Shown here piece after piece: positions 1 through 64,000 of a stretch of DNA of 64,000 nucleotides; positions within the stretch are counted from its first letter, which is position 1, and each line of letters opens with the position of its first letter. Source of the DNA: Scleroderma bovista (lineage: Eukaryota > Basidiomycota > Agaricomycetes > Boletales > Sclerodermataceae); contig JAYMGJ010000139.1 in NCBI GenBank assembly GCA_037178675.1, forward strand, positions 147,511-211,510, read 5' to 3'. The notes below the pieces were generated by a model. That model ran no database searches and was not told where the DNA came from. It was given only the letters and a program-made list of their open reading frames with translations. Both the position numbers and the translations under genes were made by a program.

Positions 1-490
1 CCCTCACTGCTTTAGCCAACCTCCAGCGCCGACCGAACAGAACGTCTACCAGGTTCTTAGTGTAACGTGCCTCGTGTGCAGTCATGATGGGCTCTGGATA
101 GTTGTACGGAGGCTCCTGTTCCCAGAGGTGGAGATCGGATTCATCCAAGGCATCTGCACTGTGCGATGCCTCGTGAAATAGATTGGACGTAGGCAATGGT
201 ATTGTTGCGAATGATATCAGAGATGGTGGCAAAGGAGGGACTGATGAGCAGCGGCGCCTGGGTTGGTTAGATAGTAGTGACGACTTGCTTGTATGACGAC
301 CGCCTTTCTTGTGATATGCCCTAGAGTTCTGGCTCTGTCGCTTCACTCTACCGCTAGGAATCAGATGAGTAGCGCCATACCAATAGGAAAATATGATACT
401 ATACCGAGGAGAATCTGCATAACGAGCTTTCCGTGCACGCTCGGCAGCTTGCCTTTCAGCAAGAGTAAGATATTGAGCTCGACGACCCAT
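1..490 (-). CDS. Hypothetical basic protein, 5' end only
   Basis: The start codon is at 490. Exon 1 (490-405) and exon 2 (353 to beyond position 1) are joined by a 51-nt intron (404-354) with a GTATAG donor, a CTGAT branch-like motif and a CCTAG acceptor. The spliced frame is open to the window edge, about 146 residues. The N-terminus begins MGRRAQYLTLAERQAAERAR and is rich in Arg, Lys and Ala, predicting a basic helix. Proteins with this kind of opening recur in mushroom genomes and may belong to mobile-element accessory families, but I cannot name the family. The rest of the visible protein is polar with a Trp/Pro/Tyr-containing stretch near residue 110. The 3' part is outside the window, so function stays unknown. 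Confidence 0.55.
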   Translation of the reverse strand, partial: MGRRAQYLTLAERQAAERARKARYADSPRYSIIFSYWYGATHLIPSGRVKRQSQNSRAYHKKGGRHTSKSSLLSNQPRRRCSSVPPLPPSLISFATIPLPTSNLFHEASHSADALDESDLHLWEQEPPYNYPEPIMTAHEARYTKNLVDVLFGRRWRLAKAVR

Positions 491-1468
491 AAAACCTCAA
501 AGTGTACCAGTGCCGGTCAAGCAGTTTCTCTCAGCGAGCGACTACCTTTGTTTTCGTTTCTGAGCAAATCCGAAAGAGTGATGTGATCTGTTATTAACAA
601 CAGGCTCATTGACAGATTTTGGTGCCAACTCTGTATAGATCTGAAGCTCAATATCCAACCCTTTTGCAACCAGTCGATGGGGGGAGTGTATATGGCCATC
701 CTACAATATCCCGATCCTCTGAAGATAGCTATCGTCGTGTATCGGACATGTTTTAAAGTCAGTATGACGGTTATTTGCTTCCTGATTGGCTGCGGTCCTT
801 TCCGGTGTCACATGTCTTATTAAGCGCTAGGTGCGTCGTGCAAGCAGTGATGCATCATCGTGCACCACTCCCCCATCATCAACTCTACATGGCTGAAAGA
901 CAGATCGGTATGGACAGCTCAGAAGTCCCTAAAACACCTTCCTTCTCTAACATCATCTTGCACAGATATCCTGCGCCTTGCCAGTGTGATTTATATCATT
1001 AAGCACCAGGTGCGTGCAAGAGCATTGTCATGCACCACTCCCCCGTCAACGTTTCAACCCTACATGGCGAAACGACAAACAGGTCAGAGGTCACTAGCAA
1101 ATTCTCGCCTCCTCTAACCTCATCCTGCACAGATACTCTCACTTGCAGCAAACATGCCCAACAAGCGCTCTGGGGACCCTCGCCCAACCCTACTGCCTCA
1201 TCTTTTCGGCACCTCCTTATCTTCGTTTCATTTCATGTCCAAATAGACTAGTGCTCGTATATTCCATTGCTAACAACCATCAGGTATCGTCATCACCCGT
1301 CAATCCACGGTTTCTTTTTAACTCGTTTTATCAGTATGAAACCAAATCGATCCAAGCCGATCTTCTCCGTCGAATAGTGCTCTCGTATGTATTAAGCCTG
1401 AGCGCGCCGATGGATGTTTTGTTTCCCTCTCCTTCCCCGTTTAACTCGTCCGTGCATCCACGCAATCG
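491..1468. other. Intergenic region between divergent genes, with one diverged repeat
   Basis: No coding sequence is convincing here. It separates the minus-strand gene starting at 490 from the plus-strand gene starting at 1519 and should hold both promoters. The only internal structure I see is the direct repeat at 819-1150. Confidence 0.5.
819..1150 (+). repeat. Two diverged direct copies of a ~150-bp unit
   Basis: Copy 1 (about 819-970) and copy 2 (about 998-1147) share, in order, TTAAGC-, AGGTGCGT-, a TGCACCACTCCCCC block, a CTACATGGC block, a CCTCTAAC/TTCTCTAAC block and a TTGCACAGATA/CTGCACAGATA block at matching spacing. This is a degenerate tandem duplication directly upstream of the next gene, so it may duplicate promoter elements. 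Copy limits are by eye. Confidence 0.6.
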
Positions 1469-1518
1469 GTAAGCCCAGTCTTTTCGTTTTATACTAGACT
1501 CTACTGAAATATTTACAG

Positions 1519-4500
1519 ATGACATCAAAAGATAGGCGAAGTGCCACCCTAGAACATCCCGTCGAGGCAGCCTCACTCACTGAGGCTGATGACATACCCG
1601 CTTTTTCCACCGATGACTATGTTCATGTACAGGTCGGTGGTGGCCGTCGGGAGTTGACGCCCCCAGTCATCGTCACGCCAACCCGTTTACGCCAAAGGAT
1701 AAAAGCCACCGGTAGAGACACTGGTCTCGTTCGAGATGCGTCCTTCCGCCGAAGCCAGTTGCTCCCACCAGTCACTCTGCCACAGACTACCGCAGAAATA
1801 AATGTAGACGACGATCCATTTCTTTCTGAACCAATCATGCAGCCGCTGAAGGTGCCCTCCAACGGCGGTGCTCAACAATCGACAACCATCCAGCCACCCT
1901 CGAGGAGCACGAACGTTTCCGTTTGTGGCCAAGGTATGTAGTATGATAGGATTACTTCTTGTGCTCAATACAAAGTTCTAGTCGAAGACACTATACCCCC
2001 CCAAAATATAGAGCATCCATCTGACCGCCCTCGCCAAGTCGAGGGGAATACTGGTCATCAACTTCCACCTCTGGAAGGCCGTCGTGCCGACAGGCTCATT
2101 TGTGATGCCACGCTATCTGTAGACAGGGAATCCCAGGAAGCTGGCGATGACACGCCTCGGCAACAGTCAGCCAATGTCAACGCATGCAGGGCCTCAACAG
2201 AGGAGCCCACAGTAGAGCGTCTGGGAACCCTCTCCCGAGAATCCAGTACCCGCCCACTTCCGAAACAATTCCGTCTTGCCGCTAAACCTGGTCTTGCGCC
2301 ATCTGCTGCTCTTGACCGGTTTGGCTTTGAGCCAGTGGATATGGTATGTACAACAGATCGTTCCATCTTTCTCTTGTCTTATTCGTTGCACTGCAGGCGC
2401 CTGCGATAGAGCATTCGGGAACCCTCTCCAGAGAATCTAGTGCCCGCCTGCTTCCAAAACCGTTTTGGCTGGCTGCTAAACCAGGCTATGCGCCATCTGC
2501 TGCTCTCGACAAGTTGGGCTTTGAGCCTGTGGACACGGTACGTACAATAGTGGTTCCTTCCATTTCTTCTCTCATCGGCTCTACCGGCCACGCTGGCGAT
2601 GCAGAACATTCCGTCTACAAGCACAAGTCAGGTTCCTCCTTCTGGTACTCTGACCATTCCCGACTCTACCAACGTTAGTGAAGGAGCCATCTCTGAAAAG
2701 GACAGTCAGGGATCTCTAGTTGGCCGTGTCTCCAACTCGGTCCTTTCGATCCTTAGTGAGGGCTTTGACGAGATTGACGATATGTTTAGCAAGCTAGCTG
2801 CCCGTGTGAAGATGCCATTCCACCAGGTATCCGACCGTTACATTCGCCTACATTCTCATGGCCACGGAGGGAACTTATGGAATACATACTCGATGTACTT
2901 TACGAAGAATACCGAACGGGAACTAGCTCGTCTTCCCAAATGTGAGGAGGTCACTGGGACCCCCACAACTGCCGCCCGACAGCGTTGCTATACCCTTTTC
3001 AAGGAGGAATACCAAGATACATATGCGATGATCCTCGAGACGTGGAAGGAAGCAAAGGAATTGGAGAATATGGGAGGCACAGTTGCCCAGCGGCAACAAC
3101 TTTTTGACAAGTCAAAAAAGAATTTAAATCATATGGTACGTCGCCATCTATTTGCAAGGTCGCTAATGTGATATGTTTTCTAGTTCAACGCACTGAGTAA
3201 AGCCCATGGGTTTGAAGGTGCCTACCTTCTGGCCGGGCGAGTCATCAATCAGGACGGTGGGCTCGGCCATGTTTTCACAACACCTGGTGCAGAGAAGGTG
3301 AGTCTTCTGTGCCATCAACTTATTGAGATGCTGAATAACATTGAAGTTTTTTGTGGAACGTTGCCGCGTTGGTGAGGATGAGATTATTGGCCACTTCAAG
3401 GCGCATATCTAGTAAGCACATCGCAATGTAGTCTAATTACATTGTCCACTAATCCACGGATACAGCAATCAGGTATCAATGCAGGCCATAGATGAGGTCT
3501 TCGACAACAGTGAGACTGCAAAGAAAGATGTTGATGAAGTGGAAGAGAGTAATGATCTGAGGGACAGGTGCAACAGGGATGGCTCCGAGGAAAGAGAGGA
3601 CCCTGATCAGGTCAAGCACAGGTTGCGCGCCTTGTTCGGTGCGTTACTTTACTCTATCTACGGGATCCCACTGACGATGTAAAAGAGGAATGTGGTCAAA
3701 TGTGGGGATCCGGCAAGCTTTTTCCATGGAAGCAAATGCTTCCTCGTCTAGCATCATCCGCGCTTGTCTTAGTTAACTGGCCTGAGGGAGTGATGTTCCC
3801 AGGCGAGGAACGTAGCTCCCGCACAATGCCCAAAGGCATTTCCGACCTTACACGCGCAGAATGTTCGAAGCTCCTGGCAGCCTTGAGTGACACGGGCGAG
3901 AACCGGCTGCATATCCGATCTGTTCCACGTCACAAAGGTGTGTAATGTATTTTGTATGGTACACCGTTGGTGAGCTCACAGTGATACAGCTGCGCTGATC
4001 AGCTCTGAGGAACCGGTTATAATAGGAGCCGCGCCTCCATATGACTCCAACAAGAGTCGAGGCAAACGCATGTTCTGCAATCTCAAGACCGACCGTCTGG
4101 GTCCCAAGCGCCTCCCTAACAAGGCTGCGACTCGGGTGAAGAGAACCATCGTTGTGGCGGGTAGCCCTGAGCAAATTACAATTGAAGACTCTGATGAGGT
4201 GGACGTGCCCGAGGGTACTGAAGAGGTCCCACATCAGCAGAAGAACCGCGCTACAAACCGTCACAAGCGTCATGTTGCTGGAGCCGCCATGTCCGAACAG
4301 TCCAAGAAGAAACAGCCTTCGGTCATTGAACTCTCAAGTGATTCTATATCCTCGGCTACATCTGACTACAAGCTAAAGGACGACATCGAAATGAAAGAAG
4401 AAGATCAGGACTCACACATAAGTTCTGTGGAGTCTGAGTATGAGCAAGCCTCCTCATCCCGCAAACGCAAGCCAAAGACTATGTACCCTTCCCGAAAGAC

Positions 4501-6334
4501 CAAGAAAGTGGCTGCTGATGAATCGAGAAAAGAGCCGCCACCCGTTAAGTCATCGAAAGGAAAGCAACCTGCCCATGTAGCTGGAAAGAGGCGAACCACT
4601 CGTCGCATCCCGACCTCTCCACTACTGGTCAATACCTCCTCAGACGAGGGATACGCTCCACAACAAGTCCCTGTACACAAGGCGCCCTCGGTGCGAAGCG
4701 AACAACCATCCCCCGAGCAGCACACGCAACCATCAGCTACAGAGGCCAGCAAACAGGCCTCTACCACACGTCACACGCAACCGCCTGCAGAGGCTCAGGT
4801 CCAGCGCTCTACCGTACATCATGCGCAACCGCCTGCAGAGGTGTGGGAGCAGCCTTCCACTGCACGTCGTACGCAACCACCCGTAGAGGCTCGCGTCCAG
4901 CCCTCCACCTCGCGCCAAACACAACCACCCGCAGAGGCCCGGGAGCAGCCCTCCATCGTATGTCATACGCAGCCACCTGCAGAGATTCATGTCCAGCCGT
5001 CCACTTCATGCCAAACACAACCGCCTGCGGAGGCTCAGGTCCAGCCGTCTACCGTATGCCATATGCGACCTCCCATGGAGGCTCAGGCCCAGCTGTCTAC
5101 CGTGCGCCATACACAACCGCCTGCAGAGGCTTGCGTCCAGCGCTCTTCTGTTGAGGACCCACTGTTCGACTCTGTGGACACACGCTCTATGTCATCTATG
5201 ATTTATGGTATATAGTCCTTCCCACCTCCTTGTTCCGCACAACTAACTATGACCTTTCAGCCCCTAGCGCTGAGCCTTGCAGCCCTGCAGCCGGACAGCT
5301 CGTGGGACTGCCCTCCGCACCAGAAGACGAGATGGCTGCAGTGCCCAGGGGAGTTGAGCAGACAGCAGCAGAAGCGACTATTGACCATCCAAAGGACATC
5401 CAGATGTGTAAGTTAGTGTTTATACATCATCTGAGTGTTGTGACCAATCATTCCAGTGCCACCCCGAGCCAGCAACCCAACAGAGGGTCAATCCAATGGC
5501 GTAGGCTGCCAGAATCAACGTCCGAGGCCCAGACCAGTCCACGCTGCACCAGGTCACATGCCACAAACCGATTCTGAGGACGCGTTCAACCTGCGCTCGA
5601 GAATCTATCCAACCCACGCCTCCGTTGTCGAGGAAACAGCTTTAACCTCCGGATCTGCAAGGCTTGTAGTTGCTGAGGAGGGTCACATTGGTAAGAGCCA
5701 GGGACGTCTCATGCTGGGGGGCAGCCATGATCTGCAGCCTCCGAATGTGCCACTAGAGGGTCTTGGGCATCAAGAAATGCGTTCTCCCCATTTGTCCCCT
5801 GCATCTTATGATGGTGCTAATCCTTTCGCACCTCGTCCGCTACAGCAACCCGAACGACATCTAGAGGAACTTCCGGGGCCTGGCATACGTCCACCGTATC
5901 CTCAACAGCCTGACGTAGGTCATGGGGACAATCGCGCGCAATATAATGTCCACAACAATGCTGGCTGGTACATGTCACGACCTGGACCCTATGTACCAAT
6001 GTCGTACATTCCCCAACAGTACCACCCCACATACCCTCCACCCAATGCTCACAGTCCTACGCTGACCTCACATCCGCAGTCGGAACATGCTGATCATAAT
6101 GCACGGCCTCGATTCCCTGATCCCTATTATCATGGCATGATAAGTGGTAATGATCCGTACCACCCGTCCCTTCCAGCACCCACCTTTTATCCGTTCTATC
6201 CACCCCACCCCCCTTTGGCATGTCCCGGCCCCATCCCCCATCCAAACAGTAACGAAAACCCCTCATCTGGGACACAAGGCCCTCGAAATACCTCTGGAAG
6301 CAACAAGGAGGTGCATGCCGAGGATTCTGCATAA
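1519..6334 (+). CDS. Lineage-specific Agaricomycete protein with conserved W..YS.YF domain, 11 exons
   Basis: Spliced exons are 1519-1933, 1982-2343, 2397-2537, 2605-3135, 3184-3297, 3347-3411, 3466-3638, 3686-3937, 3990-5207, 5261-5407 and 5457-6334. Phases agree at every junction and give 1431 residues. A further intron (1469-1518) ends exactly at the start codon, so the 5' UTR is also spliced. The N-terminal third is disordered and contains a duplicated 43-residue segment from exons 2 and 3. Exons 4-8 carry the only domain-like part (WNTYSMYF, then GRVINQD..., TTPGAE..F, EIIGHFKAH and NWPEGVMFPG motifs), which matches a family expanded in mushroom genomes with no known function. Exon 9 has acidic/Ser-rich and lysine-rich stretches suggesting nuclear location, then a 16-residue Pro/Gln repeat. 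The C-terminus is Pro/His/Tyr-rich. Intactness over 11 exons argues for an active gene; its role is unknown. Confidence 0.75.
2205..2604 (+). repeat. Duplicated exon plus intron inside the 1519-6334 gene
   Basis: The end of exon 2 (from about 2215) and all of exon 3 (2397-2537) encode near-identical segments containing GTLSRESS, AAKPG, APSAAL and GFEPVD. The introns that follow begin alike (GTATGTACAACAG versus GTACGTACAATAG). Both exon copies are in frame, so the duplication lengthened the protein without breaking it. Confidence 0.85.
4772..5149 (+). repeat. 48-bp coding tandem repeat, about eight copies
   Basis: The period is exactly 48 bp, encoding 16-residue units of the form HTQPPAEAxVQPSTVx. 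Units drift in sequence but not in length, so the reading frame is kept. A shorter related unit lies just upstream (from about 4720). The unit is Pro/Gln-rich and predicts an extended, disordered spacer. Confidence 0.9.
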
Positions 6335-6400
6335 CACACCTATGTATATCTCATGGTGTGTGTCCATTTCTTTCGTGTTCGTGCTCAGTCTGTTGACCCC

Positions 6401-7295
6401 ACCTCTAGATCGTGCTTGAAATGATGTTCGTGTACCATTACCTCAAAAAAAGAAAACCCTTTGGCGTGTCTGCTCACTTCTGATGTGCGTGGTCCATTGA
6501 TTCGCCTCTAGATTGTGCTTGAAATGATGTTCGTGTACCGTTCCCTCAAAAAAAGAAAACCCTTTGGTGTGTTTGCTCACTTCTGATGTGCGCGGTCCAT
6601 TGATCCGCCTCTAGATCGTGCTTGAAATGATGTTCGTGTACCGTTCCCTCAAAAAAAGAAAACCCTTTGGTGTGCGTGCTCACTTCTGATGTGCGCGGTC
6701 CATTGATCCGCCTCTAGATCGTGCTTGAAATGATGTTTGCGTCCCATTCCCTCAAAAAAAGAAAACCCTTTGGTGTGTGTGCTCACTTCTGATGTGTGCA
6801 GTCCATCGACCCGCCTCTAGATCGTGTTTGAAATGACGTTTGCGTCCCATTCCCTCCAAAAAGAGAACCCTTTGGTGTGTGTGCTCACTTCCAATGTGTG
6901 CAGTCCATTGATCTGCCTCTAGATCGTGTTTGAAATGATGTTTGCGTCCCATTCCCTCAAAAAAGAGAACCCTTTGGTGTGTGTGCTCACTTCCGATGTG
7001 TGCAGTCCATTGATCCGCCTCTAGATCGTGTTTGAAATGACGTTTGCGTCCCATTCCCTCAAAAAAGAGAACCCTTTGGTGTGTGTGCTCACTTCTGATG
7101 TGCGCAGTCCATTGATCCGCCTCTAGATTGTGTTTGAAATGACGTTTGCGTCCCATTCCCTCCAAAAAGAGAACCCTTTGGTGTGTGTGCTCACTTCCGA
7201 TGTGTGCAGTCCATTGATCCGCCTCTAGATCGTGTTTGAAATGACGTTTGCGTCCCATTCCCTCAAAAAAGAAAACCCTTTGGTGTCTGCTCACT
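6401..7295. repeat. 102/103-bp minisatellite, about nine copies
   Basis: Copies start near 6401, 6505, 6608, 6710, 6812, 6914, 7016, 7118 and 7220, each with CCTCTAGATCGTG, then GAAATGA, a poly-A run followed by GAGAACCCTTTGG or GAAAACCCTTTGG, and GCTCACTTC. The first copies are 103 bp with seven A's and the later ones 102 bp with six or fewer. The array lies in or just behind the 3' UTR of the preceding gene. Because 102 is divisible by three, the minus strand stays open across the last five to six copies (6752-7495), but copies differ by amino-acid-changing substitutions and I do not call a gene. Confidence 0.93.
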
Positions 7296-8202
7296 GATAT
7301 ATGATGTATTTTGTGTAGAATGTCGTAGTGTGGGTAGTAATCGATGTTGTTGAGGTGATAATCCCAGTCGCGCGTTGTGAGAATGAGATAAAAACATATT
7401 AGATGACAATAAAAACATATCATAAGAACAACATAAAAGCACGACCAAAACATAACAATTAGCCCTTTTGGAGCATCCGCAGATGGTGTGGACATGGTCT
7501 GGGAGCCGTGGTGCGATGGAAAATGACAACATCGTGATGATGGGAGGATAGTTCACACGAGGCTCGTAAGGAGCTCAGCCACATGTTGGGGACCCTCCCA
7601 ACCAACGGAGGAGGATCCGTCAAAATGCTCGCGAAGAAGGCCAATCCCTCTTTGGAATTTGCGGAAAGCCTCCAAGTCTAGTGGGATCTACGAGATATAT
7701 TCATTCGTGCAAAGAAACCATATCAAAAGACCGTGTGAATTCATTTAAACTGGTGCCAAGGGTGTCGAAGAGCAAAGGGTTCTGGGAGGACCTTATATCG
7801 TGGGAACGACTAACAACAGAACTTTTTGCCTTCCTTGGATCCGTGGGATTCGGTTGCCTTACCTTGCTACCTATGAGCCTTCCAAGTACGCAATCCAATG
7901 TGCATGCGGAGAGCAAGGGTTCTGCCGACGCAGGCGGCATTTCGAGTTTTCGAGAGGAAATAATAATCTATCTACTTACTATAGTATCAGGACCTTTGCT
8001 TGCACAAAACAGGTGTTGACTAGGTAACGCGCACCATAGTCAGCCAATATTCCATTATCACGGTGTGAACGCCACCGTCCCTGTGGCTTTTCCACTCTCT
8101 CGCCATGACCTGGCATGGCACATGGCGTGCGTGGATTGCCATTGACACTGCAAACACTGCATACAAGAGATATCTCCCACTAGTACTACTCGATCCCCTC
8201 TC
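7296..8202 (+). other. Region without a clear gene; one weak open frame at 7570-8019
   Basis: The plus-strand frame 7570-8019 is open for 149 codons after a TAA, but it has no ATG near its beginning and no family I recognise. It contains a mildly hydrophobic middle. A decayed exon of an unknown gene is possible. The remainder is the promoter region of the DUF6534-like gene starting at 8203. Confidence 0.3.
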
Positions 8203-9991
8203 ATGAGTCTCATCTTCAGCAAGCCAATGAGTACCCTGCCGCAGTCCCTGCAGTCTTATGCTCTTGTCCTACAAGGCCCCTTAATTGGGTCTTTCGTCAG
8301 CATGCTGTGAGTCCTGTACATCAGCTCAACTATTACTAGCAACCAAGGCTGAAATGAATCAGATTCTATGGAGTCCTTTGTGTGCAGGTTTTCATCTATT
8401 TTCAGACCTACCCAGACGACCACGTACTGTTGAAATATTTGGTATGACTTTTACAGTGACTTGAACACCTGCGATGAGTAAACTGAATGTTTTGTATCAG
8501 GTAGCGATTATTTGGTATGTATCCAGTTTCGTTTTGCATCTTGATCCACTGATTTCTCATGTGTCATTGTTCTCCAGGATTCTGGAGTCTATTCAAGGCG
8601 GATTCCTGATATCGTCCAATAATCGTTATCTTATAAATGGATTTGGCAACCTTGTCTTGCTCACTCAAATCAGTTGGTGTGTGTATTTAACCTTCCTTAT
8701 CCACCAATCCTCAATTCATCAATCAGGGATGTTCTGGTATGTACTGTCACATCCGTTTGCTCACTGTCTGAAAATCTTGCAGGTTTCTTTTGAAATAAGT
8801 GTGAGTCTGAATAGCCCCGATCTTACTCAATATCCAACATCCTTTGTAGTTCATTGTCATATTCATTGTGAACTTGTAGGCCCACTTTCATTCATCCATT
8901 GCATAGACTTCCTGACAGCTTGCTCTTCGTTTCAGGTTTTTCACTTGGCGAGTATGGATGTGTAAGTGGTCAGAATGTTCCCTCATTCGCGAAATTTTTA
9001 ACCTCTGCTCCAGTTTGTAAGAAGGTCTGGGCTGTTTGCCTGCTAGTGAGTTCTTTTACCCGTTCCCAAGGTATAGTTGGACTGGACATGTCACAGCTAT
9101 TTCTATCGATTGCTCGCTATGGTATGCACCATTGTCCACCCCTTTTTATTTAGGACTCAATACCTATGGCTACAGTGATATCTACAGTTTCAATAGCATT
9201 GGGGTAGGTGACTACTACTCCAAGGTCCTCAGACGTGACCTGCTATCCTGATACTTTTGCGCAGCTTTCATTATTCCAGCTGGGCATCATTCCAGGATCA
9301 TGTATATGTACATCATTTTTAATGTGTTCTGATTCTGACATGCTTACGAAACTTTCTTTAGCTACTCCTGACTGTCACGCCGGGTATTGCCGTTCTTGAA
9401 GACACATTAACGGCGCTGATTCTCGCGTACTATTTGCGTGAAAAACGTACACAAAGGTGATGATCTCTAGGTCTGAATGTGGCGTAGACCTCTCATGACC
9501 GTGTGGCAGGTCCACCCAATTGATTACTCGATTACTGACATATGTTGTTGGGACTGGCGCGCTTACAAGGTTTTTACGACTCTTCCAGTTACGATTGCCA
9601 CCGATCTGACATTCGGAACCCAGCATAGTCGCAGCAATGGGGCTCATTTCCGTAAGTTTGAATGCTGCTAGTGACTGATAGACTGAATTGGGACGTCTGG
9701 CGTAGATCTTAGCCTCCCCAAACACTCTGCTATTCGTTCCATTCTCATTGGTACTGGTGAGACGTAAGTTCGAAATGTGTTTTGACTCGTGCTACAAGGT
9801 TCACTTACGATATTGTAGTATACGCCAACTCGGCACTGCTGTCGTAAGCCTACCCCAAAATTTCTGCGGAAAGTGCTATCGTTGACATGCATTTGCACAG
9901 CCTCAATCTGCGACAGTATCAGAGGAAACCTCGTCAGGAAGAAGTACTCCCACTTAGCAATAGCAAAACTTCGTCCACAACATGTCGTTGA
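8203..9991 (+). CDS. DUF6534-like seven-helix membrane protein, copy A
   Basis: This is a heavily fragmented gene with at least 14 exons. Well-supported ones are 8203-8306, 8363-8441, 8501-8514, 8578-8676, 8727-8736, 8783-8800, 8850-8875, 8936-8961, 9014-9045, 9097-9121 and, later, exons ending at 9569 and starting at 9624, with the stop at 9989-9991. The spliced product opens with QGPLIGSFVSM, then CVQVFIYFQTYPDDHVLLKY, WILES, FFTWRVW, LEDTLTALILAYYL, TGALTSIVA and a YANSALLS-LNLRQ end. That order is characteristic of the DUF6534 family, fungal integral membrane proteins with a seven-helix layout and no established function. Three consecutive micro-exons (14, 10 and 18 nt) lie in the region of the third helix. 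Two paralogues lie at 48734-50511 and 51581-53347. Exons between 9122 and 9360 are the least certain. Confidence 0.72.
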
Positions 9992-10952
9992 ATAGCTTGT
10001 TATCCTAGTGTTTCTTTTCCGTTCACTATGTATTATCAGATATATCGTTTGGACGTGGCGTTCTTCCAGGTACCTGCGCATATACCTAGCCAAGGATTAT
10101 TTTTATATACACAAGACATCCAGAATTCATGTATTTCCCTCACCATCACCTCTCAGAGGGGATGTTTGAGTTCCGACGTGCTATAATTTATGCCATCATG
10201 GGGTAAGTACACCCGCGCAATTGTAAAAGCGACCCCATAATAGCCCAGGGCCTCTCCTTAATTGGACTGGGGACGATCGCAAGTTATAACCATTGAGCGA
10301 ATACACCATAGAACCCTATTAAGGCTCGGGATATAAGATAAACGCAGGGATTGGCATAGTCATTCTAAGGCCATTTACGGGGTGCAGAGGGATCTTCCTT
10401 GAACATTTTGATCGATAAGAAATGTGGCGTACCCAGATTGATAATCCTGGGAAGCACATATACCAGAAGAGGACTATAAGTAGGAAAGAAACATGGGGAG
10501 TAAAGGAATAGAAGATATTCATGGGAGATACACTGCAAGCTGCTAACAACATGCACGTCATATGAAGTTTTTTAAAATATAAAGCTCACTTGCTGCCAAC
10601 TACTATGGCGAAGCCCTGGCATGCCTAGGTGTTCAGCACCTCGGGACGCGTCGTATATATTGCCGGGGTGAGGTACAAAAGTAATCCCCTACCAGACACA
10701 TGTGCTCGTGGATAAGCACAAATGCGACAGAACTACCGTGCAGCGCAGGGCATTGCAGTGGAGCAAGGGCCTGGAATGGGAACGATATAATAAACGACGG
10801 ACCATAACGGCGACGGCGACGACAAAGACGTAGACGGATCTGATGGATCGCGCAGACTTGGAATGTCCCAAGCACTCAACAAAACCAACCTGGTGTCAAC
10901 AATCATCAACTCTGCGGCCACAAGGGTAAAGACAGTGCATCTTCATGACAAG
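9992..10952. other. Intergenic stretch between convergent genes
   Basis: This holds the 3' flanks of the DUF6534-like gene (ending 9991) and of the EST1/SMG7 gene (ending 10953 on the minus strand). Short minus-strand open frames at 10319-10921 overlap one another and resemble no family. I see no other feature. Confidence 0.5.
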
Positions 10953-13900
10953 TCAAACATTGGCGCCCCATAGCCGAGACGCCATCGACCGGCTGGGATA
11001 ATGTCCAGGTCTAAGATATTGCTGTCGTGCAGAGGTACTTTCACTTGAAAACGTGTCGAACTGACTCGCAGACGCGCCGGATCCTGGCATTGTCGTTAAT
11101 GAAGGTCCGCTTGCAAAAGCGATTGCAGGGTCAGCTCGTCCGGGGGCACGTCCGATAGTGGTCGGATAAGGTGAAAGACCAGAGTGTCCCGGTACTCCCA
11201 AAGGACCTCCTGGGTTGATTGATGATGAAATCCCCCCCGGGTTCACTGTGCCAGCAGCAGTACCACCGGTGGATACCCCGGGCAGGCCAGACGCACCATG
11301 TGACGGGATCGCAGCTGACTGGTGCATGACCTGCGGTGAACTAGACACGCTCAGCGTCAAGGACCGCTGATGACTTGGACCAGGACCTCGGAGTGTCTGG
11401 AATGGTTGTGGAAACGCTGGAGAGTGCGAAATGGGGCGCATAAAGGGGTCATCATAAAGAGCAGGTTGGTACACAGGGGGTGACGAGATTGGTTCAGCTG
11501 GACCATCCTTCATCCCAAGAGGGCGCTGAGGAGTCCGGTCGTTAGCACTACCGTTCCGAAGCGTCCCAAGTGAAGGTGGCCACGCAGGTGACAGACCTGC
11601 AGCTGATGACGACATAAGCAGAGAATGGGAACTATGTGTCTGGTTTTGCCCAATGACACCGACGCTGTTCTCGGTACCCAGAGTCATCACATTCACGGCT
11701 GGTTGCGACGGTGTATGGCAGTGGTGCTGGGCAGGACCTTGATCCAACGAAGTGGACCAAATCGAAACCGGCACATTTTGCGAGCCCCCAAACAGTAGAG
11801 GCGGCGGCGGCGATGGAATTACACCGGAAGATAGTCGGGGAGATACCACCCCAAACCCAAACCCAGACCCACCTCCACTCCTTAACCCGTGCTTGGATGT
11901 ACCAATTCCCATAACATTGTTCAGTAGGTCCTGTGCCGTCGTCCCAGCTGAAGCAGGCAGTGATGTGGGTTGCGATAACGAGGTCGTCCTATTGGGTGGT
12001 GAGAGCATGAGCCGTGACATGAGATTTGGGCTCTCCATCGACTTAGGGGGAGAGGACATTGTGGGTGCAACCGTTTGCGCGCCCATGTTCGCTGCGATAG
12101 TTGTAGTGGGCAACGCCACTTTTGGCGGAGAACCTATAGGCCTATTCAAGTCCAGAGTGACGTCAGTACACCGCGTGATATATGGACAAAAGAGAAATCA
12201 ATGACCTTGGATTCCATACAATCTCATCTTCGTCTTCATCATCCTCCATCTCTTCATTCTCAGACAAGTCGTGATTATCTAGCACTTGTCGGAATGCATC
12301 CCCAACGGGATCATCATCCGTACGACCTGTATCAGTCATCTCATCGTCATCCAGTTCTTGGTCACTTGTCACCATGGGATGAGGATGACTGTGTTGATGA
12401 TGTTCCTGGTGATGGCGATGCATCCACTCCCGTCCGCGTTCCTCTGGAAGATTGGGCGGAAGATTTGAATTCGTCGCTGACATGGCAGTGGGCTGCCCAT
12501 TCTCCGCCTTCGCCATACCTTTCGCACCGTCAAACTTAAAAGTAGAACCCTTCACATAGACAGGGAAACCCTACAGACAAAAACAATGTGTGCCATCAGT
12601 AGGTGATCATTTGCAAATCACAGGCGAATCAGAGATCGCCAAGCTTGGAGAATGGTGATCCTTACCTCAATCTCGGCCAACCCTTTCGCATCCATTAGTA
12701 GATCCCATATTCGCATGAGCTGCTCCTCGTTAGGGTGGACTTTTTCGGCTATCGCCACAGCTGCGTGGATGTCTCCGTCGCCATTCTGTCTCATTGAATT
12801 GTTTCGGTCTCCCAAGTTTTCCCCGGTTGAACTTGCTGTGGTGGGTTGCTCTCCGTCCGCCACGTCACCTCCGAGCATCCTACCTCTCAGCGGTAGAAAT
12901 CCCCTCAGATCTACGTCTTCATCCAGTGGAGCCTCGAGCCTTGGAAGCCTATCAAGCGGAAACACCACTCCCAGCGCAGTATAGAACTCGGCAAAGCGGT
13001 TATAAAAAAGGGACAAGCCACCGCGCAACGCGCTTCCCTCTTCACCATGTTCGGATGACGTCGAAGCCACCTTGATGATATACCCAACATTTCCAACCAA
13101 CCATTTGCTCGCTACCCTCAAGGCAGGCAACATCCTTCTGAATGCCGCTGTGATCTTCGGCGCCAAGTCATTGTCGGACGCATCTGGGGGGGGAGGCGTT
13201 GCGAGTTGCGCAGTGCCTACCTCGAGGAGGATGCGATGGATCGTTAGCAGGTGGGTGAGGATACGAAATTCAACTGTGAGTGGTGTATCTGAGTTGCTAT
13301 TGTTGGGGCCGTTGGTCGTATCTTGTTCTACCTTGGTTCGACCTGCAGATTCGGAACGCGAATGTGGACGCCCAGCACGCTCACGTGACTTGTGGAGATG
13401 AGAAGACGCCCTTGGGTTATCCCGGATCATCCGGTGTTTCCATACCGCACTGTGAGTGAGTACGACCACGCGAGTGACCATGTCGATCGGAAGTACGCGA
13501 TCTGAGATGAAAGCCCTAAAGGATTGTGCAATGTCTGAGGAAATGACTTCGGGGCTGACATTGAGCCTGTATAGCAAAGGATAAGAACATGTTGTTGTGA
13601 TCAGGTGCACATGGCTTACCTCTCAGCTTCGACCCGTAACAACGCATGCAAAAGCACGATATTGTCTTTCATCCTATCCACCTTCACCTTTGCTGGCACC
13701 TCCTCCCCTTCCTCCTCCCCTCTCGCACCTTCCCTCGCCCACCTCGCAGCCCCCTCACCTATAGCCCTGCCAAACACTTTCCTTAGGTTCTCCACCGCAG
13801 CCTCATAAGGACCCTTCACACAAAGCGCCCTCAGGTACCAATACAATGCGTCGAACACATCACCACCGTAGAATGATAAAATGGCAAGCTGATGCGCCGC

Positions 13901-15037
13901 ATTCCCGTCGCTTGGAACCAGTGCGCGGGCATGTTCGTAGAAAGATATCGAGCGATGGTACGTACGGGCCCTTGCGACTTGCTCTAATCCAGGACGCCGA
14001 TGACGCCCACGACGAGCGGGCATCACGCCAGGACCGTCTTCTTGACCTGCTCTTGGGCGGCCCCCAGATTCATTATACAGCTCTCGGTACCGTGCAATAT
14101 CGCCGAGACACACGAACGCCTTGGCGAGAATAGCCAGCCTAGCCGCATGCTGTTCTCCCTTGCCGAGACCTGGAGGTAAAGGCGGTGCAACGACATCTTC
14201 CGGTGGGAAGCCGAAATGATCGCGCTGGGGTCGTGAAGTATTGTTTGGGCTCCCATCATTCGTATGGACCGCCGTGTTGGGCGTGGTAGGGTCGGCAGAC
14301 CCACCGTCACCTACATCTCCAAGTTCCGGTATCCTGACGGACATCGTAGTGGGGACCACCCCAAGCGCGAGAAGAGCGGGCTGAGCTTCGGAAATCCCAA
14401 ACTGGCGATAGTAGCGTGCGACGAAAGCGATCCAAAACTTTTCCTCCTCGGCTAGGAACTGGCGGAAACGCTGCATGAGCTTGCGATACTCGACGGGCCC
14501 GTGTTGGCGCTGATCATGCTGTTGCTGTTGTTGGTTTTGTTGTTGGTTAGAGTGAGGGTTTTGACGAGAAGAACGAGTACGTTGTTGCTGTTGTTGCTGC
14601 AGGGCACGATCCAAAGTGGCAATGTCTTGTTTGTAACGAGAGATGAATGGATAGGAGGTCTGCATCCATAGATGTGTCTCTGCATCCTTCGATTCTTTCG
14701 CATATGGCTCAAGGAGGAGGAGGCGGAGGTAGAGGCGACGCAGGCTTGATCAAAAATACATTGTCAAAGAATGTGAAGTGTGGTTTTTGCGTCAGCGACA
14801 CGAAATAGGGATGCTAGATGGACTCACTTCTTCCGATTGAACTCGACCTCCTTGTCCCAAGGGTTTCGTGTCTTGAGGAGTTCTTTCAGACCCTGGTGTA
14901 TCCCTTTGGCCTCTCTACATGACATTCGATGTGATTCGACATGCAAGTAAGACCAGCGTAAATAGTTGAGAGTGGGTCAGTCATCCACAAATAAAGAAAC
15001 CCCACCTGGCGATTTCTTCAGGTGTTTCGCTGGACAT
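10953..15037 (-). CDS. EST1: EST1/SMG7-family protein (telomerase / nonsense-mediated decay)
   Basis: Exons on the minus strand are 15037-15006, 14914-14828, 14744-13620, 13566-12666, 12570-12206 and 12141-10953, with consistent phases and 1232 residues. The N-terminus carries the family signature: NPWDKEVEF near residue 27, LRRLYLRLLLLEPYAKES near 40, then WMQTSYPFISRYKQDIATLD. This is the 14-3-3-like/TPR domain that in SMG5/6/7 binds phosphorylated UPF1. A Gln-rich insert follows. The Est1 DNA/RNA-binding helical domain spans exons 3-4 (for example YWYLRALCVKGPYEA near 350 and DLRGFLPL near 630). An acidic tract lies near residue 800, and the C-terminal third is Ser/Pro/Gly-rich and disordered. 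There is no PIN nuclease domain, so it resembles Est1/SMG7 rather than SMG6. The choice between a telomere and an RNA-decay role cannot be made from sequence. Confidence 0.9.
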
Positions 15038-17224
15038 GATTTGTGGTGAAGATCGACGTAGGTTGTTTGCGAGAACGACACTCGAATATGGTCTGCTTGC
15101 GATACACAGCTATATGACCATCGTCTATCGACCGCTAGAGCTTGGCCTGTGCTGTGGTTGGAGGCTCTCGTGGTAGTTGCTGCGCGATCAGTGCATATGC
15201 TTCCGTAGAGAGGGGAAAGGGCGGCCCCCGTGGGAAAAACACACCCATGTCCTCGACGTTGAGCTCGACACCAAAGTATAACTGTTCCCTTGACTGCTAA
15301 TCGAGACGGACCAGTAGTTCAGCCTGTATTACTTCCATGGCGTAATACCCGACCCTCGACTCTTACGACGACGCACAGACCATGTACACCATAATATGGA
15401 ATCCATCCACCGTCCACCAGATGTAGGCATGGTGCACGATGATCGAACCCAGTTTCTAGAATACACTGACCACGGTGATTACTTCCAGCTCATGGGGCCG
15501 TCCTCAGGGTCCTTTCCTTCCGCGCATTCAATCCAGGCTGACGGTGAACTACTGATCAACTGATTATCAGCTCGCCGCTGACTCCAAAGTTCCGATAAAC
15601 TATCCATTATCGTCGCCCCAAAACCTCTCTGGAGCTGGTCCACACTGAAAGTGTTGAGCACAGCATCGATGCTCTATATACCGTCTCTTGTGACGAGGCC
15701 CCGTACCTGGACACGTCGAGCGACTTTGCCTATCGAGTCACCAAGTCCCTATCAATGTGTATCGGTGTTTCTAGATTCATAATAGAGTCATCGAGTGCAG
15801 CCATCCTGTCATTTCGGAGCATGCACACCTACCAATTCCTGTTAGCGTCTTACTACTTACAGATATATGCTGGGCAAGGACCAAGATGTCATGAGACAAA
15901 AACGACCCATGACAGAACTGGTGGACGCCCAGTAATGCCACCGTTTAACCGCACTGCGTAAGCTATTGTCCACCTACCAGGCTTGACTGTCATCCAGAAA
16001 AAGGTGCGCATGTCCACTTTGAGCAGTATGATGGGCATTTGGATCCATCGGCCGTCTCCGACCTATGCGTGGACGCTGTCATTCGGTCAATCGGTCATTC
16101 ATTCGGTTCCCTCTCAACGGCATTTTCCTTTCTTTCGCATCTGATGGAAGTTGCTCAATCTATCTATACCTGGGGAAACTAAACACCGTAACTTGCAGTC
16201 ACCTTGTTTGCCATTGCCACACGATGAGTATTCGCCATTCTTGGGCTGCGCAACTGTTTTCCATCCGATCGAAGAAGTCGGAATGTGATCCAGGCAATGC
16301 AATATATGCTCAACGAGCTTTTCTTCGCTAGGTGAGTATTAGGTCGATCATGGAGTTGGAGCGCTCGGACCGAAGGATGTAAATAATGATTACGACGGGA
16401 CGAGCAAATCGTAAATCCACAATAGCATCCTCGGTCCCTGATCATTTCCACAATGAATCGAACTCCAGCAGGTTCCCTAGTGGTGTGAGCCTGAGGCAAC
16501 CCCAGGTTCGCAGGTTGAATAGGCGCCCGTCTATGGTTATCTCGGTGTAATGTATCTCCTTGGTTGACCACCCGAATTGGGTGTGTATACACCATTGAGG
16601 CGCGGATCATGAAATCTCTATTGGCCCGCGTCACCATCGAAGAAGCCCATATGTCTAAGTCACTACATAGTGATGTCAATTATTGAAAGGTCCACATTGT
16701 CACTCCATTGGGAAGGTATTAGGGGGAGGTGGGCGAGACCCCGTCTGATCGATCGGTGACATCTATTATGTAGCACGTCGCGTAGCCAACTCGGCAGGTT
16801 CAAAACTGCAAAGTGGTAGTCAGTCTTGTGATCCAAGTGTCGGACGATTCAGCAAAGTGCCTGGTGGCAACTCAGGTCACGGTGCCAGCTACTATGCCCT
16901 GGAATTTTTAAAAACAGGTCGCAGCAGGCCGGAGGCATATCTTCAATTTACACGTTTCGGGATAGATTATGGCCTGGATTTGGACGGACGTCATAGTGCT
17001 TCGGTACTAATGTGCGTATGGGATCCGTTGCTGAGAGAGCGACAGCACATTCCGGCGGAATGCTCTACCCATGTATCCTAAATCACTATCGCCTCTATCG
17101 GCGAATAAACACACACGTCCCTTGTCTGAGGTCATCGCATGGCCCTCACCACATATAAGTTCCCCCATTCTTTCTCCTTCGCCTCCCCAGTCTTCCTTCC
17201 CATTTGGCCCGGAGCTGACCCATC
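15038..17224. other. 2.2-kb divergent intergenic region
   Basis: It separates the minus-strand EST1/SMG7 gene (start 15037) from the plus-strand gene at 17225. Short overlapping open frames on both strands have no recognisable product or splice structure. It should contain both promoters; the last 100 bp before 17225 are pyrimidine-rich, as is common upstream of basidiomycete starts. Confidence 0.45.
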
Positions 17225-17713
17225 ATGCCGCCATACTACGAACTCGCCGTAGCCCGCTTCGTTCCAACATCCCCCTCGTCCTTTTCCGCCAGCGAAGGTT
17301 CCCGATGGGCAATAGCCGTCACCTTCTCCTCTTCCTCATCGGGGTGTCTCCTCTATCAAATCACAGGCACACAGGATGATTACGCGCTCGCGGCTCCAGC
17401 ATCCGTCACCCTCTCCTCACAACCCAACTCGCCATCCTCCAAGTCCCCCACATCCTCATCCCCCACCCACCAAAACCAACCAGCGGGTTACCGCTATGCC
17501 AGTAAAGTCGCAATAGGCTACGCAGATGCAGAGTTACTCCACACCCTGCACTCCACGCTCGCGGCCGTTCCGATCAAGCACGGTGACACTAAATGGGGAA
17601 CACACGAGTGGGTGATGCAGGTTGCCGATGCGCTGCGGAAGGTGGAAGGCTTTCTGGTCGAGAAGCACGTTTCCACTCAGTGGATCAAGGACAAGTTCGG
17701 AGAGAAGTACTAG
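17225..17713 (+). CDS. Small single-exon protein, DUF6914-like
   Basis: An uninterrupted 162-residue frame starts at an ATG preceded by CCATC, a good fungal start context, and ends with TAG at 17711. It opens MPPYYELAVARF, then has GSRWAIAV, a Ser-rich loop, a GCLLYQITG strand-like segment, a Ser/Thr/Pro insert (about residues 65-95), and ends with VPIKHGD, WGTHEWVMQVADALRKVEGF and WIKDKFGEKY. The alternation of RWAI, YQITG and a late W-WVMxxADAL motif recalls the fungal DUF6914 family (small cytosolic proteins of unknown function); this assignment is from memory of the pattern. No signal peptide or membrane segment is seen. Confidence 0.7.
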   Translation: MPPYYELAVARFVPTSPSSFSASEGSRWAIAVTFSSSSSGCLLYQITGTQDDYALAAPASVTLSSQPNSPSSKSPTSSSPTHQNQPAGYRYASKVAIGYADAELLHTLHSTLAAVPIKHGDTKWGTHEWVMQVADALRKVEGFLVEKHVSTQWIKDKFGEKY

Positions 17714-19282
17714 TAGGCGTCGGGGGGAAAGCAGTCGCCGGAGAAGGCGCGGGTCCGACGCCTGCGCGTACACCTGACCCTCGTCGTCCGGATCTTGACA
17801 CAGACGCCATCTCCGAAGAACAGAGGAGGGGGGATACTATCCTATCGGGGATGTCATTACGTCCCGACGTCACGGGATCTGGACCGGGCTTTTCACTGTA
17901 TTTCTTTAGTACATGGATATATACTTAGATCTGGTCCACGACTCGCACCCATTCCTCGAAAGCTGGTACTAATTTCCACATCCCCTGGATCTATTATAGA
18001 GGTTTTCCCACGGCACCTTGCTCCTGGACTGTCATGACGATAAAATATGTATCGGAAGAGAATGGATACCGAGGCAATGGTGCATTCAACATTTATCGAA
18101 CCTTGGAACATGAGGTCCTCGCCTCTATCATTAGCCAGCGGCCCCACCCGGGTCCGATGTTTAATTGCTTACCCATCTCGCTAAACTTGTCACCGAAAAA
18201 GTTGTTTGTATACATAGTGTGGGTGTCCTTGAAGACCACCGCGAGGCATCCATCCGAGGTGCGGCTCTCCGTGTGAGTTTCCCCACTGCAAAGATGACGG
18301 TGGCAACTGTGAATTATGGCGCCCGACGTTTCGGTCGTCAAGGCTTTCATCGGACATCAGTTGTTTCCCTATGTGTGTCGAAAGCTTGAAAGTCTATGGC
18401 CGCTAGGCACGTATCCATTCGCCTGGAACCATGGATCCCCTTTGCCAGGCAAGTTCAAGTGAGCATCGGAACTGGGCGGTCAGGCTGAGTGACGCATACT
18501 AACCACAAGTAAAATTTATACATTGTCATTATGTTTCCCCGCGGCCATCTCAAGCACTTAGTGCTACTTGGAAACGACTGCGAACAAACGTGACCGGTGA
18601 CCCTTGAAAGCTTGACAGTCAGTGCTGCTAACGTGTTGTCTGGTGATCAGTCCAATAGCCTAGCAACAGTTGTATGTATGTGCTGCTCCCCTACCTTGTG
18701 TATCCAGTGATGAGCATGTTTGCGCTGTTGAACTTTGTCGCTGTGCCTACGCGCGCCTATCAAGATCTTACATCGTGTTGATCTTGCCACCAAACATAAT
18801 ATGGCACCATAGCATCAGGCTGACAAGAACACCCAGTGGCACACGGATGACGATGACGACAATGGTGCCAGAGAAATGGATGTCGAGGATGACCCATGCA
18901 CCCAGCGCCGCAATTGATGACAATTCTGGATCAGCTGACCAACATGACGACAAATCACTCACTGTCTGGCACAGTGGTGTCTGTCCAGTCTGGTTCTGAC
19001 TGATTCTTTGGACCCAGAACATCCAGTCCCTCCTGGATCTTCTATGATAAATTATGGAATGTGGCACAATTTCATATTTCTGATAGCAATCAAGCAAGGG
19101 TTCTGCCAGCACAGTCAGCTTTTCGAGTCATGAATGCAGCAAGTACTGCTGGCCTGTGCGGCGCCAATGAACACGAGATTGGCAACACATCAAATGACAT
19201 GACAAAGTGTGACTTCATCTAAACTGTTTGAGATAAACATGCGGTGATTGACAACCTGGCGCTTAGAGTAACGCTCAGATTA
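17714..19282. other. 1.6-kb stretch without a recognised gene
   Basis: It lies between convergent gene ends at 17713 (+) and 19283 (-). Open frames of 60-115 codons on both strands are short, lack good splice partners and resemble nothing known. One minus-strand frame at 18768-19112 has a hydrophobic run but no supporting context. Confidence 0.45.
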
Positions 19283-20392
19283 TTACGCGGCTTCCCAGGG
19301 TTTTTTCCTAACTGGTGCATTTGACTGACTGGGGTCGCATTCCTGCCCCGGATGTAAGTTATGGGGTGCATAATGATGCAATATGCACATGTAGGAGCCC
19401 CGGGTATCACATATCGCCATAAGATCATTCGTTCGATCCACGTTGCCATCATCATATCGACCCATCGACGTTAGTTTCAAAAGCAACCGCGATACGTTGT
19501 GTAGATTTCATTATAGTGCACCAATCAATCCCCCGATAAGTATACACTCAGCCCAAACTACAGACTAATCACGTACATTTACTTGGTCTGGAATGTGCTT
19601 GTTGTGGGGAATGTTCTCTGTGTTTCCGGATTCGATGAGAGCTTTAAGTTCGACAAAGGTGAGAGTGCCTTGTCTTGTTTGTGGTGAAATTCCCGGGGAC
19701 TCAATTGGCGATCCCAATGCGCAGGAAGGGGAACTTGGCGATAGGTTGTCTCCACGTGTGGGGGGCGTGGAGGGTCCAGGCATAGAGTTGGGGGGGAGAG
19801 AAATTTCGGTAGTAAGCGATCTGACGTCTTCTAGCGAGACGTTGGATTCTGTTTGTCTGCCAGATGAGGAGATTAGTAGTACATCGTAACGTCATTGAAG
19901 TAATGGCATCAGTATTAATTTATTGGTTTAACCGAAGTGTCGCAAACATGGAAGAAATCAAGCTCAAGGAGGTAAAATGAAATGAACTTCGGCTTTGTGC
20001 ATGAAAAGGGGAAATACGGATACAAGTAAGAAATGACATTGACGCAAGGGAGTGCGATGTCATAGGAAGCTGATAAGTTACACACCGATTGAAGTAAAAC
20101 AACTGAGTTCTGAGCTGAAGATCTGATCTTTCCTGTTCCGAAATTGAATGTGCAGAGGCATGTTCAAGGATTCCGATTAGGCCTTGCTGTAATATAGCCG
20201 TTTCCATCGTCATTTATTGTCATCGTTTCCCATCCGGGTTGGTGCGGTCATTCGAACAACAGTATCAAGAAGAGTGCTCTGTCATTAGAGCTGATCCAAT
20301 ACAGCAATCACACGGACCTGGAAGACCTCGTCCGAGGAGAAAGGATACTCGAAGAATTTGCGAAGTGCTTCATCCTTTTCTGTATTCGACAT
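19283..20392 (-). CDS. PEX39: PEX39-type peroxin with KPWE motif
   Basis: The four exons on the minus strand are 20392-20318, 20186-20086, 19856-19577 and 19342-19283, joined by introns of 131, 229 and 234 nt, long for this window. All phases agree and the product is 171 residues. Conserved pieces fall in order: YPFSSDEVFQQGL (residues 16-28, across the first junction), RTQLFYFNR (50-58), a variable Ser/Pro linker, TFVELKALIESG, IPHNKHIPD, and APVRKKPWEAA at the C-terminus with KPWE at 166-169. This is the architecture of the KPWE family that includes human C6orf226 and yeast Yjr012c, recently named PEX39, which binds PEX7 and helps import PTS2 cargo into peroxisomes. No membrane segment is present, fitting a cytosolic co-receptor. 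It is transcribed divergently from the ArfGAP gene. The family assignment is strong; the exact exon 3 donor (19577 or six bases earlier) is not settled. Confidence 0.85.
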
Positions 20393-20572
20393 TTCGGTAG
20401 TGCCTGCGGTGTTTGGGTAAGGGAGAAAGGTTGCAGTATTCCAGACACGGTAGGGCCCATAGCTAACTGGTTGAACCGTGACGTCACACCCATTCCCAGG
20501 GTGTACCCAATTTGGGACAAAAAGGACCACCGGGTGACTTCCTCCTTGTCAAAGGGCATTCACCTCGTAGAG
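20393..20572. promoter_or_regulatory. Shared 180-bp intergenic region, PEX39 / ArfGAP
   Basis: The two start codons (20392 minus, 20573 plus) are only 180 bp apart, so the promoters must overlap or be shared. I see no clear TATA box. The 5' UTR of each gene may extend into the region. Confidence 0.6.
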
Positions 20573-22469
20573 ATGTCCAAGATTGCCACAGAGAGGAATC
20601 ATCGCGCTCTCACAGAGATCGTGATGAAACCTGGAAACGGTATGTATTGTACACGCCGGTTCACCTTTATTGTCTCATACTTGTCTCGTATAGACGTGTG
20701 TGCAGACTGTAAGGCTCGTATGCCAAGATGGGCCTCGTTCAACCTCGGGATTTTCATCTGGTATGTCTTTCGTCCATTCTCGTTGGGACATCTCCCTTGC
20801 ATCGTGACCGAGTATCCAGCGCTGAAAGTTCGTACTATCTGGCAGCATGAATTGCGCGAGCATCCATCGCAAGATTGGGACGCATGTTACCAAAGTGTAT
20901 GTATCGTTGTCCTGCATCGTTTCACACTGCATCTCTGTAAGCGGAGGCTGAGTTATTATGCGTGAACATCAGAAAGAGCCTTTCCCTGGATGAATGGACG
21001 AAGGATCAAGTCGAGGTTAGATTCACTTTTCTTCTTCTTCCTTCCTATCCCTGCCGCTTTCTGGTACCTCCCACCGCTGTCCATTCCGTCGTTATGGGAT
21101 AATAATAATTTGCCCTCTTCAGTTCATGAGGCAGAACGGCAATGTCAAGTCCAATCAACTATATAACCCCGACGAGAATCGACACCCACCACCAACGAAC
21201 ATGATAGACTCTGAGCGAGACAGCGAGCTCGAAAGGTTCATCCGGGGTATGATTCGTTGTTGCCTCTGTTCAACTTCATTTACACCCATCCCGTAGCCAA
21301 GTATGAATTCAAGCGGTTCATGAAGAAGTCATCTCACCAGGCTATGGTCTCACCGCCACCAAGAATAGCGTCGATGTCTAACGCGTCGCGACCTAAGTCA
21401 ACGCCGGTATCCAGGGACTCTATGACCATCGAACGTACAACGTCGCCAGTGCCACCGCCTCCACCTGAAAAGACTCCTCAGAATATGCCCAGTAGAATGC
21501 TCTCTGCCGCTGGTACATATCCAATTTCGTCGTTGTCTCCGACACGTTCCCCCGCCGACGCGTGTGGCCTCGCAGCCTCTGCCATTTTCATCACAAAATG
21601 CGAATGTTACCGGCACATCAAGCAAGGGCGGGGTATGGGACGAACTCATCTCATTGCAGGGCCCTACGCAGAATTCTTCACTTCCTTTGCAATTCCAGCC
21701 GCACAGTCCTTCAGCACCTGTCACGCCTCTACTGACCCCAGTGGCTCCACTGGCGATGTCACCGACGGGGATGCCCTCCTTGTCACAGAGGCAGCTACCG
21801 CAATTGTCCTTTCCGATGTCCAATCCGCTCGTGAACATGAACATGGCTGGTATGGCTGCGACAACTGGGAACCCATTTGGGACAACAACTTCGATGTCCA
21901 ATATTTCTCCTCTCAGTACTCCGAGTATCAATCTGACAGCTGCGAGCGCCAACACGAACCCATTTACTCAACAGATGACTAACACGGGTTTGCTCACCCC
22001 TTCTTTTCACCCCACTTCTCCAATGTCCACCTTCACCACTGGTGCCGCGTTCCCCTCTAGCATGGGTCCCTTTTCGCCATCTGTTGGCGCAGGTGGTATT
22101 GCGACCCCCGCACAGCAGCCTCTGGGACTTTCTCCGTTCAAATCACACACTATGCCGTCGCTTGTCCCCAACCCAACCGGGGTCTTCTCACCTCAACCCC
22201 AGCTGTCTTCGCCATCCATAGCTCCCGTTCCTGGCACGATATCAGCTCCACATACCCCATCCCCATTCTCGACGCCGTTCATGGCAGGTGGCACATTGCC
22301 CTCACAACAGCAGCAGCCGTATACTGCATCCCCTCAGGGTACATTCGGAACGACGCCATTCTTGCAGCAGCAGGCGCAGTATCAGAGTCCAGTGCAGCTT
22401 CAGCCTCAGCAGCAACAGATGTTTGGTCAGAATGGACAGTTTGGTGGCTGGCAGGGTCAAGGCTTTTGA
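20573..22469 (+). CDS. Arf GTPase-activating protein (SMAP/Age2 type)
   Basis: Exons 20573-20639, 20694-20760, 20846-20896, 20973-21015, 21123-21246 and 21297 onward splice in phase into an N-terminal ArfGAP domain. The zinc finger reads C25-x2-C28-x16-C45-x2-C48, followed by ASIHR with the catalytic arginine finger at about residue 53, then GTHVTKVKSLSLDEWT, NPDEN and KYEFKRF, all standard for the SMAP/Age2 group that activates GTP hydrolysis on Arf1/Arf6 at Golgi, endosomes and coats. The tail is disordered, Pro/Ser/Gln-rich, with two NPF motifs (NPFGTT and NPFTQQ) that typically bind EH-domain endocytic proteins, and it ends in a Gln-rich stretch. The reading frame changes between about 21490 and 21576 with no intron of the right phase that I can find, so the tail junction is uncertain. 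Confidence 0.85.
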
Positions 22470-22949
22470 TGCAGGATGGACTAAGCATGTTGGGACTGAA
22501 AAATTTCCCCACCTGTCATCAAAGATTGTTTACAGCATTATTACGTGGGGAGTTGTATCTTTGGAAATTTGGTACATACATACCTAGCTGTATGGTGTTG
22601 GATATCTTAGAGCACTGTACTATTTTGATTATTTCATCGGATAGCAAGGTTCGAAATGAGTTCCCATCACTATGTACTTGCGGGACTTCGATCAGTTGAC
22701 CGTCTACTCGGTTAGTCTATCCACCTTAAACAAATATGCGACATGAAAAGACAGCTGAAAGAAATAGGAGTGCATGAAAGAAGGGACGGAGTAAGAATAT
22801 CCGTGGTTTCTATGGGGTAGGAATGGGAAACTTTGAGTCTGTTCGGTCCTATAGTTCATGTACGCCATTCCGTCTTCCTCTATTAATCTGCAAGAGTGTC
22901 TAACCTCTCCTCGGCTACTTGATGTCCCGCTTCAAGACCGCTCACATAG
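22470..22949. other. Convergent 3' flanks
   Basis: This 480-bp segment contains the 3' ends of the ArfGAP gene (stop 22469) and the UGDH gene (stop 22950 on the minus strand). No other feature is seen. Confidence 0.5.
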
Positions 22950-24858
22950 TTAGAGTCGGTCTCCACGACCGATGACGATCACCTGCCACGCCATCCTTCA
23001 GCACCCTACCATAACCAAACGTCTAGGAAAAACGCACCTGGAATCCGATGTCCCTCAGCTTTTGTGCGTCGACGAGTAGCCTTCCGTCGAACACGAAGGC
23101 GGGCTTGTTCATGCCAGCATACACAAGTTCCCAGTCGATTTCGCGGAACTCCCGCCATTCCGTGGCAATGACCACAGCTTCGGCGTTACGGCAACACTCG
23201 AGAGCACTTGATGTGATATGAACTTGTTTCTGGACTGAGTATCATATTTACAGAGTCCGTGGAGGGGTCAAAAGTAGCGTATTCAGAAATGCGGTGTGAG
23301 CATAGGGCGAGAGGGTACGACGATGACGTACTGTCAGATAATGGCACCGAGGGCATGGCCTCGGCCAGGTCTGTCCAGATCTGCTCATGCACAACCTGAG
23401 GATCATAGATGTTCACGAAAGCCTTTTCCTGCAGGAAATCCTTGACGAGTGTAATAGCAGCTGACTCTCGGGTGTCGCCAGTGTCGGCTTTGAAAGCGAA
23501 TCCGAGGACAGCAATATGCTAGTAATTTTGTCGAATCAGACGAAAATAGCAGGAGAGGGGGGGGGGGGTCACACCTTGCCCGTGATAGTATTGAACAGCG
23601 TATCGACCACGGTCTTGGAGAAACGCCGTTTTTGATATTCATTCATGACGACAACTTGCTCCCAATAATCGGCAACCTCCGGGAGATGCAAGCTCCTACT
23701 GAGATAGACAAGATTCAAGATGTCCTTTTGGAAGCACGACCCCCCGAATCCGACCGATGCACGCAAGAATTTCGATCCAATGCGTGAGTCGTAGCCGATA
23801 GCATGTGCAACCTCGTCGATATTGGCGCCAGTAGCTTCGCAGATCGCGGAGAGTGCGTTGACAGACGATATACGTTGTGCAAGCATGGCATTGGCGGCAA
23901 GTTTGGAGAGCTCAGAAGACCAGAGGCCAACAGTGAGGACGCGGTTAGGGCTGTGGAATTTTCCGGTAGACGAAATGAGTATCTATTCATTACTTGGGAG
24001 GTAGAAAGGTGATAGGGGGGAGAGGTGACCACGAGGCCCCAGATAAATGGTAACAGGAGTGGGGTGACTCACGGGACCCAGTTCGCGTAAATGTCACGGA
24101 GAGCATTTGATGCGGCGATACCGTCGGGCGTCTGAAGAGAGCCGATGAGGACGCGGTCGGGATTGAACAGGTCGCTGATCGCGGTGCCCTCGGCGAGGAA
24201 TTCGGGGTTGGAGAGGATGTCGAAGCGACAGTTTGGACGGGAATTAGCCTCGAGGATAGTGCGCATCGACTCGGCTGTTCGGCACGGGACGGTGGACTTC
24301 TCGACGACTATCTTGTTCGAGGTGGCTACCTTGGCGATGTGACGTGTAGCGGACTCGACATACCTAAATATGTCAGGGGAGATGTAAAGATGACAGGAGT
24401 CGTGACATGGCGGACGTACTTGAGATCAGCAGCAAAACCAGCCCCTACACCAGACTTCTTGGTTGGTGTGTTGACACTGACGAAGATAAGATCAGCATCC
24501 TGGATAGCTTTGTCGATATTTGTCGAGAAAAAAAGGTTGCGACCGCGTGCTTGACGGACAACGTCTGTAAGACCCGGTTCGTAGATTGGGAGTTTGTAGT
24601 TTGGGCTATTCCACGCATCGATACGGTTCTGATTAAGATCGACAATGGTAACTTGGACATGGGGGCACTTGAGTGCGATGACAGCGCATGTGGGACCGCC
24701 TACAAGTACATGAGACACGACAGGTTGTCAAGTTTCGAAATGCAATACGCACCAACGTATCCGGCACCGACTGTAGTGTTTTGAGTTAGTCATGAGTGAC
24801 GACCAATAAATACATGGGATGAGGACGCACTGCAGCAGACTTTGGAAACAGCAGGCAT
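22950..24858 (-). CDS. UGD1: UDP-glucose 6-dehydrogenase
   Basis: Eight exons on the minus strand (24858-24831, 24770-24753, 24699-24420, 24363-24073, 23950-23575, 23518-23332, 23234-23038, 22982-22950) give 469 residues, the usual length. The enzyme oxidises UDP-glucose to UD-glucuronate with two NAD+, supplying wall and capsule polymers and UDP-xylose in basidiomycetes. Visible hallmarks are the Rossmann GAGYVGGPT at residues 11-19, [38 protein letters not shown], the catalytic cysteine in [10 protein letters not shown] (about C277), [21 protein letters not shown] and the end IGRGDRL. The glycine-rich NAD loop is built across an 18-nt micro-exon (24770-24753). The intron after exon 5 starts next to a 12-C run. 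The gene is divergent from LCB2. Confidence 0.95.
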
Positions 24859-25172
24859 GACTGAACGGGTGCGAGGAGAGGAGAGGAAAATGGTGAGAGG
24901 CTCGCTTCGATCTTTTCCGCGTTTGCCTCCGCCTCGTTGCCGCTGTTGACTCACAACAATTCAGTCGTTGGTAGGTTTTATGTATGTTTTACGTCTGTTT
25001 GAGCTCGACAGCCTGAGTGCCTTCGAACAGTGGTATAGGTTTATGTTTCACGCCTTGGGATACCCTGCATTCTTGCAAATGTTTCATGGCGTCACTTCCA
25101 AACACAGCAGTGTGATGAGGTAATCGTGGGTTTTATAACTCCCAGCCAGAAGTCGAATGACTGCAACGCAGG
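24859..25172. promoter_or_regulatory. Shared 314-bp intergenic region, UGDH / LCB2
   Basis: The start codons at 24858 (-) and 25173 (+) are close enough to share a promoter. An upstream ATG at 25157, out of frame with LCB2, could act as a short uORF overlapping the LCB2 start. A pyrimidine-rich stretch lies near 24880-24940 on the minus strand. Confidence 0.5.
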
Positions 25173-27319
25173 ATGCACTCCCCGATTGCACTCAGTCCTC
25201 CATCGCCCTCCCAGTCGCTCTTCACCAAGAAGAGGGCCTCTCTCTCGCAACTGCCGCCGTTGGCCAGCGCTGCTTCCTATCTCTCTGCAGTCCACGAAGC
25301 AGATGTCCGTGCTCGCAGCCATGAAATCACCCCCACCTCAACACCTGCTCTCTCCGTATCGTCGTCCATATCCGCCTCCTCAGAGGACACTGTCCTCAAC
25401 GAATCGGACGACAATTCGGGACTAATTTATCCTCTCACACCCCCCACGTCGGAGCAGGTCTTCAACACCGTTCATTCAGAGTTTGGTCACTGCGCCAACC
25501 AGAGCTATCGCTGTGTCTCCCAACACAACTCAGAAAAACCAGTCGGAGAACACGAGGTCGAAGAGCCGCCGTACTACATCCTCTTCACCACTTATTTCAG
25601 TTATCTCATTCTCATCATATTCGGGCACCTGCGCGACTTCTTTGGCAAACGCTTCGCAAAGTCCTATTTCACTCATTTGATGCCACATGACGTGGGTTGG
25701 TTCCTCTTTTGTCGTGTGGTGGGGCCTGACATCTCTGAATAGGGTTACGCACCTTTGAACTCGGATTTTGACTCGTTTTATACCCGTCGTCTCAAGCGCC
25801 GCATGGATAACTGTTTCTCCCAACCAGTCACAGGCGTTGCAGGTCGCACCATCCTTACTTATGACCGATACTCCAAAGATTACAACTACACCCAAATATA
25901 CCCCGGTACCAAGACCCGTGCTCTCAACATTTCTTCCTACAATTATCTTGGTTTTGCCCAAGCACGTGGTGGCTGTGCCGATGCTGTTGAAGAGTCTATC
26001 AAACGATATGGCGTATCCACTTATGGCACGCGTCTAGAGGGTGGCTCGTGCGATTTTCACCAAGTCGCCGAGGCCCTTGTAGCTCGTTTTGTTGGCATGG
26101 AGGACGCGTTAATTAGCTCAATGGGTTTTGCGACAAACTCGGCCTTCATCCCTGCTTTGGTGGGCAAGGGTTGTCTCGTTATATCCGACGAATTCAACCA
26201 CGCATCCATCCGTGTCGGTGTAAGGCAGAGCGGTGCACATGTCCGCATGTTCAAACACAACGATATGAAGCGCTTGGAGGGCTTGCTTCGCGAGGTTATC
26301 AGCCAGGGTCAGCCCAGGACCCATCGCCCATGGAAGAAGATCCTTGTCATCGTCGAGGGTTTGTACAGTATGGAAGGTACGATGGTCGATTTACCCAGAA
26401 TTATAGAACTCAAGAAGAAGTATAAGGTGCGCTAATCTTCGTACCCGTTGTTCGTTGCTGAATTGCAATTGCATCTATGCAGTTCTATCTTTTCATTGAC
26501 GAAGCACACTCAATCGGTGCACTTGGCCCACACGGTCGCGGAGTGACAGATTATTTCAATATTTCACCTCGTTCCGTCGACATCCTCATGGGCACCTTTA
26601 CAAAATCCTTCGGAGCTTCGGGTGGATACATCGCTGGGCGCAAGTCGCTTATTGATAGTCTCCGTTTACGTGGACATGCGGGGCCATATGCAGAAGCAAT
26701 GACACCCCCCGTCCTCACCCAGGTCGTATCAAGCATGGCCAGTATCATGGGCGTCACTCCTCCTCCCCTTACCTCACCCTTGAAAACCCCTCTTGCATGC
26801 GCAACCCCAACGGCAAACGGAGTTTCATTGGCCCGCACGGTCGATAACTATGTGCATCCTGGCATGGCACCTTCTTCTGCTCTCCCCACATGGCTCTCCC
26901 TCCCTCCCTCGCTGTTAGACGGATCCGAAGCACGCGAGCGCATCCGCCGATTGGCATTTAATTCTCGTTACCTTCACGCTGGCTTGAACAAACTCGGTTT
27001 CATCACCTGCGGCCACCCCTTCTCTCCAATTGTGCCACTCATGATCTTTAACCCTGGTAAACTGGGGGCATTTTCAATCATGATGCGGGAGCGGTCGACG
27101 CCAATCGTCGTGGTTGTCGTTGGATACCCAGCAACGCCACTCGTATCTAGCAGAGTCAGGTTCTGCGTGAGTGCGGCGCATACCAAGGATGACATTGACG
27201 TGATACTGCGGGCATGTGACGAGATAGGCAATGTACTGGATTTGAAGCACGGTCATGGGGAGAGGTGGTCAATTGAGGAGATTATGAAGCGAAGCGTGGA
27301 GCTTGTCAACTCATTCTAA
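25173..27319 (+). CDS. LCB2: Serine palmitoyltransferase catalytic subunit LCB2
   Basis: The exons 25173-25691, 25743-26426 and 26483-27319 are in phase and give 679 residues. The protein condenses L-serine with palmitoyl-CoA at the ER, the first step of sphingolipid synthesis, as a PLP enzyme paired with LCB1. A disordered N-terminal region (about 1-120) precedes a transmembrane helix near residues 135-150 (YFSYLILIIFGHL). The aminotransferase fold follows with SSYNYLGFA, STYGTRLEGG, DEFNHAS, VEGLYSMEG, IDEAHSIGALG and the PLP-binding lysine in GTFTKSFGASGGY (about K442). A Pro/Ser-rich insertion of about 60 residues after SSMASIMG is longer than in yeast Lcb2. The ending RVRFCVSAAHT is conserved. 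The start at 25173 was chosen because the ATG at 25157 is out of frame. Confidence 0.95.
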
Positions 27320-29245
27320 AGCATGGTTTGTCGTCGCTCTTTGTCTCTTGGTTGATGCTGACCAATGCCCTAGATGTGTTCTGCGAAGACATGGTGCACA
27401 TGTATATATCAACATAAGAATACTTGGAACACATTGTGCCCACGACCCTCTAATGCATTGTCATTTATGATCCTCCTCCGGTCAGCTCATGCAAAATGCA
27501 TTCACACATAAGTCAACTTGAAATAATGAATGCTGGACGTGTGCGGCTTTTTTGCTGGGGGCTGTAGAGTAATTTATGTATTTTATCCATCTGGATACTT
27601 CTTTCTACATGGTAATATACGTTCAACTGACATTCAGGCAATTTGTGTCTGCGAATAATGCTGTGAAGCCCATGGAAACAGCAGTTGAAACGTTATGTAA
27701 TCGCTCTTAGAAGCTCTCAGGTAGACTCTCATCACTGAACCTAAATTTTCTTGGGAAGCACATATATTTGAGTTATCATCCGAGCAATTAAGACAATCTG
27801 ACACAATATGCTATTATGCCTGATAACCTGGCTGTATCCATTTAGATTGCTATCCCCATCTGCGAATTGCACCATTGTGCCAACCCATTGGGAATGACAA
27901 CCCTGATTTGTAGCACATGTCCCAACACTCCCACTTTGGGTCTGTTTGCCCTTTGGCACTTAATAGATGTGGATGAGCAATGAACAGAATGCAACAGAAT
28001 CTGCCATTATGTTTGATAACCCACTGTATCTGATTAGATTGCTATCCTCATCTGCAAATTGTACCATTGTGCCAACCCATTGAGAGCAACAAGACTGATT
28101 GTAGCACATGGCCCGAAAATTGTGCTGGTTTGCAAACAACACATCCTTTCTTCTGATCCGACTACTAACAGCAAATTTGAGTTCTATTTCCATGTGCTCT
28201 AATTTTGTCACATTTTTCCATTGATCCCCATTTTGATCTTAATGGACTCTTTGAGCTCATTTTACACACAGTGCTCATGAACTCGTAACATTGTTACACC
28301 TCCCTCCTTTGTACCATGTAGACATGCATCACTAAACTGTGCCATTTATCCCAGCCCTGTGAAATGTATTTGAACCATGCTATTCTGTGGTCCTGTCACC
28401 CAAATATTTGTTCCGAGTTTCCTCCCTAGCATTATTACATTCATCTTCTAGCCTTCAGAAGAAATATGTTGAAATGGGAAGTTGTTGCAATCATATTCTT
28501 GTTGTAAAGTAGATTTTAAAAATGTGATGCATTAGGCAGTACACCCACCTCTCCAGGATTGTGGAATGTGCAATAAAGGTGTTCATGATGGTCAGTGAAA
28601 TAAAATAACACCACAGCCTTGCAACAGCTCACTGTGGTGTCAGAATTCAATATTGCACTTTCCATTGGCAAAAAGATCCATACTATTACATGGTAGTAAT
28701 GAAGTGTGACAACAGCAAGAAAGGTATGTAACACGAAGGAATGAAATGACAGGACAAGAGAATAAACACATGTGCGAGTGATGATGGACGCATGATGCTA
28801 CAGTTGGGGCGCTTTAAAGGGACGAGACTGAGACAAGGTAGACGAGAGGCTGGGGGAAGACCAAGAATGACGCAATGAAAGGAAATGACGAGAGGATGTG
28901 GTATCACCCTCTGAGCAACTGGCATGAGGAAATGATGTGAAGAATGTGAAGACCAGAATGTAAGGACAGGAACACCTATGACAAGGAGTAAGATGAAAAG
29001 ACACAGGGACGATGAGTACACAAGGTACACAGTGCTCAATTATGAGTTGCCACCTTGACCATGATGGTGCGATGAACACGACACGACAGGAACAAGAACT
29101 GAGATGAGGGCATGAGCAATGAGACACGTGGCAACAGACATGGCCAAGGAATACCACAGCAGGCCCATGATCCACACATGATCCTGTTGACACCCCAATG
29201 CTTGCAACATTTCTAATCATACAGACATGAAGAACCCCAGCACGG
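27320..29245. other. AT-rich intergenic region, probably old repeat-derived sequence
   Basis: Base composition shifts to A/T-rich and all open frames are short. Two diverged tandem copies of a ~130-bp unit lie at 27815-28115. Nothing else is recognisable. The region marks the transition from the LCB2 gene to the transposon nest. Confidence 0.5.
27815..28115. repeat. Diverged tandem duplication, ~130-bp shared unit
   Basis: Copy 1 (about 27815-27935) and copy 2 (about 28008-28115) share TTAGATTGCTATCC, CATCTGC, ACCATTGTGCCAACCCATTG and TGTAGCACATG at matching spacing. Differences are scattered, so the duplication is old. Confidence 0.75.
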
Positions 29246-31505
29246 TGTCATGCATCAAATGTGTTTGGTACTGTGGACATGGAGAAAGTTAGCCGATGAA
29301 ATTAATGCAAAGAACACATCCAAGATCTGTTGAAAGATTGTCCCGACTTGAGGGATACAGACAGCCCTTGCTATCCATATCACACGAGAATGACTATCCT
29401 GATGCGAGAGATGAATGCCAACGCTGACAGTCATCTATCGCATGAGAACCGCCAAGAAGCAGAAGAATCCAAGGATTGATGATCATTTTAGTATGAGAGA
29501 GGAATGCAACCTACTGCAGTCCAACTCCCATACCAGAACAACCAAAGAAGCAGAAGAAATGATAGAGAAATGAAGGAGAAAAGGAAGAATCATTTTTAGT
29601 GCCCAAATGTCAAATTTAGGTGCCCAGTGCCGGCATTCTGATATTTTGAATAGCTCCGCCATTTTTGAAGCTATCAGTCATGTGACTATACCATCATGGA
29701 GCCTAGACCGTGGTCTATCTGCCTGTCAAGTTCCGACGTAAATCTGTTTATTTCCCACGGAGATATTCCACCTGCAATCCAGACACCTGCTTCATCACTC
29801 ACTATGGAGTCTGCATTTTCCCTGGAACGTTTCTATGCTATTGCAGCAGACCTCAACTATGTCCTGCTCTTGGGACAGCCTCTCCCTGAGCTCCTGTGTA
29901 CTGTCTGGTACATATCTTCCCAGCCTGCTCCCCCAGTCCCTCTCGTTCTCGGTCAGCACATTCTCCTTGTCAGTCCTGCGTCGCGCACATACTTTGGTTG
30001 TCTCAAGTCTATTGTTAGACTTGAAAATTCATACCTGGTTGTCTCTGTGTCTCCTGAGTCCTCTGCATATGGTCCTTTTATCCCAGAGTCCTGTCACATT
30101 CATCTCCCTCTATCATTCATCTCGCTTCCATGGACACATCGAATCTGCTATTCACGTTTCACTTCCCTGCTATCCTGCAACAAACACAAATGAAACAGTG
30201 CTCTAGAACCCTTCTTAGGAGCCCTAATAGAGTACAGAACCTTCCCCTTACTGCTCAAAGGAAGACTGCACTTCGGGAGCACCAAATTTCGCGTTTTTGC
30301 TCTACAGAAGCTCAATCCAAGGGATCTGTGACACTCTGTGACCAGCTGTGACTCTACTTGTCATTCCAGGCCCCCTGACACTGCTCTTCTTGTTGGATCA
30401 ATTCTTTTATTATCCCCCAGCCACTCCCATCAGTGGCACTGCTTCAGAAGCTCATCTCCAGATCTAAAGTTCAATCAATCATAGGTTGTGCTTCCCTTCT
30501 GTCTGAGTCACACAGAGTCACTCTGGCTCACTCTGACTCACTCTGCTGCGCATTATTCATCCCCTCTTGGCATTACTAATCCCCATTACTCCCCTTACCA
30601 ATCACTTACCAATCATCCTTCAAATCATGCTTATCATGCTGCATATCAATTCATGACTCATGCCCCTATGATTCATATGCATTATGACATCACATATGCT
30701 CATTTAGCTTCAATCTACTCATCCCATGCTTTCCCCCCCTCTCTTTTGGGCCCCATGCAATGATTTTTCCATATTCTTGATTATGCACCCCTTTTTACCT
30801 ATGTTTTTGCTCTTTCCCTTGGCTCAGCAGCTTGTTCAGGCTCTCCCCATCGATGACTCAGCCTGATTACACTGCTTATCAATCGCTTACCAATCTCTTA
30901 CCAAGCACTTAGTCATTTGTGCTTACAGGGCCACAGTCCCTCCTGTATATAAACCAGTAGCCAAAGGCTGCAAGGAAGTGTCTGCTTCCCCCTCAATAAA
31001 GCGACCACATTCACTCTCCCTCACTGTCTATAAGCTCTATCTCTGTCTTTGGACTTGTAGGTCACTCAGTGCTGGCCTAAAGTTCCTATATTGCTGTTTA
31101 TCAGATATATCTTGTATCTGATCATTTCTCTAGGCTCAAGCACAGTCTAGCATCTCTGTCCACTCCATCCCATCACTGTCCATCGCATTCTTGAAGCAGG
31201 AACTGACCCCTTGCTTCCCTGTTGTCCCATCACTGCTCTATCACCCCTATCATCAATCTATCATCACTCTTCTATCTCAGGGCTCTTCCTAACCACTGTG
31301 GTAGGCTGAAGAGGAGTCAATACCATCCCCAGTTGCATATCATCCCCATCAGAAGCCCTTCCCTTCCCTCCTGCATCCTGCCTGAAGGCATGCAGCACAT
31401 TCCCCTGAGGAGATTAAATACCAGAAATGCAAAGGAAGACCACCACTCGCATTTTGCTGTCATTTGGTGTTGGTTGTTGGTTATTCTGACCTCTTCCCTC
31501 ACTTA
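29246..31505 (+). mobile_element. LTR-like element X, diverged copy 1
   Basis: It is related along its length to the copies at 32387-34483 and 42069-44135. It begins TGTCATGCATC (others TGTCACGCACC), followed by TTTGGTAC and CATGGA, shares the CAGTCCAACTCCCATACCAG block, the ATTTTGAATAGCTCC block and an ORF (29696-30193). A TATA box lies near 30945 (TGTATATAAACC) and a polyadenylation signal AATAAA at about 30995, followed by CT-rich sequence, as expected of a promoter-bearing long terminal repeat. The last part (31030-31505) is much diverged and the 3' limit is approximate. No internal retrotransposon region adjoins it. Confidence 0.65.
29696..30193 (+). CDS. ORF of unknown function inside element X
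   Basis: The frame encodes 165 residues from an ATG at 29696. The same frame can be read in the copies at 42496-42822 (start codon lost, stop at 42820) and on the minus strand near 33730-34056. Shared segments include WSICLSSS, LFISHGDIPPAIQT, ASSLTMES, AADLxYVLLLGQPLPE, ISSQPAP and LLVSPASRTYFG. Comparing copies by eye, about half of the base differences are synonymous, more than expected if the frame were meaningless. I do not recognise a domain. Confidence 0.4.
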   Translation: MEPRPWSICLSSSDVNLFISHGDIPPAIQTPASSLTMESAFSLERFYAIAADLNYVLLLGQPLPELLCTVWYISSQPAPPVPLVLGQHILLVSPASRTYFGCLKSIVRLENSYLVVSVSPESSAYGPFIPESCHIHLPLSFISLPWTHRICYSRFTSLLSCNKHK

Positions 31506-31638
31506 GGCGCACAATGGCATACACAAAGCAGTGTACAATGTATACATACTATAGGTTGAGGATGCAGTGCTGCATCTACGCCATAGACATTGAAACAGAG
31601 AGATTTGCGATATCATCAGGTTGGAGAGTGTAATGCTG

Positions 31639-32386
31639 TCAACGGCCAAAAATTACACTAGCTAGAATGAGATGGTGAGCTAGTATGCTTGAATATCTGG
31701 GCTCACCAATTCCACCAGAGAAGAAGTTCTTCGATCTCTTGACCCTTAGCTTGAGACCTCGGACACTCAAACCAGTCGACAATGTTGTGGTAGAAAATCT
31801 CGTAGTCGAAGCTATCATCCTTAGGCTCCCAGAAGGAGCTACTTGACAATGCAAACCGGACCTTAGTATCTATTGTTAGTACTACCAGATTGATGGCAGC
31901 CATGACTGAACTTCTCACCTGGACAGCAATGTATGCAATCACATGGGGCTGCACTGATCGCATTTTCAGCAGACCAGCAACATCACATTGAGTGTGCATT
32001 CCATGTGCAGTCTTGCATGCCTTGCTTGCATGGGGCTGGCTGCTATCATTTTTGGCCTCAAGCTCCTCATGGGCAGAACTTGGGGACGTGAAAATGCATC
32101 AGAAGGCCTAAAAATAAGTGTAACACTGTTTGAGCGAGGTCATAACACTGTTTGATATAAATAGCATACCCTCACAAGAAGTTCACCTTTGAACAGCCCC
32201 AATGATGGGTGCTGTGGATTATACTGCACTTTCGGATACAAGAATGCTGGCCACATATGTGCAGTAACTGCATAGCGTGGTTGAAACTCCCAGATGGCAT
32301 CACGAATGCTTGGAAAATGATTCACATGAGAGAGAAATGAGAAATTGATCAACATACAACGTGTCAAGCCAGTTATAATCAACCGG
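31639..32386 (-). pseudogene. Truncated DUF6698-family gene (C-terminal part)
   Basis: On the minus strand, starting at the boundary with element X, the frame reads PVDYNWLDT, then after an intron IRDAIWEFQPRYAV, WPAFLYPK, SLGLFKGELLVR, then IFTSPSSA, VIAYIAVQ, RFALSSSSFWEP, FDYEIFYHNIVDWFE and LLWWN. This order is the signature of DUF6698, a family multiplied in mushroom genomes and often near transposons. The 5' half is missing: the frame stops exactly where element X begins (32387). An in-frame TGA precedes IFTSPSSA, where a CGA codon is expected. It is therefore a broken copy with no likely function. Confidence 0.7.
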
Positions 32387-34483
32387 TGTGAGTCAAAGTG
32401 TGGATTTGGGTCGGAGTAATAACCCAAACACAACACCAACAAAGGACTACGAAAATGTGCGAGTGGTGGTTTACCTCTGCAGTGTCCAGAGAGGATGTGC
32501 TGAGGAGGGGGGAAGGGGTTCTACACCAACAGGGTGATGCAGACAATGATGCAGGATACTCCTGGGGTACAGGAGCAATAGATGACGAAGGGGATAGGGG
32601 TCTGGACTCTTCCTAAAGCCTAGGAAGTGTCAAAGCGGGGATTGGGGTGACTGGGACTGAAGTAGCAATACTACACCTAAAAATTGGTGCAGCAAAGGGG
32701 CAAGGGGGCTCCTGACATCCAGAAGCAATGGGATATGAAGGATAGACAGGCTAGACTCCGCTTGAGCCTAGAGAAATACTTGGACTTGAATAGATTGAAT
32801 AAAACTTGAATATCAGAGTCTTTAGACCTTCACTGAAGCCTACAAGACTCAAAGAGCTGAGGGGATACTGACTGAGAGAGTCTGAGAGAGGGATAATTTC
32901 GTGCAATTGGGTCTTTTCACTGGGCTGAGCCCAGGGGTTTAAATACATGGGGGGGCACAGCATTAAAGTACAAAAAGAGAAGGGAGTAAGCAGAATTTGT
33001 CAAGGATTGGTAAGGGATTGGTAAGAGCTTTGTAAGGGGTTTGTAAGCGATCAGTAAGCAAGGGATAAGCAGGAATGAGTAAGCATAGGAAGCATGAATA
33101 AGCTGCTGAGTAAAGGAATGAGTAAGCTGCATGACAAGATTGATTGGTAAGGGAGTGAGTCATCAGCTGAGTAATATACCAAAAATGCGAAAGGGATAGA
33201 GTAATACTGATGACAAGAGAGCATCAGTAAGCAAGGGATGAGTCACTGCACAGCAGAAGGAGTCATTGATGCACAGCCTAAGAAGTTTGATGGGGGGCTG
33301 TGTACCATCAGGAATTTGATGGGACAACAATGGGGAAGATCTGAGATTAATAGGGGGATTGATCCAAGACAAAACAGCCACAAGAAGGGTACCAGGGGTC
33401 CAGAGGTCTTTTTGGGGGGTCAGCATACACTAAGGTATAGTGCATGTGTTCTAGCGCTGCTGAAGTGCAACCATGGGCTCCCTTGACGAGCTCTCTTCTG
33501 GGAAAGAACGAGAGAGGGTTCTTCTTCCTAATAGCACTATAAAGTGGGGGCATTACTGTCATGGTGCTGGGGGACGTCGTCTGAAAGTAGGGAAGCGGAT
33601 AGAGTATTGAATTCAACGCATCCAGGGAAGCGAGACGAACAACAGAGGAAGATGGACATGGCAAGTATCTGGGAGGAAGGGACCATAGGCTGAGGGCTCA
33701 GGGGACACAGAGACGACCAGAGAAGACTTCTAAAGCTTGACAATAGACCTAAGATGACCAAAGTACGTCCTTGATGCAGGACTGACGAGGAGAACGCACT
33801 GACCGAGAACGAGAGGGACTGAGGGAGCAGGCTGGGAAGATATGTGCCAGGCAGTGCACGGGAACTCTGGGAGAGGCTGTCCTAAGAGCAGGACATAGTG
33901 GAGATCTGCAACAATAGCGGAGAAATGATCCAGAGAAAATACGGACTCCATAGTGAGTGATGAAGCGAACGTCTGGATTGCGGGGGGAATATCTCTGTGG
34001 GAAATGAACAGATTTGTGTTGGAACTTGACAGGCAGATAGACCACGTTCTAGGCTCTCTGACGGTATAGTCACATGCCTGATAGCTTCAGAAACGATGGA
34101 GCTATTCAAAATATCGGAATGCCAGCACTGGGTGCCTAAAAATGACATTTGGGTGCTAAAAATCATTTCTTCTCTTTCTCCTTCGTTTCTCCATCAATTC
34201 TTCGGCTTCTTTGATTGTTCTGGTATGGGAGTTGGACTGCAGATGTGTGCATTCCTTTCTCATACCACAATTGACGTTATTCCTTCAGTTTCTTCTGCTT
34301 CTTGGCGGTCCTCGTGCGATAGATGACTGTCTGCATTGGCATTCGTCTCTCGCATCAGGATAGTCTTCTTGTGCAATAGATGGCTACGATGAGGGTCCAT
34401 CATGCTTATCCTTCGCATAAGGATCATTCAATATAGGCATTATCTTCCATGTTCACTGTACCAAACCTGTTTGGTGCGTGACA
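32387..34483 (-). mobile_element. LTR-like element X, left inverted copy
   Basis: Read on the minus strand it starts TGTCACGCACC at 34483 and ends GACTCACA at 32387, 2097 bp. It is close to the reverse complement of 42069-44135, sharing the ORF, the TATTTAAACCC box and the CT-rich 3' part. One flank is a truncated DUF6698 gene and the other a copia fragment, so the insertion-site halves do not match each other: this copy sits at a rearrangement junction. Confidence 0.8.
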
Positions 34484-35090
34484 CCGTCCCATGTCCATGG
34501 CCGACACCACTCGAATGAAAAACATTCCATACAGGGCAGCCGTAGGCTCGCTCATGTACTTAGCCATTGCCACCCGTCCCGACATCGCATTCGCCGTCTC
34601 AACCATTGCTCAGTTCTCTCAAGATCCTGCGCCTGAACACTGGGAAGCTGTGAAGCGCATTTACAGGTACCTGTTGGGCACAAAGAGACTGGGACTTACC
34701 TTCGGAGCGGGTAAGCAGGGTCTCGAGGGCTTTACCGATGTGGACGGAGTGAGCCAAGAACATCGTCACGCGATCTCAGGGTATGCGTATATCCTTGACG
34801 GAGGAGCTGTCAGCTGGGCGTCAAAGAAACAGGAACTAGTCACTCTCTCGACCACTGAGGCTGAATACATCACTGCCACGCACGCTGCCAAAGAGGGCAT
34901 CTGGCTCCGCCGACTCATCGAAGAGGTTTTCTGCCTGCTCGTGCATCCGACACCTTTGCATTTGGACAGTCAGTCAGCCATCACGCTGACTAAGGATGGT
35001 AGTTATCATGCTCACACCAAGCATATTGATATCTGGTATCATTTCATTCATTTTGTTGTTGACAATGGTTCTCTTAGATTACTTTATTGT
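34484..35090 (+). pseudogene. Older copia element: reverse transcriptase end and RNase H fragment
   Basis: The frame 34491-35087 encodes YRAAVGSLMYLAIATRPDIA, then ELVTLSTTEAEYI and LHLDSQSAITL, the connection and RNase H part of a Ty1/copia polyprotein. It begins abruptly at the end of element X and is interrupted at LLYC by the younger element at 35091. The frame resumes after that element at 41039 (PTEDMVADTLTKAL) to a stop near 41133. Everything upstream in its pol and gag is missing. Confidence 0.85.
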
Positions 35091-35378
35091 TGTTGAAGTC
35101 GCATGTGCACCCAGCGTAAACCGTCGACGAAGTGCGCACAAGACTGCGACCCATATTAGTGTAGACTTAGTAATAGTCCTCTTTAGAGTAGATGTTACAT
35201 GTCACACGTCACACGTCACAGTCACGTGTCACACTATTTGTTGTATATAAACAGCGTTCATCGCTTATATAATATAACAGCTCTTGACCAGCTACCGCTA
35301 CCATCTCAGGTTGTGCACTCCACCCAACAGGTGAGTTGGAGTAGCAGTTCCTCTACGTACATAGGTATTGCTTCAACA
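35091..35378 (+). repeat. 5' LTR of the copia element
   Basis: 288 bp with TGTTGAAG/CTTCAACA ends. A TATA-like TGTATATAAACAGCG near 35250 should be the promoter. The stretch before it carries short CACGT/CACATGT repeats, where most differences to the 3' LTR fall. Confidence 0.95.
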
Positions 35379-35392
35379 GGTTATGAGCCCTG
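35379..35392 (+). other. Primer-binding site, half-tRNA initiator-Met type
   Basis: GGTTATGAGCCCTG directly follows the 5' LTR. It is the reverse complement of the anticodon stem-loop of fungal initiator tRNA-Met (CAGGGCTCATAACC), not of the tRNA 3' end. Priming from a cleaved tRNA half is known from Drosophila copia and yeast Ty5. The older copia fragment has the same site at 41508-41521. Confidence 0.85.
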
Positions 35393-35761
35393 TGAGCGCA
35401 CTGTGTGCAGCAATGCACCAGGCAGCGCTCCAGCTCCCTGAGCGTCGCTTTAACTAGCTTGACGCTGTGGACCACAGTGAGCTCCTAGCTGAGCCCCTGC
35501 ACAGCCACAAGGTGAAGTCGGTCAACGACTTGCGCCAGACAGTGAGCTCCTAGTTGAGCACCTGTACTGCCACAGGCGAAGTTCGTCAATGACTTGCGCC
35601 AACCATGGCGAACATCGTCGACGACTTGCGCTGGCATAACCTAGTCATGAGTTAGCTGTTGACAGAAGTGCTTTCACTAGCACTCAGGTGTTTCTTCTTT
35701 TCTTGCTTGTCCGTTGTCGCATTCATTTGCTGACTCCGTTGACACCTAACAGAATATCACC

Positions 35762-38700
35762 ATGTCCAGCACTCTCGACAAGATGGTTCCTGTGTTCACT
35801 GGCTCCAACTGGCAACAGTGGCACACCTCTATGCAGGCCTACCTTCGGGCCCAAAGCCAATGGTACGTTTATTCGACGATGCAACCCGCTGCCGGTCACA
35901 ATGACCGAAAGGAGTGGGACGACAACACCGGGAGAGCGCTTGGTAACATCACCTTGTGCCTCACCCCCTCTATCCAGGTCGCTGTCTCGAATCTCGACAA
36001 CGTTAAGGATGTCTGGGACCACCTCAAGAAGAACTTCGGCGCCCCCAGTATTGGCTCTGCCTACGCTGAGCTCAGCAAGCTCCTGGCAACTACCATCCCC
36101 GCTGGCTCTCACCCCACTCCGGCTATCACCAAAGTGCTTAGCCACTTTGCCTATCTCAAAGACGCCGGCTTCGAATTCCCTGCCCCCGTGCAGGCCATGA
36201 TCATTCTGTGCAAGCTCCCTCCTACTATGGAGGTTGTAGCTCAAATACTCAGCCAGACGTCGCCGGACGAGATTAAAAATCTGAAGCCTGATGGAATTGT
36301 CAAGGCCGCTACGCTCTCTTTTGAGCAGAAAGGCGCCTCTTCGCGCGCTGGTGGTAAGGGCCCCCAGGCCAACAAGCTTAGCGCTGTGAAGTGCAAGCCG
36401 GCTGACCCCAAGTTCGCCCAGCAGCAGCAGCAGCCCCAGAGGCAGCAGCAGCAGCAAGGCAGGTCCAACGGTGGTGCGAGCGGAAACGCTCCTGCCCAAG
36501 GACAGGGAGGCCGCACTCGACGTGGCGGCAAGAAGGCTCGCACTCGCCGCGAGAATGCCCAACAGGCCGCCTTCACTACATACGTCCACTACGATGGACC
36601 AGAGCCCACCGTTGACCCTCGCGCCTTGGCTCACACTCCCGGTGCTGCCCACTACGGCCCCCCTGCATTCACAAATACTATTAAGGCCTTCGACTTGGCA
36701 CACCACTTGGGGGTAGAGCCCTCCTGCCAAACCATCCACACCCTCGACCAAGTTGTGTCAATGGCAAGTGCGAACCTGGACCAGCCCGAGGCAGGTCCCT
36801 CCTCGCTGAAGCGCCCTCGTCTTGAGGAGCGCATCACGATGTATGAGGAGGATGCCATCTCCCTTGGGGATGATGAACCATTCGCCCACGAGCCTTTCGC
36901 CGACGACGAGTTTGACGAGATCGATGCGATGGTCCTCGACCGCTACAATGCGATGTCGATGGCAATGGGCGCGGAGGCCAGCCTTTTCAGGCAAGTACCT
37001 TCTGCACATGTGCTGACCGACACTGACATGCTCCCTTTACATGTGCGCTTTACGCTGGCACTGTATATAGCGAGTAGTAACTACAATTTGTCGTGTCGCG
37101 TCTCAAGTAAAGCATATATTTGTTCGTGTTCTCATGAAACGAGTGATGCACGCTGTGCTAAGTGTAAGGGAAAAATGGTTGACGATAGCGAACTATCTGG
37201 TGCTTTCTGGCTACTAGACTCTGGCGCATCACGCCACTTTACCGGTGACATAGGCGATTTCGCCTCCTATAATGCGCTAAAGCGAGCGCACTACGCCAAA
37301 ACGGCTAATGGTGTAGCACTAATTGCTGGCATTGGCACGGTATTACTCCGGTGCCTAGACCACAACTCAGGGGATGAGAAAGTGATTACACTCACCCAAG
37401 TGCTCCATATGCCAGGCGCTACTGCACACCTTATTTCTATGGGCGAAATGCTCCAGCGTAACTATAAAGTCACTGGCGATAAGCGAGGCATTAGCCTCAT
37501 TCATAAAGCTGAACGCCTATGGTTTGGGCCAGACCCAGAAGACGATCGCAACATCATTTTCGGGATTAGATCTATCCCAATAATTAGATCTAACTATATT
37601 GCTTCCGTGAGCAAAGTCGATTACGACATTATGCACCGGAGATTCGGGCACCCCTCGAAGGAAGTACTCCGATGCACGCAAAAACATACGCAGCACTTCC
37701 CGGAGATCCACTTTCCAACTGAGGACTGTGTTTGCCCTGGATGTGCTCTTGGCAAGATGCCCAATCGAGCTTTCCCAGAGAACGAAAGACGTGCTTCCAA
37801 GCCCTTTGAGCTGGTGCACTCTGACCTGAAATCCTTCCCGGTTACGTCGTACCGGAAGTATAAGTATGTTATCACCTTCTACGACAACTATACCTCTCAT
37901 GCCTGGACTACGCCTCTTCGCTCCAAAGCTGCAGTGATTATGGCTGCCAAAGATTTCCTCAAAATGGTGCGCGTCCAACATGATATGCACGTCGTTGGAT
38001 GGATGTCCGATGCTGGTGGAGAATATAAATCTGATCTGTTTGATCGAGCACTCCTTGAGAAAGGAATTAAAATATATCAAAGTGCTCCAAGAACCCCCAT
38101 GCAGAATGGCCGCGCCGAGCGTTTAGGGCGCACTCTCATGGATAAAGCTGAGTCTATGCGGCATCAAGCCTGCATTCCTGACTCCTGGTGGGAATTTGCG
38201 TTTGCTCACGCAACCCACATTTACAACCATACTCCGGTAGCTTGCCTGCGATGGCGCACCCCCCATGAAATGCTTAAGGGGGAGCTGCCTAACATCGACC
38301 ACCTCCGTGTATTTGGCTGTGGAGCCTTTGTCTACCTCCCAGCCTCGGCTCGAGCAAATAAGATGGCTCCCAAGTCGGAGCTTATGACTTATATCGGTGT
38401 TGCCCCTGGCAATGAGTGCAATTTCTTGTTTATGCGCTCCACCAATGCAGTATTTACCACTGCTCACGCCGTTTTTGACGAGCGTCTTTTCCCTCGCTGC
38501 CCTAAGAACAGGCGTGAACCTCTCGAGAACCCTTTCGGAAGGGCAAATCCGAAACCGGCCACTGATTGACCAGGGAATCCCCCTGATGATACCGACAGTG
38601 ATGATGATGTGGAACACAACCATGGCTACCCACATCCCCAAGCGCAGGATGACGATCCAAAGCGTGAGGAACCTAAGGCTCCTGAGGAAGAGCCTAGTCA

Positions 38701-40699
38701 AATAAATCCTCCCCATATGCAATCTCCAGTGCCTCCACCGGCACCGAGAACGCCTTCACCGGCAAGAAATCCGCCACCTCTGGCACCGCAGCACCCTGGC
38801 CGAGCTGAATGCCGCCAGAATGTGCCGCAACCCCCTGCAGTTAATATACCTGCCCGCCCCCAACGTGAACATAGAGCGCCATTGCACCCCGGTAACGTGT
38901 ATGGTGAGCGGCGACATCCCGTCGAGCAACTCTGGGATATCGAAAGTGCCTCTCGATGGCAAGAAACAGTGGGTGAGGCCCCTAGGCCCCCACAACTGGA
39001 CACACCAGACCATGTTCCTGGTGGTTTCCCCGACACCTCTGCAACGCCCAGTGAGGAAGATGTGCAAAAGATGTGTGAGGAAGGGGGAGCAAACCTAGTC
39101 TGTTATCTGATGGGCAAAGCCCTCAAAACCCGCGACCCTCAATACGAGAGTGTCCGCAACTGGTCCTATAAGGACATTGCTCGCTTACCACAAGCTGAGC
39201 AGAAACTCTGGTGACTTGCTTGCCAAGAAGAGCTCGACGTGCTGTGAAAGCGCAAGGTCTTTGAGCTAGTTGACCGTCCCCGAGACCGGAAGGTCATAAA
39301 GAATCAATGGGTCTTCGATGTGAAGTCGGATGGCCGCAAGAAAGCCCGCTTAGTAGCAAAAGGCTTCTCCCAGGTCGAGGGATTAGATTTCGACCAGGTC
39401 TTCTCACCAGTCGTGCGCTTTGAAACAGGGCGCCTCATGCTTGCGCTTGCCGCACTTGAAAACTGGTATATCACTGGACTCGATGTTCGGAGTGCCTACT
39501 TGTATGGCAAGCTCGACGAAGAGATCTACATGGAACAACCCAAAGGGTTTGCAGTTCCTGGGCAAGAGCGCAAAGTGCTCCGCCTCTGGCATGCCCTCTA
39601 TGGCCTCAAACAGGCCGGCCTAGCTTGGTGGCGCACACTCAATGAGTCTCTCAAAGAGCTCGGGTTTGAGCGCCTTAAATCTGAAGCAGGCATCTTCTTC
39701 TACAAGAAGAAAGGCACCAACATCGTCATTGGTATTATCTACGTTGACAACGCTCTGTTCTGCGGCCCTAACAAGGCTGTTGTTGATGCCATCAAAGCGC
39801 AGTTCATGCGCAAATGGGAGTGCAGAGACCTTGGAGAACCTAAGGAGTTCCTCTGTATGCGAATCACTCACAAGGGTCGCGCTATCCACTTGGACCAATG
39901 TGCGTACCTCCAAAAGGTCGTCAAACGCTGCAGCATGCTCAATGCAAAGTCCGCAAGCACCCCACTGCCGGCTGGCTACTATGCTGCCAAGAATACAGAG
40001 CCTGTTGATGCGGAACTCCGCTCCCATTTCCAGACGGTTATTGGGTCCCTTCTGTACCTCATGTTAGGCACTAGGCCCGACATTGCCTTTGCAGTCACGC
40101 ATCTCTCACGCCATGCCGCGAACCCATCCCAGGACCACCTGTCCAAAGCGCTTTATATCTGTCGCTACTTGATTGGTACACCTAACTACTCCCTAGTGTA
40201 CAATGGTGGATCTGGTGCTGGCCTGATTGCATGCACGGACTCAGATTGGGGATCAGACCCTACCTCTCACCTCTCGCAAACAGGTTTTTACCTGAAGCTT
40301 GCAGATGGCTTGATCAGCTGGACTTCTCGTGCACAGAAGACTATTGCATACTCGTCCACTGAGGCCGAATACATGGCTTTGAGCGATTGCGCTCGCCAAG
40401 TTACCTGGATTCAGAGTTTACTCGGTGAGCTCGGCTATAAGCTGAAAGCTATCCCAATTTGTGGTGATAATCAGGGGTCCATATTCATGGCATCCAACCC
40501 TGTAATGGAGCCTCGCTCCAAGCACATCGACATCCACTACCACAGAATCCGCGAGTCAGTCGCGAAAGGTAACGTGGAACTATTCTTCATTGATGGTGCT
40601 AAGAATCCTGCCGATCTGCTCACCAAGAACTTACCACGCGAGAAATTCGCGAAGTTCAGAGCTCAACTAGGCTTACAGTTTCCCTCTGGCAGCATCTAG
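35762..40699 (+). pseudogene. Copia gag-pol polyprotein with three in-frame TGA codons
   Basis: One frame runs from the ATG at 35762 to TAG at 40697, about 1645 codons, interrupted only by TGA at 38567, 39212 and 39245. Domains in order are: gag (about residues 1-200); a Gln-rich and Arg-rich basic tract without a CCHC knuckle (about 215-270); protease with LLDSGASRHFTG (about 483); HHCC zinc binding (FGHPS...CPGCALGK); integrase with HSDLKSF, MSDAGGEY and NGRAERLGR; reverse transcriptase with KNQWVFDVK, LDVRSAYLYG and YVDNALF (39740-39760); and RNase H with STEAEYMALSD and KHIDIHYHRI. The canonical YVDD is changed to YVDN. The copy cannot make a full active polyprotein. Confidence 0.92.
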
Positions 40700-40736
40700 C
40701 GCCTTATTCGCTGAAGTGCTCTACGTGCAGCACAGC

Positions 40737-40745
40737 GAGGGGGAG
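40737..40745 (+). other. Polypurine tract before the 3' LTR
   Basis: GAGGGGGAG immediately precedes the TGTTGAAG of the 3' LTR, the expected site for plus-strand priming. The older copia copy has the same tract before its LTR at 41142. Confidence 0.85.
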
Positions 40746-41033
40746 TGTTGAAGTCGCACGTGCACCCGGTGTAAACCGTCGACGAAGTGCGCACAAGACT
40801 GCGACCCATATTAGTGTAGACTTAGTAATAGTCCTCTTTAGAGTAGATGTTACATGTCACATGTCACGCATCACAGTCACGCATCACACTATTTGTTGTA
40901 TATAAACAGTGTTCATCGCTTATATAATATAACAGCTCTTGACCAGCTACCGCTACCATCTCAGGTTGTGCACTCCACCCAACAGGTGAGTTGGAGTAGC
41001 AGTTCCTCTACGTACATAGGTATTGCTTCAACA
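40746..41033 (+). repeat. 3' LTR of the copia element
   Basis: 288 bp, matching the 5' LTR except for about ten substitutions, and ending CTTCAACA before the ATTGT target duplicate. Confidence 0.95.
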
Positions 41034-41141
41034 ATTGTCCCACTGAGGACATGGTTGCCGATACCCTTACCAAAGCTTTACCTAGTGTCAAGGCGAAGCA
41101 TTTCGCCGCCTCCCTCGGACTATGCAGCATTTGAGGGGGAG
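41034..41141 (+). pseudogene. Older copia element: C-terminal end of polyprotein
   Basis: After the target duplicate the frame continues PTEDMVADTLTKALPSVKAK and ends GLCSI-stop near 41133, followed by a GAGGGGGAG tract and an LTR start at 41142. It joins in frame to the fragment ending at 35087 when the younger element is removed. Confidence 0.9.
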
Positions 41142-41326
41142 TGTTGGACTTACAAATGTGGTATGTTACATAATCACAGTACTAGAACTTTCGCGTTGTT
41201 CCCCTGTCCACCTCAGTGACTTACCCTGATCACTGAGGTGAGTATATGCTACTGTACTCGTTTCTTATTCCCTTGCTGATGTACTATAGTGACCTATAGA
41301 CTTATAGGTACTTAATATAGTGACTT
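41142..41326 (+). repeat. Truncated LTR of the older copia element
   Basis: Begins TGTTGGACTTAC directly after the polypurine tract. It matches, in reverse orientation, 41738 back to about 41551, and breaks off at about 41326 where it joins reversed gag sequence. Confidence 0.8.
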
Positions 41327-41738
41327 GGTACTCAATCAGGCCCTTTGCCTCTGTGGCCCACTCGACGTGATTCTTGAATGTAAGCCAGTTGCTTCCGTCT
41401 GCTTTCAAGGCAGGAATCTTGGGGAGAAGATCCTCCTTTGAAAAGCTAGTCATTGTTTCGGAGATGACACGTTAGTTTACTTTTAAGTGACCCTTAATGA
41501 GCGCAGGCAGGGCTCATAACCTATAAGTCTATAGGTCACTCAGTGATCAGGGTAAGTCACTATATTAAGTACCTATAAGTCTATAGGTCACTATAGTACA
41601 TCAGCAAGGGAACAAGAAACGAGTACAGTGGCATATACTCACCTCAGTGATCAGGGTAAGTCACTGAGGTGGACAGGGGAACAACACGAAAGTTCTAGTA
41701 CCATGATTATGTAACATACCGCATTTGTAAGTCCAACA
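41327..41738 (-). mobile_element. Reversed 5' fragment of an older copia element (LTR, primer site, start of gag)
   Basis: On the minus strand an LTR starts TGTTGGACTTAC at 41738 and ends near 41522, followed by the primer site GGTTATGAGCCCTG (41521-41508) and a gag start at 41453 reading MTSFSKEDLLPKIPALKADG, then SNWLTFKNHVEWATEAKGL, before breaking off at about 41327. The fragment is fused head-to-head with the LTR of the plus-strand copy, making an inverted repeat with arms of about 185 bp. Confidence 0.8.
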
Positions 41739-41741
41739 AAG

Positions 41742-42068
41742 ATTATAGCACTCCTCTGCACTCACAGGCCTAGAAATACAATGAATGAATGAATGCAGTT
41801 AAAAGATATGAAATACTGTGTCTGCATGCAGCCCCACTCTGCCAAATGATACTGCTGTCCACGGTATGGAACCAATAGTTGTGGGCAGCATGGAAACCCT
41901 GCATCAGCGAGGTAATACTTGCTGTCAGGGATAGCCAAGTCATTCAGCCACGCATCATTGTAGATAGAAGCATCAGCCATTGATCCTTCCCAGCCACTGA
42001 GCATGTACGTGAAATGCATGTCAAAGTCACAACAAAGGAGACAGTTTTGCAATGTGAAGCCTTTACAG
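41742..42068 (-). pseudogene. PIF/Harbinger transposase, C-terminal fragment
   Basis: The minus-strand frame reads KGFTLQNCLLCCDFDMHFTY, then LSGWEGSMADASIYNDAWL, KYYLADAGF, LLVPYRG and YHLAEWG, the second half of a DDE_Tnp_4 nuclease. It lies directly downstream, in the gene's sense, of the N-terminal fragment at 44136-44869, from which it is separated by element X. After the YHLAEWG exon the gene is cut off by the copia LTR at 41738, so the last exon is missing. Confidence 0.85.
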
Positions 42069-44135
42069 TGTCACGCACCAAACAGGTTTGGTACAGTGAA
42101 CATGGAAGATAACGCCTATATTGAATGATCCTTATGTGAAGGATAAGCACGACGAACCCTCATCATAGCCATCTATCGCACAAGAAGACTATCCTGATGC
42201 GAGAGACGAATGCCAATGCAGACAGTCATCTATCGCACGAGGACCGCCAAGAAGCAGAAGAAACTGAAGGAATAACGTCAATTGTGGTATGAGAAAGGAA
42301 TGCACACATCTGCAGTCCAACTCCCATACCAGAACAATCAAAGAAGCCGAAGAATTGATGGAGAAACGAAGGAGAAAGAGAAGAAATGATTTTTAGCACC
42401 CAAATGTCATTTTTAGGCGCCCAGTGCTGGCATTCCGATATTTTGAATAGCTCCATTGTTTCTGAAGCTATCAGGCATGTGACTATACCGTCAGAGAGCC
42501 TAGAACGTGGTCTATCTGCCTGTCAAGTTCCAACGCAAATCTGTTCATTTCCCACGGAGATATTCCCCCCGCAATCCAGACGTTCGCTTCATCACTCACT
42601 ATGGAGTCCGTATTTTCTCTGGATCATTTCTCCGCTATTGCTGCAGATCTCCACTATGTCCTGCTCTTAGGACAGCCTCTCCCAGAGTTCCCGTGCACTG
42701 CCTGGCACATATCTTCCCAGCCTGCTCCCTCAGTCCCTCTCGTTCTCGGTCAGTGCGTTCTCCTCGTCAGTCCTGCGTCAAGGACGTACTTTGGTCATCT
42801 TAGGTCTATTGTCAAGCTTTAGAAGTCTTCTCTGGTCGTCTCTGTGTCCCCTGAGCCCTCAGCCTATGGTCCCTTCCTCCCAGATACTTGCCATGTCCAT
42901 CTTCCTCTGTTGTTCGTCTCGCTTCCCTGGATGCGTTGAATTCAATACTCTATCCGCTTCCCTACTTTCAGACAATGTCCCCCAGCACCATGACAGTTAT
43001 TCCCCCCACTTTATAGTGCTATTAGGAAGAAGAATCCTCTCTCATTCTTTCCCAGAAGAGAGCTCGTCAAGGGAGCCCATGGTTGTGCTTCAGTGGCGGA
43101 CCCCCCAAAAGACCTCTGGACCCCTGGTACCCTTCTTGTGGCTGTTTTGTCTCGGATCAATCCCCCTGTTTATCTCAGATCTTCCCCATTGTTGTCCCAT
43201 CAAATTCCTGATGGTACACAGCCCCCCATCAAACTTCTTAGGCTGTGCATCAATGACTCCTTCTGCTGTGCAGTGACTCATCCCTTGCTTACTGATGCTC
43301 TCTTGTCATCAGTATTACTCTATCCCTTTCACATTTTTGGTATATTACTCAGCTGATGACTCACTCCCTTACCAATCAATCTTGTCATGCAGCTTACTCA
43401 TTCCTTTACTCAGCAGCTTATTCATGCTCCCTATGCTTACTCATTCCTGCTTATCCCTTGCTTACTGATCACTTACAAACCCCTTACAAAGCTCTTACCA
43501 ATCCCTTACCAATCCTTGACAAATTCTGCTTACTCCCTTCTCTTTTTGTACTTTAATGCTGTGCCCCCCCATGTATTTAAACCCCTGGGCTCAGCCCAGT
43601 GAAAAGACCCAATTGCATGAAATTATCCCTCTCTCAGACTCTCTCAGTCAGTATCCCCTCAGCTCTTTGAGTCTTGTAGGCTTCAGTGAAGGTCTAAAGA
43701 CTCTGATATTCAAGTTTTATTCAATCTATTCAAGTCCAAGTATTTCTCTAGGCTCAAGCGGAGTCTAGCCTGTCTATCCTTTATATCCAATTGCTTCTGG
43801 ACGTCAGGAGCCCCCTTGCCCCTTTGCTGCACCAACCTCTAGGTGTAGTATCGCTACTTCAGTCCCTGTCAGCCCAATCCCCGCTTTGACACTTCCTAGG
43901 CTTTAGGAAGAGTCCAGACCCCTATCCCCTTCGTCTTCTATTACTCCTGTACCCCAGGAGTATCCTGCATCATCGTCTGCATCACCCTGTTGGTGTAGAT
44001 CCCCTTCCCCCCTCCTCAGCATATCCTCTCTGGACACCGCAGAGGTAAACCACCACTCGCACATATTCGTAGTCCTTTGTTGGTGTTGTGTTTGGGTTAT
44101 TACTACTCTGACCCAAATCCACACTTTGACTCACA
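42069..44135 (+). mobile_element. LTR-like element X, right copy, inserted in a Harbinger transposase
   Basis: 2067 bp starting TGTCACGCACC and ending GACTCACA. The host gene is split at the codons between GAS and KGFT, and the flanks ACAG (left) and ACGG (right) fit a 4-bp target duplication in which one CG has become CA. A TATTTAAACCC box lies near 43573. It is nearly the reverse complement of 32387-34483. No integrase, transposase or internal LTR-retrotransposon genes lie inside, so it is either a solo LTR about 2 kb long or a non-autonomous element. Confidence 0.8.
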
Positions 44136-44869
44136 ACGGTTTCATGATGCACCCCTTTGATCTGCAGGTGGGGTGCATGCAATGTGTGTCCCATCGATTG
44201 CACCGATTGCATCTTTGAAAAATGGGTAGTACTTCAGGTTGTCGCGGATGGAGGAATGAATGGGAACATTGCTATGAGGAAGTTGTACATATTTTCTGTA
44301 AATTGTGCCCGAAGAGAATGCGATCAAGATCTTCTTGAAGTACCTGTTTGCCATTAATAATATTTTAAAGCAAGTTAATTGGAGACTTACTTTGAAACAG
44401 TCGAATTTGATCGTTGGAACCTTTCTCCAACATGCCTGATTGACAGGCCGGTAATGCAGGTGTAAAGAAATATTCCTAGCTGCTCTTCAAGAGTGACATA
44501 CTTCAAATCCTTACAACCTGCCCGCTGGAGCTTGGCCTGGAGGATCTTGAACACGAGCTTGTGGACTGCTAGTTCCATTCAAATTCTTTCCAGGTGGCCA
44601 TTGAGGAGTTCTGTCATCCATCCTGCACTGGACAGGATGGAAGTATGATATGGGATCAGTTTCACCTTTTGAGCTGCCAATGTGACCACATCGAGTATTT
44701 TCTCTGCAATCTCCGAAACGACGCCAAGGTGTAGCCAGTATTGACTGAGGATGAAGGCCAACAGACATCAATCATCCTCAGTGTCCGAGTCTTCATCGTC
44801 ATCACTCTCAATCTCCGTTTCTCCGGAGTCTCCCCCAAAACCAAACTCCTGGTTGTCGGGATCAGCCAT
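44136..44869 (-). pseudogene. PIF/Harbinger transposase, N-terminal fragment
   Basis: The minus-strand start at 44869 gives MADPDNQEF and an acidic tract, then ILSQYWLHLGVV, LIPYHTSILS, HKLVFKILQ, VTLEEQLGIFLYTC and GLSIRHVGERFQRS (helix-turn-helix region), an intron (donor after VSK, acceptor before YFKK), and FFKDAIGAIDGTHIACTPP with the first catalytic Asp. Three TGA codons interrupt the frame (44768-44770, 44579-44581, 44142-44144); at each the family expects Arg, consistent with CGA to TGA changes. With element X inserted and the 3' end lost, the gene is dead. Confidence 0.87.
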
Positions 44870-44924
44870 ACCAAGACCTGGTAGCATATCGTGTCCAAGT
44901 CAGTGAGATGATCAGAGTTGACGT

Positions 44925-45130
44925 TCAACGATGATTGATGAGGGCCAATGCACGTCTATTGCCCTCCTCTATCTGGTCCCCCCAGCCCTCACCGGCATCA
45001 TTCTCAGCCCCCTCCATCTCTCCATCCCCCACTCCCTCAAACCAAAACTCCCCATCACCTGGATCAGCCATAGCATCAGTACCTTGTGAACCGTGTCCTA
45101 GATGTAGTGAGATCAGAGTTAAAACTCCGC
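44925..45130 (-). repeat. Second, diverged copy of the transposase 5' end
   Basis: On the minus strand a start at 45071 reads MADPGDGEFWFEG and an acidic stretch to a TGA at 44925. Both this ATG and the one at 44869 follow a similar leader (CGTGTCC, GTGAGAT, GATCAGAGTT). It appears to be a remnant of another Harbinger-type element or a local duplication; too short to call a gene. Confidence 0.4.
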
Positions 45131-48100
45131 TAGAACACTGCAGCTTATGTCATGGACACTGTGGTTTTTTGTTGTGGTTTTTCACCGAGGTTTTCGCGGT
45201 GACTCCGCACCCAAACTAGCTCTTAGGTTCAGTGATGCTAGTTCTACTGCTGCGATTGCAATGCGCATCCCTGACGATGAGAATCTTGCCGCGGAGCTCC
45301 TTTCTACTAATTCAAAAAGGCCTCGCCAGTAATAATTAAAGGGCCATGATGTACTTGGCATTAGTGCAAGTGTCGACAACCCCACTACCGCTGGTCGTAC
45401 CGCATTGTTTGTATCCCTTGCTGACAACCAAGTCTACGTGGAGTTCGACATCATCAATCGGCGACTACGCAGGCAGTGTTGGAATCCGTGGCACGTGCCA
45501 AGCGGCATGTTGAAGACGCCTTCAAGGATTCTTCGGATTTGGATGGCGGCAAAATGGGAGGCAGGTACGCTCCAGCCGCGCCTTGCCTCTATAAAACCAT
45601 TCAACAGGGAAGTCACTCAGATAACAAAAGTGGCGATGATGGTCAACAAGGACGTCCGGCCGTTATTGTCGGCGATGTCGTCTGACTGCTTGATATCCAC
45701 CCAGGAGGTCCCCAAGAGCGCCGACCATAATCCAACTCGGACGTTCTTACCTTTGATGGGTTGTCTCGCCTCAAACAGTTGATGATTCTCTAGGCATGTT
45801 GACCTTAACAGAGCGTATTCTACGCCTTTAGGCACCCTTCACAAGACATTATTCAATATTGCCGTCATTAGCTCATGGTGTACCTGTAAGTTGCGGTGTA
45901 CTGGGCCCTTGTCTACTTGAAGTTGTTATCTAACCAATGGAACTCGTCTGCATGCTCTATTGCTGCACACTCACATACTATCCTTAGCAAGTGCTACTTG
46001 GCGGATGAGCATATCAGTCTCACAGGACTGGGTCCCTCATGCCGTACCTGTCGCTCTAGCATTCCTATGCTGGGGCCGCGCAATGGAGCACGAGATATAA
46101 TGTGGGAAGGTATGATAGCAGGGGCCAGGAGACTCCATAAATTTTGTGCTCACTCCGATCGGTGGTTTAGGAGCACTCTAAGACCGCTGAACACTATTCT
46201 ATGTTGTATACGCCCAATAGTCATCACCTTGCTTGGGCAAGGTCCCCTGCACCCCCAAAAATCGTGAGAATGTGCCCCCTATATGACCGGCGCGTGCCGT
46301 GGAGAAATGCTTGTACCCTCGTTAAGCTGTTGTGTTACACACGAACCCGATGCTAAATTTTATGCTGTCCCTACTGTACATATTACGAACCAAGAGGACA
46401 CGTAGTCGATCAATGTTTTGCCCCTCTCCGCGATAAAGGTGCTCCGTAGCTATGGCAGGCCCCACAGCGTCAATTCCTCTAGCTAGCTGTCGTGGTGGTC
46501 ATGTCAGTGTCGACAGTTCCAGAAACATGCAAAGATGCCCAGACTACCCCCCTTCGGGGGGTAGTGTATAGTCTGTGTGCGAAGAGAGGTATCCCGGGCG
46601 GTCAATCTGTTTGTCGTGTCCGTCGGACGCCCCTCTCCTAAGATCGGGGCCGCGTACAGTACACACAGCTGGGACAGGTAAAGGGGCGGGTTTGGGCGTG
46701 CGGTTTCGAGCCTGCGAAAGCTCTCGTCAGGGGGCTTAAACCGTTACCCCGACCGCCGCCCTTCCGGGGCTGTTTAGGTGAACTACCATCTACCACATAC
46801 GAGGGGAGTAGGCCGAAGCGTGTGAGCTGGCAGCGACCCGACGCAAGGATGGTCTGAAAAACTGGGTGAAGGCGGGTGGGGACAAGGAGGCTTCTTTGTC
46901 AGCGAAGCCAACAGCGCTCGAGGCTGTTCCCACAGGCCAGCCGGGCGAGAATGTCCCTTTCGGGAGCACGCCAGCACTTTTCTCGTCCCTGTGCAGCACC
47001 ACACTGGTACTAGCCAGTGTGGATCCTCTCTTGCCATACCGCTGAAGGTATCCGACGAGTGGCACAGATATGACATCTGGCTCTAAATAGGTGTTTCAGC
47101 GTCAGAGTGTGACCGATATTATGATGACCTACCTCCGGCCTTTCGTGGTGGTCTTCACATGCCGTTCCATTCTCCGAGACGCTGCGCGGCATCCCTGTGT
47201 GAACTGCTGGGTCAGCGCCGTCATCTTGTCTTACTCAGTCATGAGGGTACAAGTGTTTCTCCACAGCACTGGCCGCCAGTCATGCAGGCCTAGATCTTCT
47301 GATTGTCAAATTATGACCGTTATTTCTTCTGGCACATCATCGTCAGGTAACGTGTCGATGTGTGCAGGACTGACCTCAATATCGCAACAGTATCTCGGAT
47401 TGTTGGTTTCCAACCATTGCAAGGCACCACCTTCTGTTGAACGCAAAATGTGGAGTGCAGCCACTTTTTGGGTACTTCGCCCAGCACGATAAAGGTCACT
47501 GATATCAAGAAAGCCAAGATTGCGGGGGGACGTGGCATTAGGCGCTGCTGGTTCACTTGCAGATCACTTGTGTTTCTGTCCTTTCTGTGCGGAGAAACGG
47601 CTCTGCAGCGTCTGTTTCCGATGAACAGCTTCCCTCAACTTTCTCAAAACCTCGTCTGCTGCTGATTGGTACACCAGCTGGATAAGCAATTGCTTTCTGA
47701 CCCATTCCTGTCTTGTCAACGTCACCTTTCCTTTGAATTTCCTGGACAGTCAAACACCTTAGTGTCTCCTCTAATGGAGGGGCACTATTTCGGGGGTGGT
47801 CCATTGCATCGACAATGGGTTGTTGTCTGGGGCTGTGCTTTTTTGTGAGTAATAATCAATCGTGCTGTGCTTCTCAAGTGCGTGGCGCTGTTTCGAAGGA
47901 GAAGGTGTGCGCCACCCCCAGATCTAAATGGGCACGGGCTACACGTTTCTTGGCGAGACCACTGCTAGTTGCGCGTGGAGGGACGAGCACTCGAACGACA
48001 TCTATGTCTCCTACAGACATCGCTGGCCACGCACCGCATCGTCCCTGTTGCTGCATATGATGTCAAAGGCTATCTGATCAAACCCAACGCTTACCGACAC

Positions 48101-48733
48101 AGCTTAAAAGGGGCGGGCCAGGGAGAAAAGCGCGAGCCGTTCCTTGACGGATGGTGGATGTTTGTGGGTCGATATTAGCACAGTACCGAGAGCTGGGACA
48201 CGGCCTGAAAATATGTTTGAAAGGTTAGGGATGGGGAATGTCAACTGGGCCTTAGTCAATGTTTGGATATAAGAGATGGTGATCGTGGAATCTGGGCGGC
48301 TTGTACGAATCTAAGGTTGTTGAACACAGAGAAAGGCGTGGTCATTGTATGCGCAATTGTAGTTTGGACAATATATTTCCAAAACGATGTCTTTGATAGA
48401 TCTTCCAAGCAAGGTGGAAGCCGGCGCCAGCTGGCACTTCCCCGAGTATTTACTATCATGTTGGTCTCCCCAATTGTGTCACACCTACCCTGCAAACCAT
48501 AGCCTATTGAAATGAAGCACCCAGACTGTCCAAATCAGTTGCATCCCGAATGTCCGAAGTATACGAAATTGATAGTACATGCACGAAGGTTGCCAGTCCC
48601 CAGAACATCACGTCGGACACAATAACACGTACGACGGGATAGATAGATCTATGGTAGGTCTGTGGTAACATCATGTACTCGGTTCATAATGATGCTTGCA
48701 ATACAAGAATTGGCTGGGGTAATAATAAAGTAT
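45131..48733. other. 3.6-kb stretch with no recognised gene
   Basis: Open frames on both strands are short, overlapping and without family resemblance. Two GC-rich patches occur near 46540-46760 and 46800-47050. The second has an 80-codon plus-strand frame ending at 47043 with coding-like composition but no ATG and no match I know. A perfect hairpin lies at 46543-46565. Old, unrecognised transposon remains are plausible. Confidence 0.45.
46543..46565. repeat. Perfect GC-rich hairpin
   Basis: A 10-bp stem (ACTACCCCCC paired with GGGGGGTAGT) closes a TTC loop. An outer pair CAGACT / AGTCTG lies at 46540-46545 and 46569-46574. There is no T-tract. The purpose is unknown. Confidence 0.7.
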
Positions 48734-50511
48734 TCAACAAGTGGAATTGATCAAGGTTCTACTATTGTCAGTAGTAGTGTTAGTATCACAAAGTGAGATC
48801 CCTTCCTGACGAGACTTCCTCTGATACTGTCGCAGATTGAGTCTAGAGGGGTCAATGGAACAATGGTTTCACTTCAATAGCCCAAGACTCACGACAACAG
48901 TGCCGAATTCGCATATACTATGACATGATAAGTGGATCTTGCGCAAGTCAGAAGTTATTCAAAACCTACTTTTCACCTGTACGAGTGCGAATGGAATATA
49001 TAGCATGCTGTTTGGAGAGACTAAGATCTATTCAAGGAACCATGATTAAGTCTGCCTGCCAGTGGGGCACAATTGAACTTACGGAAATGAGTTGCAAGAT
49101 CTCGACCGTGCTGGGTTTCGAAGTAAGTTAGATAATAGACAAAAGGGAAAAGGCGAAAACCTTGTGAGTGCACCGGTCCCAACAACATATGCCAGTAAGC
49201 GTGTTACTAGTTGCGTGGATCTGCAGCACCTCGTCATGAGAAATGCAAATCTAGGTCATTCAGATGAGTCACGATTATCACCCTTGTGTACGCCTGGAGT
49301 GGAGGTAGTACGCGAGAATCAACGCCAATAATGTATCTTCAAGGACCCCAATGCCCATCGTGACGGCCAAGGGCGTCTATGACAAGACTTTTATGAGTGA
49401 GGAAGTCATGAAACACATGAGAAATGATCTACATATGATTGATCCTTGAATGTTGTCCAGGTAGTATTAACAAAGCTGTGGCTCTGCGTCAGAATACTGG
49501 GTCAAATTCATGCAGACCGGGCACTGACCCCAACGCTGCTGAATATGTACCCAATACTACAGGCACGAGCGTTGAATATCAGAGGAATACCAGTTGATAA
49601 TGATGCGCACCATATCGAGCAATTGACAGGCATAACTATAATCTTTCTTCAGTGCCTGTACTATACCAATTGACAATGACCTTAAGAACTCACGAGTAGG
49701 CTTGCAGCCCAGACCTTTCTAGAAACTAACAAGGCAATTTATACGGTCATTGAACAACGTCAACTTTTGGTCACTCACACATCCATACTCGCCATACGAA
49801 AAAACTAAGAAAGTGACAGATCAGCAAATGTTACATTGTAGCACATACATCGTCACATACATGTTCACAATGAGGATGACAACAAACTGCAGACTCGAGT
49901 AGGTACATTCGAGTTTGACGCAGACTAGTACCCGTACTTACACCTATTTCATAGTCGACCTGTGTAATTGTTAGATCGACCTGAGTAGGTGTGACAGTAC
50001 ACACCACAGCATCCCTGAATATTGAATTAAAGCTGAGTAGTAGACTTATGGAGAACTCCAAACACACCAGGCAAGGTTACTAATCGCCACAAGGTCACCA
50101 AATCCATCTATTACATAGGTAATATTGAAAGCCATCGTGAATCCGCTGTGAGCAGATTCGAGGATCCTGGAATTATGAATATGGCACATAAGAGGTCATT
50201 ACATTGTCGAAGTTGTGAATAGCTGGATACCAAAGAAACGCTACCTAGGACAAAACAATCAGTGTTATCGCCGCTGGCAGGGTATTGAAAGGTCATACCA
50301 AACACTTCAGCCATAGGCTGTCGTTCGGGTAGGTCTGGAAATAAAAAAAGGTCTGTACGCAACTAACTCCATAAAGTCTGGCCTATGCTTAGACCTTGGT
50401 CTGGTAGTGGTATTTGACCTGACAATAGACTCACATAAGACTGAAGAAGGAACCGATGAGCGGGTCTTGTAATAGGGCATGAGCATAAGTTTCTAAGGAA
50501 GTGGTATTCAT
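48734..50511 (-). CDS. DUF6534-like seven-helix membrane protein, copy C
   Basis: The minus-strand start at 50511 reads MNTTSLETYAHALL and DPLIGSFFSL, followed after an intron by LYGVSCVQTFFYFQTYPNDS, the micro-exon VAFLW, WILESAHSGFTMAFN, the ALTSTVEILQLIS and ILVSPNSM segments, and the end LNLRQYQRKSRQE with stop TGA at 48734-48736. Splice sites correspond one-to-one with copies A and B. Exons between about 49200 and 50100 were not traced individually. The copy is oriented away from copy B, with which it forms a divergent pair. Function is unknown. Confidence 0.65.
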
Positions 50512-51580
50512 GGGTACGGTGCAAGTGAGGTGGCACTGAAGCCCGGGAAGCCTGTTCTTATATCGGAAAAATAGTACATCTGGACTCTAAGATCTGAGGC
50601 TGCGATGAAGGACCAAACATAGCCAGGTAATGCAAAGTTGTGGCATATCCCTAGGTCTGTGTAAGAAAAAGCTGTACATGCAACAGGAGGAACCTCGAAA
50701 CGCATCACCGCCCATTTTTTTTACCGATCCGATCATCAGAGTGGCAGTGTTCTAACCAGTCGTCTTTATGCATCCCATCAGGATCAATGATTGAGGAACA
50801 TCACTAGCAGTGACCGGCGCTGGAGAGGGTGAATATGGTGGATAACTTGCAAGCATCCACGTTCAAGAGCATTGCCGTGTAATGCAGCCTTGCTGGATGT
50901 CGTCACGTAATGGATAGACAGTTGCAAACCTGGCGAATCAGAAAGAGTATTTGAGGCGAGTTTCTAGAGTTGTGGCAAGCTGCAGGAAACTTGGTCGGAA
51001 AAGTCTATCGTCATTGCACGTGGCATTTTACACAGTGCACCAGTGGGCGGTTGTCGTGCATACTATGTACTATGACCTACGTATGTACTCATGGCATCAC
51101 TCGCGATCTCGGCATCGTATGTTCCTGGCTAGTTTCTTTAATATGGTGAGCGAGGAACATACACTACCTGAAGTGCCTACACACCCTATCAAAATCAGCG
51201 CTCAGCCGGCAGATAGCACGTACCTACTACCAAAGTCATGAACAGGTATCTGCAAACAAGCCGAATGATCTATACGGATGCAAATAAAACCATGGACCTC
51301 GGTTGATGAATCCATGAAAATGACACCGGCCAAAAGACCAATCGCTGAGCTGATCAGATCGGTGCAAAACGTGATATGCCTTTAACCCATGTGATGGACA
51401 ACCACGGAGCTGTGGTTCTGTCCCAACCTCGTGGTATGTTGAAAGGGTCTTCCGAAGTTCGAGCGTTTACTTAGTCTAGGGGAGACTGATGGGGCTTTAA
51501 CCGGCATCATCGGATCTTCACATATACTGAGGTAGTATAAGAGGTAGCTTCTCCCGGCCCCATCAGTGTACCGCAAGGCC
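50512..51580. other. Divergent intergenic region between DUF6534-like copies C and B
   Basis: The region is 1.07 kb and lies between starts at 50511 (-) and 51581 (+). Short open frames overlap one another and look random. It should contain both promoters. Confidence 0.5.
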
Positions 51581-53347
51581 ATGGATCCTCGACTTTTGAC
51601 ACCTTATGCTCACTCGCTACAAGGCCCATTCATCGCCTCCTACTTTAGTCTGCTGTGAGTCTAACTGCCTGTTCTAATGCCACTAGTGGACCCAGGTCTA
51701 AGCACAAGCCAGATTATATGGTGTCACTTGTGTACAAACCTTCTTCTATTTCCAAACTTTTCCGGACGACCACCCATTATTAAAGTATATGGTGTGATTT
51801 TCAATTGACCCCATCCACCACGAGAAAAACTGAACGCTTTGAGCCAGGTAGCGCTTATTTGGTACCTCGTTGTTCACCTTCGACAGTCCAGATCTCTTAC
51901 GTGCTGTGCTTCAGGATCCTTGAATCTGCTCACAGCGGATTCACGATATCCTTTAATAATAGCTACCTAATAGATGGATTTGGTGTCTGGATCAGTCGAA
52001 TTCCCTGGTACGCTTATTTGACTTTGTTTTTCACCAGTCCTCAATTTATTTTCCAGGGATCTTCTGGTATTTGCTCTCCGTTGGTTCGCACACCGAAAGA
52101 CTGCTGAACAATCATCCAGGTTTCCCTTGAAATAGCAGTGAGTCCGAATAGTGTTCATAACACTCGAATTTTTCATATCCTTGGGTTCCCAGTTCAATGT
52201 CATATTCATCGTGAACCTGTAATAATATGTATGATTTGTTCCAAGGATCTACTGATGTATTCCTTTCCGTTTTAGGTTTTTTACCTGGCGAGTATGGATG
52301 TGTAAGTGATCGGGAGTTTCCTTTGTTTGCGAGAACCTTGACTGCTGCTGTAGTCTCCAAGAAGGTCTGGGCTGCTTGCTTGTTGGTGGGCTCTCCGCCT
52401 ATTCACAAAGTATAATTGGACTAAACAGATCGTAGCTATTTCTAGTAATTGCTCGCTATGGTACGCATCCGAATTGTCGATTACTGTCTCTGTAGCATCC
52501 AACGCTTATGGCTGCAGTGATGGTTTCAGTTTCGACACTGTTGGGGTTGGTAGCTACTTCAAGGGTCGTATGGACTTGGCCTGGTATCCTGACAACATAT
52601 ACAGCTTTCATTATTCCACCTGGGAATCATTTAAGGATCATGTATATGTAGGTTCTTTACGAGATGTTCGGATTTCGACTCATTCACAAATATATCCTTA
52701 GCTACCTTTGGCCATCACGATGGGTGTTGTCGCCCTTGAAGACACATTAATGGCGCTGATTCTTGCGTATTATTTGCATGACAAAAGCGTGCAAAGGTAA
52801 CGAAGGGACATCTGAATGGCGTAGATTACTCATGACGGGCTATTATAGCTCTACACAAATGGTTACTCGATTACTGGCATATGCCATTGGTACAGGCGCG
52901 TTGACAAGGTTTTCCTCTTTCTCCCTTGTGTCCATTTTCCATCTTACTTGGGAACCCAGCGTGGTCGCAATAATGGAACTCATCTCTGTAAGTTCAGGTG
53001 ACTCACGGAGAGGCAAATTGACATAGGCGCCTGGAATAGATCCTAGCCTCCCCGAACACCTTGCTCTTTCTTTTGTTTGTACTGATAAATGTGAAAAGTA
53101 TGCCCAGGCAACTTCTGATCCATGCAAAGCTACTCACCATGTCGTAGTATACGCAAATTCGGCACTGTTATCGTGAGTCTAAGTTATTTATGTGGGAGCC
53201 ACTATTCCACTGTTGATGTGTGTTAACCTCTGTAGACTCAATCTACGACAGTATCATAGGAATGTTCTTCAGGAAGTGGTACTCCCACTTTCTGATCGTG
53301 GCATTACTCCTAACAATAGCACAACTTGGATCACTGCAAGTTGTTGA
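51581..53347 (+). CDS. DUF6534-like seven-helix membrane protein, copy B
   Basis: The start at 51581 reads MDPRLLTPYAHSLQGPFIAS. The exon pattern follows copy A: LYGVTCVQTFFYFQTFPDDH, a 14-nt micro-exon giving VALIW, WILESAHSGFTISFNNSYL, a 10-nt exon (DLL), an 18-nt exon (VSLEIA), FNVIFIVNL, FFTWRVWM, KKVWAACLL, LEDTLMALILAYYL, TGALTSVVAIMELIS, ILASPNTLLFLLFVLINV, YANSALLS and LNLRQYHRNV to the stop TGA at 53345. All junctions I traced keep phase. It is the easiest of the three copies to read from end to end. The family has no known biochemical role; the layout suggests a receptor- or transporter-like membrane protein. Confidence 0.75.
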
Positions 53348-54177
53348 ATCCTTTCCCTCGTCATCCCAATATTTCTTGTCTCGTAAATAGGGTTGTGTGC
53401 GCACCACAACATTACGAACGGTCACAGGACGTGCATTCGTTACTGTACCTAGCATCGGGTGATACAAACGTTAGTGCCAACCGACACCATTGCCGTAGCA
53501 ACGGCCTTGACACTATAAGGCGCAAAAGCAAACCAGGCCAATTGGCCTAGCCAGATCACCCAATCGTAAGTGCTCCCATCATTGGGACGATGAGACATAC
53601 CAACCTGTATGCCATCAATATGTCATGGATCTCTGACACAGACGCTGACGCTTCATGTGGCACTAGCTTAGCTCACGACCCTCCAATCTGCAGACTTCGA
53701 GAGTTCCACTGTTCCACTGCCATTTGTTAGCTATTGTATAATGGTTATCCAGCGGCATTCGTTGTTGGATGGCGTTCGTCATGCATGAAGCCGCCCACGC
53801 TTCCTTTGTACCACTCATCGCCCCACCGCCGTGGCTGGCTAGTTTCTATATCCTGAAGGAGGCGGATGATCAAATTGGGCTGGTGGCCCGGCTTAATCTA
53901 AAACGAGTTCCGTGTTACAGTCGAATAGACATACGGCGTTCCGTGCTGTACGAATATGAGGATCCAGTAAAGTGTAATGAGATAAACAGACCAATGTACC
54001 TGAAATGAAATGCCGCGTTGGCCAGTGACTCGTATAGGATGGTTACTAAAGTATGGGTATAGAATGTAGGGGTAGTACGTTGAGCTTCACCAGGCATTAC
54101 TGACAACAGCTCTGGGTGGCCTGTACCTGAATTCAAGGGATGAAGCCCATGACTTTGGGCTGCTTCGCGCTGTCGTA
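53348..54177. other. Convergent 3' flanks, no gene seen
   Basis: This 830-bp segment lies between the stop of DUF6534-like copy B and the stop of the O-fucosyltransferase-like gene. The 79-codon frame at 53769-54008 has no recognisable product. Confidence 0.5.
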
Positions 54178-56011
54178 CTACAAGAACCTCGTATCATCAG
54201 GAGGAAGTTCCTTCAGCATCCGAAGCATGACGATGTTCGATGTTAAGCTCGAGAACTGAAACGAGATGGATCAGCACGTCAAGTAAACGACAAAACTAGA
54301 ACATACCCCATTACCAATGAACACTTGCGCCCGCTGCCCAACGAGCATATCCACAGCTTGCGCAACCGGTTTGGCGTCCCAACTCAAGTAGATATCTCTA
54401 CTTGTTATCACCGCATCCCATTGTTTTACCTCCATCAACGCCTCCTTGAGTTCTCCCAACCATTCCTTATTCCCATTGGTCATGACATACACTCTCTTTA
54501 ATTCCTTCTTGTTGCCGTGTACCTTCTGTTGGTCAGCGAGGACCTCTCGGACTTTGCGCGCAATCTGATCGGTTGTGGGGAAACACCGCTTCATGTACAT
54601 CTGCACGTTCTCCTCAGTTGTCTCTCCCCACCCGATGGGTGTGGGTGGTCTGAATTTGTCCGGAAGCGCAGAAAACTTGTTGAAACCATTCCAGTCGGAG
54701 GACCATTTGGCAAGATGTGCACAATGGGCCTCAAAGTCACCTCTTCGGATATGCAAGACAAGTAGCCCGGGTATCGGATCCGTCTTCTCTGGTTTCAAAA
54801 GCGGTTCGACGTTATGCAACTTCGACGGCACGATAGAGGACATGCTAGATGGACGAAAGTAGGACGGTAGGAAGCGGAAGGCTGCTTGGTTTGCACTAAA
54901 TAGATGGGCGTTCTGAGCGAAGGTCCGAAGGATGAGCGGAGACCATGAAAAATCACGTAGGACAGGAGATTTGGACAATCGAGGCCACATTGATAAGATA
55001 CGCTTCGACCCGAACAACCTGAGCACATAAGATCGTAAGAAAAGGCTCACAGAATGTAACCCAGATGGAACGCACCATATCTCGAATAGCTGGTATGAAT
55101 CACGCGTGATTTCAACACAGGGGTCGTTGATAGAGTTGAGTTTGTCCACCCATTTATCAAAAATGACAGATGCTGGTACCTCGGAGTCGAATCTCAAATC
55201 CTCGTTGATTTCGGCAGTATGCATAAACAAAGGCTTTGGGCATACTTGTTTGAAGTATTCGCGAGTGACAGAACGTGGCGTTGGGTCCCCGCGCGGCCAT
55301 GAAGCACCGATGACAGGTCCTGTATTATACCATAAGACAAATTCGAGGGCGTGTACCGATGCATTAATCTTACCACTCATGATGGCGGAAAGGGGGATTC
55401 GGGAGGGAATCAACTTTCCATTGAAGTCGGAATAATCAGGACCATCTGGATTCCATGTATAGTTGTCAAAGACAAACCTAGAATAAGGTCCATTTGAGTT
55501 CATATCCCTGTCATAAAAAGCTGAACAAGTCAAGCGTACGCTCGGTTCACCGTGTGTGAGAGGAGCGCATTCATGAGGAGTTCCTGCATAGCATTTCCCC
55601 ACCCAGAGGCTGTCAGACTGTCAACCAATTATGCAAGAGATACATCAAGAATTACGCGCCATGGACATGATTGGCTGCCCAGAAAAATTTAGCATCCCTA
55701 CCCTCGGGGAAGGGTAATGAAAGGTTATGTTGTGGTAGATGTCGTTCATAGTCGTGATAGGATTCGTAGAGCGGAGGTAATCTGGTTGTACTGTTGTCTT
55801 CGGCTTCTCTCAGCTGCGTCCAATCTTGCGTGGGTGGTTGGCGGGGGTAGAGTAGAACGAGCACCCATGAAGTGGCCACAAGGATCAATATGACCCGACA
55901 ACAACGTTTTGTGTAGTACTGCCTTGGTGATGGCCGCAAGTCGGAGTGTTTGAAGGGTAGAACCGGGTTGTTCCCAAGAGATCGCGAATGCTTGTGAATA
56001 AACCTTCGCAT
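54178..56011 (-). CDS. Putative O-fucosyltransferase-like glycosyltransferase, type II membrane protein
   Basis: Exons on the minus strand are 56011-55656, 55609-55076, 55018-54307 and 54255-54178, in phase, giving 559 residues. A basic cytoplasmic tail (about 1-38) precedes one transmembrane helix (about 39-55, VILILVATSWVLVLLY), then the lumenal part: WVGKCYAGTPHECAPL, YQLFEIWLFGSKRIL, LLVLHIRRGDFEAHC (the conserved R-R-G-D near the donor site), a middle helix region, LKRVYVMTNGNKEWL, and the C-terminal VFIGNGFSSLTSNIVMLRM. The HIRRGD and FIGNGFSSLTSN motifs are typical of GDP-fucose protein O-fucosyltransferase-like proteins of basidiomycetes. Acceptor and linkage are unknown. The 57-nt second intron is a multiple of three without stops, so its retention would insert 19 residues after EIW. 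Confidence 0.82.
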
Positions 56012-57208
56012 CGTCGAGAGGTCGAAGCAAAAATCCGCGCCAAGCCCTCACACAATCTGGTCCATATCCTAAAAAGGAAAGGTCACTTTCCATCGTCCAA
56101 CACTTGCTCGGATACAACTACTTACCGATCTGTGTACTGGTCGTTATTGAATGTGTCGTCCATCATTTGAACGACGTGCACCAGGTCATGCGAGTCGGTC
56201 ACACGGAACTTAATCCCGCGGACAGGGAGCTTTAGATCTCGAACTCCCCCTAGAAGCCCTAGATGGCCGCAAATGTTTCAGAACACACTTGATTTTATTC
56301 TAGCCGATTCTAAGCAGTAAGCAGTGCAAGCCGGATGCTAGAATGTCAATAGAATAAGATTGTATATATAGCTAAAGTTCATCACCAGACAGAAGAAACT
56401 TGGGGGACCGACCAATTGTGTAGCCTGAGAGTAAGTTCAGGCCGGCGGCCTCGACAGCCTTGTTCCCCGGGACTAGCTTCATCAGTTATGGCCGTCCACA
56501 TCCATGCAGTCTTATCGAGAATATATTGGAGGCGAGTTACTGCAATTGATATTCCCATTCCTCTCCCCCGATGTGAATCACTACATGATCCCAAATATAT
56601 AGATATATCATCTCTATCGAGGGTAACGCAAAGGTCATGCAGGGAATCTGAATTGTGAAGTAAGTTCTTGTGGATATCTGCTCTGGAGGGTATCCAGCAA
56701 ACGCACAAATGTAACCAAAATATAACCGTTCAAATGACCAAGATTAAGATTTGAATGAAAAGCATCAAGAAAACGAAGAGCATCCCACGAGGTATCCACT
56801 AAAAAGGATTGTACATCAACCAGAAAAAAAAGAAGATTCAATGCTTCTGGGACAAGCTAAAGCACACAGCGTTCGAACCGCCGCGATCACGGAAAACGAA
56901 AAATCGAACCAAGCGTCAGTTTCATCGTTCGTGCGCGCATCAGAACCGAGATGAATGGGTGGATCAGGTGTCCGGTGACCCGGCAGTTAGGTAAAAGGTA
57001 GGTAAAAGGAATGAAAACCAAGAAAGGAACGTTCGCCAATATCGTACACAATGTAATCGCTTCATCGGGCACAATTCAAGAGCGAAGACAGGGAGGGGGG
57101 GTGGAAAGAGAGTACAGACCAGAACCCTACAATAATAAGACACGTGCTCAGCTTGGCCGTGCCATACCCACTCAGGGGAAAGGACACCACACACCTCGCG
57201 ATCATCCT
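56012..57208. other. Intergenic region, no gene seen
   Basis: It contains the promoter of the O-fucosyltransferase-like gene (start 56011, minus) and the 3' flank of the gene ending at 57209. Open frames are short and A-rich near 56750-57000. Confidence 0.5.
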
Positions 57209-60200
57209 TCACGCCGCAATGCCAAATAGTCCCTTCAGCATACCTCTCACTCTCGACTCCTTTTCGACCTTGGGAAGCGGCGCAAGGTGCACCACTGACG
57301 CCGAGGCTTTCGTGTTCATCATGGCGCCTCTACCATCGACAGGCTTCCACGAGCGAGGAACACCCGGCGCCGTTTGAGGCCGTTTGAGTTTCCGGGGGGA
57401 GGACCTAGGTGTAGGCATGGGCGAGGGGGATGTGGAGGGTTGGAAGTAGGGTAAAGGTGGGGGCGGCAAACCGACACCGTTCGAATGGGCGGGTGCCCAT
57501 GTCTGGGCCCGGGTATGCGCCATCTGAAGGGGGGATGGTGGAATGGGAGAGGCGGCGCCAGAGGGTCGTAGAATGGCATTACCAGCACTTCGACTACGGA
57601 CTGGGACAGGAAGGGGAGCAGGAAGTGGGAACACATCCCCGGGAGGCGGTAACGATGGTGGGATCTGCGGCCCACACCGTCCACACATCAGACAGAAATG
57701 GTGCGATTTGGGCGGAACAAGCCCAACTGGAATGGCATCCCAAGGATTAGGAAAGTGCATCGACGGTACAGTCGAAAATGATGCGGCATCGCTAGATGTC
57801 GTCAGCGTCGAGCTCGCCGTATTGGGTCTGGACGACGCGGCGGACGTAGGGAGGAGTTTACCCGCGTCCGCTACGACAGTGGCGCCTTTCTCTACGAACA
57901 AGTGTCCATGGCTGAGCTGATGGGCGAGACATAGGTTGACGTTCTTCGTGACAGCAGTGTCATCAGCATGTACGATCACTTCGATACCGATCTTCACAGC
58001 GTCACCGTTAGTCTCTGCACATTTGACATCGTTCTCTCTAGTATGAGCAGCATGGGGGATCCGTATACTGCTCGCAGCTGAACCTAGACCCGATCCCGAC
58101 TCGACCACCGAAGGGTGAGAATGCAACACTAGGAAAGATGACGGTGAAGGCGAGGAAGGAGGATAGGGGGTATGAGAGGCGACCAGCGTGACTTCACTAT
58201 TCCCGTGTGGGAGTCCGACTATACCCAGATTGGAGTTCGACACATTCACATCACGGCCCGAGGGAACGGTGGCGTCCACATCCTCAGCGACAGCGGGAGG
58301 AGGAGCAGAGACAATCGCATCCTCGACCTCCCGCTTCTTCCTCATCTGCCCGCCTTTTGGAGGCGAGTCTCTGTCTGAACCTGCGCCAGGCTTAATACAC
58401 GTGCCCGAGGCAATGGGAGGAGACTCAGCTCTCTCCCTGTCCCTCACCTCACCGCTCTTCGACTCCCGTGACTTCCGGAAGGGAAGACTAGGTAGGCGGA
58501 AGCTGTACCGCTTTGAATGGGTACGCGAAGCATCTGACTTGGTCGACGATGGGCTTGCCTTGGTGGGTGATGGGCTTGCCTTGGTGGGCGATGGGCTTGT
58601 CTTGGTGGGCAACGGGCTCGTCTTGGTGGGCGACGTACTTGTCTTGGTTGGCGACGGGCTTGCCTTGGCGGGAAATGTGCTTGCCTTGGCAGGAGACGGT
58701 GCAGTGCCCGCTTTGATCGGGGATGCGCTTACCCTGGGTCCCGTTCGCGGTACAGTAAAGACATCCTCCTCCACCGGTCTACTCCTTTCCTCGACAGGCG
58801 ATACCTTGACACGCTCCTGCTCATGTCCGTGTCCATGCGACGAAAAATGGCCATGGGACGATCCATCCTCAATGATAGGCGAGAGGACCGTCGGGGCGTG
58901 CTTGGGCACGGTGTGTGGAGCGAGTAAAGACTCATGTGAGGGGGGGAGCGGGGGAGCGGGAGACGCTGGCATGGCAGGGACTGTGCTCGAATGTAGGGAT
59001 GCTGGGCGGGTCTTGGTCAGCTTTCGCTTTCGCTGCTGCTCCTGTGGACGCGGTGGTTGGCGCGGTTGCGCGGGGACGGACATGGGCATGCTCTGTCGAT
59101 GATCTCTATTGACCTCTTCTGCGGATCGGCGTTCCCCGCGTATACGCGGATGATCATTTGCGGGAGCATCATAAGCACTCGCAGTAGGATCCACAGTTGC
59201 ATTAGGACCACTTCCTCGTGTTGAGGCCTCAGCAACTCCAGACGTATCGCCCATCCGCTCTACTTGCATCGAGGGCATCGCAGGCGGTGGGGAGGGCGAT
59301 CTAAGAGAGGAAGAGCGGAAACCGTCTAAGCTCCTCGCACGCGGAAGCACGCTCCGGTCGGCCACACCATCGCCATCCTCTCTGACCGTCTTTTTCTCGT
59401 CTCCAGACGCACCACTGCTGCCATCCGACGTTCCCGAGTGGGCAGTGACAAATGAACCAATAGATCCCACAGAGAGGCGCATCATCGCGTCGACAAAGCT
59501 CAGCCTTGAACCGGCTCCACTCTGGGGGGTCGACTGGTGTCGCTCCCTAGGACGGGGACGGGCCGGTGGCACCTGTAGCTCGTCTCCAGACGTGTCTGTG
59601 GATGCTAACTCAGAAGACGGGGCAGGTGAAGGAGGGAGGGGGAAAGTTGCACGGGTAGGAGAGGCAGAGCTGGGCGGGGACGCAGATGATGTGCATGAGG
59701 CAAAGCTTGTCGCGGACGACTTTGGTGAAAGAGTGTGTGTTTCTTGTGGAAGGTCTGGAGTGGCCGGACCCTCTGACGTGTCGGGTGCTTGCGCGGGGGA
59801 TAGAAAAGCGATCTCGGGAGGATGGGCAGGGGAGACCGGAGAGGGTGGATGCACCCTCACCTCTACGGGGGATACCTGCGATGGCTGCTGAGGCGGTAAC
59901 GGACCGCGTGGCACGCCCCCACCGACAGCATCGACAAAACTGACGCGTTGGCGTGCATAGGACTGGACATCTCTTTCCTTGCCTTTGCCCTTGTCGATGC
60001 GACTAGTGGTTGGATCGGGCGCTGAGAAGACAGCACTGGCAGAAGGGGCAGCGATGCTCTGTCTTCTCCTCCATTCCTTTGCACTGATTGGCATGACGAC
60101 TGCTGATTCTCTGAGTGTTTTACGGGAGAACCGGGGGATCTCTGCTGGTCCAAAGGGACTCTGGTTGGTCGAGGACATTGCTTGGGAAGCTTTGGATGGG

Positions 60201-61125
60201 ATAGCAGAGGGGAGTACTTTCGGGATGGGGGGCGTAGACAAGGTATGTGCCCATAGCGGGTTCCAATTGTCGGCGTTTGTGCTAGTTCTTGATCTCTGGT
60301 GAGTGGCGGGAGTAGGGTTGGCACCGGACTTGCGAGATGCGGATGGGGAGACCAAGGTTGAACTTTGAGATCTGGAGACAGAAATAGGCCTGTTTAACTC
60401 TGAGGGTGCACCCGTCGCTGAGGATGATGCAGTTCCAGCAAAAGACACAGGTCGAGAACCTGGAAGAGACATGACACGTGAGTGTACATGTGCGGGAGGG
60501 GGAAGGGGGAGGGAGTCGGAGGGACAGGAGGAGTTGGAGTATTGGGTCAGCTGCGTGCTGGTAGAGGCATTGGTCAATATGCTAGAATGAGTTGTTGCAC
60601 TTGAGGTGGAATGGGAGGCAGTTGAATGACCAATGGAAGAGTGACCGACTGTGGAAGGTGGACGGCGGAAGAAGTGGAGTGCAGACATGGCAGCGTGGCC
60701 TGGGGCACGGCGAGGAGGGGAATGCGAAAGCAGAGTTGAGTTAGAGTGGGTTCGAAGCAAACTATCATGGGTACTCACTTTTGTCTTTGGTTCGATCGCC
60801 GTCGCTTGACTTGGGACGCCTTGAGATGAGGAGGGAGGACGGGCTCGACTGTGGGAGGGGAGGGGAGGGGATGTCTGAGAACGAGCGTGTCAAGGAAGCA
60901 CGAGAGCGGGCGCGGTCTATGGCGTCGTTGTCGTTGGCGTCGTCTCGCAGTGGTCTAGAAGCCGCGGACGGGGCTCTGGAGAGTACGGGGCCTGCGAGCG
61001 GGGAGGAGCGAGCAGGCCGCGAAGAGGAAGAGGACAGCGGGGGTGCTGGGGTGCGCTGAGGGGGTCGGTGAGCGTGCGCAGAGACGAGGACGGGATCTCC
61101 TGCTTACCTGGACTGCAGTGGCCAT
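57209..61125 (-). CDS. Large Ser/Pro/Thr-rich low-complexity protein, function unknown
   Basis: Exons 61125-61108 (18 nt), 61055-60779 and 60699-57209 join in phase to 1261 residues. The 3491-bp third exon is open throughout; the frame continues cleanly upstream through two introns to a short first exon starting MATAVQ, which fits better than starting at the internal ATG. The protein is almost wholly disordered. A block near residues 720-760 repeats SPTKTS/SPTKAS about eight times, followed by KRYSFRLPSLPFRKSRESKS, a basic, phosphorylation-prone patch. A short CLMCGRCGPQIP motif near residue 1090 could bind metal but is not a known finger. The end is RVRGMLKGLFGIAA. Such proteins are often cytoskeletal or signalling scaffolds; I recognise no domain that would fix a role. 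Confidence 0.72.
58540..58720 (-). repeat. 21-24-bp coding repeat encoding SPTKTS/SPTKAS units
   Basis: Seen on the plus strand as CTTGCCTTGGTGGGCGATGG and variants, repeated about eight times within the Ser/Pro-rich gene. Units stay in frame and encode Lys-Thr/Ala-Ser-Pro motifs that resemble proline-directed kinase sites. Confidence 0.8.
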
Positions 61126-62918
61126 TCGGGGGGAGGAAGAGACTTGAAGGCCAAGCGCGATATGAACGTAGTCATATACACACAAAAAGCGAGCCGAGTT
61201 GGAAAATATTCGAGCCAGCCTCGAGGCGCTTGGCTATTTTCGCTCACCCTGGCACAGCTCAGCGGGCATCGATGCCCATCCACTCGTCGTCGATGTACAG
61301 TGCTCGTCGTCGTCGTCGTTGTCGTCGTCGTCCGTCGCCGAGATCATCGCTGATCGTCTCTTGGCCGCATTCGTCCCGACTTCCCGTTCTGATCCCCTGT
61401 TTCCTGCTTATGTAACTCCGTTTGCCCTCGCTCCGGCCCACTCCGTCCCGGAGCCGTGGAGAGCCCGCGGCCCACAACCCTTGTGTTCTCTCGCAGCCAA
61501 GTCACAGGGGCATGTAATGTACCATTCGACTCACGGCCCTTCCTACTAGTAACTCAGTCACTGTCACCTTATCTGTATGTTATCTCCAACCAGAACATGA
61601 TGGACACCGGCCCTGACCCGAGAATGTCGTTGGCCCTGCATCGTCAGCATGGAAATAAATGTGTCTAGAATGCATCGGCTATCCGTACCACTAAGTAAGG
61701 GGGAAAAATTCGCGAATTTCAGGACATGAAAGCAACCATCTATGATACGCGGTCACGGTTCCTGGATGCAAAATGTACTAACCTAATATCTAATACTTTA
61801 TGAGCGCGTCTGTAAATATACAGGCACGAACCCACCCGCAGTGCATCCCATGTCGAGAACAGAGTCGGGGCGTCCCACATACTCACCCACTTGCAACAAC
61901 GAGCACTATTCGTCACCTTGGACCTTTGGCAACCACGTCTTGAGACAGGGCTTTGTACTGTTTGCCGGTATATAGAATTTCTCTCATTCTCTCTCGAGTC
62001 TCACCTGTGCAGCCCCCCGTTCGTCTGCGGAACCTTGAGGGAGCCTAGCGGGGGCTGGGTCCATGCAAGGAACGCGAGATCATGGTGCACAGGTCCGTGA
62101 TGTCGCGCAAAATCAACGCTAGAGTAATAGATTACGGCGCTGAGCTAAAGAATCAAGAAGCTAGTAGCCGCTCGTGCAAACGCACCAAGCAAACCAAACG
62201 GTCATTGGTATGGTTCGTACAATGCCAGATCATCACCGGTGGAATGATTGAACAGCGACAATAGGTTTTATAAATAACGACTTGACGTGTCCATCGCTGC
62301 CTTGCGTCTGAGGGCCAGTGTAGTGGTGGCGAAAATACGTACTATACTGTGCTGGGTGGGTGGGTCAGCCGCCTTTACTAATGTGCACACAGTGAAGGGT
62401 CCCATGGGAGAGACTATGAATGGCTTAGTTCCTGGATTATATCGGCATAATAGAAGAAGTACTATCGTTTTCCCGGAGTTGCAAAATCTGTAAAAGTTGA
62501 TCAATAGCATCAGGTTGTAAGTAGGACCAGAAAAAGGCCATGCCTTGTTGACTCCCCCGTCAGTGCGTCGAGGGGCATCGGCGAAAGACAATGGGCACGG
62601 AACGGCGGAGATCGAAATAATTATAGTCTACCTCGTCAACGAGCCGTGAGAGGTCTGCGCTGCTAAGCCAGACTCTCTTCGTAGAGGCTCTGATAGAGTT
62701 TGGCTTTGGGTGATTAGTAAATACTTTTACAGGGTATGCGAGGAGGAACAGTTCTACTATGAAGAGGTTATCTCTCCCTCAGCTACAGGCAGAACTGGAC
62801 CAGGGCGCTTGTTAGGCTTCAGCCATGCGGTGTTAAAAACAACCCAAGATTGAATCGTTCCTTGACTTCCCTGCACCACATCCTATACTTGGTCCCATAC
62901 TACTTATATTAAGCTGCC
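61126..62918. other. 1.8-kb intergenic region with a trinucleotide tract
   Basis: Lies between the minus-strand start at 61125 and the plus-strand F-box start at 62919. It contains a CGT/TCG trinucleotide run (61303-61338). A plus-strand frame at 61199-61549 runs through that tract and is not convincing as a gene. Elsewhere nothing is recognised. Confidence 0.45.
61303..61338. repeat. CGT/TCG microsatellite
   Basis: About twelve near-perfect CGT units with one TTG interruption, located some 180 bp upstream of the Ser/Pro-rich gene's start. Confidence 0.85.
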
Positions 62919-64000
62919 ATGACACCGTCTTCTTTGCCGAATGAGTTGATAGCCTTGATTTTGGAGGCATTGGATGTCCCGTCTTTGTTTAGATGCAAGC
63001 AGGTATCCTTCAATCATCCCGACCGTGGTGAGCTATCTGACATTTATTCTAGGTCTGCAAGCATCTTCAATCCATTATACAAGAAAGCTCAGTGTCTTTA
63101 TTCTTTGCGCAGATGTCCGACATCAAGCATTGCGATTGGGACTTACCCATGGAACATAGTCGAGTGTTAGAACAGGGTCAGTGGTATCTTGGTACAACCT
63201 CGGCTCCGTGGTGGAATATCCTGTGTCCAAATACCGTGTAGTATCAAGGGCATTCCGGAGCGCGGATGGCTCGTTGACAGACCACTTCACAATCGATTTG
63301 AACCAAGATCTACTTAGGGCCATCGAACTCCATCATGGGTGAGAGATATATGTCTTTCCTCATTTGAAACCCCCAATATCACTAGTAATGCAGGATGCAT
63401 GCGAGGCGGTGTGATGTTCACTTACGTTCATTTACCACCGGTATGCAGCATCCCAGGACGACATGTCCCCGGATCACACCAACGTTTTTCGAAGAGCAAT
63501 TTCAATCCCATTTTTCGATAGGTGTCCGTGGGCCATACTTGGGCACAACTTACTTCGTGGAATATCAAACTCACTTCGGTTTTGGGCCAGTTCATCGTTT
63601 ACCTCGTTCACCTTCATATCGGATGAGCTGGTCCTAGTGACATTCATAGATGACGATGACGGGCAAGTGTCACCTCAGAATTCTGTGTCTTCTGCAAGGG
63701 ACATTGAATAGCTATGCGAATTGCGATACCCCAGACTTCGAAGTGATGTGAGTGGCGTAGTGATCATTCCCGCATCCTTACCAACTTCGGCTGGACCCGA
63801 CATCTCCTCACGAGCTCCGTTAGCCCACTCATCCACGGACATCTTATTCACAGTCATACTATACCCCATGGACCTGGGCCATGGGACTATCGTTCTTTTG
63901 GTTCATACTCAATCAAGTTTCGACTGTCCCCACTAGCCCGCAAAAGTATCGAAAATGGGAATCCTGGGGACCAGAAGGGTCACGCATGCTCAAGATGGAT
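62919..64000 (+). CDS. F-box protein, 5' part; runs off the window
   Basis: Exon 1 (62919-63002) encodes SSLPNELIALILEALDVPSL, the start of an F-box, continued after a 50-nt intron by CKQ-VCKHLQSIIQES, the second half. F-box proteins bind Skp1 and choose targets for SCF ubiquitin ligases. Downstream coding segments in the style of Agaricomycete F-box proteins follow: WYNLGSVVEYPVSKYRVVSR with DGSLTDHFTIDLNQDLLRAI (about 63188-63340), then after further introns a last visible piece RKWESWGPEGSRMLK at the window edge, which matches the family's usual W-x-x-WGP-x-x-TR motif. The phase between EHSRVLEQGQ and WYNL (about 63175-63190) does not fit a simple intron, so this exon needs care. The 3' end is outside the window. 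Confidence 0.7.

What the first reader, a model, noticed from the sequence alone, without database searches (positions are those of the whole stretch)
19283..20392. Hidden four-exon PEX39-type peroxin gene
The gene is invisible as a long frame because introns of 131, 229 and 234 nt split a 171-residue protein. Splicing restores the family blocks YPFSSDEVFQQGL, RTQLFYFNR, ELKALIESG and a C-terminal RKKPWE. The KPWE family was only recently tied to PEX7-dependent PTS2 import, so basidiomycete members are likely under-annotated.
Basis: partly seen in the sequence, partly recalled or inferred. Interest (0 to 1): 0.75.

Follow-up and report, generated by a model that had tools for sequence, protein, structure and literature searches.

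The report
Mushroom gene for peroxin PEX39
This is an ordinary, intact copy of a recently characterised helper gene for importing proteins into peroxisomes; close relatives are already predicted in other mushrooms but still labelled 'hypothetical protein'.

Summary
On the minus strand, four exons (20392-20318, 20186-20086, 19856-19577, 19342-19283) join through GT-AG introns of 131, 229 and 234 nt into a 171-residue protein. It hits Pfam KPWE_dom at 60.4 bits against a cut-off of 27 and is 74% identical over its full length to a Scleroderma citrinum protein. A profile search found 170 relatives; the 120 listed are, where named, mushroom proteins called hypothetical or uncharacterized. KPWE is kept in 116 of 123 retrieved proteins. 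The same genome encodes PEX7 and a PEX13 starting MSSPPKPWE. This is the only PEX39 orthologue detected in the assembly, with the extra N-terminal region usual in fungi. Function is inferred; there was no RNA evidence. One thiolase ends in SKL and another has no canonical signal, nor do the latter's 120 listed homologues. What PTS2 import carries here is open. Otherwise this is a new member of a known family.

The parts
20318..20392 (-). Exon 1 of the PEX39 orthologue, start codon ATG at 20392; MSNTEKDEALRKFFEYPFSSDEVFQ, start of the N-terminal helical region
   Evidence: aligned to relatives
20187..20317 (-). Intron 1, 131 nt, GTCCGT...TTACAG, phase 0
   Evidence: the contig ORFs P0012 and P0013 look like unspliced readings through this donor (sequences, judged by eye)
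20086..20186 (-). Exon 2: QGLIGILEHASAHSISEQERSDLQLRTQLFYFNR, N-terminal helical region
   Evidence: helices in the model of the relative P0001
19857..20085 (-). Intron 2, 229 nt, GTGTGT...GGCAG with a CTAAT branch-like element upstream of the acceptor (by eye), phase 2
19577..19856 (-). Exon 3: end of the N-terminal region, low-complexity linker, amphipathic-helix block LTFVELKALIESG and IPHNKHIPDQVN
   Evidence: KPWE_dom positions 3-31 hit this exon alone in the genome search
19343..19576 (-). Intron 3, 234 nt, GTACGT...GGGCAG, phase 0
   Evidence: the rival donor at 19582 scores worse
19283..19342 (-). Exon 4 with stop codon: ECDPSQSNAPVRKKPWEAA*, carrying the KPWE motif in a 60-nt last exon

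Best explanation
The locus encodes the PEX39 orthologue of a Boletales mushroom of the Scleroderma group: a small, probably cytosolic peroxin. Its C-terminal KPWE motif docks on the bottom face of the PEX7 propeller. Its amphipathic helix (LTFVELKALIESG, with F126 at the place of human L21) covers the PTS2 signal on the other face and so clamps cargo until the co-receptor takes over and PEX7 passes to the KPWE motif of PEX13. Shown here: gene structure, family membership, conservation of motif and helix, and presence of PEX7 and a KPWE-bearing PEX13. Inferred from published yeast, human and Xenopus work: binding, clamping and handover. The N-terminal helical region, shared by the agaricomycete relatives, has no known role.
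For: Spliced model and junctions; PF17733 60.4 bits; full-length relatives; KPWE in 116 of 123 and the helix block in 121 of 123 retrieved proteins; one KPWE_dom match in the 51.8 Mb assembly; one PEX13 match, its frame starting MSSPPKPWE; PEX7 exons whose WSE glutamate aligns without gaps to yeast WNE, which I take, by counting on a recalled human PEX7, to be the E77 that PMC12339391 reports as needed for KPWE binding (passages); recalled human PEX39 matches the same profile positions 3-47. Mechanism: PMC12339391 (passages, sections 62 and 9) and PMC12173945 (passages).
Against: No transcript, localisation or binding data. No canonical PTS2 was found at the starts of the thiolase or glycerol-3-phosphate dehydrogenase genes, so no natural cargo in this genome is identified. 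The PEX5-type co-receptor was not searched for.
Confidence: 0.93

Rival explanations
1. A pseudogene or unexpressed relic of PEX39: the exons survive but no working protein is made.
For: No transcript evidence was available; the introns (131-234 nt) look long for a mushroom gene (general knowledge, not measured here).
Against: All four frames are open, all junctions GT-AG, the KPWE motif and helix are intact, and 74% identity to S. citrinum spans the whole protein; PEX7 and PEX13-KPWE keep the contact residues.
Confidence: 0.04
2. A KPWE-domain protein that no longer serves PEX7/PTS2 import and is kept for another role carried by its N-terminal helical region.
For: No canonical PTS2 on the thiolases tested or on 120 of 120 listed homologues of one of them; the N-terminal region is a confidently predicted helical domain of unknown function (on P0001).
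Against: KPWE is kept in 116 of 123 proteins, and the PEX7 glutamate and the PEX13 KPWE are kept too, which is unlikely if the contact were dead. Several Polyporales thiolases begin with a stretch like QRIQNLTG that may be a degenerate PTS2 (by eye).
Confidence: 0.05
3. The third intron uses the upstream GTAAAT donor, giving a 169-residue protein.
For: It is also GT-AG and keeps the frame.
Against: KPWE_dom drops to 46.9 bits and the conserved V/L/I-N pair is lost.
Confidence: 0.03

Closest known systems
PEX39 (human C6orf226, yeast Yjr012c)
   Same: Amphipathic helix, linker and (R/K)PWE motif on the same PF17733 positions as the recalled human sequence; the genome also encodes PEX7 and a KPWE-bearing PEX13, on other contigs.
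   Different: Longer than the recalled human protein, with an N-terminal helical region and a low-complexity linker. [quoted passage not shown] that it is this region is my inference. Yeast Yjr012c was not compared.
Scleroderma citrinum SCLCIDRAFT_1213179 (P0001)
   Same: 74% identity over 100% of the query; same block order.
   Different: Shorter linker, longer C-terminal tail; named only hypothetical protein.
PEX13 N-terminal KPWE motif
   Same: Carries the same tetrapeptide, which PMC12339391 reports as PEX7-binding (passages).
   Different: PEX13 carries Peroxin-13_N; the only Pfam match on the window protein is KPWE_dom.
PEX14-KPWE fusions outside opisthokonts
   Same: Same kind of domain (PMC12339391 passages; Pfam name 'PEX14-like KPWE domain').
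   Different: No Pex14_N on the window protein, and no (R/K)PWE in the loci of up to about 3 kb around the three Pex14_N matches.

Membership tests
PEX39 / PF17733 KPWE domain | PF17733 above the curated cut-off (I recall it as the former DUF5572 named in the PEX39 paper) | tested here: met
   60.4 bits vs 27, residues 123-169
PEX39 / PF17733 KPWE domain | (R/K)PWE motif at the end of the domain | tested here: met
   KPWE starts at residue 166; present in 116 of 123 retrieved relatives
PEX39 / PF17733 KPWE domain | Amphipathic helix with a hydrophobic residue at the human L21 / yeast Y9 place | tested here: met
   F126 in register with recalled human L21; F in 113 and L in 8 of 123, no match to the pattern in 2; helix at residues 114-123 in the model of P0001
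PEX39 / PF17733 KPWE domain | Stand-alone protein, not fused to PEX14 (opisthokont form) | tested here: met
   Only KPWE_dom found on the protein; Pex14_N matches lie on contigs C388, C48 and C814
PEX39 / PF17733 KPWE domain | Co-occurrence with PEX7 and a KPWE motif in PEX13 | tested here: met
   PEX7 on C296; PEX13 on C340, MSSPPKPWE
PEX39 / PF17733 KPWE domain | A PTS2 cargo in the same genome | tested here: inconclusive
   No PTS2-type match at the starts of the thiolases on C40, C409 and C48 nor at the start of glycerol-3-phosphate dehydrogenase; the start of the fourth thiolase match, C621, was only covered by the stricter scan; other cargo not searched
PEX39 / PF17733 KPWE domain | Binds PEX7, cytosolic, needed for PTS2 import | not testable with these tools
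   Needs binding and import assays
PEX39 / PF17733 KPWE domain | Similarity to yeast Yjr012c | not tested
   No sequence of it was at hand

The most novel reading that the evidence does not exclude
Mushroom-forming fungi keep the whole PEX7-PEX39-PEX13(KPWE) hand-over although their thiolase, the classic PTS2 cargo, carries no canonical PTS2. The pathway would then serve other, unidentified cargo or a degenerate PTS2, or the N-terminal helical region of PEX39 would add a function.
Probability: 0.35. Interest if true: 0.45.

Novelty: new member of a known kind. Interest (0 to 1): 0.17.

Why it matters
It extends a peroxin characterised only in 2025 to an unnamed gene in a mushroom genome, with the motif, helix and partner residues that the PEX7 contact is thought to need. 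It also shows a practical annotation trap: the KPWE motif lies in a 60-nt last exon behind a 234-nt intron, and at least one public gene model (P0002) loses it. The mismatch between intact PTS2 machinery and PTS2-less thiolases is a small, testable question about which cargo keeps the pathway alive in mushrooms.

Tried and rejected

PTS2 scans. A first scan used a misordered pattern; its one hit (L010, thiolase on C621) was dropped because it does not fit the true consensus. A strict scan of all frames of 20 aa or more in the four thiolase loci found none. A looser pattern in the three gene-strand frames around the starts on C409, C48 and C40 found none. A very loose pattern upstream of C409 found one match, 428 bases before the start codon, taken as chance. 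Around glycerol-3-phosphate dehydrogenase the pattern (Q also allowed first) gave three matches on the gene's strand in each of the two near-identical loci, none at the gene's start MSSCPTPKSRILVLGAGNFG, so they were discarded. A [RK]PWE scan of five loci gave one RPWE in an antisense frame of L013, a weaker WD40-type hit of the PEX7 search, taken as chance. Two weaker hits of the PEX7 search, on C300 and C6, were taken as other WD40 proteins.

Paper searches: no listed paper was seen to name an agaricomycete PEX39. I saw listings, and passages or sections only of PMC12339391, PMC12173945, PMC9133605 and PMC3764329; the library holds open-licence papers only.

Full report
Observation. The minus strand at 20392-19283 contains four open stretches separated by three GT-AG introns of 131, 229 and 234 nt; joined, they give a 171-residue protein ending in RKKPWEAA. 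The only ambiguity is the third donor: a GT six bases upstream also keeps the frame, but it lowers the KPWE_dom score from 60.4 to 46.9 bits and removes a residue pair that all ten aligned relatives keep as V/L/I-N.

Identity. The protein hits PF17733 (KPWE_dom) with E = 1.7e-16. A single-sequence search found 13 proteins; the best, from Scleroderma citrinum, is 74% identical over the full length. A profile of 11 sequences found 170 proteins, of which 120 were listed and 50 not seen; the organisms named in the listed rows are all agaricomycetes (my classification), and the truncated names read hypothetical or uncharacterized. Among all 123 proteins retrieved in the two searches, 116 carry KPWE, always with K. 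The seven without are P0002, P0011, P0012, P0013, P0100, P0122 and P0123. P0011-P0013 look like unspliced single-exon readings (sequences, by eye). P0002, a second S. citrinum model, ends in ...ECILIGGIG, and ECILIGG can be read from the window's intron 3 at 19549-19529 (direct reading), so it looks like a model that ran into the intron and lost the motif. P0100 and P0123 have unrelated tails that may have the same cause (inference), and P0122 reads KKPRE.

Anatomy. In 31 hand-picked relatives out of the 123, invariant or nearly invariant positions cluster in three places: the F..D....Q.GL and FYFN blocks, the LTFxELKxLIExG helix with IPNN..IP, and KPWE. The AlphaFold model of the S. citrinum protein P0001 on that alignment has mean pLDDT 81 and pTM 0.47; four helices lie within residues 2-78, residues 81-105 are below pLDDT 50, and a helix spans 114-123 before the KPWE tail. 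The first domain probably corresponds to the additional region 'X' that Chen et al. [quoted passage not shown] the figure was not seen). Its fold comparison was uninformative. The helix and KPWE match human PEX39 (recalled sequence) in register, with F126 opposite human L21, the residue reported to stabilise PTS2 binding (PMC12339391, passages, section).

Partners. The own genome (51.8 Mb, 850 contigs) has one KPWE_dom match. It has one Peroxin-13_N match, whose frame starts MSSPPKPWERTTP. It has a PEX7 in several exons on contig C296. The yeast sequence FDLAWNESHENQ aligns without gaps to YDVAWSEIHENQ, so the glutamate that I take to be human E77 (counted on a recalled human PEX7, no call) is kept. 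Three Pex14_N matches lie on other contigs, with no (R/K)PWE in the loci of up to about 3 kb around them. This is the co-occurrence pattern of PEX39 and PEX13-KPWE that Chen et al. describe (passages).

PTS2 cargo. The thiolase search gave matches at four places. C48 ends in SSKL, a PTS1, and C409 starts MSPSSAKARIL and ends ASEH. C40 looks like an acetyl-CoA acetyltransferase and C621 like a thiolase of the SCP2 kind (by eye). No PTS2-type match was found around the starts of C40, C409 and C48 in the three gene-strand frames, nor by a stricter scan of all four loci. The pattern [RK][LVI]x5[HQ][LA] is absent from the first 45 residues of 120 of 120 listed homologues of C409, and none of the 120 has an SKL-like end (5469 homologues passed the threshold, so 5349 were not examined). 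Against a simple loss, some of these models are truncated at the N-terminus, and several Polyporales rows begin with a stretch such as QRIQNLTG that could be a degenerate PTS2 (by eye). By contrast, in U. maydis the N-terminal fragment of thiolase Um01090 fits the PTS2 consensus and carries a reporter into peroxisomes in a Pex7- and Pex5b-dependent way (PMC9133605, passages). So in this genome the machinery is present while the classic cargo signal is not seen; upstream exons, non-AUG starts, a degenerate signal or other cargo could explain it.

Mechanism. By homology, PEX39 binds PEX7 through KPWE, clamps the PTS2 with its helix, loses that grip when the co-receptor binds, and is exchanged for PEX13's KPWE (PMC12339391, passages and section). 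Skowyra and Rapoport instead stress extraction of PEX7 from the PEX13 phase back to the cytosol by PEX39 (PMC12173945, passages). Both need the features that are intact here. None of it was tested in this fungus.

Verdict. A correct observation and a correct identification, with low surprise: a new, intact member of a known family in a mushroom of the Scleroderma group (placement inferred from best hits).

Noticed in passing
G000 contigs C48 (105186-105966, -) and C409 (20138-20867, +); loci L020, L019: Two 3-ketoacyl-CoA-type thiolases: one ends in SKL (PTS1), the other shows no canonical PTS1 or PTS2, and 120 of 120 listed homologues of the latter show none either.
   Followed up: partly
P0002 (second S. 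citrinum model) against window 19549-19529: A public gene model appears to run into intron 3 and so loses the KPWE exon.
   Followed up: partly
L023 and L024 (contigs C6 and C157): Two 3258-base stretches carrying a glycerol-3-phosphate dehydrogenase are 99.9% identical, suggesting retained haplotypes or a recent duplication in the assembly.
   Followed up: no
window 35750-40696 (+): Long frames that look like a copia-type retroelement (judged by eye from the first residues shown).
   Followed up: no
window 12621-14749 (-): EST1 and EST1_DNA_bind domains in two neighbouring frames, an Est1-type protein.
   Followed up: no
window 25743-27316 (+): Class I/II aminotransferase domain in two frames; a serine palmitoyltransferase subunit is my guess.
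   Followed up: no
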